In this document: positions 1 through 47,359 of the stretch, one piece after another | Numbering within the stretch: position 1 is the first letter of the stretch | Layout: the number at the start of each line of letters is the position of its first letter | DNA from: Synergistes sp. | Lineage (GTDB): Bacteria; Synergistota; Synergistia; Synergistales; Synergistaceae | Assembly (NCBI GenBank): GCA_017537925.1 | Contig: JAFYJW010000058.1 | Coordinates: 1 to 47,359 of the forward strand | Reading direction: 5' to 3' | Length of the DNA stretch: 47,359 nucleotides | The notes under the pieces: model-generated | What the model was told of the DNA's origin: nothing | The model's database searches: none | The model's input: the letters and a program-made list of their open reading frames with translations, nothing else | Translations under genes and position numbers: made by a program

Positions 1-49
1 CCATTTTTAACAAAAATGGAATAGGATGGCAAAAATACTATCAAAAATT

Positions 50-77
50 AAAAAAGCGGTATCAGATACGTACCGCT
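50..77 (-). terminator. second (distal) terminator-like hairpin downstream of carB
   Basis: On the minus strand a 7-bp perfect stem (AGCGGTA/TACCGCT, loop at 62-70) is followed by a run of T (plus-strand A at 50-54) and further AT-rich sequence. It lies about 70 bp beyond the stronger terminator of carB and probably catches read-through. The rest of 1-200 holds no gene; an 8-bp palindrome (CCATTTTT/AAAAATGG) occupies 1-19 at the window edge and has no evident role. Confidence 0.5.
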
Positions 78-140
78 GGCCGCAATGGGGGCGATAAAAA
101 CCGGCGGCTGATATTCTATGCGAAAGCGGCGCCTGACAGC

Positions 141-188
141 AAAAAAGCACGTGCGCGCCTCATCCGGAGCAAAGGCGCGTACGTGCTT
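141..188 (-). terminator. intrinsic terminator of carAB
   Basis: A 16-bp stem with one mismatch (arms 145-160 and 173-188, loop 161-172) is followed on the minus strand by six T (plus A 141-146). It starts 12 bp after the carB stop codon. Confidence 0.85.
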
Positions 189-200
189 CAGGAATCGGTA

Positions 201-3200
201 TCAGTTCAGGTTTTCTTTCTTGCCCAGCCCGGCTGCGACGGCCCATGCCGCGGCTATCGAGTGAAGGCAGGGAATTCCGACCGCGCAGGCATGCTTTCTT
301 ATAGCGGAGCCGTCGGTTATGTGTTTTTCGCTGCCGCCGGGGATATTGAGTACAAGGTCCCATCTGCCGGCATGCAGGTTTTTCACCAGATCTTTCCTGT
401 CGGCCACATTTACCGCGATACCCCATTTTTTCAGATACGCCGCGGTCCCTTCTGTCGCTTCTATCTCCCAGCCGAGCATCTTGTACTGCGATGCAAGCGG
501 CATCGCGTCGGCTTTTTCACTGTCTGCGATGCTCATAAGGAAGCGTCCCGATTCAGGCGGGTTCCAGCCGGAGCCCTTAAGCCCGTCCAGTATCGCGTCC
601 GCAAGGTTGTCCGAAACGCCCAGACTTTCTCCTGTGGACATCATCCTGGGACCGAGTTTTGGGTCGAGCCCGGGCAGCTTGTCGTTGGAGAATACAGGCA
701 CCTTGACGCCGAACTGCTCGGCGCCGGCATAGAGCCCCGTCCCGTAAGGCATATCTTTCAGGCGCTCTCCAAGGGCTATCCCGACAGCCATGTCTATGAC
801 CGGGAGTTTTGATATCTTGCTTACTATCGGCACGGTGCGGCTCGCTCTCGGGTTTGCTTCTATTATCCAGAAGACCCCGCCGCTCAGAACGAACTGTATG
901 TTCAGCAGTCCGTGTACGTTCAGCTCCTTTGAGATCGTGCGGACAAAATTCAATACGCTGTTCTGCTGTTCGAGCGTCAGCGAATAGCTGGGAAATACCG
1001 CGATCGAGTCGCCTGAATGTATCCCGGACGGGTCAATATGCTCGAATATTCCCGGTATCAGCACATCTTCTCCGTCGCATACAGCGTCGCACTCAAATTC
1101 ACGCCCGGCTATAAAGCGGTCTATCATCACCTTTTGGCCGGGCACAGCCTCGAACGCCTCATTCAGTACGGATACCAGCGAATCTTCGTTGTATACCACC
1201 CGCATTGCGACTCCGCCGATAACGAAACTCGGGCGCACCATCAGCGGGTAGCCGAGACGGCGTCCTATCTCGCGCGCTTCTGCGACAGACGCCGCGTCTG
1301 TTCCCTCCGGCTCCGGAAGACCGATTTTTGCGAGCAGCCGCGAAAATCTCCCCCTGTCTTCTGCGGCGTCTATAACGTCGGCGTCCGGGCCGAAAAGTTT
1401 GATTCCTTCCTCCGCGAGATCAAGCCCGAGGCGGAGAGAAGTCTGTCCGCCGAAACATGCGAATACGCCTCCGGCCTCTTCACGCTTCAGCACCGGCATT
1501 ACGTCGTCGACAGTCAGCGGCTCAAGGTAAAGGGCGTCGGAAATGTCGTGGTCGGTGCTTACCGTCTCCGGATTCACGTTTATCATTATCGCGCGTATCC
1601 CTCTGCGCCGCAGGGCTTCCACGGCCTTGACGCAGCAGTAGTCGAACTCGACTCCCTGAGCTATCCGTATCGCGCCAGAACCAAGGACCGCGATGCCGCC
1701 GCTGCTGTGTTCGTAAGGATCGTCTCCGGTCCCCGGCGCGCCGTAGTAATAGCCTGAGCCCGACGGGAATTCGCCCGCGCATCCGTCTACTTCGCGGTAG
1801 CCTGATGTGCATTTTTCTTCTTTCAGAATGCGGGCCGCCTCTTCCTTTGATATATCGGCGGCTTCCGCTATCCGGCTTACCGTAAAGCCCTTTTTCGCGG
1901 CCGATGCGGCGTTGCCGTTTACGACGCCGTCCTCCTCAAGATATTTTTCGGCAAGCTGTATCGCGTTCAGCTGTTCTATGAAATATCTGCGTATGTGGGT
2001 TTTTGCCGCTATCTCGTCCACGGTCGCCGAGCTGCGCCGCAGAAGCTCCGTTATTGCTTCAAGCCGCAGATTGGTCGGTGCGTTGACCTGCTCCCAGAGA
2101 CGGCGCGTTTCCCAGCGCCGCATGGCGCGGTCCGGCAGCGTGTGTCCGCGGGATATGGAGCGGTAAGCCTTCACTATCCCCTGAGCGAAATTTGCGCCTA
2201 TGGCCAGCACTTCTCCCGTGGCCTTCATTCGCGGTCCGAGAGAGGGATCTGCCTGAGGGAAGGAGTCGAAAGGCCATGACGGCACCTTTACCGCCACATA
2301 GTCCAGCGCCGGTTCAGAGAGCGCGCTGCCGGCTCCGGTGACCGGGTTGGGCATCTCTGTCAGCTCCAGCCCAAGCGCGATTTTTGCGGCCATGCGTGCG
2401 ATCGGGTACCCCGTCGCCTTGCTTGCAAGCGCGCTGGAACGGCTTGCCCTCGGGTTTACTTCTATTACGTTGTATTCGGAACCGTCATGCGCGAGGGCGA
2501 ACTGCACGTTGCACGCGCCGCGTATGTCAAGCACTTCGACGATCTTCAGGGCCGCGGTGCGCAGCATCTGCCATTCTCTGTCCGTCAGAGTCAGCGTCGG
2601 CGATACGACGACAGAGTCTCCGGTATGCACGCCCATCGGGTCTATATTTTCCATGCCGCATACGGCAAGCGCGTTTCCGGCGCTGTCGCGCACCACTTCT
2701 ATCTCTATCTCGTGCCAGCCTTCAAGATACCTCTCGATAAGCGCATGTCCCGCCGGCGACGCGGCAAGAGCGTCTTCTGTCTGAACTACCAGGTCCTCTA
2801 TGTTTCTTACTACTGAATTGCCAGACCCTCCAAGTGTAAAATCAGGGCGCAGAATCAGAGGAAGCGGGTTGTGAAGAGCAAATTCCTGCGCCCCGGCGAC
2901 CGAAGATATCCCTCTGCTTGCGATTATGGGCTGTCCTGCATCCAGCATCGCGCGGCGGAAAGGTTCGCGCGCTTCGGCTCTTTCGATCGCGGCGGGCTGA
3001 GTGCCGAGCACCCTGCATTTGTAACGTTTCCACATGCCCTGCCTTTCGCATTCCATGCACAGGTTGAGCCCGGTCTGTCCTCCGAGCGTCGCGACGACGC
3101 CGTCCGGGTGATGCTTTTTAAGGATCTCCTCTACTATATGCGGAAGCAGCGGGCGTATATATACGTGATCGGCGACTGAATCGTCGGTCTGTATCGTCGC

Positions 3201-3359
3201 AGGGTTGCTGTTGAGCAGTATCACGGAGCAGCCTTCTTCTTTCAGCGCCCGGCACGCCTGAGTGCCGGCGTAGTCAAATTCAGCCGCCTGTCCTATCTTT
3301 ATCGGGCCTGAACCCAGAACAAGAACGCTTTTTATCGTATAATCCCTCATATCGCTCAC
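201..3359 (-). CDS. carB: carbamoyl-phosphate synthase large subunit
   Basis: Uses ammonia passed on by CarA, bicarbonate and two ATP to make carbamoyl phosphate for pyrimidine and arginine synthesis in the cytoplasm. The 1052-residue length is close to the usual ~1070. The N-terminus carries GSGPIKIGQAAEFDYAG and the duplicated synthetase half repeats it as GSGAIRIAQGVEFDYC. Each half has an ATP-grasp domain with an EVNPRASRSSALASKATGYP or EANPRASRTVPIVSKI motif, and an MGS-like allosteric domain forms roughly the last 130 residues. The start ATG overlaps the carA stop by 4 nt (ATGA), so the genes are translationally coupled. ATG at 3350 is a possible alternative start. Confidence 0.97.
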   Translation of the reverse strand: MSDMRDYTIKSVLVLGSGPIKIGQAAEFDYAGTQACRALKEEGCSVILLNSNPATIQTDDSVADHVYIRPLLPHIVEEILKKHHPDGVVATLGGQTGLNLCMECERQGMWKRYKCRVLGTQPAAIERAEAREPFRRAMLDAGQPIIASRGISSVAGAQEFALHNPLPLILRPDFTLGGSGNSVVRNIEDLVVQTEDALAASPAGHALIERYLEGWHEIEIEVVRDSAGNALAVCGMENIDPMGVHTGDSVVVSPTLTLTDREWQMLRTAALKIVEVLDIRGACNVQFALAHDGSEYNVIEVNPRASRSSALASKATGYPIARMAAKIALGLELTEMPNPVTGAGSALSEPALDYVAVKVPSWPFDSFPQADPSLGPRMKATGEVLAIGANFAQGIVKAYRSISRGHTLPDRAMRRWETRRLWEQVNAPTNLRLEAITELLRRSSATVDEIAAKTHIRRYFIEQLNAIQLAEKYLEEDGVVNGNAASAAKKGFTVSRIAEAADISKEEAARILKEEKCTSGYREVDGCAGEFPSGSGYYYGAPGTGDDPYEHSSGGIAVLGSGAIRIAQGVEFDYCCVKAVEALRRRGIRAIMINVNPETVSTDHDISDALYLEPLTVDDVMPVLKREEAGGVFACFGGQTSLRLGLDLAEEGIKLFGPDADVIDAAEDRGRFSRLLAKIGLPEPEGTDAASVAEAREIGRRLGYPLMVRPSFVIGGVAMRVVYNEDSLVSVLNEAFEAVPGQKVMIDRFIAGREFECDAVCDGEDVLIPGIFEHIDPSGIHSGDSIAVFPSYSLTLEQQNSVLNFVRTISKELNVHGLLNIQFVLSGGVFWIIEANPRASRTVPIVSKISKLPVIDMAVGIALGERLKDMPYGTGLYAGAEQFGVKVPVFSNDKLPGLDPKLGPRMMSTGESLGVSDNLADAILDGLKGSGWNPPESGRFLMSIADSEKADAMPLASQYKMLGWEIEATEGTAAYLKKWGIAVNVADRKDLVKNLHAGRWDLVLNIPGGSEKHITDGSAIRKHACAVGIPCLHSIAAAWAVAAGLGKKENLN

Positions 3360-4411
3360 CGCAGACCTTTCCCTGTCCTGACTCTGGTAACGAAGTTGTC
3401 GAAGATATATGACGCATCCTCAGGGCCTGGGGAGGCCTCGGGATGGAACTGCACCGAAACGGCGTTGTACCTGCGGTGTCTGAGCCCCTCCACCGTTCCG
3501 TCTCCGAGATGGCTGTATGCGACTTCAAGATCCGTCCCTGAAAGCGAATCCTCATCGACCGCGTACTGATGGTTCTGGCTTGTTATTATCCCGCGCCCTG
3601 TTGCAAGCTCCAGTACAGGCTGGTTTGCCCCCCTGTGTCCGAATGAGAGCTTTTTTGTCGATGCGCCGCACGCCCGCGCAAGGAGCTGATTGCCGAGACA
3701 GATGCCGAGCAGAGGTTTTTTGCCTATCATCTTTGATATCTGTTCCGCCTCAAAATCAAGAACGGCAGGGTCTCCGGGACCGTTCGAAAGCAGGATGCCG
3801 TCAGCCCCCGAGGCGATGACCTCTTCTGCGGCTGTGCCGTTAGGGAAGCGGATGACGCGGCAGCCGCGCTTAAGCAGGCTGCGGATGATATTCTCCTTTA
3901 CACCGTAGTCCATGAGCGCGACAGTTATGTCCCCGCTGCCGTATGAAACAGCTTCTTTGCATGATGCTTCCGATACCAGAGTATCCGGCAGAGCAGCGCT
4001 CTCAGGCGGGCACGGCGTTTCGGCGACGCGTCCCATCATAGAGCCGCAGCTGCGTATCCTGAGTATAAGCCCTCTGGTGTCTACGTCTGAGATAACGGGA
4101 CAGCGCATCTCTTCCATCCAGGAGTGAAGAGTTTCAAAACGTCCCTTTTCTGTTTCGTCAAGGCAGGTCGTGACGACGGCGCGCGCCCAGACTCTTCGGC
4201 TCTCGAGCCTGTCTTTGTCGATGCCGTAGATGCCTATCGGCGGAAAGGCGAAAACTATGATCTGCCCGTTATACGAAGGATCCGTCAAAGTCTGCGGATA
4301 ACCGCAGGAAGCCGTCGTAAACACGGCTTCTCCCTCGACCGGGGAGGCGATCTCGCCGCGCCCTTCCCATACGGAGCCGTCTGCGAGAGTCAGGTAAAGC
4401 TTTTTCTTCAT
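3356..4411 (-). CDS. carA: carbamoyl-phosphate synthase small (glutaminase) subunit
   Basis: Hydrolyses glutamine and channels ammonia to CarB. The N-terminal CPSase small-chain domain begins LTLADGSVWEGRG. The C-terminal class I glutamine amidotransferase has the nucleophile Cys in GICLGNQLL and the His/Glu pair in HPEASPGPED. Most CarA proteins have GHQ where this one has GNQ; that His is not part of the catalytic triad. The length (351 aa) is normal. ATG at 4411 is preceded by a GAAGGGG ribosome binding site. First gene of the carAB operon, driven by the promoter at 4500-4527. Confidence 0.97.
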   Translation of the reverse strand: MKKKLYLTLADGSVWEGRGEIASPVEGEAVFTTASCGYPQTLTDPSYNGQIIVFAFPPIGIYGIDKDRLESRRVWARAVVTTCLDETEKGRFETLHSWMEEMRCPVISDVDTRGLILRIRSCGSMMGRVAETPCPPESAALPDTLVSEASCKEAVSYGSGDITVALMDYGVKENIIRSLLKRGCRVIRFPNGTAAEEVIASGADGILLSNGPGDPAVLDFEAEQISKMIGKKPLLGICLGNQLLARACGASTKKLSFGHRGANQPVLELATGRGIITSQNHQYAVDEDSLSGTDLEVAYSHLGDGTVEGLRHRRYNAVSVQFHPEASPGPEDASYIFDNFVTRVRTGKGLR

Positions 4412-4499
4412 GAGCGCACCCCTTCAGTTTCCAAAAAATTAACATAAACATAAATTTTGTTTATTTTTAAAACTAACTATATGTTCAAACTGACGTGAT

Positions 4500-4527
4500 A
4501 TTATAGCCGTATCTGAATATATGTCAA
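4500..4527 (-). promoter_or_regulatory. sigma70-type promoter of carAB
   Basis: On the minus strand TTGACA (4522-4527) and TATAAT (4500-4505) are both perfect, with a 16-bp spacer. The predicted leader to the carA ATG is about 80 nt and very AT-rich. It contains a 6-bp inverted repeat (ATAAAC/GTTTAT near 4445-4466), but I see no terminator hairpin, PyrR-type attenuator or leader peptide. The rest of this gene-free stretch (4528-4710) holds only a TATAAT at 4688-4693, with no good -35, that could serve the plus-strand genes from 4726. Confidence 0.8.
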
Positions 4528-4725
4528 TATGCAGATCGATTTTTTTCTGCCGTAATAATAATTCAATCGGTTGCATATATTTTGCGCTAAAAAAGCTCTG
4601 TCGGGCAAAACCGGAATTTAAAACAGGATACTTTTGCTTTCCGCATGCATTTATGCCGCATATACGGGGCTTTAATGTCTATGCTGATATAATGGGGCAA
4701 GTGCGTTTCGAAGGGAGGACTGCCT

Positions 4726-5247
4726 TTGTACCGGGTCGCTGCGCAGCTGATAGGTTTTGTGGGCACCGCGCTTCTCATAGCCTCATACCAGTGCAGAAAA
4801 AGCAAAGACCTCTTTCTGCTGCAGATGGGGTCAAATGTGATGTATATAATACATTTCATAATGCTCGGCGCGCTTTCCGGTAGCGTGAGCATTTTCCTGG
4901 GGCTTACGCGGAACTTCATACTTTACAGCCATACGCACAGATGGGCGCAGTGGAAAGGCTGGCTGCCGCTTATTATAGCCGGATACGTATTCGGCACGTA
5001 TATAACGTGGAAGGACTGGTACAGCATCCTGCCCTGCGTCGGCATGACGGTCATGACGGCGGCCTGCTGGTCCCGCAACGGGAAGAATATACGCATCGCC
5101 AACTTTGCAGTAAATTCCCCGGCGTGGCTTGTGTACGACATACATGCCTTTTCAATATCCGGCGTGGTGACGGAAACGTTCTGCCTTGTGTCGATCATTG
5201 TCTCTTTCTTTAGGTACGGATGGAAGGCGCTTGACGGGGAGGGGTAG
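4726..5247 (+). CDS. YgjV-family inner-membrane protein
   Basis: A 173-residue, very hydrophobic protein with about five membrane-spanning segments. The N-terminus (AAQLIGFVGTALLIASYQCR), the LFLLQMGSNVMYIIHFIMLG stretch and the short NGKNIRIANF-type region resemble the bacterial inner-membrane protein family typified by E. coli YgjV, whose function is not known. The start is a TTG, chosen because AAGGGAGGA (4711-4719) lies 7 nt upstream and the membrane segment begins right after it. It ends 6 nt before the next ORF and is probably co-transcribed with it. Confidence 0.75.
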   Translation: MYRVAAQLIGFVGTALLIASYQCRKSKDLFLLQMGSNVMYIIHFIMLGALSGSVSIFLGLTRNFILYSHTHRWAQWKGWLPLIIAGYVFGTYITWKDWYSILPCVGMTVMTAACWSRNGKNIRIANFAVNSPAWLVYDIHAFSISGVVTETFCLVSIIVSFFRYGWKALDGEG

Positions 5248-5253
5248 GCCGGG

Positions 5254-5769
5254 ATGAAATACAGCTTCGCGCCGATAGCAGACGGCGGTTCCAGGATACT
5301 TATACTCGGTTCCCTGCCGGGGGACCGCTCGATTGCGGACGCCCGCTACTATGCGCACCCGCGCAACGCTTTCTGGAAAATAGTGTACGGTTTCTGGGGC
5401 GAGACCCCGCCGGAAAGCTTTGACTTGCGCTATGAATACATACTGCGCCGGAAGCTGGCTCTGTGGGATGTTATAGATCATGCCTCAAGGCAGGGCAGTT
5501 CAGACGGAAGGATAAAGGACGAAACATATAACGATATCCCCGGGCTGCTTGCGGCCTATCCCGGCATATCGCTTATTCTTTTCAACGGCGCATGCGCTTT
5601 CTTAAAATACAGCAGACATTTCGGCACGCCGGAGATTCCCTACCGCAGGCTGCTGTCGACGAGCCCCGCCTGTGCCGGAAGGGATGATGAGCGTCAAAGG
5701 ATGTGGCACGAGGCGCTTGCGCTCGGTTTAGGCGGCACAGAGCCGCTGCCCGGCGGAAGAGCGCGCTGA
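5254..5769 (+). CDS. DNA-deoxyinosine (hypoxanthine) / uracil-DNA glycosylase superfamily protein
   Basis: A likely base-excision repair glycosylase that removes deaminated bases, especially hypoxanthine. The N-terminal signature GSLPGDRS, followed by YYAHPRNAFW, is typical of the HDG/MUG-like branch of the uracil-DNA glycosylase superfamily. The distal motif LFNGACAFLKYSRHF and a LLSTSPA motif (loop reaching into DNA) are also present. Length 171 aa is typical. The RBS GGGGAGGGG overlaps the end of the upstream gene, so the pair is probably an operon. Family assignment is firm; preference for hypoxanthine over uracil cannot be read from the sequence alone. Confidence 0.85.
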   Translation: MKYSFAPIADGGSRILILGSLPGDRSIADARYYAHPRNAFWKIVYGFWGETPPESFDLRYEYILRRKLALWDVIDHASRQGSSDGRIKDETYNDIPGLLAAYPGISLILFNGACAFLKYSRHFGTPEIPYRRLLSTSPACAGRDDERQRMWHEALALGLGGTEPLPGGRAR

Positions 5770-5797
5770 AAGAATAATTACTGAAAGGCAGATAATA

Positions 5798-6298
5798 ATG
5801 AAAATAAACGTAAGAATGGCAAAAGAAGCGGATACAGCAAAAATCGCAGCGATCGAAAAGGCCGTGTTTTCTCCGGAGGAAGCCCTGTCTGAAGAAACTT
5901 TCAGATGGTGCTTTGCTTCCTTCCCGGAGGGTTTTGCCGTTGCGGAACCTGCCGCGGCGGCCGCAGAGAGCGCAGATATAGCCGCAGCGATAGTATGCAG
6001 GCCAACGGCGATGCGTCTTGTAACGGATGAAATATATGAGAGAAAAGAAATGAGCAAAGGGGATACCTTTGCGATAATGACCTTCATCGTCGCGCCTCAT
6101 CTGCAGCGGCAGGGACTGGGGGATAAAATGCTGGAAGCCTCGCTTGCTCTTTTCCGCGAAAAGGGAGCAAAGAATTTTTCTCTGGCCTGCAAGGAGCATC
6201 TTAAGGCCTTCTACGGCAGGCACGGCTTCAGAGAGGCCGGCCTTTCCCGGCTCACTCTCGGCGGGGCGGTCTGGCACGATATGTATCTGACGCTTTAA
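5798..6298 (+). CDS. GNAT-family N-acetyltransferase
   Basis: A 166-residue single-domain acyl-CoA-dependent acetyltransferase. The acetyl-CoA loop is visible as VAPHLQRQGLGDKMLE (motif A, R/QxxGxG/A type), followed by the FYGRHGFRE motif B. The arrangement resembles the arylalkylamine-N-acetyltransferase-like group, where the GDTFAIMTFIVAP strand precedes motif A. The substrate is unknown; amines or protein N-termini are both possible. It starts 28 nt after the glycosylase gene and is probably the last gene of that operon; a weak hairpin with T tract follows at 6315-6351. Confidence 0.8.
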   Translation: MKINVRMAKEADTAKIAAIEKAVFSPEEALSEETFRWCFASFPEGFAVAEPAAAAAESADIAAAIVCRPTAMRLVTDEIYERKEMSKGDTFAIMTFIVAPHLQRQGLGDKMLEASLALFREKGAKNFSLACKEHLKAFYGRHGFREAGLSRLTLGGAVWHDMYLTL

Positions 6299-6314
6299 GT
6301 TCTGCATCCGCTCC

Positions 6315-6351
6315 TGCGGCGGACGAGCAGTCATTGCCGCATGCTTTTTTT
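6315..6351 (+). terminator. probable terminator after the GNAT gene
   Basis: A 6-bp stem TGCGGC/GCCGCA (6315-6320, 6336-6341) with a 15-nt loop is followed after three bases by seven T. It separates the upstream operon from the promoter at 6385. Confidence 0.5.
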
Positions 6352-6384
6352 GAAGGTTTTTTTGCCGATATCCTGAATTTGTTC

Positions 6385-6413
6385 TTGACAAAAAAAATAT
6401 ATGATAGTAGTAT
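6385..6413 (+). promoter_or_regulatory. promoter of the leader peptide-symporter transcript
   Basis: A perfect -35 TTGACA (6385-6390), a 17-bp spacer and TAGTAT (6408-6413) as -10. The expected transcript starts near 6420, about 45 nt before the ribosome binding site of the leader peptide. Confidence 0.75.
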
Positions 6414-6476
6414 TTTTCCCGTTCAACACGCCGGCTTTGAGCGGCGATGCTTATGTATAAAATGAAGGGGGGCTGC

Positions 6477-6578
6477 ATGATGGGAAAAGCATTTATCAAT
6501 AACCGTTATTATTATTGCTATTATGCTTATCCCCGCATGTATAACGCCCCGGGGCTTTTCGCTGTTTCTTTGAAGTAG
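6477..6578 (+). CDS. tyrosine-rich attenuator leader peptide (33 aa)
   Basis: A short ORF missed by normal gene callers. It has a strong RBS (AAGGGGGG, 6465-6472) 4-7 nt upstream of the in-frame ATG codons at 6477 and 6480. Residues 11-22 read RYYYCYYAYPRMY-like: seven Tyr codons between 6507 and 6542 (6507, 6510, 6513, 6519, 6522, 6528, 6540), all TAT, in only 36 nt. The frame stops at TAG 6576-6578. The last codons (6564-6576) double as one arm of an antiterminator hairpin. This is the layout of amino-acid biosynthetic leader peptides, with Tyr as the sensed residue. An in-frame ATG at 6462 lies before the RBS and is unlikely to be used. Confidence 0.85.
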   Translation: MMGKAFINNRYYYCYYAYPRMYNAPGLFAVSLK

Positions 6579-6610
6579 GCATATCAGCAGAGGAAACTTC
6601 AGAAACCGCG
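6560..6610 (+). promoter_or_regulatory. antiterminator hairpin of a ribosome-mediated attenuator
   Basis: GTTTCT (6564-6569) pairs perfectly with AGAAAC (6601-6606), and GAAGT (6572-6576) pairs with ACTTC (6596-6600), leaving only a TT bulge. Past one mismatch, CGC (6560-6562) pairs with GCG (6608-6610), giving about 14 bp. The 3' arm is exactly the 5' arm of the terminator at 6601-6634, so the two structures exclude each other. A ribosome stalled on the Tyr codons (up to 6542, leading edge about 6557) leaves the arm at 6560-6576 free. One that reaches the stop codon covers it. Confidence 0.85.
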
Positions 6611-6634
6611 CCCGCAGGGGCCGGTTTCTTTTTT
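6601..6634 (+). terminator. attenuator terminator upstream of the symporter
   Basis: AGAAACCG (6601-6608) pairs with CGGTTTCT (6622-6629). A two-base mismatch and a further CCC/GGG extend the stem, and a short GCA loop and six T (6629-6634) complete an intrinsic terminator. It stands 37 nt before the symporter start and between it and its only visible promoter, so transcription of the gene requires read-through. Confidence 0.88.
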
Positions 6635-6671
6635 ATGTTTTAACCTATCCGTTTTGAAAGGGTGTATCGTC

Positions 6672-8237
6672 GTGGATCTGTTCATCAAATTAGCGTTGCT
6701 TATCATTTTTGTAGTCGTCATGATACTGGTGGGACTCTACTGCCGCAGGCATTCCACAGATGTAAGCGGCTTCGTGCTCGGAGGGCGCCAGGTGGGACCC
6801 TGGCTTACAGCGTTTGCTTACGGGACGTCATACTTTTCAGCTGTCGTTTTTGTCGGTTACGCCGGCCAGTTCGGCTGGAGGTACGGAATAGCAGCGACCT
6901 GGGCAGGGATAGGGAACGCACTTCTCGGTTCGATGGCGGCCTGGGTCGTTCTGGGACGCAGGACCAGGGTCATGACGCAGCACCTCAATTCGGCAACGAT
7001 GCCGCAGTTCTTTGGGACGCGCTTTGACAGCCAGGCGCTGAAAGTTGCGGCTTCCGCGGTCATCTTTATCTTTATGATCCCGTACACGGCGTCGCTCTAC
7101 AACGGACTTTCGCGTCTCTTCGGCATGGCGTTCGATATAGACTACTCGGTATGCGTTATCGCGATGGCGGTCCTGACGGCGATATATGTCATTGCCGGCG
7201 GATACATGGCGACAGCGATCAATGACTTCATCCAGGGAATCATAATGGTCGTGGGCATTATAGCCGTTATAGTTGCGGTGCTTAACAGCCGCGGCGGTTT
7301 CCTGGCCGCGCTTGACGCGCTCGGAAGGGTAACAGATCCTTCCGTCTCGGCGACGCCGGGAGTATTTGCGTCTTTCTTCGGTCCCGACCCGGTAAATCTG
7401 CTCGGCGTCGTAATACTTACCTCGCTGGGCACGTGGGGGCTTCCCCAGATGGTGCAGAAATTCTACGCTATCACAAGCGAGGAGGCAATCAGCAAAGGCA
7501 CTATCATATCAACGTTTTTTGCGACGGTCGTGGCTGGCGGCTGCTATTTCCTCGGCGGTTTCGGCAGACTCTTCTCGGATGTGGTAAATGTTTCTGTGGA
7601 AGGTTTTGACGCGGTGATCCCGGCTATGCTCTCGGGACTTCCGACCGTCCTGCTGGGGGTGGTCGTGATACTGGTCCTCTCCGCGTCGATGTCGACGCTC
7701 TCTTCGCTGGTTCTCACGTCCAGTTCCACGCTCACTCTGGACTTCCTCAAGGTATGTGTGGACAGGGAAATGAGCGAGAAAAAACAGCTGATAAGCATGA
7801 GGGTGCTCATCGCGATATTCATTGCCATATCGGCGGTCATAGCGATAATACAGTACAATTCGAACGTATCGTTCATCGCACAGATGATGGGAGTATCGTG
7901 GGGCGCTATGGCGGGCGCCTTCCTTGCTCCGTTCCTTTACGGGCTGTACTGGAAGCGCACCACCAAGGCAGCATGTGCTGTGAATTTTATCTTTTCGACA
8001 GTAGTGATGATACTGAACATATTCATCCGCGGCTCATTCCCGGCGATTCTTAAGAGCCCCATCAACGCAGGCGCGTTCTGCATGCTTGCCGGACTTCTGA
8101 TTGTTCCGGTCGTAAGCTGGATCACAAAGGCCCCGGATAAGGAAAAGACGGATAATATGTTTGCCTGCTACGATCGCAAGGTCGTCGTCTCGGTAACGGA
8201 TTCTATAGGCCCGAGAGTTTACGGGGAAAATAAATAG
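6672..8237 (+). CDS. sodium:solute symporter (SSS family), putative tyrosine/aromatic amino acid importer
   Basis: A 521-residue integral membrane transporter with about 13 hydrophobic segments. The SSS pattern is clear: an N-terminal helix, FVLGGRQVGPWLTAFAYGTSYFSAVVFVGY, then GGYMATAINDFIQGIIMV, a LSASMSTLSSLVLTSSSTL stretch (residues around 340-360, sodium-site serines/threonines) and GLYWKRTT near the C-terminus. It resembles the PutP/panthothenate branch, but substrate cannot be assigned by family. GTG at 6672 is chosen because GAAAGGG (6656-6662) sits 9 nt upstream; TTG at 6654 lies on that RBS. The upstream Tyr-codon attenuator suggests expression rises when Tyr-tRNA is uncharged, so tyrosine or a tyrosine-yielding compound is the best substrate guess. 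Confidence 0.9.
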   Translation: MDLFIKLALLIIFVVVMILVGLYCRRHSTDVSGFVLGGRQVGPWLTAFAYGTSYFSAVVFVGYAGQFGWRYGIAATWAGIGNALLGSMAAWVVLGRRTRVMTQHLNSATMPQFFGTRFDSQALKVAASAVIFIFMIPYTASLYNGLSRLFGMAFDIDYSVCVIAMAVLTAIYVIAGGYMATAINDFIQGIIMVVGIIAVIVAVLNSRGGFLAALDALGRVTDPSVSATPGVFASFFGPDPVNLLGVVILTSLGTWGLPQMVQKFYAITSEEAISKGTIISTFFATVVAGGCYFLGGFGRLFSDVVNVSVEGFDAVIPAMLSGLPTVLLGVVVILVLSASMSTLSSLVLTSSSTLTLDFLKVCVDREMSEKKQLISMRVLIAIFIAISAVIAIIQYNSNVSFIAQMMGVSWGAMAGAFLAPFLYGLYWKRTTKAACAVNFIFSTVVMILNIFIRGSFPAILKSPINAGAFCMLAGLLIVPVVSWITKAPDKEKTDNMFACYDRKVVVSVTDSIGPRVYGENK

Positions 8238-8254
8238 AATACGGAGGATATTTC

Positions 8255-8301
8255 AAAGGGCATGGGGGAAGAAGGCGGTTTTCTTCCCCTGTGCCCTTTT
8301 T
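8255..8301 (+). terminator. terminator after the symporter gene
   Basis: A long stem, AAAGGGCA/TGCCCTTT plus GGGGAAGAA/TTCTTCCCC separated by a 2-nt internal loop, is followed by TTTTT. It lies between convergent genes. Confidence 0.9.
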
Positions 8302-8337
8302 ATTATTTCGGCGGAAGCAGGGCGCGCGTGCCCGCTG

Positions 8338-8724
8338 TTATTTTTGCTGTTTACGGCGTTTACTGCGCTTTGCGAGGAATTCTTTTATCTTTTTAAAAGT
8401 TTCCTCGCTTATTATGTGTTCTATGCGGCAGGCGTCCGCTTCGGCGGTTTCTTCGTCCACGCCGGCAGTTTCATGCAGGAACTTCGTGATCAGGATGTGG
8501 CGCTCGTAAATGGCGTCCGCGCATGTCTTCCCCGCGGCGGTCAGCCGCAGTTCCCCGTTCATTTCCATAGTTAAAAGCCCGCTGTTCTTCAATATGCCGA
8601 TGGCGCGGCAGACGCTCGGTTTGCTGACGGAGAGTTCCCTCGCAATATCAACGGAGCGCACGCTTCCGTTCCTGTTCTGAAGTATAAGTATCGTTTCGAG
8701 ATAGTTTTCACCGGATTCCTGCAT
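8338..8724 (-). CDS. DtxR/MntR-family metal-dependent transcriptional regulator
   Basis: A 128-residue repressor with an N-terminal winged helix-turn-helix (VDIARELSVSKPSVCRAIGILKNSGLL, about residues 26-52) and a helical metal-binding and dimerisation domain. Conserved ligands seen are the His of ERHILI and the C-x-x-E-H of ACRIEHIIS. A Cys at the first position of that motif matches iron-sensing DtxR/IdeR, where MntR has Glu. The SH3-like third domain of DtxR is absent, as in MntR. The ATG at 8724 is preferred over 8742 because GGGTGA precedes it and no RBS precedes 8742. The gene stands alone; a TTGTCA near 8780 (minus) may be its -35. Confidence 0.85.
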   Translation of the reverse strand: MQESGENYLETILILQNRNGSVRSVDIARELSVSKPSVCRAIGILKNSGLLTMEMNGELRLTAAGKTCADAIYERHILITKFLHETAGVDEETAEADACRIEHIISEETFKKIKEFLAKRSKRRKQQK

Positions 8725-8908
8725 CGACATCACCCATATCATGTTATTTTGTTATGATCGCAGATCTTACTGACAATTCTATAACATAACGCCCCCCGCG
8801 TATACTTAGGCGCATATTTCAGCCGCTCTTTACACGCTTGCATCTTTTCTGTTCATTCCATATACTTCGTTCATAGCGGTACATCTGCAGCGCCGGGGGT
8901 GCTTTGTT

Positions 8909-11185
8909 ATGCTTGGGGATTATTTTTCCAGAAAGAAGACATCGGTAGACGACATCGTGCGCATGCTTGCCGATATGGGCGGGCGTGCTCCCGTGATAAA
9001 AAAAATTCCTGCGCGGCAGGCGGAATTCGGTGAATTCGGCATGCTTGACGGACGCATCGTAAATGCGCTCAAAAAGCGCGGGATAGAGGCTCTTTATTCG
9101 CATCAGAGCAGGGCGATATCCTGCGCGCTGTCGGGGATCGACTGTGTAATAGCGACTCCGACCGCTTCGGGCAAGACGCTTTGCTACAATTTGCCGGTGC
9201 TGCATGCCGTGCTGCAGGACGCGAATGCGCGCGCGCTTTATCTTTTCCCCACAAAGGCCCTCGCACAGGATCAGCTTGCGGAGTTCGGAGAGCTTTCCGC
9301 ATCTGCCGGAGGAGAGATACACGGATTCGTGTATGACGGGGACACAGATCCTGTAAAGCGCCGCCTTGCGCGCACCGAAGGGCATATCGTCATTACAAAT
9401 CCCGATATGCTTAACTCCGGCATACTTCCGCACCACACCAAATGGTCAGGCTACTTCAGGAACCTTAAATTTGTGGTGGTAGACGAACTGCACACCTACA
9501 GAGGCGTCTTCGGTTCGCACCTTGCCAACCTTTTTGCCCGCCTTGAGAGGATATGTGAATTCTACGGTTCTCACCCGACATTTATATGCTGCTCAGCTAC
9601 GATAGCGAACCCCGAGGAACACGCTAAAGCTTTGACGGGACGAAACGTTGAGCTGATAACGGAAAACGGCGCGCCGGCGTCGGAAAAGGAAGTAATAATA
9701 TACAATCCTCCGCTCATCGACAGGAATACCGGGCTCAGACGCTCTTCGCTTTTTGAGACGGCAAAGATAGCTTCCGCAGCGCTTGCGGGCGGGGTCAGCA
9801 CGATAGTCTTCACGCGCTCTCGCCTGAATGTCGAACTGCTTCTCAGGTCTATACGCGAAAGACTCGAAAAAGGCGGGGAAGACCCTTCCATGATAATGGG
9901 CTACCGCGGCGGCTATCTGCCCAGGGAACGCCGCAGGATAGAGGCGGATCTGCGCAGCGGCGCGCTGCGCGGAGTCGTGAGCACAAACGCTCTTGAACTC
10001 GGCATCGACATAGGTTCCTTAGGGCTTGCCGTTCTGCACGGATATCCCGGAAGCATCGCGTCAGCATGGCAGCAGATAGGGCGTGCCGGCAGGCGCGGCG
10101 CGATATCGGCCGCGGTGATGGTGGCTTCGGCCGATCCTCTGGATCAGTTCCTTGCCCAGAGACCCGACTGGTTCTTCAGGTCTCCCGCGGAGCGGGCCCG
10201 CATAGACCCCTGCAATCCGTATATACAGGTAAGCCACGTCAAGTGTTCGGCCTTTGAGCTTCCTTTTTACGCAGGAGAAACTTTCGGCGGTCAGCAGATC
10301 GACGAGATACTTGATTATCTCGCGGATCACGAGGTGCTTCACCGCGCGTCGGCCGGCGGAGAGGACCGCTACTACTGGCAGGCGGATTCGTACCCTGCGG
10401 CCGATCTTTCGCTGCGCAGCGCTACCGGAGAAAACTACACGATCACTGACATCACGGTGGAAAGCAAGCCGGTCGTGATAGGCACGATGGACCGCCGCTC
10501 CGCACCCACGCTGATATTCCCCGACGCCATTTATCTTCACGGAGGGAAGTCCTACATCGTTCAGTCGCTGGATACCGAAAAGATGCAGTGTTTCATAAAA
10601 GAGATAGCGGCAGACTATTATACGGACGGAGACGCGGCGCTCAGGATCAATATCACGGACGAATTCGAAACGCAGGGTAATTACGGCTGGGGCGAGGTAG
10701 TGGTCACCCTCACTCCAACTATCTTCAAAAAAATAAAGCTTGCGACGCATGAGAACGCCGGCTTCGGGCAGATAAAGCTGCCTGAGGAACAGATGCACAC
10801 GACCGCGTGCTGGATCATGATGCCGGAAGCGCGGCAGGAGGACGCGGAGCTCAAACTGGCAATGGAAGGGCTTGAGAATCTGATACGCAATACGGCCCCT
10901 CTCTTTCTGATGTGCGACCGTTCTGACATCCTTGTTACGAGCCGCCTGAAGGATCCGCAGCTCAAGCGCGCCGTCCTTTACATAATCGACAATATCCCGG
11001 GCGGCATAGGGCTTGCCGAAGGAGCGTTCGAAGTCAAGAGCGAGCTCGTTAAGACCGCCGTGGACGTTATGGACTCATGCAGCTGCAAAAACGGATGCCC
11101 CGGCTGCATAGGGACTCCCGCAGCGGATTTTGAGATCAAGAAAGCCGTCAGAAAGCTGGCGGATCAGATAATCAGCGGGATGTAA
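8909..11185 (+). CDS. MrfA/YprA-like DEAD/DEAH-box helicase with C-terminal DUF1998 domain
   Basis: A 758-residue superfamily 2 helicase of the Hrq1-like group. Walker A is ATPTASGKT (near residue 80), motif II is DELH (about 193), motif III is CSATIANPEEH, and motif VI is QIGRAGRRG. The C-terminal domain ends in a CxCxxxCxxC zinc cluster (SCSCKNGCPGC, about 723-733), the hallmark of the DUF1998/MZB domain. The Bacillus subtilis homologue MrfA acts in mitomycin-lesion repair with the nuclease MrfB; no MrfB-like gene lies nearby. ATG 8909 follows GGGGGTG at about 8893-8899. It appears monocistronic. Confidence 0.9.
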   Translation: MLGDYFSRKKTSVDDIVRMLADMGGRAPVIKKIPARQAEFGEFGMLDGRIVNALKKRGIEALYSHQSRAISCALSGIDCVIATPTASGKTLCYNLPVLHAVLQDANARALYLFPTKALAQDQLAEFGELSASAGGEIHGFVYDGDTDPVKRRLARTEGHIVITNPDMLNSGILPHHTKWSGYFRNLKFVVVDELHTYRGVFGSHLANLFARLERICEFYGSHPTFICCSATIANPEEHAKALTGRNVELITENGAPASEKEVIIYNPPLIDRNTGLRRSSLFETAKIASAALAGGVSTIVFTRSRLNVELLLRSIRERLEKGGEDPSMIMGYRGGYLPRERRRIEADLRSGALRGVVSTNALELGIDIGSLGLAVLHGYPGSIASAWQQIGRAGRRGAISAAVMVASADPLDQFLAQRPDWFFRSPAERARIDPCNPYIQVSHVKCSAFELPFYAGETFGGQQIDEILDYLADHEVLHRASAGGEDRYYWQADSYPAADLSLRSATGENYTITDITVESKPVVIGTMDRRSAPTLIFPDAIYLHGGKSYIVQSLDTEKMQCFIKEIAADYYTDGDAALRINITDEFETQGNYGWGEVVVTLTPTIFKKIKLATHENAGFGQIKLPEEQMHTTACWIMMPEARQEDAELKLAMEGLENLIRNTAPLFLMCDRSDILVTSRLKDPQLKRAVLYIIDNIPGGIGLAEGAFEVKSELVKTAVDVMDSCSCKNGCPGCIGTPAADFEIKKAVRKLADQIISGM

Positions 11186-11276
11186 GTCTCAGGCCGCGGA
11201 GGGGATCTCGGTGAAAGTCGTCTGACAAGCGGCAGGTCTTGTGATCTGTTCTGCCGCGGAAGGGACATAATACAGC

Positions 11277-11307
11277 AAAAAATCCGGCCCAAAAAAATTC
11301 AAGCCGG
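11277..11307 (-). terminator. terminator of the amidohydrolase operon
   Basis: On the minus strand CCGGC (11307-11303) pairs with GCCGG (11288-11284), loop 14 nt, then six T (plus A 11277-11282). It ends the operon 13652-11348. Confidence 0.65.
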
Positions 11308-11347
11308 GCAGATGCAGGCATGTATCCGAAGGAAAAGAGCGCCGCAG

Positions 11348-12142
11348 TTACAGCCCAAGCAGCCTTGCCGCGTTTTCTCCCAATATCAGTTCTTTTTCTT
11401 CATCGGATATCCCGAGGCTGTCGATAAGTTCGAGTTCCATCTGCGGAAGGTGCCACGGGTAATCGCTGCCGAAAAGGATTCTGTCGGCCCCGTGCCGTCT
11501 TATTATGCTGCGGAACATTTCCCTGTCCAGCCACGGATCCGCTGTGAAGGCCGTATCAAAATAAAGGCCGGCTTTTCCTGCAAGAGTTTCATATATTTCG
11601 CGTGCCAGATGCAGGCCTCCGAGATGGGCCGCCACGACCTTCAGCCCCGGGAAATTTTCCAGTATCCTAAGAAGCATCTGCGGGCTTGTCCTCATCTCGT
11701 TCGGATATGAAGGATCCCATCCCGAGTGGAATACGACGACTAAATTGAGCGCACGCGCCAGGTCGTATACCGGGAAGATCCTCTCATCGTCGGCGTCGCA
11801 GCGCTGAAGCGGCGGATGGAGCTTCATGCCTTTCAGCTCTTCGTCCGATATTTTCCACACATATTCAAGAGCGCTCACAGAGAACGGCAGGACGGATCCG
11901 AAAGCAATGAGCCTTTCGGAATCTGTCTGTTTCGCGAATCTGAGTATGTTTTCGTGCTGGCTCTCCTTTGTCGCGACGTTCAGCACTACGCTCTTGTCCA
12001 CGCCCGCTCTGTCCATGTTTTGAATCAGAGCGGAAGCCTTTGCCGGAGCGTGATATTCCACACAGGCGTCTGCCGAGAGCTTTTCCATTACGGCGTCTGC
12101 TATCCTATCGGGGAATATGTGGGTATGAAAATCAATGATCAT
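11348..12142 (-). CDS. amidohydrolase-2 family metal-dependent hydrolase (TIM barrel)
   Basis: A 264-residue amidohydrolase of the ACMSD/uronate-isomerase-like group. The metal and catalytic residues are all present in the usual order: HTH in IDFHTHIFP at the N-terminus, KLHPPLQ in the middle, HSGWDP, AAHLGGLH and FGSDYPW near residue 225. The substrate is unknown; family members hydrolyse or decarboxylate ring or carboxylate compounds. The start ATG directly follows the TGA stop of the small membrane-protein gene, so this is the last gene of a three-gene operon. It contrasts with the metal-site-less amidohydrolase-fold protein two genes upstream. Confidence 0.85.
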   Translation of the reverse strand: MIIDFHTHIFPDRIADAVMEKLSADACVEYHAPAKASALIQNMDRAGVDKSVVLNVATKESQHENILRFAKQTDSERLIAFGSVLPFSVSALEYVWKISDEELKGMKLHPPLQRCDADDERIFPVYDLARALNLVVVFHSGWDPSYPNEMRTSPQMLLRILENFPGLKVVAAHLGGLHLAREIYETLAGKAGLYFDTAFTADPWLDREMFRSIIRRHGADRILFGSDYPWHLPQMELELIDSLGISDEEKELILGENAARLLGL

Positions 12143-12400
12143 TCAGTCTGAGTCTCTTTCCTCATCTTCACCGCGCGAGCTGTTTTCTTCGCTGCGTTTC
12201 TGCTCTTCTTCTATCTCTTCGATGTAGCGCCGCCATATTTTAAGAGCCAGGAACGCGCATACCGTGCCGCATATAAGTCCCGCCGCCGTGTGCAGCGGCT
12301 TCGGCACTCCGAGCGCATAGCTTCCGAGCCCCCCGAGAGCGTAGCCGTAGCATATTATAGTTGCAAACGACAAAAAAAGTACTGCAAGACGTTTAGTCAT
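12143..12400 (-). CDS. small membrane protein with acidic C-terminal tail
   Basis: An 85-residue protein not recognised as a named family. Two hydrophobic segments (LAVLFLSFATIICYGYALGG and LHTAAGLICGTVCAFLAL) are followed by a basic IWRRY and a highly charged tail rich in Glu, Asp and Ser. ATG 12400 (MTKRL) is chosen over upstream codons because it overlaps the upstream stop as ATGACTAA and has AGAGG 9-10 nt before it. The hairpin topology resembles AtpI-like two-helix proteins, but no specific residues support that. Its place between two amidohydrolase-fold genes is the only functional clue. Confidence 0.65.
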   Translation of the reverse strand: MTKRLAVLFLSFATIICYGYALGGLGSYALGVPKPLHTAAGLICGTVCAFLALKIWRRYIEEIEEEQKRSEENSSRGEDEERDSD

Positions 12401-13652
12401 TACTGTCGTCCTCTCTTCCGGCATCTCTTTTCACAAATCTGCCGCGCGGTGTGCTGTCTGTCATAACGCCGTTTGCGATCAGGTGATGCCCGCGCAGCCA
12501 TACGTCTGTCACAAGCCCGTTTAGTTCCATTCCCTGATATGGGGTATAACCGGATCTCTGATGCAGTTTTTCCGCTGAAATGACGGTCTTTGCAGACGGA
12601 TCGACAAGAATGACGTCGGCGTCCATGCCGGCCGAGATTCTTCCCTTGCGGCCGAAACCCGCTATCGCAGCCGGCGTCCCGGCCGTCACTGCAGCAAAGC
12701 GTTCGGGAGTTATCCTGTTTTTCATAACGCCTTCCGAAAAAAGCAGCGCGAGGCGGGTCTCGATACCCGGCATCCCCGCGAAAGACGCGAAAATATTTTC
12801 CCCGGAAGATATTTTATCGGCGCGGGAAAGCGCGTGATGATCGGAGCTTACGCAGTCTAAATCTCCCTGTGCCAGCGCGCGCCATAAGCGTTCGCAGTCC
12901 CGCTGTGTGCGCAGCGGAGGGTTTACGGTGAAGAGCGATGCGTCCGCGCCGTGATAAAGATCTTCGGTAAGAATAAGGTAATGCGGGCATGTACCCGCAT
13001 ATACAGTCTGCCCGCTTCGCCGCGCAGAGATGATCTCGTCCATCGCTTCCGCCGACGATACTCCGGATATATAGACCGCGGCTCCCGCGGCCCGCGCTAT
13101 AGTGAGCATACGGTGCACGGCTTCAGCTTCGGCATATGCGGGTCTGACCGCCGGCCACACTGAAGGCCTGCTCTTTTGCTGTTTTTGCATCATGCCGGCA
13201 AGTCCGGCAGTCACCGTGCTGTTCTCACAGCGGCAGATAAGCGGCGCTCCTCTTTCGGCCGCTTTTGCCGCGAGCGAAAAAATGTCGCAGTCGTCCACAC
13301 AGCCGGAGTCTGCCCTCTCGAACGGCATATACAGCCCAAGATCGGTATAGCCTGCTGTCATTTCCCGCTCACAGGCACTTCCGGACTCGTCGGCGCAGAC
13401 CGCGCAGACTGCGGTAGTGCCGCCGAAAAGGGCGGCTGCCGAGTCATTGTCTCCCGAACTGTACGCATCTGCGCTGACATTCAGGTCTATACCGCCGGGG
13501 AAAAGGTATTTCCCGGCCGCGTCCAGCACGTCGGTCCCTGACGCGTAGACGGCGCTGCCTGCCGCGGCTATACTTTCGCCCTCGATCAGCACGTCCCCGC
13601 GAAACGAGCGTCCGCTGCCTGTTATGATCGCGTTTTTTATGACCAGCGCCAT
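12393..13652 (-). CDS. dihydropyrimidinase/hydantoinase-fold protein lacking most metal ligands (probably non-catalytic)
   Basis: A 419-residue member of the cyclic amidohydrolase superfamily. Fold landmarks are clear: AAGKYLFPGGID (residues 46-56), FGGTT, TCPHYLILTEDLYHG (221-235), PPLRTQRDCERLW and a C-terminal GMDADVILVDPSAKTVISAEKLHQ region. Catalytic ligands are mostly gone. The HxH after PGGID is N58/S60, the carboxylated Lys region reads LGLYMPFE with no Lys, the His of VHAEN is R141, and the His of VHVSS is G197. Only D271 (SSDHH) remains. The segment between GGTT and the Lys strand is also about 40 residues short. It may be a regulatory or scaffold paralogue, as CRMPs and pseudo-dihydroorotases are. 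ATG 13652 has GGAG about 10 nt upstream. Confidence 0.8.
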   Translation of the reverse strand: MALVIKNAIITGSGRSFRGDVLIEGESIAAAGSAVYASGTDVLDAAGKYLFPGGIDLNVSADAYSSGDNDSAAALFGGTTAVCAVCADESGSACEREMTAGYTDLGLYMPFERADSGCVDDCDIFSLAAKAAERGAPLICRCENSTVTAGLAGMMQKQQKSRPSVWPAVRPAYAEAEAVHRMLTIARAAGAAVYISGVSSAEAMDEIISARRSGQTVYAGTCPHYLILTEDLYHGADASLFTVNPPLRTQRDCERLWRALAQGDLDCVSSDHHALSRADKISSGENIFASFAGMPGIETRLALLFSEGVMKNRITPERFAAVTAGTPAAIAGFGRKGRISAGMDADVILVDPSAKTVISAEKLHQRSGYTPYQGMELNGLVTDVWLRGHHLIANGVMTDSTPRGRFVKRDAGREDDSND

Positions 13653-13929
13653 CTTTGTTGTTCTCCAATCTCCGGGATGTCCCGGCACAGCAAAAAAAGT
13701 ATCCGGACAAGGACGGTACGTCAGGCGAATTCCCCATCAGCCCGGCAGAGGCGGAGTGTCTGTCCATACAGCAGCACCGCACCGATAATCTTATAATAAA
13801 GCAGCTGCAATTACAAATGACTTTACCTCCCTGTCATCTCAAATGCGGGCGGCGGGGTGCTTTTTTTTGAAACGACTGTTATAATTTTAAAAGGCATAAA
13901 AGTGTCTGTATTGTCTTTGGAGTAGGTAT

Positions 13930-15318
13930 ATGAGAGATAAGGATAAAACTATTTGGCTGAAAAAATTAATAATATTTTTCGTCAGGTACTTGAACATAAT
14001 CCTTGTGACAGTATCCGCCGGCTTCGTGTGGAACAACTATTACAACGACTACCTGGGGAAACCGTTCCATGCAAGGGGCAATCAGGACTGGCTCCTTCTC
14101 TTCCTGTATATTGTGTTTTTCCACATCTTCAACAGGCTGTACAGCGGATACCGCATAGGCAGCCAGCGGCTCACCGATATAGTCTATTCGAACTGGCTCT
14201 CCGTCTGTATATCAAACATACTGATATTTATCGTACTTGTACTGGTAACTGACGCGAATAAAGGCGTCTCACTTATCTTCTATCTGAATTTTTCAGAGAT
14301 GATCATCCTGATCACATGGGCGTACGCGGCCAATAAGCTGTATTTCCGCCTCTTTCCTCCGCGCAGTGTGATCTGCTTTTACGGCGGTAGCTTCCCGTCG
14401 CATGTGCTGACAAAGATCCGTGAAAGGCCGGAAAAGTTCGAACTCACGGAGATGCATCCGTATGACGCCGCCGAAAATATCGGCGATATGCTGGATAAGG
14501 TCGACGGAGTGATACTCTATAACCTTTCTGAGGGAGATTCCGCCAGGATAATGACGCTGTGCCTTAAAAAGAAGCTCAGGTATTATCTTGTGCCCACAGT
14601 CGGCGATATCCTCCTGAAGACATCGGAAACGACCTACCTCTTCGACACGCCGCTCTACGTCGCTAAGAACGAAGGGCTGCGCCCGGAACAGATCATAATG
14701 AAGCGCGTTATGGACATAGTTATCTCCGTGACGGCGATACTGATCTTTATGCCGGTCATGCTCGTCATAGCTGTTTTAATAAAGCTGGAAGACTGGGGAC
14801 CGGTGCTGTACAAGCAGAAACGCTGCACGCAGAACGACAGGATATTCACGATATATAAATTCCGCAGCATGATAGTTTCCGCCGAGGGGAAGAACGGAGC
14901 ACAGCTGTCTGTTGCAGGCGATCCGCGGGTGACCGGCGTCGGCGCCTTCCTGAGGAGATTCAGGCTCGACGAACTGCCGCAGCTTTTCAACATACTGGCC
15001 GGCGACATGTCGTTTGTCGGTCCGAGGCCCGAGCGCCCCGAGCTTGTCGCCGATTATATAAAAAAGGTCCCGGAGTTTGCTCTGCGCACAAGAGTAAAAA
15101 GCGGCCTGACCGGCTATGCGCAGGTGATGGGACGCTATGACACCTCACCCGAAGAAAAATTAAAGCTCGATCTTATCTATATACAGACATATTCTGTGCT
15201 CCTTGATATCAAAATAATCCTTATGACTATAAAAATAGTTCTGTTCAACCTGAATGAGAGAAGAGGCAAGGCCGGCGCGGAGCAGGTCCATGAAGAGGCC
15301 GTAAGGCATTTCCCGTAA
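13930..15318 (+). CDS. polyprenyl-phosphate sugar phosphotransferase (exopolysaccharide/O-antigen initiating enzyme)
   Basis: Transfers a sugar-1-phosphate from a nucleotide sugar to undecaprenyl phosphate at the inner membrane, the first step of surface polysaccharide synthesis. The 462-residue protein has about four N-terminal membrane helices (residues 10-135), a CoA-binding-like middle domain and the C-terminal bacterial sugar transferase domain (from about 255). That domain has the re-entrant helix MDIVISVTAILIFMPVMLVI, KFRSM, DELPQLFNILAGDMSFVGPRPE and GLTGYAQVMGRYDTSPEEKL. A TATAAT (13878-13883 region) may be its -10. The 277-bp gap upstream (13653-13929) holds divergent AT-rich promoter-like sequence but no gene. 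Sugar specificity is not visible. Confidence 0.92.
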   Translation: MRDKDKTIWLKKLIIFFVRYLNIILVTVSAGFVWNNYYNDYLGKPFHARGNQDWLLLFLYIVFFHIFNRLYSGYRIGSQRLTDIVYSNWLSVCISNILIFIVLVLVTDANKGVSLIFYLNFSEMIILITWAYAANKLYFRLFPPRSVICFYGGSFPSHVLTKIRERPEKFELTEMHPYDAAENIGDMLDKVDGVILYNLSEGDSARIMTLCLKKKLRYYLVPTVGDILLKTSETTYLFDTPLYVAKNEGLRPEQIIMKRVMDIVISVTAILIFMPVMLVIAVLIKLEDWGPVLYKQKRCTQNDRIFTIYKFRSMIVSAEGKNGAQLSVAGDPRVTGVGAFLRRFRLDELPQLFNILAGDMSFVGPRPERPELVADYIKKVPEFALRTRVKSGLTGYAQVMGRYDTSPEEKLKLDLIYIQTYSVLLDIKIILMTIKIVLFNLNERRGKAGAEQVHEEAVRHFP

Positions 15319-15363
15319 CGGTGCAGTGTTGCGGTTATTTATTCTTGTGATATCATAAATTGT

Positions 15364-15387
15364 TCGTATCCTCTATCGCGGATACGA
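15364..15387. promoter_or_regulatory. inverted repeat upstream of the GntR gene, candidate operator
   Basis: A perfect 8-bp inverted repeat, TCGTATCC and GGATACGA, with an 8-bp spacer, about 80-100 bp before the GntR start. FadR-type GntR dimers often bind such palindromes near their own gene, but no known consensus is matched. Confidence 0.4.
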
Positions 15388-15414
15388 TCCTGCTTTTGCG
15401 GGGAATCAGATTTA

Positions 15415-15432
15415 CGGCCGGCGCGCCGGCCG
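15415..15432. repeat. perfect 18-bp GC palindrome in the GntR 5' region
   Basis: CGGCCGGCG joined to its exact reverse complement with no spacer, 36 bp before the GntR start codon. It could form a cruciform or a roadblock site. It has no T tract and is not a terminator. Confidence 0.6.
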
Positions 15433-15467
15433 CTGCGGCAAAGCGATATTTAGGGGGATTTCTGGTA

Positions 15468-16133
15468 ATGATGCAGCATCCAAGATTGTACAGCACATCT
15501 TCGGATTACGTTTATTTCGGCCTGCGCGACAGGATCGCGAATAAAGAACTTAAACCGAAACAGAGGCTGCTTGAAGTAAAGATAGCCTCTGAGATGGGCG
15601 TGAGCAGGACTCCGGTACGCGAGGCGCTGCGCCGGCTTGCGAATGAGGGACTGGTAAAGATAGTCCCCAACAGCGGCGCCAGGGTCGCGTCGCCTTCGCA
15701 GGAGGAGTTGGAAAGCGCCTACAGCGTGCGCGAGTACCTGGAAAATCTCAGCGTGGAGCTTGCATGCGCCAACGGGCTTGACAAACGGGCGGTAGAAGAT
15801 ATCGAAAACGCACTTGCCGCAGAGGAAAACGCCTGCGGCAGCGGTGATATCGACGCGTTTATTGAAGCCGACAGCGCATTTCACAGAATCATTGCTGAAT
15901 CAGGCAGGAACCGGGTCCTCTGTGAACATATAGACAGCATAATGAAACGTACGCACGTATTTGTCTTTTTCAGCGGCTGTTTTGAGGAAGAAAGAAAATC
16001 GTGCGTTGCGGAGCACCGCGCGATACTCCGCGCGATAGCAAAGCGCGACAGAGAAAGTGCGCAGAAGAAAATGAAAGAACATCTGGCGCATTCATACAAG
16101 AGCCTGGCGGCAGCGGAGGAAAAGGACGCCTGA
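15468..16133 (+). CDS. GntR-family transcriptional regulator, FadR/FCD subfamily
   Basis: A 221-residue regulator. The N-terminal winged helix carries ASEMGVSRTPVREALRRLANEGLVKIVPNSGARVA (about residues 38-75), the standard GntR recognition pattern. The C-terminal all-helical FCD domain keeps the metal/ligand pocket residues: D/H in ADSAFHRI, H in AEHRAIL and H in KEHLAHS. The effector is unknown; FCD proteins usually sense organic acids. The ATG at 15468 is chosen for TAGGGGG (15451-15457) 10 nt upstream. An upstream in-frame codon at 15360 would add 36 residues with no conserved pattern. It ends 20 nt before the DegT aminotransferase gene, which it may co-regulate. Confidence 0.88.
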   Translation: MMQHPRLYSTSSDYVYFGLRDRIANKELKPKQRLLEVKIASEMGVSRTPVREALRRLANEGLVKIVPNSGARVASPSQEELESAYSVREYLENLSVELACANGLDKRAVEDIENALAAEENACGSGDIDAFIEADSAFHRIIAESGRNRVLCEHIDSIMKRTHVFVFFSGCFEEERKSCVAEHRAILRAIAKRDRESAQKKMKEHLAHSYKSLAAAEEKDA

Positions 16134-16152
16134 AACGAGGAGATGTTTAACT

Positions 16153-17298
16153 ATGCCGGATTTTGCAAAAATACCGTCGTTTGACCTGACAAGAAATTAT
16201 GCGCGTGTAAAGGAAGAGATTAGCGTAGCCGTTCTCAGAGTGCTTGACACGCAATACTTTATTCTGGGGCCGGAAGTGGAGGCTCTGGAAAGAGAGCTTG
16301 CTTCGTACCTTGAGGTAAAGGAAACGATCGGCTGCGCGTCCGGCACCGACTCTCTTATACTGGCGATGATGACGCTGGATCTCAAACCGCAAGACGAAGT
16401 CATCACAACGCCCTTTACTTTCTTCGCCACGGCAAGCTGCATCACAAGATGCGGCGGCAGGCCTGTATTCGCTGATGTGGATCCCGCTACATACAATATA
16501 AAGAGCGAAGATATACTGTCGAAGATCACTCCGCGCACTAAAGCCGTCCTGCCGGTGCACCTTTTCGGGCAGATGTGCCCGCTTGAGGAAATAAAAGACG
16601 AACTTAAAGCACGCGGAATAGTTTTAGTCGAAGACTGCGCGCAGGCTATAGGCGCGCACAGGATGATCGGCGGGCGCGTTGCAAGGAGCGGTTCGGTCGG
16701 AGATTTAGGCTGTTTTTCCTTCTTCCCGACGAAGAACCTGGGCTGTTACGGCGACGGCGGGCTGGTATCCGTCCCGGAAGATGAAGAACTCGCGTCCCGC
16801 ATAAGACGCCTGCGCGTCCATGGGGCAGGCGCGACATATATGCATGACGAGGTCGGCATCAACAGCCGCCTTGACGCGCTTCAGGCAGCTATACTGCGCG
16901 TGCGTCTGCGGCATCTTGAAGGCTGGAACGAAGAACGCCGGATAGTCGCCGAACGTTACGAGACCCTGTTTGCAGAAAAAGGCCTTTTGGAATTGGTGAT
17001 TCCTCCTGCGGAGGCGGAAGGCGGCCGTCATGTCTTCCATCAGTACGTCGTCCGCGCTAAGCGCCGTGACGAGCTCCAGAAATACCTTGCGTCGCGCGGC
17101 ATCACCACACGGGTCTATTACCCTCTTCCTCTTCATATGCAGAAGTGTTTTTCGTATCTGGGATATAAAAAGGGAGATTTCCCGGCGGCCGAGATGCTTT
17201 CGGATGAGGTGCTCGCGCTGCCGATGTTCCCGGAGCTGCTGCCTGAGGAGCAGGAGCGCATAGTCTCCGACATAGCGAAATTTTACGGCAAAGCATAA
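16153..17298 (+). CDS. DegT/DnrJ/EryC1/StrS-family sugar aminotransferase
   Basis: A 381-residue PLP enzyme that typically converts a nucleotide-linked keto-sugar to an aminosugar. It has ASGTDSLILAMM (phosphate-binding), TTPFTFFATAS, VEDCAQAIGA, the PLP-binding Lys in FSFFPTKNLGCYGDGG, and YYPLPLHMQKCFS near the C-terminus. The aminosugar product is not predictable. It is close to the initiating sugar transferase (13930) and follows the GntR gene, so a role in surface polysaccharide is likely. It is a different branch from the second DegT enzyme at 24940. Confidence 0.9.
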   Translation: MPDFAKIPSFDLTRNYARVKEEISVAVLRVLDTQYFILGPEVEALERELASYLEVKETIGCASGTDSLILAMMTLDLKPQDEVITTPFTFFATASCITRCGGRPVFADVDPATYNIKSEDILSKITPRTKAVLPVHLFGQMCPLEEIKDELKARGIVLVEDCAQAIGAHRMIGGRVARSGSVGDLGCFSFFPTKNLGCYGDGGLVSVPEDEELASRIRRLRVHGAGATYMHDEVGINSRLDALQAAILRVRLRHLEGWNEERRIVAERYETLFAEKGLLELVIPPAEAEGGRHVFHQYVVRAKRRDELQKYLASRGITTRVYYPLPLHMQKCFSYLGYKKGDFPAAEMLSDEVLALPMFPELLPEEQERIVSDIAKFYGKA

Positions 17299-17355
17299 AT
17301 ATCTGACTGAATTAAACTATAATATTGCAGACGATATAGCCAGGAGGTGGCGGAA

Positions 17356-18045
17356 ATGATGTTCCCGTATTTTGATTCTACGATGATACTGCTGATTCCC
17401 GCTCTGCTGTTCTCAATGTGGGCGCAGTACAGGGTCAAGAGCACATTTGCCAGGTACAGTGAAGTGGCTGCCGCAAGCGGGGTAACGGCAGACAGCGTCG
17501 GGCGCATGCTGCTTGACAGGGGCGGGCTCAGAAACGTTCCGATCGAGCATGTCGCCGGCCAGCTTACCGATCATTACGACCCGAGCAAAAAGGTTCTGCG
17601 CCTGTCGGACAGCGTAAGCGGGAGCCGCAGCATCGCCGCCATCGGAGTGGCGGCGCACGAGGTGGGACACGCGATACAGGACCAGGAGGGCTATTCCATG
17701 CTGCGCCTGCGCAACTCGATAGTACCGGTCGTAAATATCTGCTCCACACTTTCGATACCGATTTTTCTTTTTGGACTCATTTTAGGTTATATGAACCTCC
17801 TGAACATCGGAATACTGCTTTTCTGCGGCGTGCTTGTATTCCATCTGGTAACGCTTCCGGTCGAATTCGACGCAAGCGCACGCGCACTGAAGCTGCTTTC
17901 CGATACGCATACGCTTACTCCCGGAGAACTTGCGGGGGCGAAATCCGTACTTGGCGCAGCCGCCCTTACATATGTCGCCGCGCTGGTCATGACGATAATG
18001 CAGCTACTGAGGCTCGTGATGCTGCGCAATGCGCGCCGCCGCTGA
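17356..18045 (+). CDS. YugP-family membrane zinc metallopeptidase
   Basis: A 229-residue membrane protein of the neutral zinc metallopeptidase (YugP-like) family. An N-terminal helix precedes a periplasm/cytosol-facing domain with HYDPSKKVLRLS and the HExxH motif AAHEVGHAIQD (about residue 105), followed by two or three more helices. The Asp/Glu in LPVEFDASARA further on is the usual third ligand region. The AGGAGG at 17342-17347 lies 8 nt before ATG 17356; the GTG at 17347 falls on that RBS and is rejected. Substrates of the family are not known. Confidence 0.88.
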   Translation: MMFPYFDSTMILLIPALLFSMWAQYRVKSTFARYSEVAAASGVTADSVGRMLLDRGGLRNVPIEHVAGQLTDHYDPSKKVLRLSDSVSGSRSIAAIGVAAHEVGHAIQDQEGYSMLRLRNSIVPVVNICSTLSIPIFLFGLILGYMNLLNIGILLFCGVLVFHLVTLPVEFDASARALKLLSDTHTLTPGELAGAKSVLGAAALTYVAALVMTIMQLLRLVMLRNARRR

Positions 18046-18134
18046 CGATAGGGCTGCATATCGCCTGTCCGGTTATAGTGTAAAATGAAAGATGGAGTGT
18101 GTTTATTGTCTCTTTGTAGTGCGAGGCAGGTTCA

Positions 18135-19454
18135 ATGAGAGGATTGGAAGCCGCTCTTTCAATATACGGCGAAGTGCAGAAGGGAGCGTTCGCGTCTGAA
18201 GCGCTCAGGCGCGTATACGGCGATATAGCGCCCGGCGACAGGAAACTTGCCGCAACTTTGCTCTACTGTACTCTCCGCCGTCAGACGCTGTGGAAAACTA
18301 TCCTGCTGAAATACTGCAGGCGGCAGCCGCGCGCGCTGCCCCAGACGACAGTAAACGCACTTATGATCGGGATCGCGGGCATTGTTGAGCTCAGGTATTT
18401 TTCTCTGCCGGTCCTTGTGAACGGCATTGTGCAGGCAATAAAGAACAGCGGCGAAGCAAAGGATATAGGGCTTGTAAATGCGGTGCTGCATACCGTGTCG
18501 GACGAAGCCGCAGGCTTTCTCGACGAACTGAAAAAAAGCAGCGCGCTGCGCGATCAGGCTCTCTACTGGGGAGTCCCTGGATGGGCTGCGGCGCAGTGGT
18601 CCAAAGAGCTTTCCATCCCGGAAGCGAAAAAGCTTGTACGCGCCGTAGGAATGAAAAGATATCTGTCGCTGCGCCTGTCGCGCGGAGTCGACCGCGGCGA
18701 ATATATAAAGCAGTACTGCGCTTCCGGGCGCAGAGCGTGGGCGTCGCCATTTCTGGAATTTTCAGTGCGCACCGCCGCAAACCCGTACCCTGTCGATCTG
18801 CCCGGCTTTGGCGAAGGCGCGATAATGCCGCAGAGCGAATCGTCTATGACAGCAGCAGATCTCCTTGCCTCTTACGCAAAGGGAGGAAGGATCCTTGATA
18901 TGTGCTGCGGGCGCGGAGTGAAGACAGGACAGCTTGCCGATATATTGCCTGACGCCCGCATCGAGGCATGGGACCTGTCGGAAAAAAAGATAAACGCAGC
19001 GCGTTTTGAGATAATGAGAATGAGATCGGAGGAGCGTGTGACATTCAAAACAGGCGACGCTCTCTCCCTTGTACCGGATGAAGAGCCTGACGCGATACTG
19101 CTCGATGTGCCATGTTCCGGAAGCGGCACATGGGGGCGTCATCCCGAAGGGAAATGGCGTCTGGCGCCGGAGGATATAGAAAAAAACAGCGTGCTTCAGA
19201 AAAAACTGCTGGAGCGTGCAGCTTCCATGCTGAAACCGGGAGGTTTTCTGCTCTACAGCACATGCAGTCTTTTCCGCGAAGAGAACGAGAAGGTCGTCGC
19301 AGACGTGATGGGCCGCCATCCGGAACTGCTTGAGATGCCGCATTTGAGAAGCGCTTCGTTCATACGCAGGGGCAAGCCTTACGGCACGGTCATTTTCCCG
19401 GCCCTGCCGTGGGTCGACGGGTTTTATACAGCGCTTCTCGCAAAGAGAAAATAG
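18135..19454 (+). CDS. rsmB: 16S rRNA (cytosine-967-C5)-methyltransferase
   Basis: Methylates C967 of 16S rRNA using S-adenosylmethionine. The N-terminal NusB-like RNA-binding domain spans about residues 1-140. The SAM domain has motif I as DMCCGRGVKTGQLADIL, motif IV as LLDVPCSGSGTWGRHPE (the conserved PC) and motif VI as LLYSTCSLFREENE, whose Cys is the catalytic nucleophile. Length 439 aa is normal. It is followed at 11 nt by the PASTA gene and then rpe. In many Firmicutes rsmB is followed by the Ser/Thr phosphatase and PASTA kinase genes and rpe; that order is partly kept here. Confidence 0.93.
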   Translation: MRGLEAALSIYGEVQKGAFASEALRRVYGDIAPGDRKLAATLLYCTLRRQTLWKTILLKYCRRQPRALPQTTVNALMIGIAGIVELRYFSLPVLVNGIVQAIKNSGEAKDIGLVNAVLHTVSDEAAGFLDELKKSSALRDQALYWGVPGWAAAQWSKELSIPEAKKLVRAVGMKRYLSLRLSRGVDRGEYIKQYCASGRRAWASPFLEFSVRTAANPYPVDLPGFGEGAIMPQSESSMTAADLLASYAKGGRILDMCCGRGVKTGQLADILPDARIEAWDLSEKKINAARFEIMRMRSEERVTFKTGDALSLVPDEEPDAILLDVPCSGSGTWGRHPEGKWRLAPEDIEKNSVLQKKLLERAASMLKPGGFLLYSTCSLFREENEKVVADVMGRHPELLEMPHLRSASFIRRGKPYGTVIFPALPWVDGFYTALLAKRK

Positions 19455-19465
19455 GAGGCAGGCTA

Positions 19466-20671
19466 ATGGGAAAATTTCACCGCTGGGGAATGATATTAGC
19501 ATTTCTTGTGATCGTCGGCTGCGCTTATATCGGAATAAGAATGGTCTTTGTGGAAGACAAGGATTCTGAAGTGCCGTCCGTTACAGGCATGCAGATCGTG
19601 GACGCTGTCGACGCGCTGCAGGAGAAAGGGCTGCTTGCCAAGGTCGACAAAGTCGATTCTGCGCTGCCGGCAGACACGGTAGTTTCGCAAAACCTGCAGG
19701 CCGGAGAAAAGGTAGCGCGCGGCAAGGTGGTGCTGCTGCGCGTCAGCAAAGGCGGCGCCATCCAGCCTATTCCCGACGTGCGCGGCATGAAGTTTGAAGA
19801 AGGCGTCAAAAAACTGAGCGAAGCCGGTTTCAAAGTAAACAAGGTGAAGCGTGTCGCTGACGCGCTGAAGCCGGCGGGAACGATAATAGCCCAGAACCCG
19901 TCCGCACCGCAGCAGGTATCGTCGTCGTGCATGGTAAGCCTGCTGGTGAGCAGCGGGGCTAACGGAGAAAGCTCGTTTGTGGTCATTCCCGAACTCCGCG
20001 GCAGCGACAGGACGTCCGCAGTCGAGATGCTGGAACAGCTTGGGCTGAGACTCGGCCAGACGGCGGAGGCTCCTTCGTCCTCCATACCGGCAGGGAGCGT
20101 GCTTTCCACCCGTCCGAAGAGCGGCACAAAAGTCCCGGCAGGTTCGGCCGTAAACCTGACTTTTGCGAGAAAACCGCTTGAGTCCGAGCTGGCAGAGGAC
20201 ACGCCGCCGCAGCAGGACAATGATAAGGAACGGGCCGAGGCGGTCCGCCGCGTAGTGGTAAAAGAGACCGCGCCCACTACGGTACCTTCCAAGATACCTG
20301 AGGTAAAAGCACAAAAGCCGCAGGTGAAGACAGAGAAGAAAGAAGAACAGCCCAAAGAGCAGCCCAAAGAGGCAACTAAAGAAGCTGCGGTGAAAGAAGC
20401 GCCGAAACAGGAGGCTCCGAAAGAGACCGCTTCCTCCAATATGCCTCCCGCAGCGGGGACCAAGACGGCAAAGGTGCGCTACCAGGTTCCTCCTCTGACA
20501 AAGCCGCTCTCGCTCAAGATAGAGATGGCTGATGAAATGGGCACCCGCGTGCTCAAGGACGGTGTGGCAAAGAGCGGGGAATACATTTCCATGAACGTTC
20601 CCTACAGCGGAGAAGCCCGCATAACGATATTCCTTGGCGGTGACTTTGTATGGCAGGACCGCTACAACTGA
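19466..20671 (+). CDS. membrane-anchored PASTA-domain protein without a kinase domain
   Basis: A 401-residue protein with one N-terminal membrane helix (about residues 8-27) and three extracytoplasmic PASTA domains (about 34-97, 98-165 and 172-238; each starts VPSVTGM, IPDVRGM or IPELRGS). PASTA domains bind muropeptides or beta-lactams. A Lys/Glu/Pro-rich low-complexity linker (about 250-330) leads to a C-terminal beta-rich domain ending in GGDFVWQDRYN. ATG 19466 is chosen for AGGAGG ending about 10 nt upstream. There is no Ser/Thr kinase domain in this ORF or in the surrounding genes. The final 22 nt overlap rpe. A role in peptidoglycan sensing or anchoring is an inference. Confidence 0.85.
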   Translation: MGKFHRWGMILAFLVIVGCAYIGIRMVFVEDKDSEVPSVTGMQIVDAVDALQEKGLLAKVDKVDSALPADTVVSQNLQAGEKVARGKVVLLRVSKGGAIQPIPDVRGMKFEEGVKKLSEAGFKVNKVKRVADALKPAGTIIAQNPSAPQQVSSSCMVSLLVSSGANGESSFVVIPELRGSDRTSAVEMLEQLGLRLGQTAEAPSSSIPAGSVLSTRPKSGTKVPAGSAVNLTFARKPLESELAEDTPPQQDNDKERAEAVRRVVVKETAPTTVPSKIPEVKAQKPQVKTEKKEEQPKEQPKEATKEAAVKEAPKQEAPKETASSNMPPAAGTKTAKVRYQVPPLTKPLSLKIEMADEMGTRVLKDGVAKSGEYISMNVPYSGEARITIFLGGDFVWQDRYN

Positions 20672-21342
20672 AAAAAGGGAAAAAACTTCTGATAGCCCCG
20701 TCGCTGCTTGCGGCGGACGTTCTCAACATAGAGAGCGATATTGAGCGGCTCGGCGGAGAGGCCGACTGGCTGCATGTCGATATCATGGACGGGCATTTCG
20801 TGCCTAATCTTTCCTATGGCCCGGAACTGGTCAGGGCGCTGCGCAGAAGATATCCCGACGCTTTTCTTGACGTGCATATAATGGTGGAGCCGGCGGAAGA
20901 TTTTCTTGATATGTTCATATCTGCCGGGGCGTCGCTGATAACGGTCCACGCCGAAGCGACCAGTCATCTTCACCGTGTGCTGCAGAAGCTGAAAGACGCG
21001 GGAATATATGCGGGGGCCGCGATAAACCCGGGAACTTCAAAAGAACTGCTTATGCCGGTCCTTCATATGGCCGATCTGCTTCTTGTGATGTCGGTCAACC
21101 CCGGCTACGGCGGTCAGTCGTTCATACCGGAGACGCTCGACAAAACGCGCATGCTCTCTGAGATGCGGGAGAGCCTTGGTCTCGGCTGCCTTATCGAGAT
21201 GGACGGCGGCATAGGACCGAAAAATATCGCTCAGGTCTCAGCTGCAGGCTGCGATGTCGCCGTTGCAGGAAGCGCGGTCTTCCGGCAGGCGTCGCCGGCG
21301 GCTGTTATAAAGGAGATGCGAATACTGTCCGAAAGGGGGTAA
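20650..21342 (+). CDS. rpe: ribulose-phosphate 3-epimerase
   Basis: Interconverts D-ribulose 5-phosphate and D-xylulose 5-phosphate in the pentose phosphate pathway. It is a TIM barrel with all landmarks: IAPSLLAADVLN, WLHVDIMDGHFVPNLSYGP, DVHIMVEP, VHAEA, MSVNPGYGGQSFIPETLDK and EMDGGIGPKNI. The ATG at 20650 lies 22 nt inside the PASTA gene, so the two are coupled. About 13 residues precede the usual start of the family, so a downstream non-ATG start near 20690 is possible. It overlaps the RodZ-like gene region by its TAATG junction. Confidence 0.95.
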   Translation: MAGPLQLKKGKKLLIAPSLLAADVLNIESDIERLGGEADWLHVDIMDGHFVPNLSYGPELVRALRRRYPDAFLDVHIMVEPAEDFLDMFISAGASLITVHAEATSHLHRVLQKLKDAGIYAGAAINPGTSKELLMPVLHMADLLLVMSVNPGYGGQSFIPETLDKTRMLSEMRESLGLGCLIEMDGGIGPKNIAQVSAAGCDVAVAGSAVFRQASPAAVIKEMRILSERG

Positions 21343-21347
21343 TGCGC

Positions 21348-22307
21348 ATGGCGGTTGAAGCAGGGGACGCGCAGACGGAAAACAGTGAAAGCAGCATACG
21401 GGAAGCTGCGGCGGAACTCGGAAACAAGCTCCGCAAACTGAGAGAAGCGCAGGGACTGACCTTTGAAGACGTCCGCTCCGCGATAAAAATACAGATAAAA
21501 TATATCGAAGCCATAGAAGAAGGAAATACGGGAATCATACCCAGGGGGCCCTTCTGCAGAAGTTTTATAAAGCAGTACTGTGAATATCTGAAAGCCGACG
21601 ATCTATGGGCGCGCTACGATCCGCTTCTGAAAAGCATAAACGCTCAGGGCACTTCACGCGGCGAAGAAGCGATTCGAGCAGGCGTAGAAAGGAAAACGGC
21701 GTATAGGCGCAGTTCACTGCTGCATATACTGATTCCGGTCGTCATGCTGCTTTCAGTGGCTGCAGCCGCATGGGTGACGCTGCGTTACCGCGGGGAGATA
21801 GCAAAGGATGCAACGACTCCGCTTGAAGGCGGTACTGCCGTTGTCAGAGAAGATGTTTCTAAGGACGTTTCAGCCGAAATACTTCCCTCTTTGGATAAAG
21901 CGCCTGCGTCATCAGCGCCTTCGATCGACCTCGGATGGATGGACGGGAAGGAAGTTTCGGACAATCAGCAGAAGAGCAGTGATATGAACTTCGCGGCGGC
22001 GGCTGCAAAGAGCGCGGAAACAAAGGCCGCCGGCAGCGTTCTGCCTGAGCTGTCCGTAACCGCAGACGGAGTAGTTTGGGTGAAATTTTCCATAGGCAAG
22101 AAGATCCTGTTTGAGGGTATTATGAAAAAAGGCGAGACACGCTCCTTCTCTCCGACAGCCGAAGAACCTCTGAGGGCAAGATATGGCAATCCGTCCAAAA
22201 CTCTTGTCTCCTGGGGAGGGACTTCCGCCGTTGCGGCCGGGAACGGAGCAAAGCCTTTAACGATATATTACTCTTCGGACGGCAGCGTGTCGGAGGGAAA
22301 ACGGTAG
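21348..22307 (+). CDS. RodZ-like cytoskeletal protein (HTH, membrane helix, DUF4115)
   Basis: A 319-residue bitopic membrane protein. The N-terminal Xre-like helix-turn-helix domain has LREAQGLTFEDVRSAIKIQIKYIEAIEEGN and RGPFCRSFIKQYCEYL (about residues 25-85), which in RodZ binds MreB. A single membrane helix is at about 125-145 and a low-complexity periplasmic linker follows. The C-terminal DUF4115-type beta domain is at about 225-290 (WVKFSIGKKILFEGIMKKGE). ATG 21348 is 8 nt past AAAGGGGG; ATG 21342 overlaps the rpe stop and is too close to the RBS. A role in rod-shape maintenance is expected from the family. Confidence 0.85.
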   Translation: MAVEAGDAQTENSESSIREAAAELGNKLRKLREAQGLTFEDVRSAIKIQIKYIEAIEEGNTGIIPRGPFCRSFIKQYCEYLKADDLWARYDPLLKSINAQGTSRGEEAIRAGVERKTAYRRSSLLHILIPVVMLLSVAAAAWVTLRYRGEIAKDATTPLEGGTAVVREDVSKDVSAEILPSLDKAPASSAPSIDLGWMDGKEVSDNQQKSSDMNFAAAAAKSAETKAAGSVLPELSVTADGVVWVKFSIGKKILFEGIMKKGETRSFSPTAEEPLRARYGNPSKTLVSWGGTSAVAAGNGAKPLTIYYSSDGSVSEGKR

Positions 22308-22365
22308 CTTATTCACGACACTGTTATATTTCCTGGCGGTTCACATGCGCAGAGGGGGTTATTGA

Positions 22366-22728
22366 ATGAAAAGGATAATAGCGGCTCTCCTTGTTGTTCT
22401 CTGCTTTGCATCGTCGTCTTTCGCGGCTTTCAGCAAAAAAGGATACATTCCCGAAGGCGATCCGATAAAATATTCAGGCCTGAAAGTCACCGAGAACGGC
22501 GTAAATATCGTTCTTCACAACACAGGCGATAAAGCGGTGATCTTCAACGCCGCCGTCACGTTCATCGGCCCGCGCCGGAAAGAACTTGGCGATTTCTACA
22601 TCGAAAAGACGATGATAGAACCGGGCGGAGAGGCCGTATTCCGTAATCTTTATCTGAAGGGCGATCAAAAACTCTGCAAAAGCGCCGAATCTCTGCGCTG
22701 GACTATATATCTGCTTGAGACCAGGTAA
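22366..22728 (+). CDS. small exported protein of unknown function
   Basis: A 120-residue protein, not recognised. The N-terminus is a clear signal peptide (MKRIIAALLVVLCFASSSFA, cleavage after about residue 20). The mature part alternates hydrophobic and polar residues, which suggests an immunoglobulin-like or FxLYD-type beta sandwich (GVNIVLHNTGDKAVIFNAAVTFIGPRRK, then EPGGEAVFRNLYL). A single Cys is present in KLCKSAES. A GAGGGGGTTATTGA stretch precedes the ATG. It closes the rsmB-PASTA-rpe-rodZ-like gene run and is followed by a strong terminator. Confidence 0.75.
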   Translation: MKRIIAALLVVLCFASSSFAAFSKKGYIPEGDPIKYSGLKVTENGVNIVLHNTGDKAVIFNAAVTFIGPRRKELGDFYIEKTMIEPGGEAVFRNLYLKGDQKLCKSAESLRWTIYLLETR

Positions 22729-22753
22729 TGGCGTCCGGTGATTGAAGCAACTG

Positions 22754-22786
22754 CGCGGCCGGACCGAATCGTCCGGCTGCGTTTTT
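22754..22786 (+). terminator. terminator after the exported-protein gene
   Basis: An 11-bp stem CGCGGCCGGAC/GTCCGGCTGCG (one G-T pair), loop CGAATC, then five T. It starts 26 nt after the stop codon. Confidence 0.9.
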
Positions 22787-22846
22787 GTCTCCGCCGGATG
22801 TTGATGATTATCTGCCGTTACCCGCTGTGGAAACCGTCAGAAAAGT

Positions 22847-22875
22847 TTGACAAAATAAAAATTTGGGTGTATTCT
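22847..22875 (+). promoter_or_regulatory. promoter of kdsB
   Basis: A perfect TTGACA (22847-22852), a 17-bp spacer and TATTCT (22870-22875), giving a leader of about 80 nt before the kdsB start. Confidence 0.8.
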
Positions 22876-22960
22876 CTGCATCTAACCGAAAATCGGCAGC
22901 CGATAAAGCCGCGCGAGCGGTCATACACTGCATAGGCGCCGTGTGAGGAGGGTTAGAGGG

Positions 22961-23686
22961 ATGAAGACCCTTGCAGTGATACCGGCAAGATATTCCAGTA
23001 CAAGGCTCCCCGGCAAGCCGCTTGCCAAAATCGCCGGAACCCCTTTGGTAGTACGAGTGCTCGACAATGTGCGATCCTGTTCCTCTGTGGATCGGGTAAT
23101 AGTGGCTGTCGACGATGAACGAATCGCTGATGTGGTGCGCGCCGTTGGCGGCGAGGCCTTTATGACCCCTCCGGAGCTGCCGAGCGGCGGCGACCGGGTC
23201 GCATATGTCGCAAAGCGGATAGAATCAGAATTTGTCCTGAACGTCCAGGTAGACGATCCGCTCGTCGGCGCCGATATGATAGATCCGTTAGTGGAAGCGC
23301 TTGCCTCTGACAGTTCGGTCAAGCTGGCTCTTTTAGTGAAGCGAATCGAAAAACAGGAAGAGGTTTTATCCGAAAACGTCGTAAAAGCTGTTTTTGACGG
23401 CAGAAAGCGCGCGATGTATTTCAGCCGTTCTCCGATACCGCGTTTCAGTGATACCGGCGGCGTATGGTATAAGCATATAGGACCCTACGGCTGGCGCCGG
23501 GACTTTCTTTTTGAATTTGCCGCTATGGAGCAGACGCCGCTTGAGAAAACAGAAAGCCTTGAAATGCTCAGGGTCATTGAAAGCGGCCGTTCCATCAAAT
23601 GCGTCGAGGTCTCCCGCGATACTATAGAAATAGACACTCCCGAAGATCTGGTAAAGATCGAAAAGTATTATTCATCCGGTCTCTGA
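22961..23686 (+). CDS. kdsB: CMP-Kdo (or CMP-Kdo8N) synthetase
   Basis: Activates 3-deoxy-D-manno-octulosonate, or its 8-amino analogue, with CTP for LPS inner-core assembly. The N-terminus is the standard KdsB signature IPARYSSTRLPGKPLAKI; GGDRVAYVAKRI and the C-terminal IDTPEDL are also present. Where most KdsB enzymes have QGDEP, this one has QVDDP. Start ATG 22961 follows GAGGAGGGTTAGAGGG. The two following genes match the Shewanella 8-amino-Kdo pathway, in which KdsB prefers Kdo8N, so that is the likely substrate. A perfect hairpin (23687-23720) separates it from those genes. Confidence 0.92.
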   Translation: MKTLAVIPARYSSTRLPGKPLAKIAGTPLVVRVLDNVRSCSSVDRVIVAVDDERIADVVRAVGGEAFMTPPELPSGGDRVAYVAKRIESEFVLNVQVDDPLVGADMIDPLVEALASDSSVKLALLVKRIEKQEEVLSENVVKAVFDGRKRAMYFSRSPIPRFSDTGGVWYKHIGPYGWRRDFLFEFAAMEQTPLEKTESLEMLRVIESGRSIKCVEVSRDTIEIDTPEDLVKIEKYYSSGL

Positions 23687-23724
23687 CGCGCAAATGTCAC
23701 CCGCGGGGAGCATTTGCGCGTTTT
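23687..23724 (+). terminator. hairpin after kdsB, weak or partial terminator
   Basis: A perfect 10-bp stem CGCGCAAATG/CATTTGCGCG starts right at the kdsB stop, with a 14-nt loop and only four T. It may reduce rather than stop transcription into the next gene. Confidence 0.6.
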
Positions 23725-23814
23725 AAAAAGAATGCTTTGAAGACGCCCTCATTCGGCAGATGACGTCGGCAAGGGCGTAAAAGACGTGTTTTTATAAAGA
23801 AACGGAGAAGAATA

Positions 23815-24933
23815 ATGCTGAAGATCGCAGAAAAAATAAAAGAATTTACAAAGATGGGCCCGTTCTGGAATGTAAGCGTGGATACCGACGTCGTTTTTTC
23901 AGACGACGGGGTCGGCACGCTCCTTTCGATGCTTAAAGAAAGAGAAAAAAACGCATTTTTTGTTTTGGACGCCGCTTTGAAGCCGCAGCCGCGTTTTTCC
24001 GCGCTTTTTGAGCAGAATGATATTTTTGAATTTGACGCCTCTTTTTCCGAACCGCGTACGCAGGACGTAGACGCGCTGCGCTCGGAGCTTCTGAAGAGAC
24101 ATAAAATACCCGATACGTTAGTAGGCGTTGGCGGGGGTGCAGCGATGGATCTCGCCAAAGCGACAGCTATATGCCTTGCAAATCCCAAACCGGCCCAATG
24201 CTATCAGGGGTTTGACCTTGATATGAACAAGGGCGCGGATATATGGACGATGCCTGCCCTGACAGGCACCGGCGCCGAGATAACTCCGATAGCCGTGCTG
24301 CGCGGTCCGAAGAAAAAACTTGGCATAAACAACCATCATGTTCAGCCTGAGGTGGCCGTTATAGACCCGCAGCTTTCAGCCGACGCGCCGCACTTCAACC
24401 GTTTTTTCACTATGATGGACTGCTTTTTTCATCACTGCGAGATAACGGCAAGCAAAACCAGCTGCGCAGAGGCAAAGGCGGATTCCAAAGAAGGGCTTGA
24501 GATAGCGCGCTCAGTACTTTCTCAGGATCTGACGCACTACAGCACGCCTGTCGCTGTAAGGTCGTCCGCTGCCTCTCTGCTCGGAGGCAGCAGCTCGATA
24601 GCGGGCAGGGTTGGAGCAGCGCATGCGATATCGTACGGTCTGAGCAACAGCGCCCCGCATCTGCCGCACAGCGTGGCAGTAGCCATATCGATATGCGCGC
24701 TGGAAGATATTTACCCCGAAGGCCGCGCGGAAACTTTGAGATTTCTTGACGCCAACGGTTTTTCCGTCCCTAAGGCGTCGGAATACGGCATCACGGCAGG
24801 CGACATAGAGAGGATGACCTCCACGGCGCTCGGTATGGACAAGCTGTGGCTCAGCTGTTTCGGAGAAGAGTGGCGTTCGAAGGCGACAAAAAACTATATA
24901 GAGAATATATACAGAAGAATAGTCAGGGAGTGA
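23815..24933 (+). CDS. kdnB: iron-containing alcohol dehydrogenase-like Kdo 8-oxidase
   Basis: A 372-residue group III (metal-dependent) alcohol dehydrogenase. The NAD-binding motif is VGVGGGAAMDLAKA (about residues 102-115). Metal ligands fit the family: Asp and His in MMDCFFHH, His in GAAHAISYGL and His in LPHSVAVAIS. In Shewanella, KdnB oxidises C8 of Kdo to an aldehyde, which KdnA then transaminates. The order kdsB, this gene, aminotransferase supports the same step here. The gene starts at ATG 23815 after GGAGAAG and is followed at 6 nt by kdnA. The function is inferred from context and family; a generic ADH is the alternative. Confidence 0.75.
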   Translation: MLKIAEKIKEFTKMGPFWNVSVDTDVVFSDDGVGTLLSMLKEREKNAFFVLDAALKPQPRFSALFEQNDIFEFDASFSEPRTQDVDALRSELLKRHKIPDTLVGVGGGAAMDLAKATAICLANPKPAQCYQGFDLDMNKGADIWTMPALTGTGAEITPIAVLRGPKKKLGINNHHVQPEVAVIDPQLSADAPHFNRFFTMMDCFFHHCEITASKTSCAEAKADSKEGLEIARSVLSQDLTHYSTPVAVRSSAASLLGGSSSIAGRVGAAHAISYGLSNSAPHLPHSVAVAISICALEDIYPEGRAETLRFLDANGFSVPKASEYGITAGDIERMTSTALGMDKLWLSCFGEEWRSKATKNYIENIYRRIVRE

Positions 24934-24939
24934 TCAAAA

Positions 24940-26124
24940 ATGGCAGGGACCGAGATATTTGACAGAGAAGAGATAAAGGCCGCAGCGGATGTGATAGAGC
25001 GCAGGATGATACACCGGTACGGTTCGCATTCGCAGCGCGGCGGCATATACCGCGCGGAGGAATTCGAAGCGGCGGCAAAAAAGATAACGGGTTCACGTTA
25101 CGCACTTGCCGTGTCGAGCGGGACCGCTGCTCTCATCACAGCGCTTAAAGGCATAGGGATAAAAGCCGGCGACGAAGTGATCACTACGCCCTTCACATTC
25201 ATAGCCACCGTTGAAGCGATAATCGCCTGCAATGCCGTCCCGGTGTTCGGGGATATAGACGACACACTTTCTCTTTCGGCAGCGTCGGCGGAGAAACTTA
25301 TCACACCGCGCACCAAAGCGATAATGCCTGTACATATGTTCGGCGTTGCGGCAGATATGGATGCTTTTGTAAGCCTTGGCAAAAAATACGGTATCCCCGT
25401 CATTGAAGATGCCTGCGAGACAGTGGGCGGCAGCTATAAAGGAAGAGCGCTCGGCGGGATAGGCGACTGCGGCGCGTGGAGCTTTGATCCCAATAAAACG
25501 CTCACGGTGGGCGAGGGCGGCGTTGTCTTCACCGACGATCCCGACGTTTACTTTGCGATGGACTGTTATCATGATCACGGGCATATCCACAGCAAGGAGC
25601 ATGACCGCGGCGCGGAAGGAAAGTTCGGCTTCGGAGTAAATTTCCGCATAAGCGAACTCCAGGGCGCGCTCGGCGTCGTTGCGCTTTCCAAAATGCCTGA
25701 CGCCATTGCGGCTCTGCGCGGCACTAAAAAGAAAATAGTCGAGGCCGGCGTCGCTTTTGGACTCAGGCCGCGTCCGATGCACGATGAAGAAGGGGATACC
25801 GCGACACACGCGGTATTTATCCTCCCGACCGCAGCGGCAGCAAGAAAGTTCAGCGAGGCCGCCAAAGATGCAGGCTGCGGCTGCGGCATAATAGCGGATA
25901 ATACATGGCATTACGCAAAACACTGGAAAGCCCTTGCCGAAATGAGCGAAACAGATTATTTCGGGACGAAGACGCGCTCATATCTGCCGGATGCGTTTGC
26001 GGAGGCCGACGCGAAGCTTTCGCGCGCGGTAATGTTCGGTCTTAACATAAGAATGAGCGGCGAAGATACGGACAAAATAATAAAAGCGCTTGAAGCCGGC
26101 GCAAAAGCCGCGCTGCGGCGCTGA
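24940..26124 (+). CDS. kdnA: DegT-family aminotransferase, likely Kdo8N synthase
   Basis: A 394-residue PLP-dependent aminotransferase of the DegT/AHBA-synthase fold. It has VSSGTAALITALKG, TTPFTFIATVEAI, VIEDACETVGGSYKG and the PLP Lys in FDPNKTLTVGEGG. In the Kdo8N pathway KdnA adds an amino group from glutamate to the 8-aldehyde made by KdnB. The 6-nt gap to the dehydrogenase gene and the upstream kdsB support that job. The product would carry an extra positive charge in the inner core near lipid A. It ends just before a strong terminator. Confidence 0.75.
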   Translation: MAGTEIFDREEIKAAADVIERRMIHRYGSHSQRGGIYRAEEFEAAAKKITGSRYALAVSSGTAALITALKGIGIKAGDEVITTPFTFIATVEAIIACNAVPVFGDIDDTLSLSAASAEKLITPRTKAIMPVHMFGVAADMDAFVSLGKKYGIPVIEDACETVGGSYKGRALGGIGDCGAWSFDPNKTLTVGEGGVVFTDDPDVYFAMDCYHDHGHIHSKEHDRGAEGKFGFGVNFRISELQGALGVVALSKMPDAIAALRGTKKKIVEAGVAFGLRPRPMHDEEGDTATHAVFILPTAAAARKFSEAAKDAGCGCGIIADNTWHYAKHWKALAEMSETDYFGTKTRSYLPDAFAEADAKLSRAVMFGLNIRMSGEDTDKIIKALEAGAKAALRR

Positions 26125-26164
26125 TTCCTGCAGCGGCATAACATACGGCGGCACCATGTTTTCT

Positions 26165-26209
26165 CCGGCGCACGGATATAAAGGCCGTGCGCCGGTCGTT
26201 TGTTGTTTT
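26165..26209 (+). terminator. terminator of the kdn operon
   Basis: A perfect 11-bp stem CCGGCGCACGG/CCGTGCGCCGG (loop 26176-26184) followed by a T-rich tract. Confidence 0.85.
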
Positions 26210-26250
26210 GTCTCCGCTGCCAGAGGCATCTGTTTTCCCCTCCGCGGCAG

Positions 26251-26280
26251 TTGAGGCCGCGGCGTACGAGTTGGTATAAT
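26251..26280 (+). promoter_or_regulatory. probable promoter of the M20 peptidase gene
   Basis: TTGAGG (26251-26256), an 18-bp spacer and a perfect TATAAT (26275-26280), about 50 bp before the start codon. Confidence 0.6.
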
Positions 26281-26330
26281 AAAAAACAGATTTTCAGCAA
26301 GCACAGATAACAGGAGACGAGGTGCCATCA

Positions 26331-27563
26331 ATGAAGAAAAAGATTCTTGCCAGGATCGAGGCTCTTGAGCCCGAAATGCTGAAGATGCTCGGGGAGATGA
26401 TAGCTTTCCCAGCGATAAGCCCTGAAGCCGGCGGTGAAGGCGAAGGACGCAAGGCCCGCTATATTTTGCAGAAGGTAAAAGAGCTCGGCTTCAGCGATGC
26501 AAGCGTAATCAATTCGCCCGATCCTGCGGTCCCGGACGGCAAACGCCCCAACATTATCCTCTCTTTCCCCGGCAGGACCAAACGCCGTCTGTGGATAGTT
26601 TCCCATATGGACGTAGTGCCGGAAGGAGAGCGCTCACTGTGGAATACGGATCCATTCCGCGCGGAGATAAAAGACGGACGCATTTACGGGCGCGGCGTCA
26701 GTGACAACGGGCAGGAGCTCGTCGCGTCGCTTTACGCCCTTTACGCTGTTAAGGAACTTGCGGTAACGCCGGAATTCGAAGTCTGTCTTGCGTTTGTAGC
26801 TGATGAGGAGGTCGGCAGCGCGCACGGGATAAAGTATCTCATAAAAGAAGGTCTTTTCCGTGAAGATGACCTTGTTGTCGTCCCTGATATGGGCTCCGAA
26901 AAAGGCGATATCATCGAAGTTGCCGAGAAGAGCATCTGCTGGATGGAATTTACGGTGGAAGGAGTCCAGGTCCATGCGAGCCAGCCCCACCTGGGTGTGA
27001 ATGCATGCCGTGCGGCCAACGCTTTTTCGGTATCGCTGGACGCCGCGTTTCACGAGGCTTTCCCTGACGAAGACGCGCTTTTTGACCCGCCCTTCTCCAC
27101 CTTTGAGCCCACACGGCGCGTCTCCAACGTGCCCAATATAAATACCGTTCCCGGAGTCGAGACGCTCTGCTTCGACTGCCGCGTGCTGCCTTCGATACCT
27201 CTTGAAGCGGTCAGGAAGGTCGTTGACGCAGAGATCGCAAAGGCGCAGCAGAAATACGGTGTGAAAATCAGCTGTATCTTCCCGCAGTATGTGGAGGCGG
27301 CGCCCCCTACGCAGGAAGACGCGCCTGTCGTTTCAGAGCTGCGCGCCGCGATCTCTCAGGTCTTCCCCGGGCTTAAGATAAAAACGGCTGGCGTCGGGGG
27401 CGGCACATGCGGCGCCTACTACAGAAAAGCAGGGATACCGGCTGCGGTGTGGGGGCAGGAGGCCGACTGCGCGCATATGCCGAATGAATACGCCGTAATA
27501 AGCCATATCGTAAATGAGGCGAAAGTCTTTGCCCTTATGATGGCAGGAAAAGAAACAGACTGA
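26331..27563 (+). CDS. M20-family metallopeptidase (ArgE/DapE/carboxypeptidase group)
   Basis: A 410-residue di-zinc hydrolase. Ligands and catalytic residues visible are His and Asp in SHMDVVPEGERSLW, the bridging Asp in GRGVSDNGQ, the Glu pair in ADEEVGSAHG, the Asp in PDMGS and the His in CAHMPNEYA near the C-terminus. A dimerisation domain with HASQPHLGVNA lies in the middle. It may be a dipeptidase or a deacylase; family members act on peptides or N-acyl amino acids. ATG 26331 is 8 nt past GAGG; GTG at 26322 is an alternative. Its promoter is at 26251-26280. It appears to be monocistronic. Confidence 0.85.
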   Translation: MKKKILARIEALEPEMLKMLGEMIAFPAISPEAGGEGEGRKARYILQKVKELGFSDASVINSPDPAVPDGKRPNIILSFPGRTKRRLWIVSHMDVVPEGERSLWNTDPFRAEIKDGRIYGRGVSDNGQELVASLYALYAVKELAVTPEFEVCLAFVADEEVGSAHGIKYLIKEGLFREDDLVVVPDMGSEKGDIIEVAEKSICWMEFTVEGVQVHASQPHLGVNACRAANAFSVSLDAAFHEAFPDEDALFDPPFSTFEPTRRVSNVPNINTVPGVETLCFDCRVLPSIPLEAVRKVVDAEIAKAQQKYGVKISCIFPQYVEAAPPTQEDAPVVSELRAAISQVFPGLKIKTAGVGGGTCGAYYRKAGIPAAVWGQEADCAHMPNEYAVISHIVNEAKVFALMMAGKETD

Positions 27564-27663
27564 TTTTGCCGTTCCGGTATGTTTGCCGCATAGAGCGTTC
27601 TTGTTCAAAGGCGCAAATGTATCCGGCAGAATGGCGCGGAAGTTTTATAATATTATCTGACCG

Positions 27664-27689
27664 CAGCGGCGCATGACGCGGCTGTTTTT
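27664..27689 (+). terminator. hairpin with T tract directly before prmA
   Basis: CAGCGGCG pairs with CGCGGCTG (one mismatch), loop CATGA, then five T. A TATAAT lies just upstream at 27646-27651. It may end the M20 peptidase transcript or act as a small attenuator of prmA; the sequence does not decide between these. Confidence 0.45.
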
Positions 27690-27716
27690 CAAAGTATCAC
27701 GAAAGGGGTCCGGCTT

Positions 27717-28589
27717 ATGCAGAAAGATGACAATTACTGGTGGTATATAACGATAAAAGCAGATGCTGCCCAGGAGGACAATCTATTTTCGATCGCGGAT
27801 ATATCAGACAGCATAGGTACGGAGATGCAGGAACTGCCAAGCGGAATCCTCCGCCTGCGCATTTATTACAGAAACAGCGAAGATATAAGCGTATGGCGCG
27901 GAAAGCTTGCCGCAGCAATGAAGGAATTTCCGGGAGTGGAAATAGAGGACTGGGGAAAAATAGAAAATCAGCCCTGGCATGTCGCCGCGGAAGAGGCTTT
28001 CCCGCCGCTGCCTGTCGGCAGAAACCTGACTGTGCTTGCGCCGTGGCATAAAGGAAACGAGCCTGCAGGCAGGACGCCCCTTTATATCAATCCGGGAAGC
28101 GCTTTCGGGACCGGCTACCATGAGAGCACCCAGATAGCGCTGGAACTGCTTGAGAAGTATATAAAAAAAGGAGACGTCACCGCCGATATAGGCACCGGCT
28201 CGGGCATACTTACGATAGCGGCGCTCAAATTGGGGGCAGCTTTTGCATATGCAAGGGACATCGACCCCACGGTCATAGAAGAAGTACGCAAAAACCTTGC
28301 GCTCAACGGGATAGGCCAAGCCGGGACAGACCTTGCCGTCGGCGATCTGCTGAAAGATTTCGGACATAAAGCCGATATCCTGACAGCAAATATCCTTCTG
28401 GATCCGCTGACTTCGATGCTTAAAGACGTCCCCGCGGTCATAGGCGGCAATGGCGCTGCGATATTCTCAGGGATGCTTGAGAAGGAAAGGGACGTTTTTC
28501 TTCCCGCTCTTGCCGCCGCCGGGCTTATGCCGATCGAAGAACTTGTAAAGGGAGAATGGTGGGGTGTCGCTGCCAAGAGTAAGGCTTGA
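27717..28589 (+). CDS. prmA: ribosomal protein L11 methyltransferase
   Basis: Methylates lysines and the N-terminus of ribosomal protein L11 with SAM. The N-terminal substrate-binding domain covers about residues 1-110. The methyltransferase domain contains NPGSAFGTGYHESTQ, the SAM motif DIGTGSGILTIAALKLGA, DIDP and ANILLDPL, where N-I-L matches the NPPY-equivalent position in PrmA. It starts with GAAAGGGG 8 nt upstream of ATG 27717. Its last 26 nt overlap rsmE, so the two rRNA/ribosome-modification genes are coupled, as in many bacteria. Confidence 0.93.
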   Translation: MQKDDNYWWYITIKADAAQEDNLFSIADISDSIGTEMQELPSGILRLRIYYRNSEDISVWRGKLAAAMKEFPGVEIEDWGKIENQPWHVAAEEAFPPLPVGRNLTVLAPWHKGNEPAGRTPLYINPGSAFGTGYHESTQIALELLEKYIKKGDVTADIGTGSGILTIAALKLGAAFAYARDIDPTVIEEVRKNLALNGIGQAGTDLAVGDLLKDFGHKADILTANILLDPLTSMLKDVPAVIGGNGAAIFSGMLEKERDVFLPALAAAGLMPIEELVKGEWWGVAAKSKA

Positions 28590-29280
28590 GGAGTGCACAT
28601 TCGACGGTGATGTGTGGCATATAGGAGAAAAAGAAGCGCACCACCTCATACATGTGCGCCGCTGCTATACCGGCTCTCTTGTCGAAGGGCTGCTCAGTGG
28701 TGAAAAACTTGAGCTGCGCCTTGAATGCCGCGGAGACGAAGTGATGGCAAAGGAACTTTCCAGATGCATGGAAAAAGAGGCCATGCCGCGCATTGAACTG
28801 CTCCTCGGGCTGCTTAAAAACGATCAGATGGACGATGCGCTGCGCTTCTGCGCCGAGACCGGCGTAGCTGAAATACATCTTCTGGCATGCGAAAGAAGCG
28901 TGCCGCGCTACGAAGGCGGCAGGCTGGCCGATAAGATGCTGCGGTGGGAGAGGATACTTGCCGAAGCCACGAAACAGTCAGGCGCAGCTTCTCCCCCTGT
29001 TCTTCATGAACCGCTGCGGTTCTGTGATTTTCCGTTCGGCGGACTGCCGCCCCAGCGGCTTGCCGCGATGCTCGATCAAAACGCGCGCAGTCTGCACGGA
29101 ATCGATATCGCGGAACGCACCGCGCTTGCGATAGGACCTGAAGGAGACTGGTCCTCCGGCGAGTGCGGGACCCTCATAAAGAACGGTTTTGTTCCGGTAA
29201 CGCTCGGGAACCGCATAATGAGGGCGAGCACCGCTGTCGCGGCAGGATGCGCTGCGCTGCATATATTGGGAGCTTTGTAA
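28564..29280 (+). CDS. rsmE: 16S rRNA (uracil-1498-N3)-methyltransferase
   Basis: A 238-residue SPOUT-fold (alpha/beta knot) enzyme that methylates U1498. The N-terminal PUA-like domain includes HHLIHVRR. The knot is marked by IGPEGDWSSGE and LGNRIMRASTA; family members usually read GPEGGFS and LGxRILRxETA, so this copy has G-to-D and E-to-S changes in those loops. The start is GTG 28564, lying within prmA, with a GGGAGAATGG RBS region upstream. No promoter of its own is visible. Confidence 0.9.
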   Translation: MSLPRVRLEECTFDGDVWHIGEKEAHHLIHVRRCYTGSLVEGLLSGEKLELRLECRGDEVMAKELSRCMEKEAMPRIELLLGLLKNDQMDDALRFCAETGVAEIHLLACERSVPRYEGGRLADKMLRWERILAEATKQSGAASPPVLHEPLRFCDFPFGGLPPQRLAAMLDQNARSLHGIDIAERTALAIGPEGDWSSGECGTLIKNGFVPVTLGNRIMRASTAVAAGCAALHILGAL

Positions 29281-29302
29281 AGTTCAGCTGTTTTGTTCGG
29301 GC

Positions 29303-29336
29303 AAAAAAAGGACGCGCTTCTTTTGTGGGCGCGTCC
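29303..29336 (-). terminator. terminator of the etfBA-glcD operon
   Basis: On the minus strand an 8-bp stem GGACGCGC/GCGCGTCC (29336-29329, 29317-29310) is followed by seven T (plus A 29303-29309). It lies between convergent genes. Confidence 0.85.
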
Positions 29337-29402
29337 GCTTTGTACTGCGATGTAATTCGAAAAACGTATGATTCCCTTATCAGCCGGAAAACGGCATATC
29401 TT

Positions 29403-30833
29403 TTACGGCAGAGGGAAGAACATCTTGCCGGGGTTAAGGATATTCAGCGGGTCAAAGGACTTCTTTATCCCGTTCATGATCTCAAGCTCGGCAGGCGTCT
29501 TGCTTCCGGCCAGCACCTTCCGCTTGATATACCCCACTCCGTGTTCGCCGCTTCCAACGCCGCCGAGCGATATCGCTTCGTTGATGAGGACGGCGAAGAA
29601 CTCTTCGGCGTAGGTCCCCCACCTTTCCGGCGTCATGCCGACCGGCTTCAGCGGTATCGGGTGTATGTTGCCGTCTCCGATATGGGATATTATGCCTATC
29701 TCCACATTCCATTCTTTGCTGATTCTTTTTATGCGCCTGAGCATCTCGGGGACTTCGGAAAGAGGGACCATAAGATCCCCTGAAGCGCAGGCATACGGGT
29801 CGCGCGCGCGCATACCCTCAAGACCGTTCTGACGCACGTTCCACATAGCGGCCGAATCGGTGCGGCTCTCGGCGACGAATACCTCAAACGCGCCCCCTTC
29901 GAGGCATATGTTGCCTACGATCTCATAGCTGTCCTCCAGCTGCTCTTCGGTATCTCCCTCCACCTGTATCAGAAGATAGCCTTCGCTTCTTTCCTGCTCC
30001 GGCAGAGTGCAGCCGAGATATTCGGTGGTGTATTTCACTAAGTTCCTGTCCATGAATTCGCATGAGATTATGCGGCGTCCGGAACCTATTACCTTTGATA
30101 CGCTCTCTACAAGCTTCTCGATATCCGGGTAGCATGCAAGCAGATTGACGATCTTCCCAGGTTTCGGTTCGAGGTTGACTATCAGCTTCGTGGCGATCGC
30201 AAGGGTCCCCTCGCTTCCCACGAGAAGATTCAGCAGGCTGTAGCCCCAGCTGTCCTTGCGGTAACGTCCCCCTAAGTTCAGCACTTCGCCGGAAGGAAGC
30301 ACTACTTCGGCGCCTAAGATATGACGCCTGGTGTTGCCGTAGCGCACGACCTTGCCTCCTCCGGCATTAGTCGCGAAGTTGCCTCCTATAAAGCTGGTCT
30401 CTGTACTCATCGGGTAGCCGGCGTAGAGGAAGCCTTCCGCCGCCGCCGCGCGGCAAAGGTCGTTCGTTATTACTCCGGGTTCTGCGACGGCAACGCGGTT
30501 TATCCTGTCTATCTCGAGGATATGGTTCATGCGCTCAAGCGAAAGAACTATGCCGCCGGCAAGGGGCACGGCCCCGCCGTTCAGTCCGCTGCCTGCGCCG
30601 CGCGGGGTCACGGGGATGCGGTATTTTGAAGCTATCTTCATTACGGCCGACACCTGCTCAGTGTCCTTCGGCTTTACGACGACGTCCGGCATGTTTTCTC
30701 CCCAGATGCGGCCTGCCTGGTCGTAGGCGTAGTTTTCCAGAGCGTCTTTATTGTCTGCTATTACGGCGTTTTTCGCTGTTGCTGAGATCAGCTCTTCGAT
30801 TATTTCTTTCGTAAGCGAACCGTATCCGTACAT
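29403..30833 (-). CDS. FAD-linked 2-hydroxyacid (D-lactate/glycolate) dehydrogenase
   Basis: A 476-residue GlcD/LldD-type flavoprotein. The FAD-binding-4 domain has PRGAGSGLNGGAVPLAGG (residues about 78-95), GGNFATNAGGGKVVRYGNTRRH, and GSEGTLAIAT. The FAD-oxidase C-terminal domain ends with ISHIGDGNIHPIPL, GSGEHGVG and DPLNILNPGK; the His in GDGNIH and the HG in GEHG are the usual active-site residues. Its start overlaps the etfA stop by 1 nt (TAATG). Together with EtfBA it forms an operon like lctBCD, where a lactate dehydrogenase uses Etf as electron partner. The substrate may be lactate or another 2-hydroxyacid from amino-acid breakdown. Confidence 0.88.
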   Translation of the reverse strand: MYGYGSLTKEIIEELISATAKNAVIADNKDALENYAYDQAGRIWGENMPDVVVKPKDTEQVSAVMKIASKYRIPVTPRGAGSGLNGGAVPLAGGIVLSLERMNHILEIDRINRVAVAEPGVITNDLCRAAAAEGFLYAGYPMSTETSFIGGNFATNAGGGKVVRYGNTRRHILGAEVVLPSGEVLNLGGRYRKDSWGYSLLNLLVGSEGTLAIATKLIVNLEPKPGKIVNLLACYPDIEKLVESVSKVIGSGRRIISCEFMDRNLVKYTTEYLGCTLPEQERSEGYLLIQVEGDTEEQLEDSYEIVGNICLEGGAFEVFVAESRTDSAAMWNVRQNGLEGMRARDPYACASGDLMVPLSEVPEMLRRIKRISKEWNVEIGIISHIGDGNIHPIPLKPVGMTPERWGTYAEEFFAVLINEAISLGGVGSGEHGVGYIKRKVLAGSKTPAELEIMNGIKKSFDPLNILNPGKMFFPLP

Positions 30834-31831
30834 TATTTGACACCCTTATATTTTTTTACCGCTTCAATCAACGCTTCCAATATCTCCATCGCGTCTCCCT
30901 GCACGGCGAGATCTGCCACGCGGAAGATCGGCGCTTCCGGATCCTGGTTTACCGCAATTATGGTCTCTGCTCCGCTCATTCCCGCTATATGCTGCACCGC
31001 GCCTGAGATGCCGAACGCGATGTAGATACGCGGCGTAACGGATTTGCCGGAAAGCCCCACCTGAGCGGAATAGGGGGCCCAGCCGAGATCCACTGCAACG
31101 CGCGACGAGCCCACTGTGCCGCCCAGAAGGCGGGCCAGTTCCTCAAGGCGCAGGAAGTTCTTCGCGTTTTTCATTCCCTTGCCGCCGGACACTATTATCT
31201 CGGCCTCCTGCAGAGGCAGGCCCACGCTCTTTTCCGGCTCAAACTTTATAAACTTCAGAAGGGAAGCAAGTTTTTCTTTGACCGGCAGGAATTCGACTAC
31301 CTCACATTTGCGGGATGCGTCTGCAGCAAGCGGACGCTTTGATTTGGGGCGCACGGTGCACATCTGGGGGTCGCGTCCCTTGGTCTTTATATCGGCCATT
31401 ACATTGCCGCCGATAGCCGGGCGTGTCTGTATAAGACGCTTTGTTTCCTTATCGATCGAGAGCTCGGTGCAGTCCGCTGTAAGCCCGCAGCCGAGGCGCG
31501 CGCTGAGCATCGGCATTACAGTGCGGCCCTGCGTCGTTGCCGACGCTATAAGGATGGCGGGCCTGTATTTGTCTGTTATTTCGGCAAGCGCGGATACCGC
31601 GATATCGGCGCGGAAGTTTTCAAACTCGGGAGAATCCACGACGTAAACTTTGTCGGCTCCGTAAGCCGCAAGCGCCGCTGCCTGCTCCTTTATGCGGCTT
31701 CCGATCACGACGCTTGCAAGCGGAGCGCCCAGAGCGTCGGCAAGCTCCTTCCCCCACGCTAAAAGTTCGCGTGATACGGGGTGTATCTTTCCGCCGCGTA
31801 CTTCAGCCAATGTCCATACCTCGGCGCTCAT
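30833..31831 (-). CDS. etfA: electron transfer flavoprotein alpha subunit
   Basis: A 332-residue EtfA. The C-terminal FAD-binding domain has FGISGAVQHIAGMSGAETIIAVNQDPEAPIF, the family signature. There is no N-terminal 4Fe-4S ferredoxin-like extension. It overlaps etfB by 4 nt (ATGA) and glcD by 1 nt, so it is the middle gene of a tightly coupled three-gene operon. EtfAB would pass electrons between the GlcD dehydrogenase and NAD or ferredoxin, or the quinone pool; the sequence alone cannot say which. Confidence 0.93.
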   Translation of the reverse strand: MSAEVWTLAEVRGGKIHPVSRELLAWGKELADALGAPLASVVIGSRIKEQAAALAAYGADKVYVVDSPEFENFRADIAVSALAEITDKYRPAILIASATTQGRTVMPMLSARLGCGLTADCTELSIDKETKRLIQTRPAIGGNVMADIKTKGRDPQMCTVRPKSKRPLAADASRKCEVVEFLPVKEKLASLLKFIKFEPEKSVGLPLQEAEIIVSGGKGMKNAKNFLRLEELARLLGGTVGSSRVAVDLGWAPYSAQVGLSGKSVTPRIYIAFGISGAVQHIAGMSGAETIIAVNQDPEAPIFRVADLAVQGDAMEILEALIEAVKKYKGVK

Positions 31832-32646
31832 TTCGAATCTCCTCCGCTCTCTTCCAGACAGTTTTTCTCTTCAAGTATCTTCATGACTTCGCTTACCGCG
31901 GCTCCCAGTCCGTCTGCCGCTATGACCCTGCGTCCGGAACGCGTCACCTTCGGATATGTAACGTTTATTACCTGGGTGGCGGAACCGGTGAGCCCGGTCT
32001 CTTCGGCCGCCATCGAGATGTCTTCGGCCGTCATTATTTTTACTTCGGTCTTTTTTGCGCGCAGCTTGCCGGAAAGCGTGCAGAGACGCGGTATGTTCAT
32101 CTCCTTTACCGGTATGACCATAGCCGGAAGCTTTGCGTCTATCGTCTCGTGCCCGCCCTCTATCGAGCGTACGACGCGAATCTCACTGTCCGTGAGCGAT
32201 TCTATCGCGCTCACATATGAGAGCACGCTTACTCCCAATATCTCGGCGCAGGCCGGGCCGACCTGGCCTGTTTCGCCGTCGGTGGCGCGCTCTCCCGCAA
32301 AGAGGAGATCGAAAGGTCCGGCTTTCTTTATGGCCCTGGCAAGTGTGCGTGCGGTGGCAAGGGTATCTGCGCCGCCGAATTTCCTGTCGGAAAGCAGCAC
32401 TCCGTCGTCCGCACCCATCGCTATCGCGTAGCGGACAGCCTTCTGGGCATACATCGGCCCCATGCTGATCGCCGTTATAGACGCGTCTTTTCTTGATTCT
32501 TTTACCCTGACCGCCGCCTCGACGGCGTGCAGATCCAGCGGGTTGAGCTCGGCTTCCACACCGTCCCTTATCATAGTGCCGGTCTTTTCATCTATCTTAA
32601 CCGTGTCTACGGCAGGCACCTGTTTGACAAGCACAGCTATTCTCAA
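31828..32646 (-). CDS. etfB: electron transfer flavoprotein beta subunit
   Basis: A 272-residue EtfB with the usual start IAVLVKQVPAVDTVKI, ELNPLDLHAVEAA and GERATDGETGQVGPACAEILG. First gene of the etfB-etfA-glcD operon. The start codon is a TTG at 32646, supported by a strong AGGGGGAAGGG RBS 6-16 nt upstream and by alignment with the invariant family N-terminus. The likely promoter (TTGACG, 16 bp, TATACC on the minus strand) overlaps an inverted repeat that may be an operator. Confidence 0.93.
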   Translation of the reverse strand: MRIAVLVKQVPAVDTVKIDEKTGTMIRDGVEAELNPLDLHAVEAAVRVKESRKDASITAISMGPMYAQKAVRYAIAMGADDGVLLSDRKFGGADTLATARTLARAIKKAGPFDLLFAGERATDGETGQVGPACAEILGVSVLSYVSAIESLTDSEIRVVRSIEGGHETIDAKLPAMVIPVKEMNIPRLCTLSGKLRAKKTEVKIMTAEDISMAAEETGLTGSATQVINVTYPKVTRSGRRVIAADGLGAAVSEVMKILEEKNCLEESGGDSK

Positions 32647-32696
32647 AGTCCCTTCCCCCTTCTGTATGAGGAAAATCTATATCAGCAAATAATGAT

Positions 32697-32724
32697 GGTA
32701 TACTAAAATATACCGCTGCGTCAA
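32697..32724 (-). promoter_or_regulatory. promoter of etfBA-glcD with overlapping inverted repeat
   Basis: On the minus strand TTGACG (32719-32724) and TATACC (32697-32702) with a 16-bp spacer. A perfect 6-bp inverted repeat GGTATA/TATACC (32697-32714, 6-bp spacer) covers the -10. A repressor bound there would block initiation, but its identity is unknown. Confidence 0.6.
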
Positions 32725-32835
32725 GCTCGGGCACTCTCCGCAGCGCTGCGGCCGCCGTATGCCGGACCGCCTTCTGCATCAATTTTGTATATTTTTGAAA
32801 ATTTTTTATGAAATTTTGAAAAAAGCCCTTCCTTA

Positions 32836-32851
32836 ACACTATATATAGTGT
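32836..32851. promoter_or_regulatory. NrdR box 1 (near-perfect palindrome)
   Basis: ACACTATATATAGTGT matches the NrdR-box consensus acaCwATATaTwGtgt at every position; extended by one base on each side it is a perfect 18-bp palindrome. It ends immediately before the TATAAT of the nrdR promoter. Confidence 0.92.
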
Positions 32852-32857
32852 TATAAT
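32852..32857 (+). promoter_or_regulatory. -10 element of nrdR-nrdD-nrdG
   Basis: A perfect TATAAT between the two NrdR boxes. The -35 position 17 bp upstream (TTCCTT, 32829-32834) is weak. Confidence 0.7.
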
Positions 32858-32866
32858 CTGTTGGCT

Positions 32867-32882
32867 ACGGTATATGTAGCGG
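32867..32882. promoter_or_regulatory. NrdR box 2 (degenerate)
   Basis: ACGGTATATGTAGCGG agrees with the NrdR consensus at 11 of 16 positions and is separated from box 1 by exactly 15 bp, the usual spacing of paired NrdR boxes on one face of the helix. It lies between the promoter and the nrdR RBS. Confidence 0.75.
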
Positions 32883-32896
32883 ATGGAGGACAGAAT

Positions 32897-33373
32897 ATGA
32901 AATGTCCCATTTGCGGCGCACCTGAGACAAGAGTAATAGAAACACGCAGCTCCGACGAGGGACGCGTCAACAGGAGAAGGCGCGAATGTCCGGAATGCGC
33001 GGCGCGTTTCACAACTTATGAACGCCTTGAGGAAAAGGGATACCTCTGGGTGATCAAAAAAGACGGCAGACGCGAGGCTTTTGACAGAGCAAAACTGATA
33101 AAGGGTCTTCAGCATGCATGCGAAAAGCTGCCGGTACCGCTTGAGACCCTTGAAGAAGCCGCAGACCGCATAGAAGAGCGCGTCCGCTGCACGGGGCAGG
33201 GAGAGGTCCCGACCGCCGTCATAGGAGAGATGGCTGTCGCGGAACTGAAGGGAATCAATAAAGTAGCCTATGTGAGATTTGCATCTGTATATAAGGAATT
33301 TACGGATGTATCGAGCTTTACCCAGGAAATAGCACGGCTTTTAGATGACAAGGAGGCACACCGCAATGTCTGA
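32897..33373 (+). CDS. nrdR: transcriptional repressor NrdR
   Basis: A 158-residue repressor of ribonucleotide reductase genes. The N-terminal zinc ribbon has CPICGAPETRVIETR and CPECAARFTTYER (two CxxC pairs). It is followed by the ATP-cone (about residues 49-139; VIKKDGRREAFDRAKLIKGLQHACEK), which senses (d)ATP. ATG 32897 has TGGAGGA 6 nt upstream. The two NrdR boxes in its own promoter indicate autoregulation together with nrdD and nrdG. It overlaps nrdD by 8 nt. Confidence 0.96.
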   Translation: MKCPICGAPETRVIETRSSDEGRVNRRRRECPECAARFTTYERLEEKGYLWVIKKDGRREAFDRAKLIKGLQHACEKLPVPLETLEEAADRIEERVRCTGQGEVPTAVIGEMAVAELKGINKVAYVRFASVYKEFTDVSSFTQEIARLLDDKEAHRNV

Positions 33374-35480
33374 GGATCTTATCGGGAAGCAGAAACAGTT
33401 ATTTAAAAATAACGGCGAATCTACGGATCTTGCCCTTATGGTCGACGCACTGGCCCAGGAAGAGCGTTCTCCCTGGGACGCCGGCAGAATCCGTGACGCT
33501 TTGATCATAGAAGCCGGAGTAGATCCGGCAACTGCGGGAAGCATCGCTATAGAGGTCGAAGAGGATCTTATGAAGTACGGCCGCACGAAGGTCACGACGT
33601 CGCTTATACGCGAGATGGTGAACGTCAAGCTTTTCAGGCGCGGACTTTCGTCAAAGCTGGCGGATCACTCGCGCATAGGTCTTCCGGTCCACGACCTTGA
33701 AACGATGATGTTCAATAAAAACAAGGAAAACAGCAATACGAGCCATAACCCGGAGTCGATAAATCTTTCGATAGCCGAAATGGTGCTTAAGGAATACGCG
33801 CTGACAAAGGTCTTCTCGAAAGACGTCGCAGACGCGCATCTGAGCGGCGACATCCATCTGCACGACCTCGGCATGGTGAACCGCCCCTACTGCTCCGGGC
33901 AGAGCGTCGCCTACGTCGCCCGCTACGGCCTCAATATACCTTCGATAACAAGCGTTTCCAACCCCGCCAAACATGCCGACGTCCTTCTTGCTCACATGCT
34001 TAAAATGACTTCCGTGCTTCAGAACCACTTCGCGGGAGCGATAGGCTGGGACGCCGTGAATATGTTCTTTGCGCCGTACACTGTCGGCTGGGATTACGAC
34101 CAGTACCTCCAGCTCGCTCAGCAGCTCATCTTTGAGTTCAACCAGCTTGCAGGAGGACGCGGCGGGCAGGTGGCGTTCACCGACGTCAATCTCTATTACG
34201 AGATCCCCAATCACTTCCGCGAAGTGCCTGCGATAGGGCCGGGCGGCAAATTCACCGGCAAGACCTACGGGGATTACGCAAAAGAATCAAAGATGTTCCT
34301 GCGTGCCCTTTTTGATGTCTACATGAAGGGCGACAGCCGCGGGCAGCCTTTCTTCTTCCCGAAGCCGCTGCTCCATATCACCGATTATTTCTTCAAGGAA
34401 GAGGGCTGGGAGGAATGCCTTGACCATGCCTGCCGCCTCTCCTCGGAAAAGGGCAACACCTATTATGTGTTCGACCGGGGAGGAGTGGCGAAGCTCTCCG
34501 AGTGCTGCCGTCTTTCTTTCGAGCTCACGCCGGAGGATCTTGACGAGGCGAAGCATCCGTGGAAGATGCGCTACTGCGCGCTGCAGAACGTCACTCTCAA
34601 CCTCCCGCGCGCTGCATACCGCGCCGCCGGCAGCGACGATCTCCTTTTCGACATAATAGATGAAGAGATGGAGCTTGCCGCAAAAGCTCATCTGCAGAAG
34701 CGCGCATTTATAAAGAACATACTCGATCTCGGGGAAAGAGGGCCGCTTGCCGCGCTCTGCGTCTCTCACGACGACGAGCCCTATCTGCGCATGCGCAAGG
34801 CCAGCCATCTGATCGGCATTCTCGGCCTGAACGAAATGGTGCAGGCGATGACCGGCGCTCAGCTCCACGAAAGCGAAGATGCTGCAGCGCTCGGCAGGGC
34901 GGTTATCCAGTACATGGATCTCAAGTGCCAGCAGCTTTCCGAGCGCTTCGGTCTGAAGTTCGTGCTTGAGCAGACGCCGGCCGAGAGTACGGCGCTGCGC
35001 TTCGCGAAGCTCGACATGCGCGCATGGCCGGACACCGCCAAGAACTACGTAAAGGGAGACTTCTCGACAGGCGAGATATACTACACCAACAGCACGCACC
35101 TCAACTACGGGCTTGTTCAGGACCCGATCGACAAGGTCATGCGCGAGGGAGAGCTGCATCCGATGATAAAGGCCGGAGCCATCACTCACGTGTGGATGGG
35201 CGAGCACAAACCCGATCCCAGGGCGCTGGCGTCATTTGTCATCAAGACATTCAAATATTCGGAGAACGCCCAGGTGGCATTCAGCCCCGAATTCACGATA
35301 TGCAACGAATGCAATCACATCGAGCGCGGCCTTCTGGATCACTGCTCACTGTGCGGTTCGGAGGATGTGGACGGCATCACCCGCGTTACCGGCTACTTCA
35401 CGCGCACATCGTCCTGGAACGCCGGCAAGCGCGGAGAGCTCAAAGACCGCGCGCGCCGTCCCGTTACGATGCAAAGCTAA
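33366..35480 (+). CDS. nrdD: anaerobic (class III) ribonucleoside-triphosphate reductase
   Basis: Reduces ribonucleotides to deoxyribonucleotides with a glycyl radical, without oxygen. The 704-residue protein has an N-terminal region with a predicted helical ATP-cone-like segment, the barrel (HDLETMMFNKNKENSNTSHNPESINLSIAEM and later), and a C-terminal zinc site (CNECNHIERGLLDHCSLCG). The glycyl-radical loop RVTGYFTRTSSWNAGK lies about 20 residues from the end. ATG 33366 follows AAGGAGG (33350-33356) and overlaps nrdR, so translation is coupled. No oxygen-dependent reductase genes lie in this window, consistent with an obligate anaerobe. Confidence 0.96.
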   Translation: MSEDLIGKQKQLFKNNGESTDLALMVDALAQEERSPWDAGRIRDALIIEAGVDPATAGSIAIEVEEDLMKYGRTKVTTSLIREMVNVKLFRRGLSSKLADHSRIGLPVHDLETMMFNKNKENSNTSHNPESINLSIAEMVLKEYALTKVFSKDVADAHLSGDIHLHDLGMVNRPYCSGQSVAYVARYGLNIPSITSVSNPAKHADVLLAHMLKMTSVLQNHFAGAIGWDAVNMFFAPYTVGWDYDQYLQLAQQLIFEFNQLAGGRGGQVAFTDVNLYYEIPNHFREVPAIGPGGKFTGKTYGDYAKESKMFLRALFDVYMKGDSRGQPFFFPKPLLHITDYFFKEEGWEECLDHACRLSSEKGNTYYVFDRGGVAKLSECCRLSFELTPEDLDEAKHPWKMRYCALQNVTLNLPRAAYRAAGSDDLLFDIIDEEMELAAKAHLQKRAFIKNILDLGERGPLAALCVSHDDEPYLRMRKASHLIGILGLNEMVQAMTGAQLHESEDAAALGRAVIQYMDLKCQQLSERFGLKFVLEQTPAESTALRFAKLDMRAWPDTAKNYVKGDFSTGEIYYTNSTHLNYGLVQDPIDKVMREGELHPMIKAGAITHVWMGEHKPDPRALASFVIKTFKYSENAQVAFSPEFTICNECNHIERGLLDHCSLCGSEDVDGITRVTGYFTRTSSWNAGKRGELKDRARRPVTMQS

Positions 35481-36167
35481 ATGTCCAAACTGTCAGGCAT
35501 AAAGGCGGGAGGGTATCTTCCCGCCTCTTTTTTGGACTGGGACGGCAGAATATCTGCCGTGGTATTCTGCTGCGGCTGTAATTTCCGCTGCCCGTGGTGC
35601 CACAACAGCACGCTCGTTTTATCGGAACCCGGGCTTTTGCTTGAGGATATCTTTTCGGATATAATGCGGCGTTCAAAATTCCTCGACGGAGTGGTCGTAA
35701 GCGGGGGGGAGCCGACGTTCTGGCGCGGATTTCTGCCGCTGCTGGAAAGCCTGAAAGAAGCCGGCATACCGGCTAAGGCGGATACCAACGGTTCTGCTCC
35801 GGCGCTGCTGCGTGAAGTGACAGAAAAAAACCTTGCGGCTCATATAGCGATGGATATAAAAGCGCCCCTTGACGCAGACGCCTATTCCAGGCTTGCCGGC
35901 GTGCCTGTCGGCATAGAGAAGATAATCGAATCTGTGGAGCTTATAAAGGCATACGCGCCGTCATATGAGTTCCGCACGACGTATGTCCCGGCTCTCCATA
36001 CCGTCGGCGACCTGCTTAAGATACGCAGGGATCTATCGGACGACGCTCACTGGGTGGTGCAGTGCTTCAAGCCCGAAGGATGCCTTGACGAAGAGTTCAA
36101 AAAGAAGGAAGCGGCAAGCGCCGAAAAGCTTAAGGAACTGCTTCCCGGCATAAAGATTCGTGGGTGA
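35481..36167 (+). CDS. nrdG: anaerobic ribonucleotide reductase activating protein (radical SAM)
   Basis: A 228-residue radical-SAM activase that generates the glycyl radical on NrdD. The 4Fe-4S cluster motif CxxxCxxC is CNFRCPWCHN (Cys near residues 34-41). Other landmarks are VVSGGEPTFWRG (GGE SAM motif) and ADTNGSAP. This is the longer activase form (about 230 aa rather than 155 aa). ATG 35481 follows the nrdD stop with no gap and no clear RBS of its own, so it depends on translational coupling. Confidence 0.93.
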   Translation: MSKLSGIKAGGYLPASFLDWDGRISAVVFCCGCNFRCPWCHNSTLVLSEPGLLLEDIFSDIMRRSKFLDGVVVSGGEPTFWRGFLPLLESLKEAGIPAKADTNGSAPALLREVTEKNLAAHIAMDIKAPLDADAYSRLAGVPVGIEKIIESVELIKAYAPSYEFRTTYVPALHTVGDLLKIRRDLSDDAHWVVQCFKPEGCLDEEFKKKEAASAEKLKELLPGIKIRG

Positions 36168-36271
36168 CCGGCGGCATATCAGGCGTCTTTTGCAAACGTT
36201 AAAAAGCATCCGGCGCCCGCGCAGCAGCGCCGGCGCACGGTTTCCCGGCCGTATGCGCGCATTACCGGGTC

Positions 36272-36299
36272 TTGCCAAAAGATGAAAGAGTGATATAAT
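36272..36299 (+). promoter_or_regulatory. promoter of the tRNA-Asn gene
   Basis: TTGCCA (36272-36277), a 16-bp spacer and a perfect TATAAT (36294-36299), about 28 bp before the tRNA 5' end. Confidence 0.8.
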
Positions 36300-36326
36300 A
36301 TCTCCCGTTGAGAGATCAGCGGTTAT

Positions 36327-36402
36327 TCCTCGATGGCGCAATCGGCAGCGCGGGTGGCTGTTAACCACTAGGTTCGAGGTTCGAGTCCTCGTCGGGGAGC
36401 CA
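36327..36402 (+). tRNA. tRNA-Asn (anticodon GTT)
   Basis: A complete 76-nt cloverleaf with CCA encoded. The acceptor stem is 36327-36333 with 36392-36398 (seven pairs, one G-T), discriminator G at 36399 and CCA 36400-36402. Anticodon stem 36353-36357 with 36365-36369 and anticodon GTT at 36360-36362. The T arm contains GGTTCGAGTCC-type sequence. No integrase or repeat flanks it, so it is not an occupied attachment site. Confidence 0.96.
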
Positions 36403-36410
36403 GCCAACAT

Positions 36411-36455
36411 ACGGCATTGCGCGTTATGCGCGTGATGCCGTTTTATTTTTATTTT
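36411..36455 (+). terminator. terminator of the tRNA-Asn transcript
   Basis: Stem ACGGCAT/ATGCCGT plus CGCG/CGCG with a TG/TG internal loop, followed by a T-rich tract (36441-36455). It lies 9 nt after the tRNA. Confidence 0.9.
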
Positions 36456-36474
36456 AAAAAAGGAGACGCATAAT

Positions 36475-37296
36475 ATGGAAGTCAACCTTGAAAAATTACC
36501 GGATCTTCTTCAGAACGTAACGTTTGATTCGATCATCCCCGCTCTTATCTACTTAGTCGCGGGATTTATAATCGTGCAGATGGTAATGAAGGCTATCTCC
36601 GGCGCCCTCTCGAAAAGCTCCGTTGAAAAGACGCTGCACAGGTTCATCCTCAGAATTTCGAAGATCGTCCTTTATTTTATCCTCTTCATGACGGTAGCTG
36701 CCGCGCTCGGCATACAGATAACATCCTTCGTGGCGCTGCTCTCCGTAGCAGGCCTGGCTCTTTCCCTGTCGCTGCAGGGTATTCTGGCAAACTTTGCAAG
36801 CGGCATCATACTGCTTTCCGTCAAACCGTTCCGTGTCGGCGATTATGTGGTCGTGGGCGGCTCTGAAGGCGTAGTTAACGAAATAGACCTTATGTACACG
36901 AAGATAATCACGCTGGACAACAGGGTGGTCTATGTCCCTAACAGCCAGATATCTTCCTCTACGATCCAGAATTACAGCGGCGAAGACCTGCGCCGTGTAG
37001 ACCTCACGTTCAACGTCGCATACAGCTGCCCCGCTGATGATGTGAAAGCCGCGATAACGGAAGCCGTCACGAAGGTGCCGAATGTCCTTGCGGATCCTGC
37101 GCCCTTCGTGCGTGTCTCCGGATATAAAGAGTCAACGGTGGAATACACTCTGCGCGTCTGGTGCAAAAACTGCAATTACTGGGATGTGTACTTCGATTCT
37201 ATCGAGACCGTCCCGCAGTATTTCAATAAGTACGGCGTCAAGGTGACGTACCCGCACCTCAATGTGCATGTCATGGAAAAACAGCAGGAAAAATAA
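36475..37296 (+). CDS. MscS-family small-conductance mechanosensitive channel
   Basis: A 273-residue channel of the E. coli MscS type. Two N-terminal membrane helices (about residues 18-42 and 60-85) precede the pore-lining third helix, FVALLSVAGLALSLSLQGILANFASGIILLS (about 87-117), rich in Gly and Ala. The beta domain starts KPFRVGDYVVVGGSEGVV, followed by VYVPNSQISSSTIQNYS and the C-terminal alpha/beta domain. It would open on hypo-osmotic shock. ATG 36475 follows AAAAAGGAG. Placed alone between the tRNA terminator and a hairpin at 37337. Confidence 0.93.
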   Translation: MEVNLEKLPDLLQNVTFDSIIPALIYLVAGFIIVQMVMKAISGALSKSSVEKTLHRFILRISKIVLYFILFMTVAAALGIQITSFVALLSVAGLALSLSLQGILANFASGIILLSVKPFRVGDYVVVGGSEGVVNEIDLMYTKIITLDNRVVYVPNSQISSSTIQNYSGEDLRRVDLTFNVAYSCPADDVKAAITEAVTKVPNVLADPAPFVRVSGYKESTVEYTLRVWCKNCNYWDVYFDSIETVPQYFNKYGVKVTYPHLNVHVMEKQQEK

Positions 37297-37336
37297 CAGC
37301 AGACAGAAAAGCTGTGAGTCCTGATAGATGATACGC

Positions 37337-37364
37337 TGTGCCGGCTCCTCAGGACGCCGGCACA
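37337..37364 (+). other. perfect hairpin between mscS and the dehydrogenase gene
   Basis: A 9-bp perfect stem TGTGCCGGC/GCCGGCACA with a 10-nt loop (37346-37355). Only TTCTGACTT follows, so termination would be weak; it may be an RNA-processing or stability element. Confidence 0.5.
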
Positions 37365-37389
37365 TTCTGACTTAAGGAGGATGTTGATC

Positions 37390-38268
37390 GTGGCTGACAA
37401 AGTTTTGGGTTTTATAGGAACCGGCGTTATGGGATCTTCAATGATCGGGCATCTGCTCGACGCCGGAAACGAGATCCACATATACAACCGCAGCCCTGAA
37501 AAAGCGGCGGGACTCATCGCAAAAGGCGCGATATGGGAGGAGAGCCCCGCAGATATAACGTCAAAATGCGCGGTGATTTTTACGATGGTAGGCTTTCCAT
37601 ATGACGTCGAAGAAGTATACCTCGGAAGAAAGGGACTGCTTCCGGAAGCAAAGGAAGGCCAGCTGTTTGTCGACATGACTACTTCCAGTCCGAAGCTTGC
37701 CAAAAGGCTGCATACGATAGCGAAAAGGCGCGGCGCAGGGATGCTGGACGCGCCTGTGACGGGCGGCGACAAAGGCGCGCGCGAAGCGACTCTGACTATT
37801 TTCGCGGGCGGCGACAGACCCGATTTTGAAGCGGCCCTGCCATATTTCAAAATAATGGGACGTGTCATCAAGTATATGGGCGGCGCCGGAAGCGGGCAGA
37901 ACGCGAAGCTGGCAAACCAGATCGTGATAGCTGGAACGATGACCGGCATGTGCGAAGCTCTTGCGTTTGCGAAAGCCTGCGGCCTTGACCTTAACGAGTT
38001 TATCGAAGCCGCGGGCGGAGGGTCCGCCTCGACCTGGAGCCTTAACAATTACGGTCCGAGGATACTTAAAGGCGATTTTGCGCCCGGCTTTTTCATCAAG
38101 CACTTTATAAAGGATATGAAGCTTGCCGAAGAGGCCGCGGACGAACTTGAACTTGACCTGCCGGCGCTCACAGTCACGCGCGAGCTTTATGAAGAAGTGG
38201 CCGAGGGAGGCTATTCGGAAAACGGAACGCAGGCGCTGTACTGCCTGTATGACCCGGAAGAGGATTAG
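37390..38268 (+). CDS. NAD(P)-dependent beta-hydroxyacid dehydrogenase (3-hydroxyisobutyrate dehydrogenase-like)
   Basis: A 292-residue oxidoreductase. The Rossmann motif GFIGTGVMGSSMIGHLL is at the N-terminus and the substrate-binding motif DAPVTGGDKGAREATLT is at about residues 120-136. The catalytic Lys lies in GQNAKLANQIV (about residue 170). It belongs to the family of 3-hydroxyisobutyrate, tartronate semialdehyde and 6-phosphogluconate-like reductases. The AAGGAGG at 37374-37380 abuts the ATG at 37381, so the GTG at 37390 (9 nt away) is the better start. The substrate is not assigned; valine breakdown or glycolate-type semialdehyde reduction are candidates. Confidence 0.85.
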   Translation: MADKVLGFIGTGVMGSSMIGHLLDAGNEIHIYNRSPEKAAGLIAKGAIWEESPADITSKCAVIFTMVGFPYDVEEVYLGRKGLLPEAKEGQLFVDMTTSSPKLAKRLHTIAKRRGAGMLDAPVTGGDKGAREATLTIFAGGDRPDFEAALPYFKIMGRVIKYMGGAGSGQNAKLANQIVIAGTMTGMCEALAFAKACGLDLNEFIEAAGGGSASTWSLNNYGPRILKGDFAPGFFIKHFIKDMKLAEEAADELELDLPALTVTRELYEEVAEGGYSENGTQALYCLYDPEED

Positions 38269-38342
38269 CGGGCGGATTCGCACAAATTCATCATAATTCT
38301 GTTGTATAATGACTGCAAAGCTTATATAAGGAGGCGCTGCGG

Positions 38343-38693
38343 ATGAAGACAAGAAAAATATACGCTCTGTTTTTCCTGCTGTTACTGCTGTCAGCGGCAG
38401 CCGCTTTTGCGCTGCCTCCCGATAATATGGTCCTTTCGTGGGACAGCTCGACCGGCACGCTTTCTGTGACCGCGGATCATCCAGTGAACGACGGCACGAA
38501 GCATTATATTATGGCTATGTATATCTCAAGCGACGGAAATCAGATGCTGACAAAGGAATATCATTCACAGCCGTCTAAAGAAGTCTTTTCCGACAGCGTA
38601 AGGCTCGAGGGCGCGGCTCCCGGCACCGTTGTAACAGTCGAGCTTGTATGCAACATAATGGGCAACGCCAAGAAAGAGATAACGCTGAAATAA
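38343..38693 (+). CDS. exported superoxide reductase (desulfoferrodoxin)-like domain protein with incomplete metal site
   Basis: A 116-residue protein with a signal peptide (cleavage after AFA, about residue 23). The mature domain resembles the iron-binding domain of superoxide reductase. DHPVNDGTKHYIMAMYI matches the HPM...EHYI strand (His 46 and 54, with two extra residues between them) and VELVCNIMGN matches the CNxHG motif. The axial Cys (C103) is kept, but the His of CNxHG is Met 106 and the N-terminal EKHxP His is absent. So at most three of five ligands remain. Superoxide reductases are usually cytoplasmic, so an exported form is unusual. The assignment is by eye. Confidence 0.55.
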   Translation: MKTRKIYALFFLLLLLSAAAAFALPPDNMVLSWDSSTGTLSVTADHPVNDGTKHYIMAMYISSDGNQMLTKEYHSQPSKEVFSDSVRLEGAAPGTVVTVELVCNIMGNAKKEITLK

Positions 38694-38714
38694 CGGCATC
38701 GCGCAAAGCGCTCA

Positions 38715-38752
38715 TAAAACGGGAGCCGGCCCTCATCGGGCCCGGCTCCCGT
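38715..38752 (-). terminator. terminator of the three-gene ATPase module
   Basis: An 11-bp stem ACGGGAGCCGG/CCGGCTCCCGT (38719-38729, 38742-38752) with additional inner pairs. On the minus strand it is followed by TTTTAT. It also separates the plus-strand SOR-like gene from the converging module. Confidence 0.75.
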
Positions 38753-38788
38753 TCTGCGCTTCAAGCAGACCTCCGGATGCGCCGGAAG

Positions 38789-39352
38789 TTATTTACCGTG
38801 CTCTGCTTTCTCCAGTTCATCGTAATCCTTTGATGTGACGGCGGCAGCTTCTGCAGAATGTTCTATCAGCAGATCTATTATTCTGCCCGCGTCGTGTTTC
38901 ATGGCTTTTTTATGTATTTTTCTAAGCAGCGACGCAGGCGCGCGTTCCGCTATCTCGCAGGACGCTTCGCCTGTCTTTGAATGCCACCTGTTGTATATCT
39001 CAACAAGCCACGCGGCTTCCTCCGATATCCCGCGCGACTGCACGATACTGCCTCCCTGCGTGCTTTCTATCTCTGTGCCGTTATTTGCGCATTCGATCAT
39101 GAAGTCGCGGAATATCTCGTCTTTTTCAAGGGCGAACATCGTTTCGGGCTTATCCAGCGCGAACGCGAATCCGCTTTCCATGAAGGCCTGAGCGAAGCTC
39201 CATATATCAAGGCGCCTGCGGCACGCATAGGTGAACACAGCGGTCAGATACTCCCGCCGTATCTGCTCGATCGTTTTCTTCGCCGTCTCGGCGGCGCGCT
39301 TTTTTGCCTCGTTATCATACTCAGCGTAAATTCTTGCAGTAGATCTCAGCAT
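38789..39352 (-). CDS. hypothetical protein, third gene of the ATPase module
   Basis: A 187-residue, mostly alpha-helical, charged protein not recognised. The N-terminal part (residues 1-50) is rich in Ala, Lys and Arg with heptad-like spacing (DNEAKKRAAETAKKTIEQI). A middle segment has several Trp, Phe and Cys, and the C-terminus carries KIHKKAMKHDAGRIIDLLIEHS. No signal peptide or membrane helix. Its ATG lies directly after the TAA of the AAA+ gene, so it is co-translated with it. It may be a subunit, adaptor or substrate of the ATPase; nothing in its sequence decides. Confidence 0.7.
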   Translation of the reverse strand: MLRSTARIYAEYDNEAKKRAAETAKKTIEQIRREYLTAVFTYACRRRLDIWSFAQAFMESGFAFALDKPETMFALEKDEIFRDFMIECANNGTEIESTQGGSIVQSRGISEEAAWLVEIYNRWHSKTGEASCEIAERAPASLLRKIHKKAMKHDAGRIIDLLIEHSAEAAAVTSKDYDELEKAEHGK

Positions 39353-40168
39353 TTACTCCGCACGCTCCTCTCCGGTCTTAAGCGCAGCGGCGGCGCGCAC
39401 CGCATCTTTAGTTATCTCGGCGGCGTGCTCGTCGGGCCTCATGTCTATCTGCGCGGCGGATACCGCATAATGCAGAAGCTCAAGAGACCTTGCGGGCTCT
39501 GCGCGTTCGGGAGCGCAGACAGCAGACAGGCGCACGGTCTCGGCTATGGCTTCCTCTGTAAAGACAGTTTGCGGATAGCGAGCCCTTGCTACGTGCTTAA
39601 GAATCTCAATGAGACGCTTTGGCCCCGGTTCTTTCAGCTCTATGGACTGGAATCTTCTTTCCATGGCGCGGTCGCGCGCTATATATCTGCGGAATTCCTC
39701 GGAAGTCGTTGATATCAGCATGCTGATGCCGCCGCTCGTTATGTACGGCTTGAGCGTGTTCATAAGATTTGAGGGGCCGTCGTTTTCGCTGAGGCGGTGC
39801 GCCTCGTCCACGTAGATTATTATTTTGTGGTATTCGGCCTCGTCCAGTATATGCTTGAAGCGCAGGTCGCGTTTTTTGCGGTCCTGGTTTATAAGGTCTA
39901 TATTGAGTTCAACTACCCGCCGTCCCGCAAGGCGCCTGTAGCGTCCCGCTTCTATCGTGGCCGCAAGCTTCCTCACGGTAGCCGTCTTGCCGCATCCGGC
40001 GGCCCCTGTCAGCGCCACGTTGTTCTGTTCCTCGGATGAAAGCGCCACGGCTATCCTGTCCAGCGCTGAAAAGTCTTCCAGTATCTGATCGACTCCGCCG
40101 CTTCTGCCGTTCAGCTCGCGCCCGTACTTGGCGCAGAGCGGCGGGAGTTTGCCGCTTCCTGTGTTCAC
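39353..40168 (-). CDS. AAA+ ATPase resembling the first ATPase domain of ClpA/ClpB
   Basis: A 271-residue single AAA+ domain. Walker A is GAAGCGKT (55-62), Walker B is IIIYVDEAH (117-124), sensor 1 is LISTTS and the arginine-finger region is ERRFQ (170-174) in RDRAMERRFQSIELKEP. These closely parallel NBD1 of ClpB (ATTxDEYRKY...ALERRFQPV). No ClpN domain, M-domain, second ATPase or peptidase-binding loop is present, so it is not a full Clp. The active site appears complete. The start ATG overlaps the upstream gene by 4 nt. Confidence 0.75.
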   Translation of the reverse strand: MNTGSGKLPPLCAKYGRELNGRSGGVDQILEDFSALDRIAVALSSEEQNNVALTGAAGCGKTATVRKLAATIEAGRYRRLAGRRVVELNIDLINQDRKKRDLRFKHILDEAEYHKIIIYVDEAHRLSENDGPSNLMNTLKPYITSGGISMLISTTSEEFRRYIARDRAMERRFQSIELKEPGPKRLIEILKHVARARYPQTVFTEEAIAETVRLSAVCAPERAEPARSLELLHYAVSAAQIDMRPDEHAAEITKDAVRAAAALKTGEERAE

Positions 40169-41625
40169 AGAGTTTCACCTTCTTCCAGCAGAGATTCCAG
40201 CGTCAGTTTCCCGCTCCTTTTTGCCCCGGCGGTTATCCACAGCGTTGTTCCGCCGCTGCTTCTGCGCAGTCTGACGCGCTTGCGCACGCGGGGCCGTTCG
40301 GCCGGTTCCTGAAGAGATGCGTACGAGACATGCCCCTCGCGCTCTATCGCGCGTATTTCGCTGTCAAGGTCCTCGGGGGCGTATGTAACGTCAGCTTCGG
40401 AGACGTATGTCTCGAACGCTTTGCATATCCGCTCTTCCTCGCTTGCGTGCCATATCCTCTGCACGCTTGACGAATAGAGCGTGTCGATAAGCCTTTCTTC
40501 GTCTGTCCTGCTTTCGAGGGAGAGACGGAAAAAGTTGTCGTAGCCGAATGTGAACGAAAGACGCTCCCAGTTCTGACGGAATTTATCGAGGTAGTTGAAA
40601 ACGCCCCAGCGGTCTATCTCGGGAATAAGCACGACCGCCGAACTTTTGGCGTTGCGCGCCGCGGCTCCGGCTGCCGCTGTCAGCAGAGGAGCAAGACCGC
40701 GGTCCGCGGCGGCGTTTCCGCTGCCGGATATAAAAAGCGGCCTGCCCGCAGGCTCTCTGAGGTAGCTTTCCAGCTTCAGTGTCCTGTTCCCGGAAAAGAG
40801 CGCTGCATTGTCTGTGATCATTGCGATCAGCGCGCGGAAATCGGAAGTGCTTGCGTCCGCCTGCATCTTTATGCAGCGCTGTGTGTTTGTGTTGTCGCCG
40901 TTTGTCATAAGAAGGTCCGCAAAAGGAACCGGCGCGTCCCTGTCGCCGTTTTTCTGGAAACGCAGTTCTCTTGTCAGGATATATTTTGCAAGAGCAAGAT
41001 CTCTTGTCAGCGGGCGTCCGCTGTTCTCCTCTTCGGCAATGCGGTACTTTACAGGCAGGATATCGCTCTCGCCTCCTATTATCTTCGTCATCAGCGTTTC
41101 CACGTATCTGTGCTGGCGGCAGAAGATGCTGAAAAGATTTATGCGGTCAAGAGTTCTTGAGACCCCGGCGCCGCCCTCTTCGGAGGATGCGGCGGCCAGG
41201 TTGTGCACGACGTTTTTTGCCGTTTCGAGCATATAGGTCAGCATCCTGTCTGTGACCAGCTTACCCAGATCGTCAAAGAACTTGTCGTTCGCGTCGCGCG
41301 AGCGGATCTCCTGGTATATTGCCTGCCTTATCGCGTAGGCGATATTTTCGCTCGAAACTCCTATGTCCTCGTTTGAAACGAACGGCTCTGCCACATCCGG
41401 TATAAACGAGCCTTCGCTTGAGAGATCTATCAGCAGCGCGTCGCCGGCAAAGCGTTCATACAGCTCTCCTCCGTGGTCGAATACTATAAGCGCCGTTTCG
41501 GGACAGCTTGCGGGCCATTCGTCTATGACGGCGGCGATCGTCGCTTTTTTTCTTTCGCTGCTCCCGAGCAGCAGAGTATCACGCCCGCAGAGCATCTCGG
41601 CTTTAAACTGTTCTATATCCACCAC
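40165..41625 (-). CDS. VirD4/TraG-like ATPase with degenerate nucleotide-binding motifs
   Basis: A 486-residue protein whose pattern resembles type IV secretion coupling proteins (VirD4/TraG/TraD) or HerA-like ATPases. Where the Walker A (GxxGxGKT) should be, residues 19-30 read LLGSSERKKATI. LIVFDHGGELYERF (47-60) matches the VirD4 strand usually written VIDPKGEL. The later AVVLIPEIDRWGVFNYLDKF stands at Walker B with PE instead of DE. The C-terminus is basic (RPRVRKRVRLRR). No membrane helices are present, unlike VirD4. The GTG at 41625 follows GGTGATG. It is the first gene of a three-gene operon. Family placement is tentative. Confidence 0.45.
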   Translation of the reverse strand: MVDIEQFKAEMLCGRDTLLLGSSERKKATIAAVIDEWPASCPETALIVFDHGGELYERFAGDALLIDLSSEGSFIPDVAEPFVSNEDIGVSSENIAYAIRQAIYQEIRSRDANDKFFDDLGKLVTDRMLTYMLETAKNVVHNLAAASSEEGGAGVSRTLDRINLFSIFCRQHRYVETLMTKIIGGESDILPVKYRIAEEENSGRPLTRDLALAKYILTRELRFQKNGDRDAPVPFADLLMTNGDNTNTQRCIKMQADASTSDFRALIAMITDNAALFSGNRTLKLESYLREPAGRPLFISGSGNAAADRGLAPLLTAAAGAAARNAKSSAVVLIPEIDRWGVFNYLDKFRQNWERLSFTFGYDNFFRLSLESRTDEERLIDTLYSSSVQRIWHASEEERICKAFETYVSEADVTYAPEDLDSEIRAIEREGHVSYASLQEPAERPRVRKRVRLRRSSGGTTLWITAGAKRSGKLTLESLLEEGETL

Positions 41626-41662
41626 TGCGCATCACCGCGTTTCCTTACGGCCCACAAGAGGC

Positions 41663-41682
41663 TCTTTGTTCAGAATCAAAGA
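41663..41682. repeat. inverted repeat in the module's promoter region
   Basis: A 6-bp perfect inverted repeat TCTTTG/CAAAGA with an 8-bp spacer lies 38-57 bp before the VirD4-like start. Another 6-bp hairpin GGCGTT/AACGCC is at 41695-41712. These may be regulatory; no -10/-35 on the minus strand is convincing (a TATAAA near 41728 is the best). Confidence 0.35.
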
Positions 41683-41788
41683 ATAGCACAGCGGGGCGTT
41701 TTTGGGAACGCCGGACAAACGCGGTATTTTATACGGCAGCGGACTGTGCCCGTTTGACTTTGCGCAGCGGATTTGCAAGAATATCGTC

Positions 41789-42412
41789 ATGAGAAGCATT
41801 CTTTGTTTCGGAGATTCCAATACCTACGGTTATATCCCGGGAGGGCTTGGCCGCTATCCCTTTGAGAAGCGCTGGCCCGGCGTGCTTGAAATGCTGCTTG
41901 CGCCCGAGTGGCGTGTTATAGAGGAAGGGCTCTGCGGACGCACGACTGTTTTTCGCGAAGCGGACCGCCCGTGGCGCGCGGCGATAGACTATATAGCGCC
42001 ATGCGCTGCAACGCACCGTCCGTTCGATATTGCCGCGGTCATGCTTGGCACGAACGACTGCAAATGCGAATTCGGGGCTTCCGCCGATATGATCGCGCAG
42101 GGGCTTATGAAAGTACTGCGCGTGCTTATGTCCGAAGTTTACAGCACGACGCGCGTGCTGGTCATAGCGCCGCCTCCGCTCTGCCGCGGACTTGATTCGG
42201 GCGGAGACTTCGGCTTCGATGCAAACTCCCGCGCAGTAAGCCTTGAGCTTGCAGAAAAGTTTGCGAAAGCTGCGCGTGAGACAGGGTGTCTTTTTTTCGA
42301 CGCGGGCTCCGTTGCATCGGCAAGCCCGACAGACTCGGTGCATATGGATAAAGAATCACATATCGCGCTTGCCCGTGCCGTTGCGGAGATCGTAAGGCGT
42401 GAATTCGGCTGA
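41789..42412 (+). CDS. SGNH-hydrolase (GDSL-like esterase/lipase)
   Basis: A 207-residue esterase of the SGNH fold. Block I is CFGDSNTYG with the nucleophile Ser, block III is LGTNDCK with Asn, and block V is TDSVHMD with the catalytic Asp and His. No signal peptide is apparent, so it is probably cytoplasmic. The family includes arylesterases, lysophospholipases and carbohydrate acetyl esterases. ATG 41789 starts the conserved block I; there is no strong RBS, and 29 extra codons upstream are not conserved. It faces the convergent MBL gene. Confidence 0.85.
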   Translation: MRSILCFGDSNTYGYIPGGLGRYPFEKRWPGVLEMLLAPEWRVIEEGLCGRTTVFREADRPWRAAIDYIAPCAATHRPFDIAAVMLGTNDCKCEFGASADMIAQGLMKVLRVLMSEVYSTTRVLVIAPPPLCRGLDSGGDFGFDANSRAVSLELAEKFAKAARETGCLFFDAGSVASASPTDSVHMDKESHIALARAVAEIVRREFG

Positions 42413-42429
42413 CGCCGAAGAGTAAAAAC

Positions 42430-43371
42430 TCAGACCTTACCCTGTTCGTGCGTCTTTTTGTACCGGAATGCCAGCCCCTGAGCGTTTACCGCGGCGTCAG
42501 ACGAAAGCGCGGCTTCGGCCGCGTCCGGCGTAAGGGCTGAGCCGTGCTGAACCGCGATATTTTCGTACAGCCGCGAAAGCCCGCGGCGAATCTGCTCTTC
42601 ATCACCGTCCGCCGCCGCCGTGATGCCGGCATATTCTTTTATCATGTTTTTCAGCAGAGCGGCGTTTGAGTCTGTGTCGTTGATCTCTCCGAAGTGCGTC
42701 AGAAAAATGCGGGCGGGCGAAAGCGACATTATCCTGTCGATTGTTGAAGCCATCGCTTCAGGAGAGAACTGCACCGGAGAGGACGACGGAAATGCCCAGC
42801 GGCGGCCGCTTTCGTCCTTCATCCACGGATATGAGATGCCGAAAGCGTCTCCCGCAAATAAGGACCGGGTGCTTTCCTCGAAGAATACCATCTGGTGCTC
42901 CGCGTGCCCCGGCGCGTTTATGCAGCGCAGCGTCATATTCCCGAAAGTCAGTCTTTCGCCGTCGCCGGGCGTGATCATGCGCTCCTGAGGCACAGGGACA
43001 AGTTCACCGTAGAGGCGTTCGGTCTCCGTTCTGCCGTATACGGCTCTTACGCTCTCCATAAGCCTGGACGGATCTGCCATATGGCGCGCTCCGCGCGGAT
43101 GGAGCACTAACTTTGCGTTCGGAAACTCCTGCATATAGAGGCCCGCGCCGCCTGCGTGGTCAAGGTGTACATGAGTCACGCAGACAAAGTCTGCGTCCTC
43201 CCGATCGACTCCAAGCCGCTCCATCGCGGCGAGAGTACAGCGGACGGACGCGTTGTTTGCCGTCTCTATCAGAGCGGCCCGGCCCTGCGATACAAGAAGG
43301 AATACAGCTGCGATCTCATCTCCGCGGTAATGCGCGTCTATGCAGTATATGCCGTTTCCGCAGTCCGTCAT
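42430..43371 (-). CDS. metallo-beta-lactamase fold hydrolase
   Basis: A 313-residue MBL-fold hydrolase with HxHxDH as THVHLDHAGGAG (about residues 67-78), the His in APGHAEHQMVFF (about 155-165), the Asp in FAGDAFGI (about 177) and the terminal His in THFGEIND (about 240). These fit a two-metal site. The substrate is unknown; a thioesterase or glyoxalase-like role is possible. The start ATG overlaps the pepF stop by 4 nt, so the two genes are an operon. Confidence 0.85.
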   Translation of the reverse strand: MTDCGNGIYCIDAHYRGDEIAAVFLLVSQGRAALIETANNASVRCTLAAMERLGVDREDADFVCVTHVHLDHAGGAGLYMQEFPNAKLVLHPRGARHMADPSRLMESVRAVYGRTETERLYGELVPVPQERMITPGDGERLTFGNMTLRCINAPGHAEHQMVFFEESTRSLFAGDAFGISYPWMKDESGRRWAFPSSSPVQFSPEAMASTIDRIMSLSPARIFLTHFGEINDTDSNAALLKNMIKEYAGITAAADGDEEQIRRGLSRLYENIAVQHGSALTPDAAEAALSSDAAVNAQGLAFRYKKTHEQGKV

Positions 43372-45209
43372 ATCAACGCCTCCATTTCGTCAAGGGTCTC
43401 TTCGAATTCTTTGACGACCGCCTCCACCGGCGCCGGCGTGCGCATATCGACCCCCGCTTCCCTGAGCAGCTCTATAGGATAATCCGAACCGCCCCTTGTC
43501 AGGAACGCCATGTATTTTTTTGCTGCGGGTTCCCCTTTTTCCAGTATTCCGCGCGCAAGAGCAGTGGCCGCCGAGTAGCCTGTCGAATACTGGTATACAT
43601 AAAAAGGCGTGTAGAAGTGAGGGATACGCGCCCATTCCATTTTCAGAGGCTCGTTGATGATAATATTTTCCCCGTAATACTTTCTGTTCAGATCGTACCA
43701 GAGCTCTTTGAGCCCGTCGGGCGTCGTGTCTTCCCCGTTTGCGAAGCGGCGGTGGACTTCACGCTCGAACGCGGCGAACATCGTCTGACGGTAAACGGTC
43801 GTTCTGATATTCTCAAGCCTTCGGTTAAGAAGGTAAAGCCTGCGGCGCCTGCCCTTTGTCTCGGAAAGCAGCCCGGACAGGAAGAGCACTTCGTTTGTCG
43901 TGGATGCGACCTCCGCGGTGAATATGCAGTAGTCCGCCGTTGCGTAGGGCTGGTTCTTGCGGGAATAGTAGCTGTGCATCGAGTGTCCCATTTCATGAAC
44001 GAGAGTCATCACGTCGTTCAGGCTGTTTGTGTAGTTCATGAATATATAGGGGTGGGTGCTGTAGCTTCCCCAGGAATAAGCTCCGCTGCGCTTGCCTCTG
44101 TTGGGGAATATATCGGCCCAGCCCTCTTCAAGTCCTTTTTTTGTCTGCTCCACATATTCTCCGCCAAGCGGCGCGAGGAAGCGGAACATCATTTTTTTTG
44201 CGTCGCTCCATGCGATATCTCCGAAGGGGTCTGCGACGAGCGGCGCGTAGATATCAAACATCTGGAGCCTGCCTACGCGCAGCATGCGGCGGCGGATATC
44301 CATGTAACGGTACATCGGCGTGAGGTTGTTTTCTATCGTATCTATCAGATTGTCGTATACTGAGACAGGTATGTTGTCCGCATCGAGGGCGGCTTCGAGC
44401 GGAGAAGCATATTTTCTGCATGAAGAGTAGAACGAGGCGCTCTTCAGCATTCCGTCGAACGTTGCGCCGAGTGTGTTCTTCATCGCGTTGTATGGCGTGT
44501 ACAGAGATTCGAAAGCGGCCTTCCGGACAGACCTTCTGCGTGAACGCAGATACGACACGGTCCTTTCCTCCGACATTTCGATATTTACACCCTTTTCATC
44601 CTTTATCGCAGGAAATTTCATGTCTGCGTTTGTAAGCATTGAAAAAATATTGTCCGCGCAGCCCGCGGCGTCGCTTGAACGCGCAAGGATGAATTCTTCC
44701 GCTTCCGAGAGTACATGGCTTTGTCTGCGCAGCAGTTCGCGGAGGCAGAAAGAGTATTCCGCAAGCTCCGGCGCTTTTGAGAATTCCGCAAGACGCTCTT
44801 TGGGCATTGACAGAATCTCCGGAGTGATGAAGCTTGCCGCGGCTGAAAACTCCATGGAAAGCGCAGATATCCTGTTTGCGGGTCCCTGACGTTTGGAATC
44901 CGAAGTATCCTCGTGGCTTTTCATGTTGGCGTATACGAACAGCTTTTCAAGTGTCACCGCCAGTTCGTCGCGCAGCGCGAATAGTTCTTTCATGCGCGCC
45001 GGCGACTGTGACAGAGTTCCCTTAAACGCCGCCATTTCAGGCAGGCGGGCTTTCAGTGCGGAGAATGTCTTTTCCCACTCTTCCTGATCGGCGAATATAT
45101 CATACAGACGCCATTTGTATTCGTCAGGGATGCTGCCGCGCTCCGGCAGGAGCGCGCTCCTTCCCAGTTCCAGCTCTTTGCTGCTTTCTGTCTTCGCTTC
45201 TTTGTTCAC
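43368..45209 (-). CDS. pepF: oligoendopeptidase F (M3 family)
   Basis: A 613-residue zinc metallopeptidase that cleaves short peptides in the cytoplasm. The gluzincin motif HEMGH is in VHEMGHSMHSYYS (about residue 405). AEVASTTNEVLFL downstream has the Glu ligand, and FYVYQYSTGYSAATALA (about 550) is the typical C-terminal motif. An N-terminal M3 helical domain covers about 200 residues. The start is GTG 45209 with GGAGGAAAG upstream. Peptide use fits the amino-acid-fermenting lifestyle suggested by neighbouring genes. Confidence 0.93.
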   Translation of the reverse strand: MNKEAKTESSKELELGRSALLPERGSIPDEYKWRLYDIFADQEEWEKTFSALKARLPEMAAFKGTLSQSPARMKELFALRDELAVTLEKLFVYANMKSHEDTSDSKRQGPANRISALSMEFSAAASFITPEILSMPKERLAEFSKAPELAEYSFCLRELLRRQSHVLSEAEEFILARSSDAAGCADNIFSMLTNADMKFPAIKDEKGVNIEMSEERTVSYLRSRRRSVRKAAFESLYTPYNAMKNTLGATFDGMLKSASFYSSCRKYASPLEAALDADNIPVSVYDNLIDTIENNLTPMYRYMDIRRRMLRVGRLQMFDIYAPLVADPFGDIAWSDAKKMMFRFLAPLGGEYVEQTKKGLEEGWADIFPNRGKRSGAYSWGSYSTHPYIFMNYTNSLNDVMTLVHEMGHSMHSYYSRKNQPYATADYCIFTAEVASTTNEVLFLSGLLSETKGRRRRLYLLNRRLENIRTTVYRQTMFAAFEREVHRRFANGEDTTPDGLKELWYDLNRKYYGENIIINEPLKMEWARIPHFYTPFYVYQYSTGYSAATALARGILEKGEPAAKKYMAFLTRGGSDYPIELLREAGVDMRTPAPVEAVVKEFEETLDEMEALI

Positions 45210-45342
45210 GCTCTTTCCTCCATGCGGCCTGTGTCGGTTTTATTGCCATATTCTACATCAATTGTCACTTGCATATACGGATTTTAAAGTGCAAAATATG
45301 ATATTGATAAAGAGCTGCACTTGCGGCACTGGAGGACGCTGG

Positions 45343-46530
45343 ATGACTTGCGATTTCGACGCTGAATTTGACAGAAGAAACACAAATTGCGACAAATGGG
45401 ACGGCCTGAAGGCAAAATTCGGGCGTGACGACATCCTTGCCATGTGGGTGGCAGATATGGATTTTCCGGCGCCTCAGCCGATACTGGACGCCTTATGCGC
45501 TAAGGTGCGCGAAGGCGCGCTCGGCTATCCGAAGATTCCGGACTCGCTGCGCGACGCGGTGCGCGGATGGGAGTCATCCCATTACGGCTGGGAATTCCCG
45601 CGCGAGGCGGTATGCTGGGCGCAGGGAGTCGTGGCAGGGCTTTCTTTTGCGACTGAAGCCTATACAAAACCAGGCGACGGAATGATCATCCAGACGCCCG
45701 TTTATCCGCCCTTCTACAGGACCGTGCGCGAGGCGGGGCGGAATATAGTAAAAAACCCGCTGAAATATGAAAACGGACGCTATACGATGGACTTTGAAGG
45801 GCTGGAAAAGCTGGTCACCCCGACATGCCGCACGCTGATACTCTGCAGCCCGCACAACCCCGTGGCGCGCGTCTGGACAAGGGAAGAACTTGAAAGACTG
45901 GCCGACATCGCAGAGCGCAAAAATATGATAATAATCTCCGACGAGATACATCAGGATCTCGTATACAGCGACGCGAAGCACACCTGTCTTGCCACTCTGC
46001 CTGGAATGGAAAAACGCACCGTCACATTTATCGCCCCGAGCAAGACGTTCAATATCGCCGGACTGAAGACCTCTGTCGCGATAATCCCGGACGAATACCT
46101 GCGCGGCTGTTATGTGTCGGTGCTTGAGAGATTCCACCTGAATTCCATAAATGTCCTGGGGATAGCGGCAATGGAGGCTGCGTACACAAAATGCGAAGAA
46201 TGGTACAGAGCCCTTATTGCCTATTTGGAAGGAAACCGTGACTTCACCGAAAAATTTGTCAGGGAAAGAATGCCGAAGGCCCGTATGGATCACCCGGACG
46301 GAACATATATCTTCTGGATCGACTTCCGCGGCTACGGTTTTGACGACAAGACCCTGACCGATTTTCTTGTAAATGAAGCGAAAGTTGCGCTGGATCCGGG
46401 CTCGTGGTTCGGAGAGGAAGGCGAAGGCTTCGCAAGGATAAATATCGGCACGCGCCGCGCGCTGCTGGCCGAAGGCCTGGAGCGTATCGCAGCCGCCCTG
46501 GAAAAAAGGGAAAAGACAATTAAAAGATAA
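45343..46530 (+). CDS. MalY/PatB-family PLP enzyme (cystathionine beta-lyase-like aminotransferase)
   Basis: A 395-residue fold-type I PLP enzyme of the MalY/PatB branch. Typical features are MWVADMDFPAPQPI at the N-terminus, CSPHNPVARVWT, IISDEIHQDLVY and the PLP Lys in APSKTFNIAGLK. PatB enzymes cleave cystathionine or cysteine conjugates; some act as aminotransferases. The family usually reads HNPVGRVW; here Gly is Ala. ATG 45343 follows GGAGGACGCTGG, and an upstream extension in the same frame has no conserved sequence. It is followed by the FAH-family gene after 13 nt, so the two are probably co-transcribed. Confidence 0.88.
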   Translation: MTCDFDAEFDRRNTNCDKWDGLKAKFGRDDILAMWVADMDFPAPQPILDALCAKVREGALGYPKIPDSLRDAVRGWESSHYGWEFPREAVCWAQGVVAGLSFATEAYTKPGDGMIIQTPVYPPFYRTVREAGRNIVKNPLKYENGRYTMDFEGLEKLVTPTCRTLILCSPHNPVARVWTREELERLADIAERKNMIIISDEIHQDLVYSDAKHTCLATLPGMEKRTVTFIAPSKTFNIAGLKTSVAIIPDEYLRGCYVSVLERFHLNSINVLGIAAMEAAYTKCEEWYRALIAYLEGNRDFTEKFVRERMPKARMDHPDGTYIFWIDFRGYGFDDKTLTDFLVNEAKVALDPGSWFGEEGEGFARINIGTRRALLAEGLERIAAALEKREKTIKR

Positions 46531-46543
46531 AGGGGAGATAAAC

Positions 46544-47326
46544 GTGGCAAAAAAAGAAGCTCCGATGCGCTACTGCCGCTTCATGGCGGACGGACGGACC
46601 TACAGCGGAGTGCTGCGCGGCGGTTCTGTCGATATAGTCGAAGGTGATCCTTTTGCCGGCATAACGTCTATGATACGTCTCAGCTTCCCGGCAGAGCGTG
46701 TAAAATTCCTTCCTCCGTTCGCGCCCAAGAGGCTCTGGTGCATAGGGCGCAACTATGTGGGGCATGTAAAAGAACTGGAGCACGACGTCCCCGAAGAACC
46801 CATGGTCTTTCTCAAGAGCACTTCGGCAGTGACGGGAGCCCATGATTTCATAAGGATTCCGTCGTGGGCCGGGACCATTCATTATGAAGGTGAACTGGCC
46901 GTAGTCATAGGAAAAGGCGGCAGGAACATACCCGAGGATGAAGCTTACGAACATGTGCTCGGTTACACGATAATGAATGACGTGACGGCACGCGCGCTGC
47001 AGAACAAGGACGGACAGTGGACCCGTTCGAAGAGCTTCGATACGTTCGCGCCGCTGGGGCCTGCTATACTTATTGCAAAGGAACTGCCTCAGGATACGCG
47101 TGTTGTGACTCGCCTGAACGGGCGCGTCGTGCAGGACAGTCCGATATCTCTCATGATCTTCCCGGTACCGCGTCTGATATCGCACATAAGCCGTTTTGCC
47201 ACGCTCGAAGAGGGCGACGTTATTTCGACCGGAACTCCGCAGGGCGTAGGCGAGCTGCATATAGGCGACGTTGTGGAAGTTGAGATAGAGCCTATAGGGA
47301 TGCTGCGGAATATCTGCGCGGAATAA
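46544..47326 (+). CDS. fumarylacetoacetate hydrolase (FAH)-family protein
   Basis: A 260-residue enzyme of the FAH/HpcE fold. Landmarks are CIGRNYVGHVKEL, HYEGELAVVIGKGG (the conserved Glu ligands), YTIMNDVTARALQNKDGQWTRSKSFDTFAPLGP (Asp and Lys) and VISTGTPQGVGEL. Members hydrolyse or decarboxylate beta-diketo acids, for instance in aromatic-compound and tyrosine breakdown. The GTG at 46544 is preceded by AAAGGGGAGA. Whether it acts with the PatB-like enzyme is unknown. The final 33 bases after the stop hold a possible RBS (GAGAGG) but no start. Confidence 0.88.
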   Translation: MAKKEAPMRYCRFMADGRTYSGVLRGGSVDIVEGDPFAGITSMIRLSFPAERVKFLPPFAPKRLWCIGRNYVGHVKELEHDVPEEPMVFLKSTSAVTGAHDFIRIPSWAGTIHYEGELAVVIGKGGRNIPEDEAYEHVLGYTIMNDVTARALQNKDGQWTRSKSFDTFAPLGPAILIAKELPQDTRVVTRLNGRVVQDSPISLMIFPVPRLISHISRFATLEEGDVISTGTPQGVGELHIGDVVEVEIEPIGMLRNICAE

Positions 47327-47359
47327 TTTCTGAGAGGATTAAACGGCGGCGGACCGACA

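Follow-up and report, generated by a model that had tools for sequence, protein, structure and literature searches.

The element described here lies in a window of 47,359 nucleotides, the whole stretch of DNA that was analysed, from the genome of a Synergistes sp. (G000, 100% complete). On the forward strand, a short reading frame rich in tyrosine codons and an intrinsic terminator precede the gene of a sodium:solute symporter, which would be the regulated gene. The features are as follows:

6385..6413, + strand: sigma-70-like promoter (TTGACA-17-TAGTAT), by consensus match only
6465..6472, + strand: ribosome binding site (RBS) of the leader, purine-rich (AGGGGGG), retained as a purine-rich site in homologues
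6477..6578, + strand: leader peptide reading frame of 33 aa, MMGKAFINNRYYYCYYAYPRMYNAPGLFAVSLK, which is 100% identical in the congener G002 and has homologues
6507..6542, + strand: control codons, seven Tyr (TAT) in 12, supported by a chance simulation and by the use of TAT and TAC in relatives
6531..6554, + strand: CCCCG ... CGGGG pairing just 3' of the Tyr run, conserved in two alignments (A1, A3)
6560..6576, + strand: antiterminator 5' arm, within the end of the leader reading frame, from the nascent-RNA fold and an ungapped 28-nt block (6549-6576)
6596..6610, + strand: antiterminator 3' arm, overlapping the 5' arm of the terminator, from the fold and its conservation in G002
6601..6634, + strand: intrinsic terminator (hairpin and U-run), from folding and covariation above control
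6672..8237, + strand: SSF sodium:solute symporter of 521 aa, from Pfam SSF, comparison of its start with G002, and phylogeny

The leader ATG at 6477 is preceded by AAGGGGGG, and a second in-frame ATG lies at 6480; the stop codon is 6576-6578. The TAT codons start at 6507, 6510, 6513, 6519, 6522, 6528 and 6540. A sequence-only reading of this DNA had reported a leader at 6477-6578 with an RBS and seven TAT codons in 6507-6542, and direct reading of the sequence confirmed these coordinates. At least seven TAY codons within 12 consecutive codons were seen in none of 20,000 first-order Markov sequences modelled on the local 250 nt, nor in any of 60 simulated 47-kb windows. For promoter-like consensus sites, 0.7 are expected on average in shuffled sequences. 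The SSF domain of the symporter (PF00474) was detected with E = 1.4e-52. A symporter start at TTG 6654 was rejected and replaced by GTG 6672, where G002 has an ATG and a protein of 521 aa.

The terminator AGAAACCGCGCCCGCAGGGGCCGGUUUCU has a folding energy of about -20 kcal/mol, and its U-run ends at 6634. The RNA from 6558 to 6615, as it stands before the 3' arm of the terminator is made, folds as an antiterminator of -12.8 kcal/mol. The pairs are CGC 6560-6562 with GCG 6608-6610, GUUUCU 6564-6569 with AGAAAC 6601-6606, and GAAGU 6572-6576 with ACUUC 6596-6600. These are exactly the pairs expected from the earlier proposal that 6560-6576 binds 6596-6610 to the exclusion of the terminator. When both hairpins compete at equilibrium, the terminator wins, and the terminator (-20.6) alone is left when a ribosome is placed at the stop codon. 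Untranslated nascent RNA likewise folds into the antiterminator, which was the minimum-energy structure in each of the seven nascent leaders that were folded. The strength of the antiterminator at single loci is mostly unremarkable when set against composition-matched shuffles (p = 0.25 for the window alone and p = 0.09 for G002), while p was about 0.01 for the distant, sequence-unrelated leaders of G012, G040 and G050. The support for the window antiterminator is comparative. In an alignment of the close family, it was found to be paired in 92.9% of the cells, compared with 29-65% when the partners were slid. Compensatory base pairs had been named as a check in the sequence-only reading. In the close family, covariation of the terminator was above the control, whereas that of the antiterminator, with changes from G-C to A-U in G118 and a few other genomes, was not above shuffles. 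The pairing just 3' of the Tyr run is a candidate pause hairpin for RNA polymerase. A search that was not exhaustive gave no clear protector (1:2) hairpin such as that of trpL, which would make an untranslated leader terminate.

Taken together, the window element is very probably a ribosome-mediated transcription attenuator that reads the charging of tyrosyl-tRNA. The leader would be translated by a ribosome during its transcription by RNA polymerase. If Tyr-tRNA is ample, the ribosome is expected to pass the Tyr codons and reach the stop at 6576-6578, where it would cover 6560-6576. The antiterminator would thereby be blocked, the terminator at 6601-6634 would fold, and transcription would end before the symporter. 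When Tyr-tRNA is scarce, the ribosome would stall in the Tyr run and leave 6560-6576 free. This segment could then pair with 6596-6610 as soon as the latter has been made, sequestering the 5' arm of the terminator so that transcription proceeds into the symporter gene. Attenuation of this kind with Tyr as the signal was what the sequence-only reading had claimed, and the claim gains support from codon-swapped paralogues, an exchanged symporter and frame-shifted 3' ends in relatives.

To follow the leader in relatives, pattern scans and a covariance model built from 17 leaders were run over 188 Synergistota genomes. The model returned 22 matches (E <= about 2e-16), with 20 before SSF symporters and two before shikimate dehydrogenase. 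Tyr leaders were found throughout the Synergistaceae and also outside it, in further families of the order. In a tree of 41 SSF proteins, the clade of the window symporter is separated with full support from a second clade, SSF-2. Orthologues of SSF-2 are present in Desulfovibrionaceae too, and at about seven loci of the Desulfovibrionaceae type, a Tyr leader and a terminator precede orthologous SSF-2 operons. Examples are FYYYYSGHRLWAPDRMCCA (Candidatus Bilophila faecipullorum) and TYYYYPDALPRLG (a Desulfovibrionaceae MAG). These leaders look unrelated to those of the Synergistota, and their antiterminators were unconvincing when folding was compared with shuffles. A lack of conservation of the Tyr run, named in the sequence-only reading as a refuting outcome, was not observed: leaders with a Tyr run and a terminator are conserved before SSF symporters throughout the Synergistota and are present in some Desulfovibrionaceae. 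About 30 SSF-2 loci of Desulfovibrionaceae are without a Tyr leader by the criteria applied, and the window symporter's orthologues at L003-L007, from f3 and two f1 genomes, have none directly upstream. Within the window genome, 15 other places with Tyr clusters were checked and a second Tyr leader was not found. Y-runs upstream of dnaN-like genes (L128-L130) were rejected as leaders; they lie in AT-rich DNA with DnaA-box-like repeats.

Both the codons and the genes controlled were found to vary. The second congener, G001, has a homologous leader, MMGKAFVGSSYYYRYYAYPRIYDAPGLFAVSVK, with a probable small subunit and an SSF symporter of another clade behind it, and the same MntR and helicase genes lie downstream in G001 and in the window. 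Judged from these sequences, the leader either stayed in place while its transporter was replaced, or was linked to a new transporter in G001. In both cases, one tyrosine signal would govern two unrelated symporters within the genus. The SSF-2 symporters (L151, L018, L072 and others) are preceded by a hydrophobic protein of about 31 aa, MFGTDLWV..., which is probably a small subunit. The paralogous leader of G016 and G030, MGKALLNKNFYFYWFFTFPRSFDASG[FC]LAFFAK (MGKALLNKN-FYFYWFFTF-PRSFDASG), carries Phe, Tyr and Trp codons where the Tyr leaders have their Tyr run. It keeps the same 28-nt antiterminator block and the terminator, and lies before shikimate dehydrogenase (aroE). This paralogue appears to be a natural codon swap on the same RNA blocks. 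Both kinds occur in G155, where a complete TRAP transporter lies behind a Tyr leader, and aroE, aroD and a TctCBA transporter lie behind an F/W/Y leader. Two further families of this order have Tyr leaders before a gene like that of phenylacetate-CoA ligase (L117 in G040 and L085 in G050), with TIGR02155 as the best match, below its curated cut-off. This ligase could belong to a route in which arylacetates are converted reductively to aromatic amino acids. A wider reading, possible though doubtful, is that of a portable and re-codable attenuator cassette with either Tyr or Phe/Tyr/Trp codons, whose cargo comprises two SSF clades, TRAP, aroE operons and an arylacetate-CoA ligase. Its minimal two-hairpin design would by default be on and be switched off when a ribosome reaches the end of the leader, and it would serve a regulon for aromatic amino acid import across two phyla.

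What the window symporter carries is a separate matter, since substrates of the SSF family are not readable from sequence. Among proteins of solved structure, the nearest relatives are sugar transporters and a putative SSF protein, all of low similarity. The Tyr attenuator could therefore be real while the symporter imports another substrate, such as a peptide, an aromatic precursor or an organic acid. This is compatible with the attenuator but rather unlikely, as Tyr leaders precede members of two deeply diverged SSF clades and also a TRAP system, for which Tyr or a close aromatic compound as the common substrate is the best explanation. The genome, moreover, seems to lack the means of making Tyr: neither PDH_N (TyrA) nor PDT (prephenate dehydratase) was matched in G000, while several relatives and all control genomes gave matches to both domains. 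Judged by its gene content, the source organism probably lacks the usual route to tyrosine or phenylalanine and depends on import; tyrosine import would be needed because these two domains are undetected. Given the leaders and this apparent auxotrophy, the window symporter is most likely a Na+/tyrosine importer.

The attenuator also has to be weighed against a TnaC-like sensor, in which free tyrosine, and not uncharged tRNA, would arrest the ribosome through the nascent peptide and induce the symporter. Induction by substrate would suit the transporter targets, as well as a small reading frame with a Tyr run that lies before a homologue of tryptophanase or tyrosine phenol-lyase (L121 in G035). 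This catabolic target fits control by starvation badly and is left unexplained by the attenuator model. A Y-P-R peptide motif is also conserved in many leaders. However, the leaders hold 4 to 8 Tyr codons in runs instead of one critical residue, and the target of the Phe/Trp/Tyr paralogue is a biosynthetic gene, which should be induced by starvation and not by excess. The 28-nt block, which ends in GAAGU, is ungapped in all but one of 19 close leaders. In G010 and G014, the block is in a different reading frame with its nucleotides retained, and these leaders end in RLGANGVFCEFR and RLGASGVFFEVKSA, respectively, in place of ASGLLVFSAK. The 3' half of the peptide is therefore altered where the RNA is kept, although a sensor of the TnaC type requires a conserved peptide at and before the arrest point. 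In addition, Tyr codons interchange freely, with 96 TAT and 47 TAC counted in the leaders. Because the frame-shifted 3' ends keep their nucleotides and TAT and TAC are switched, RNA pairing is favoured over peptide sensing, which speaks for a ribosome that reads codons and so leaves an RNA arm either free or covered, and makes an arrest peptide highly improbable. The stop codon of the close leaders lies 2 to 14 nt past the block, and given the size of the ribosome footprint, it would always be within the ribosome's reach of the block.

A simple constitutive terminator behind a short translated reading frame, without regulated switching, would be in keeping with the unexceptional strength of the window pairing and the lack of antiterminator covariation, but is the least credible explanation, given phylum-wide Tyr runs with both TAT and TAC, the codon and cargo swaps, and the pattern of identity with G002. 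Between G002 and the window, the RBS and leader are identical at 114 of 114 positions and the antiterminator 3' arm with the terminator at 39 of 39. Identity is 97% in the promoter, 82% in the spacer, 69% in the 5' UTR and 47% in the DNA upstream, and the third codon positions of the symporter are 77% identical. It is because the regulatory blocks are identical while the spacer diverged that a constitutive terminator is disfavoured.

As an attenuator, the window element resembles trpL, hisL, pheL and leuL of enterobacteria in its short leader peptide with a run of regulatory codons, its intrinsic terminator with an overlapping antiterminator, and its proposed control by charged tRNA. It differs from them in its predicted specificity for Tyr, in having transporters as targets, in the lack of a clear 1:2 protector hairpin and in its occurrence in Synergistota and Desulfovibrionaceae. 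TyrR and tyrosyl T-boxes also provide Tyr-responsive control of transport and metabolism; TyrR, however, is a protein repressor, and a T-box is an RNA that binds tRNA directly. No match to the Rfam T-box at the gathering threshold was found in the window. Six T-box matches occur elsewhere in G000 (contigs C21, C53, C10, C71, C7 and C29), so T-boxes and ribosome-mediated attenuation would coexist in this genome. By eye, from their protein sequences, the genes behind them resemble those of an acyl-CoA ligase, threonine synthase, ThrS, an ABC ATPase, an isopropylmalate synthase-like protein and ArgG, with no obvious tyrosine gene.

Among the leader-peptide attenuators of the textbooks, tyrosine leaves, to our knowledge, a notable gap. 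The window element, if confirmed, would fill it and assign a likely substrate to symporter clades that cannot be read from sequence. Codon-swap and cargo-swap pairs would furthermore allow direct tests of the codon specificity of attenuation: Tyr against Phe/Tyr/Trp codons on the same leader RNA, and two unrelated symporters behind the same leader in one genus. We regard it as a known mechanism that has acquired a new specificity, for tyrosine, and that controls a new regulon.

The sequence-only reading had called a Tyr-specific leader unusual. The literature agrees, with two reservations: a suggestion for aroF of Escherichia coli and the noted F/Y upstream reading frames (uORFs) of shikimate genes. 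No Tyr-specific leader-peptide attenuator was found described in a search of openly readable main texts. For aroF-tyrA of E. coli, a Tyr-tRNA attenuator was suggested as a hypothesis (Camakaris 1980, cited in PMC2659441). The proposed sensing of Tyr-tRNA is shared, but the target there is a DAHP synthase. The aroR leader of Corynebacterium glutamicum (Neshat 2014) likewise has aromatic codons (Phe-Tyr-Phe) before an aromatic pathway operon. It is reported in PMC11802643 to respond to limitation of Phe and not to the availability of Tyr, and it controls aroF, not a transporter. F/Y uORFs near shikimate genes were noted in a study that included Thermovirga lienii of the phylum Synergistetes (PMC6429828). 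Its main text gives shikimate targets alone and mentions no Tyr-only leader before a symporter. These uORFs are probably akin to the aroE leaders found here. At L160 (G016:C1:418416) and L161 (G030:C1:3031695), the leader and aroE are followed by genes of TRAP or tripartite tricarboxylate transporters, and these operons perhaps serve the uptake of shikimate or quinate.
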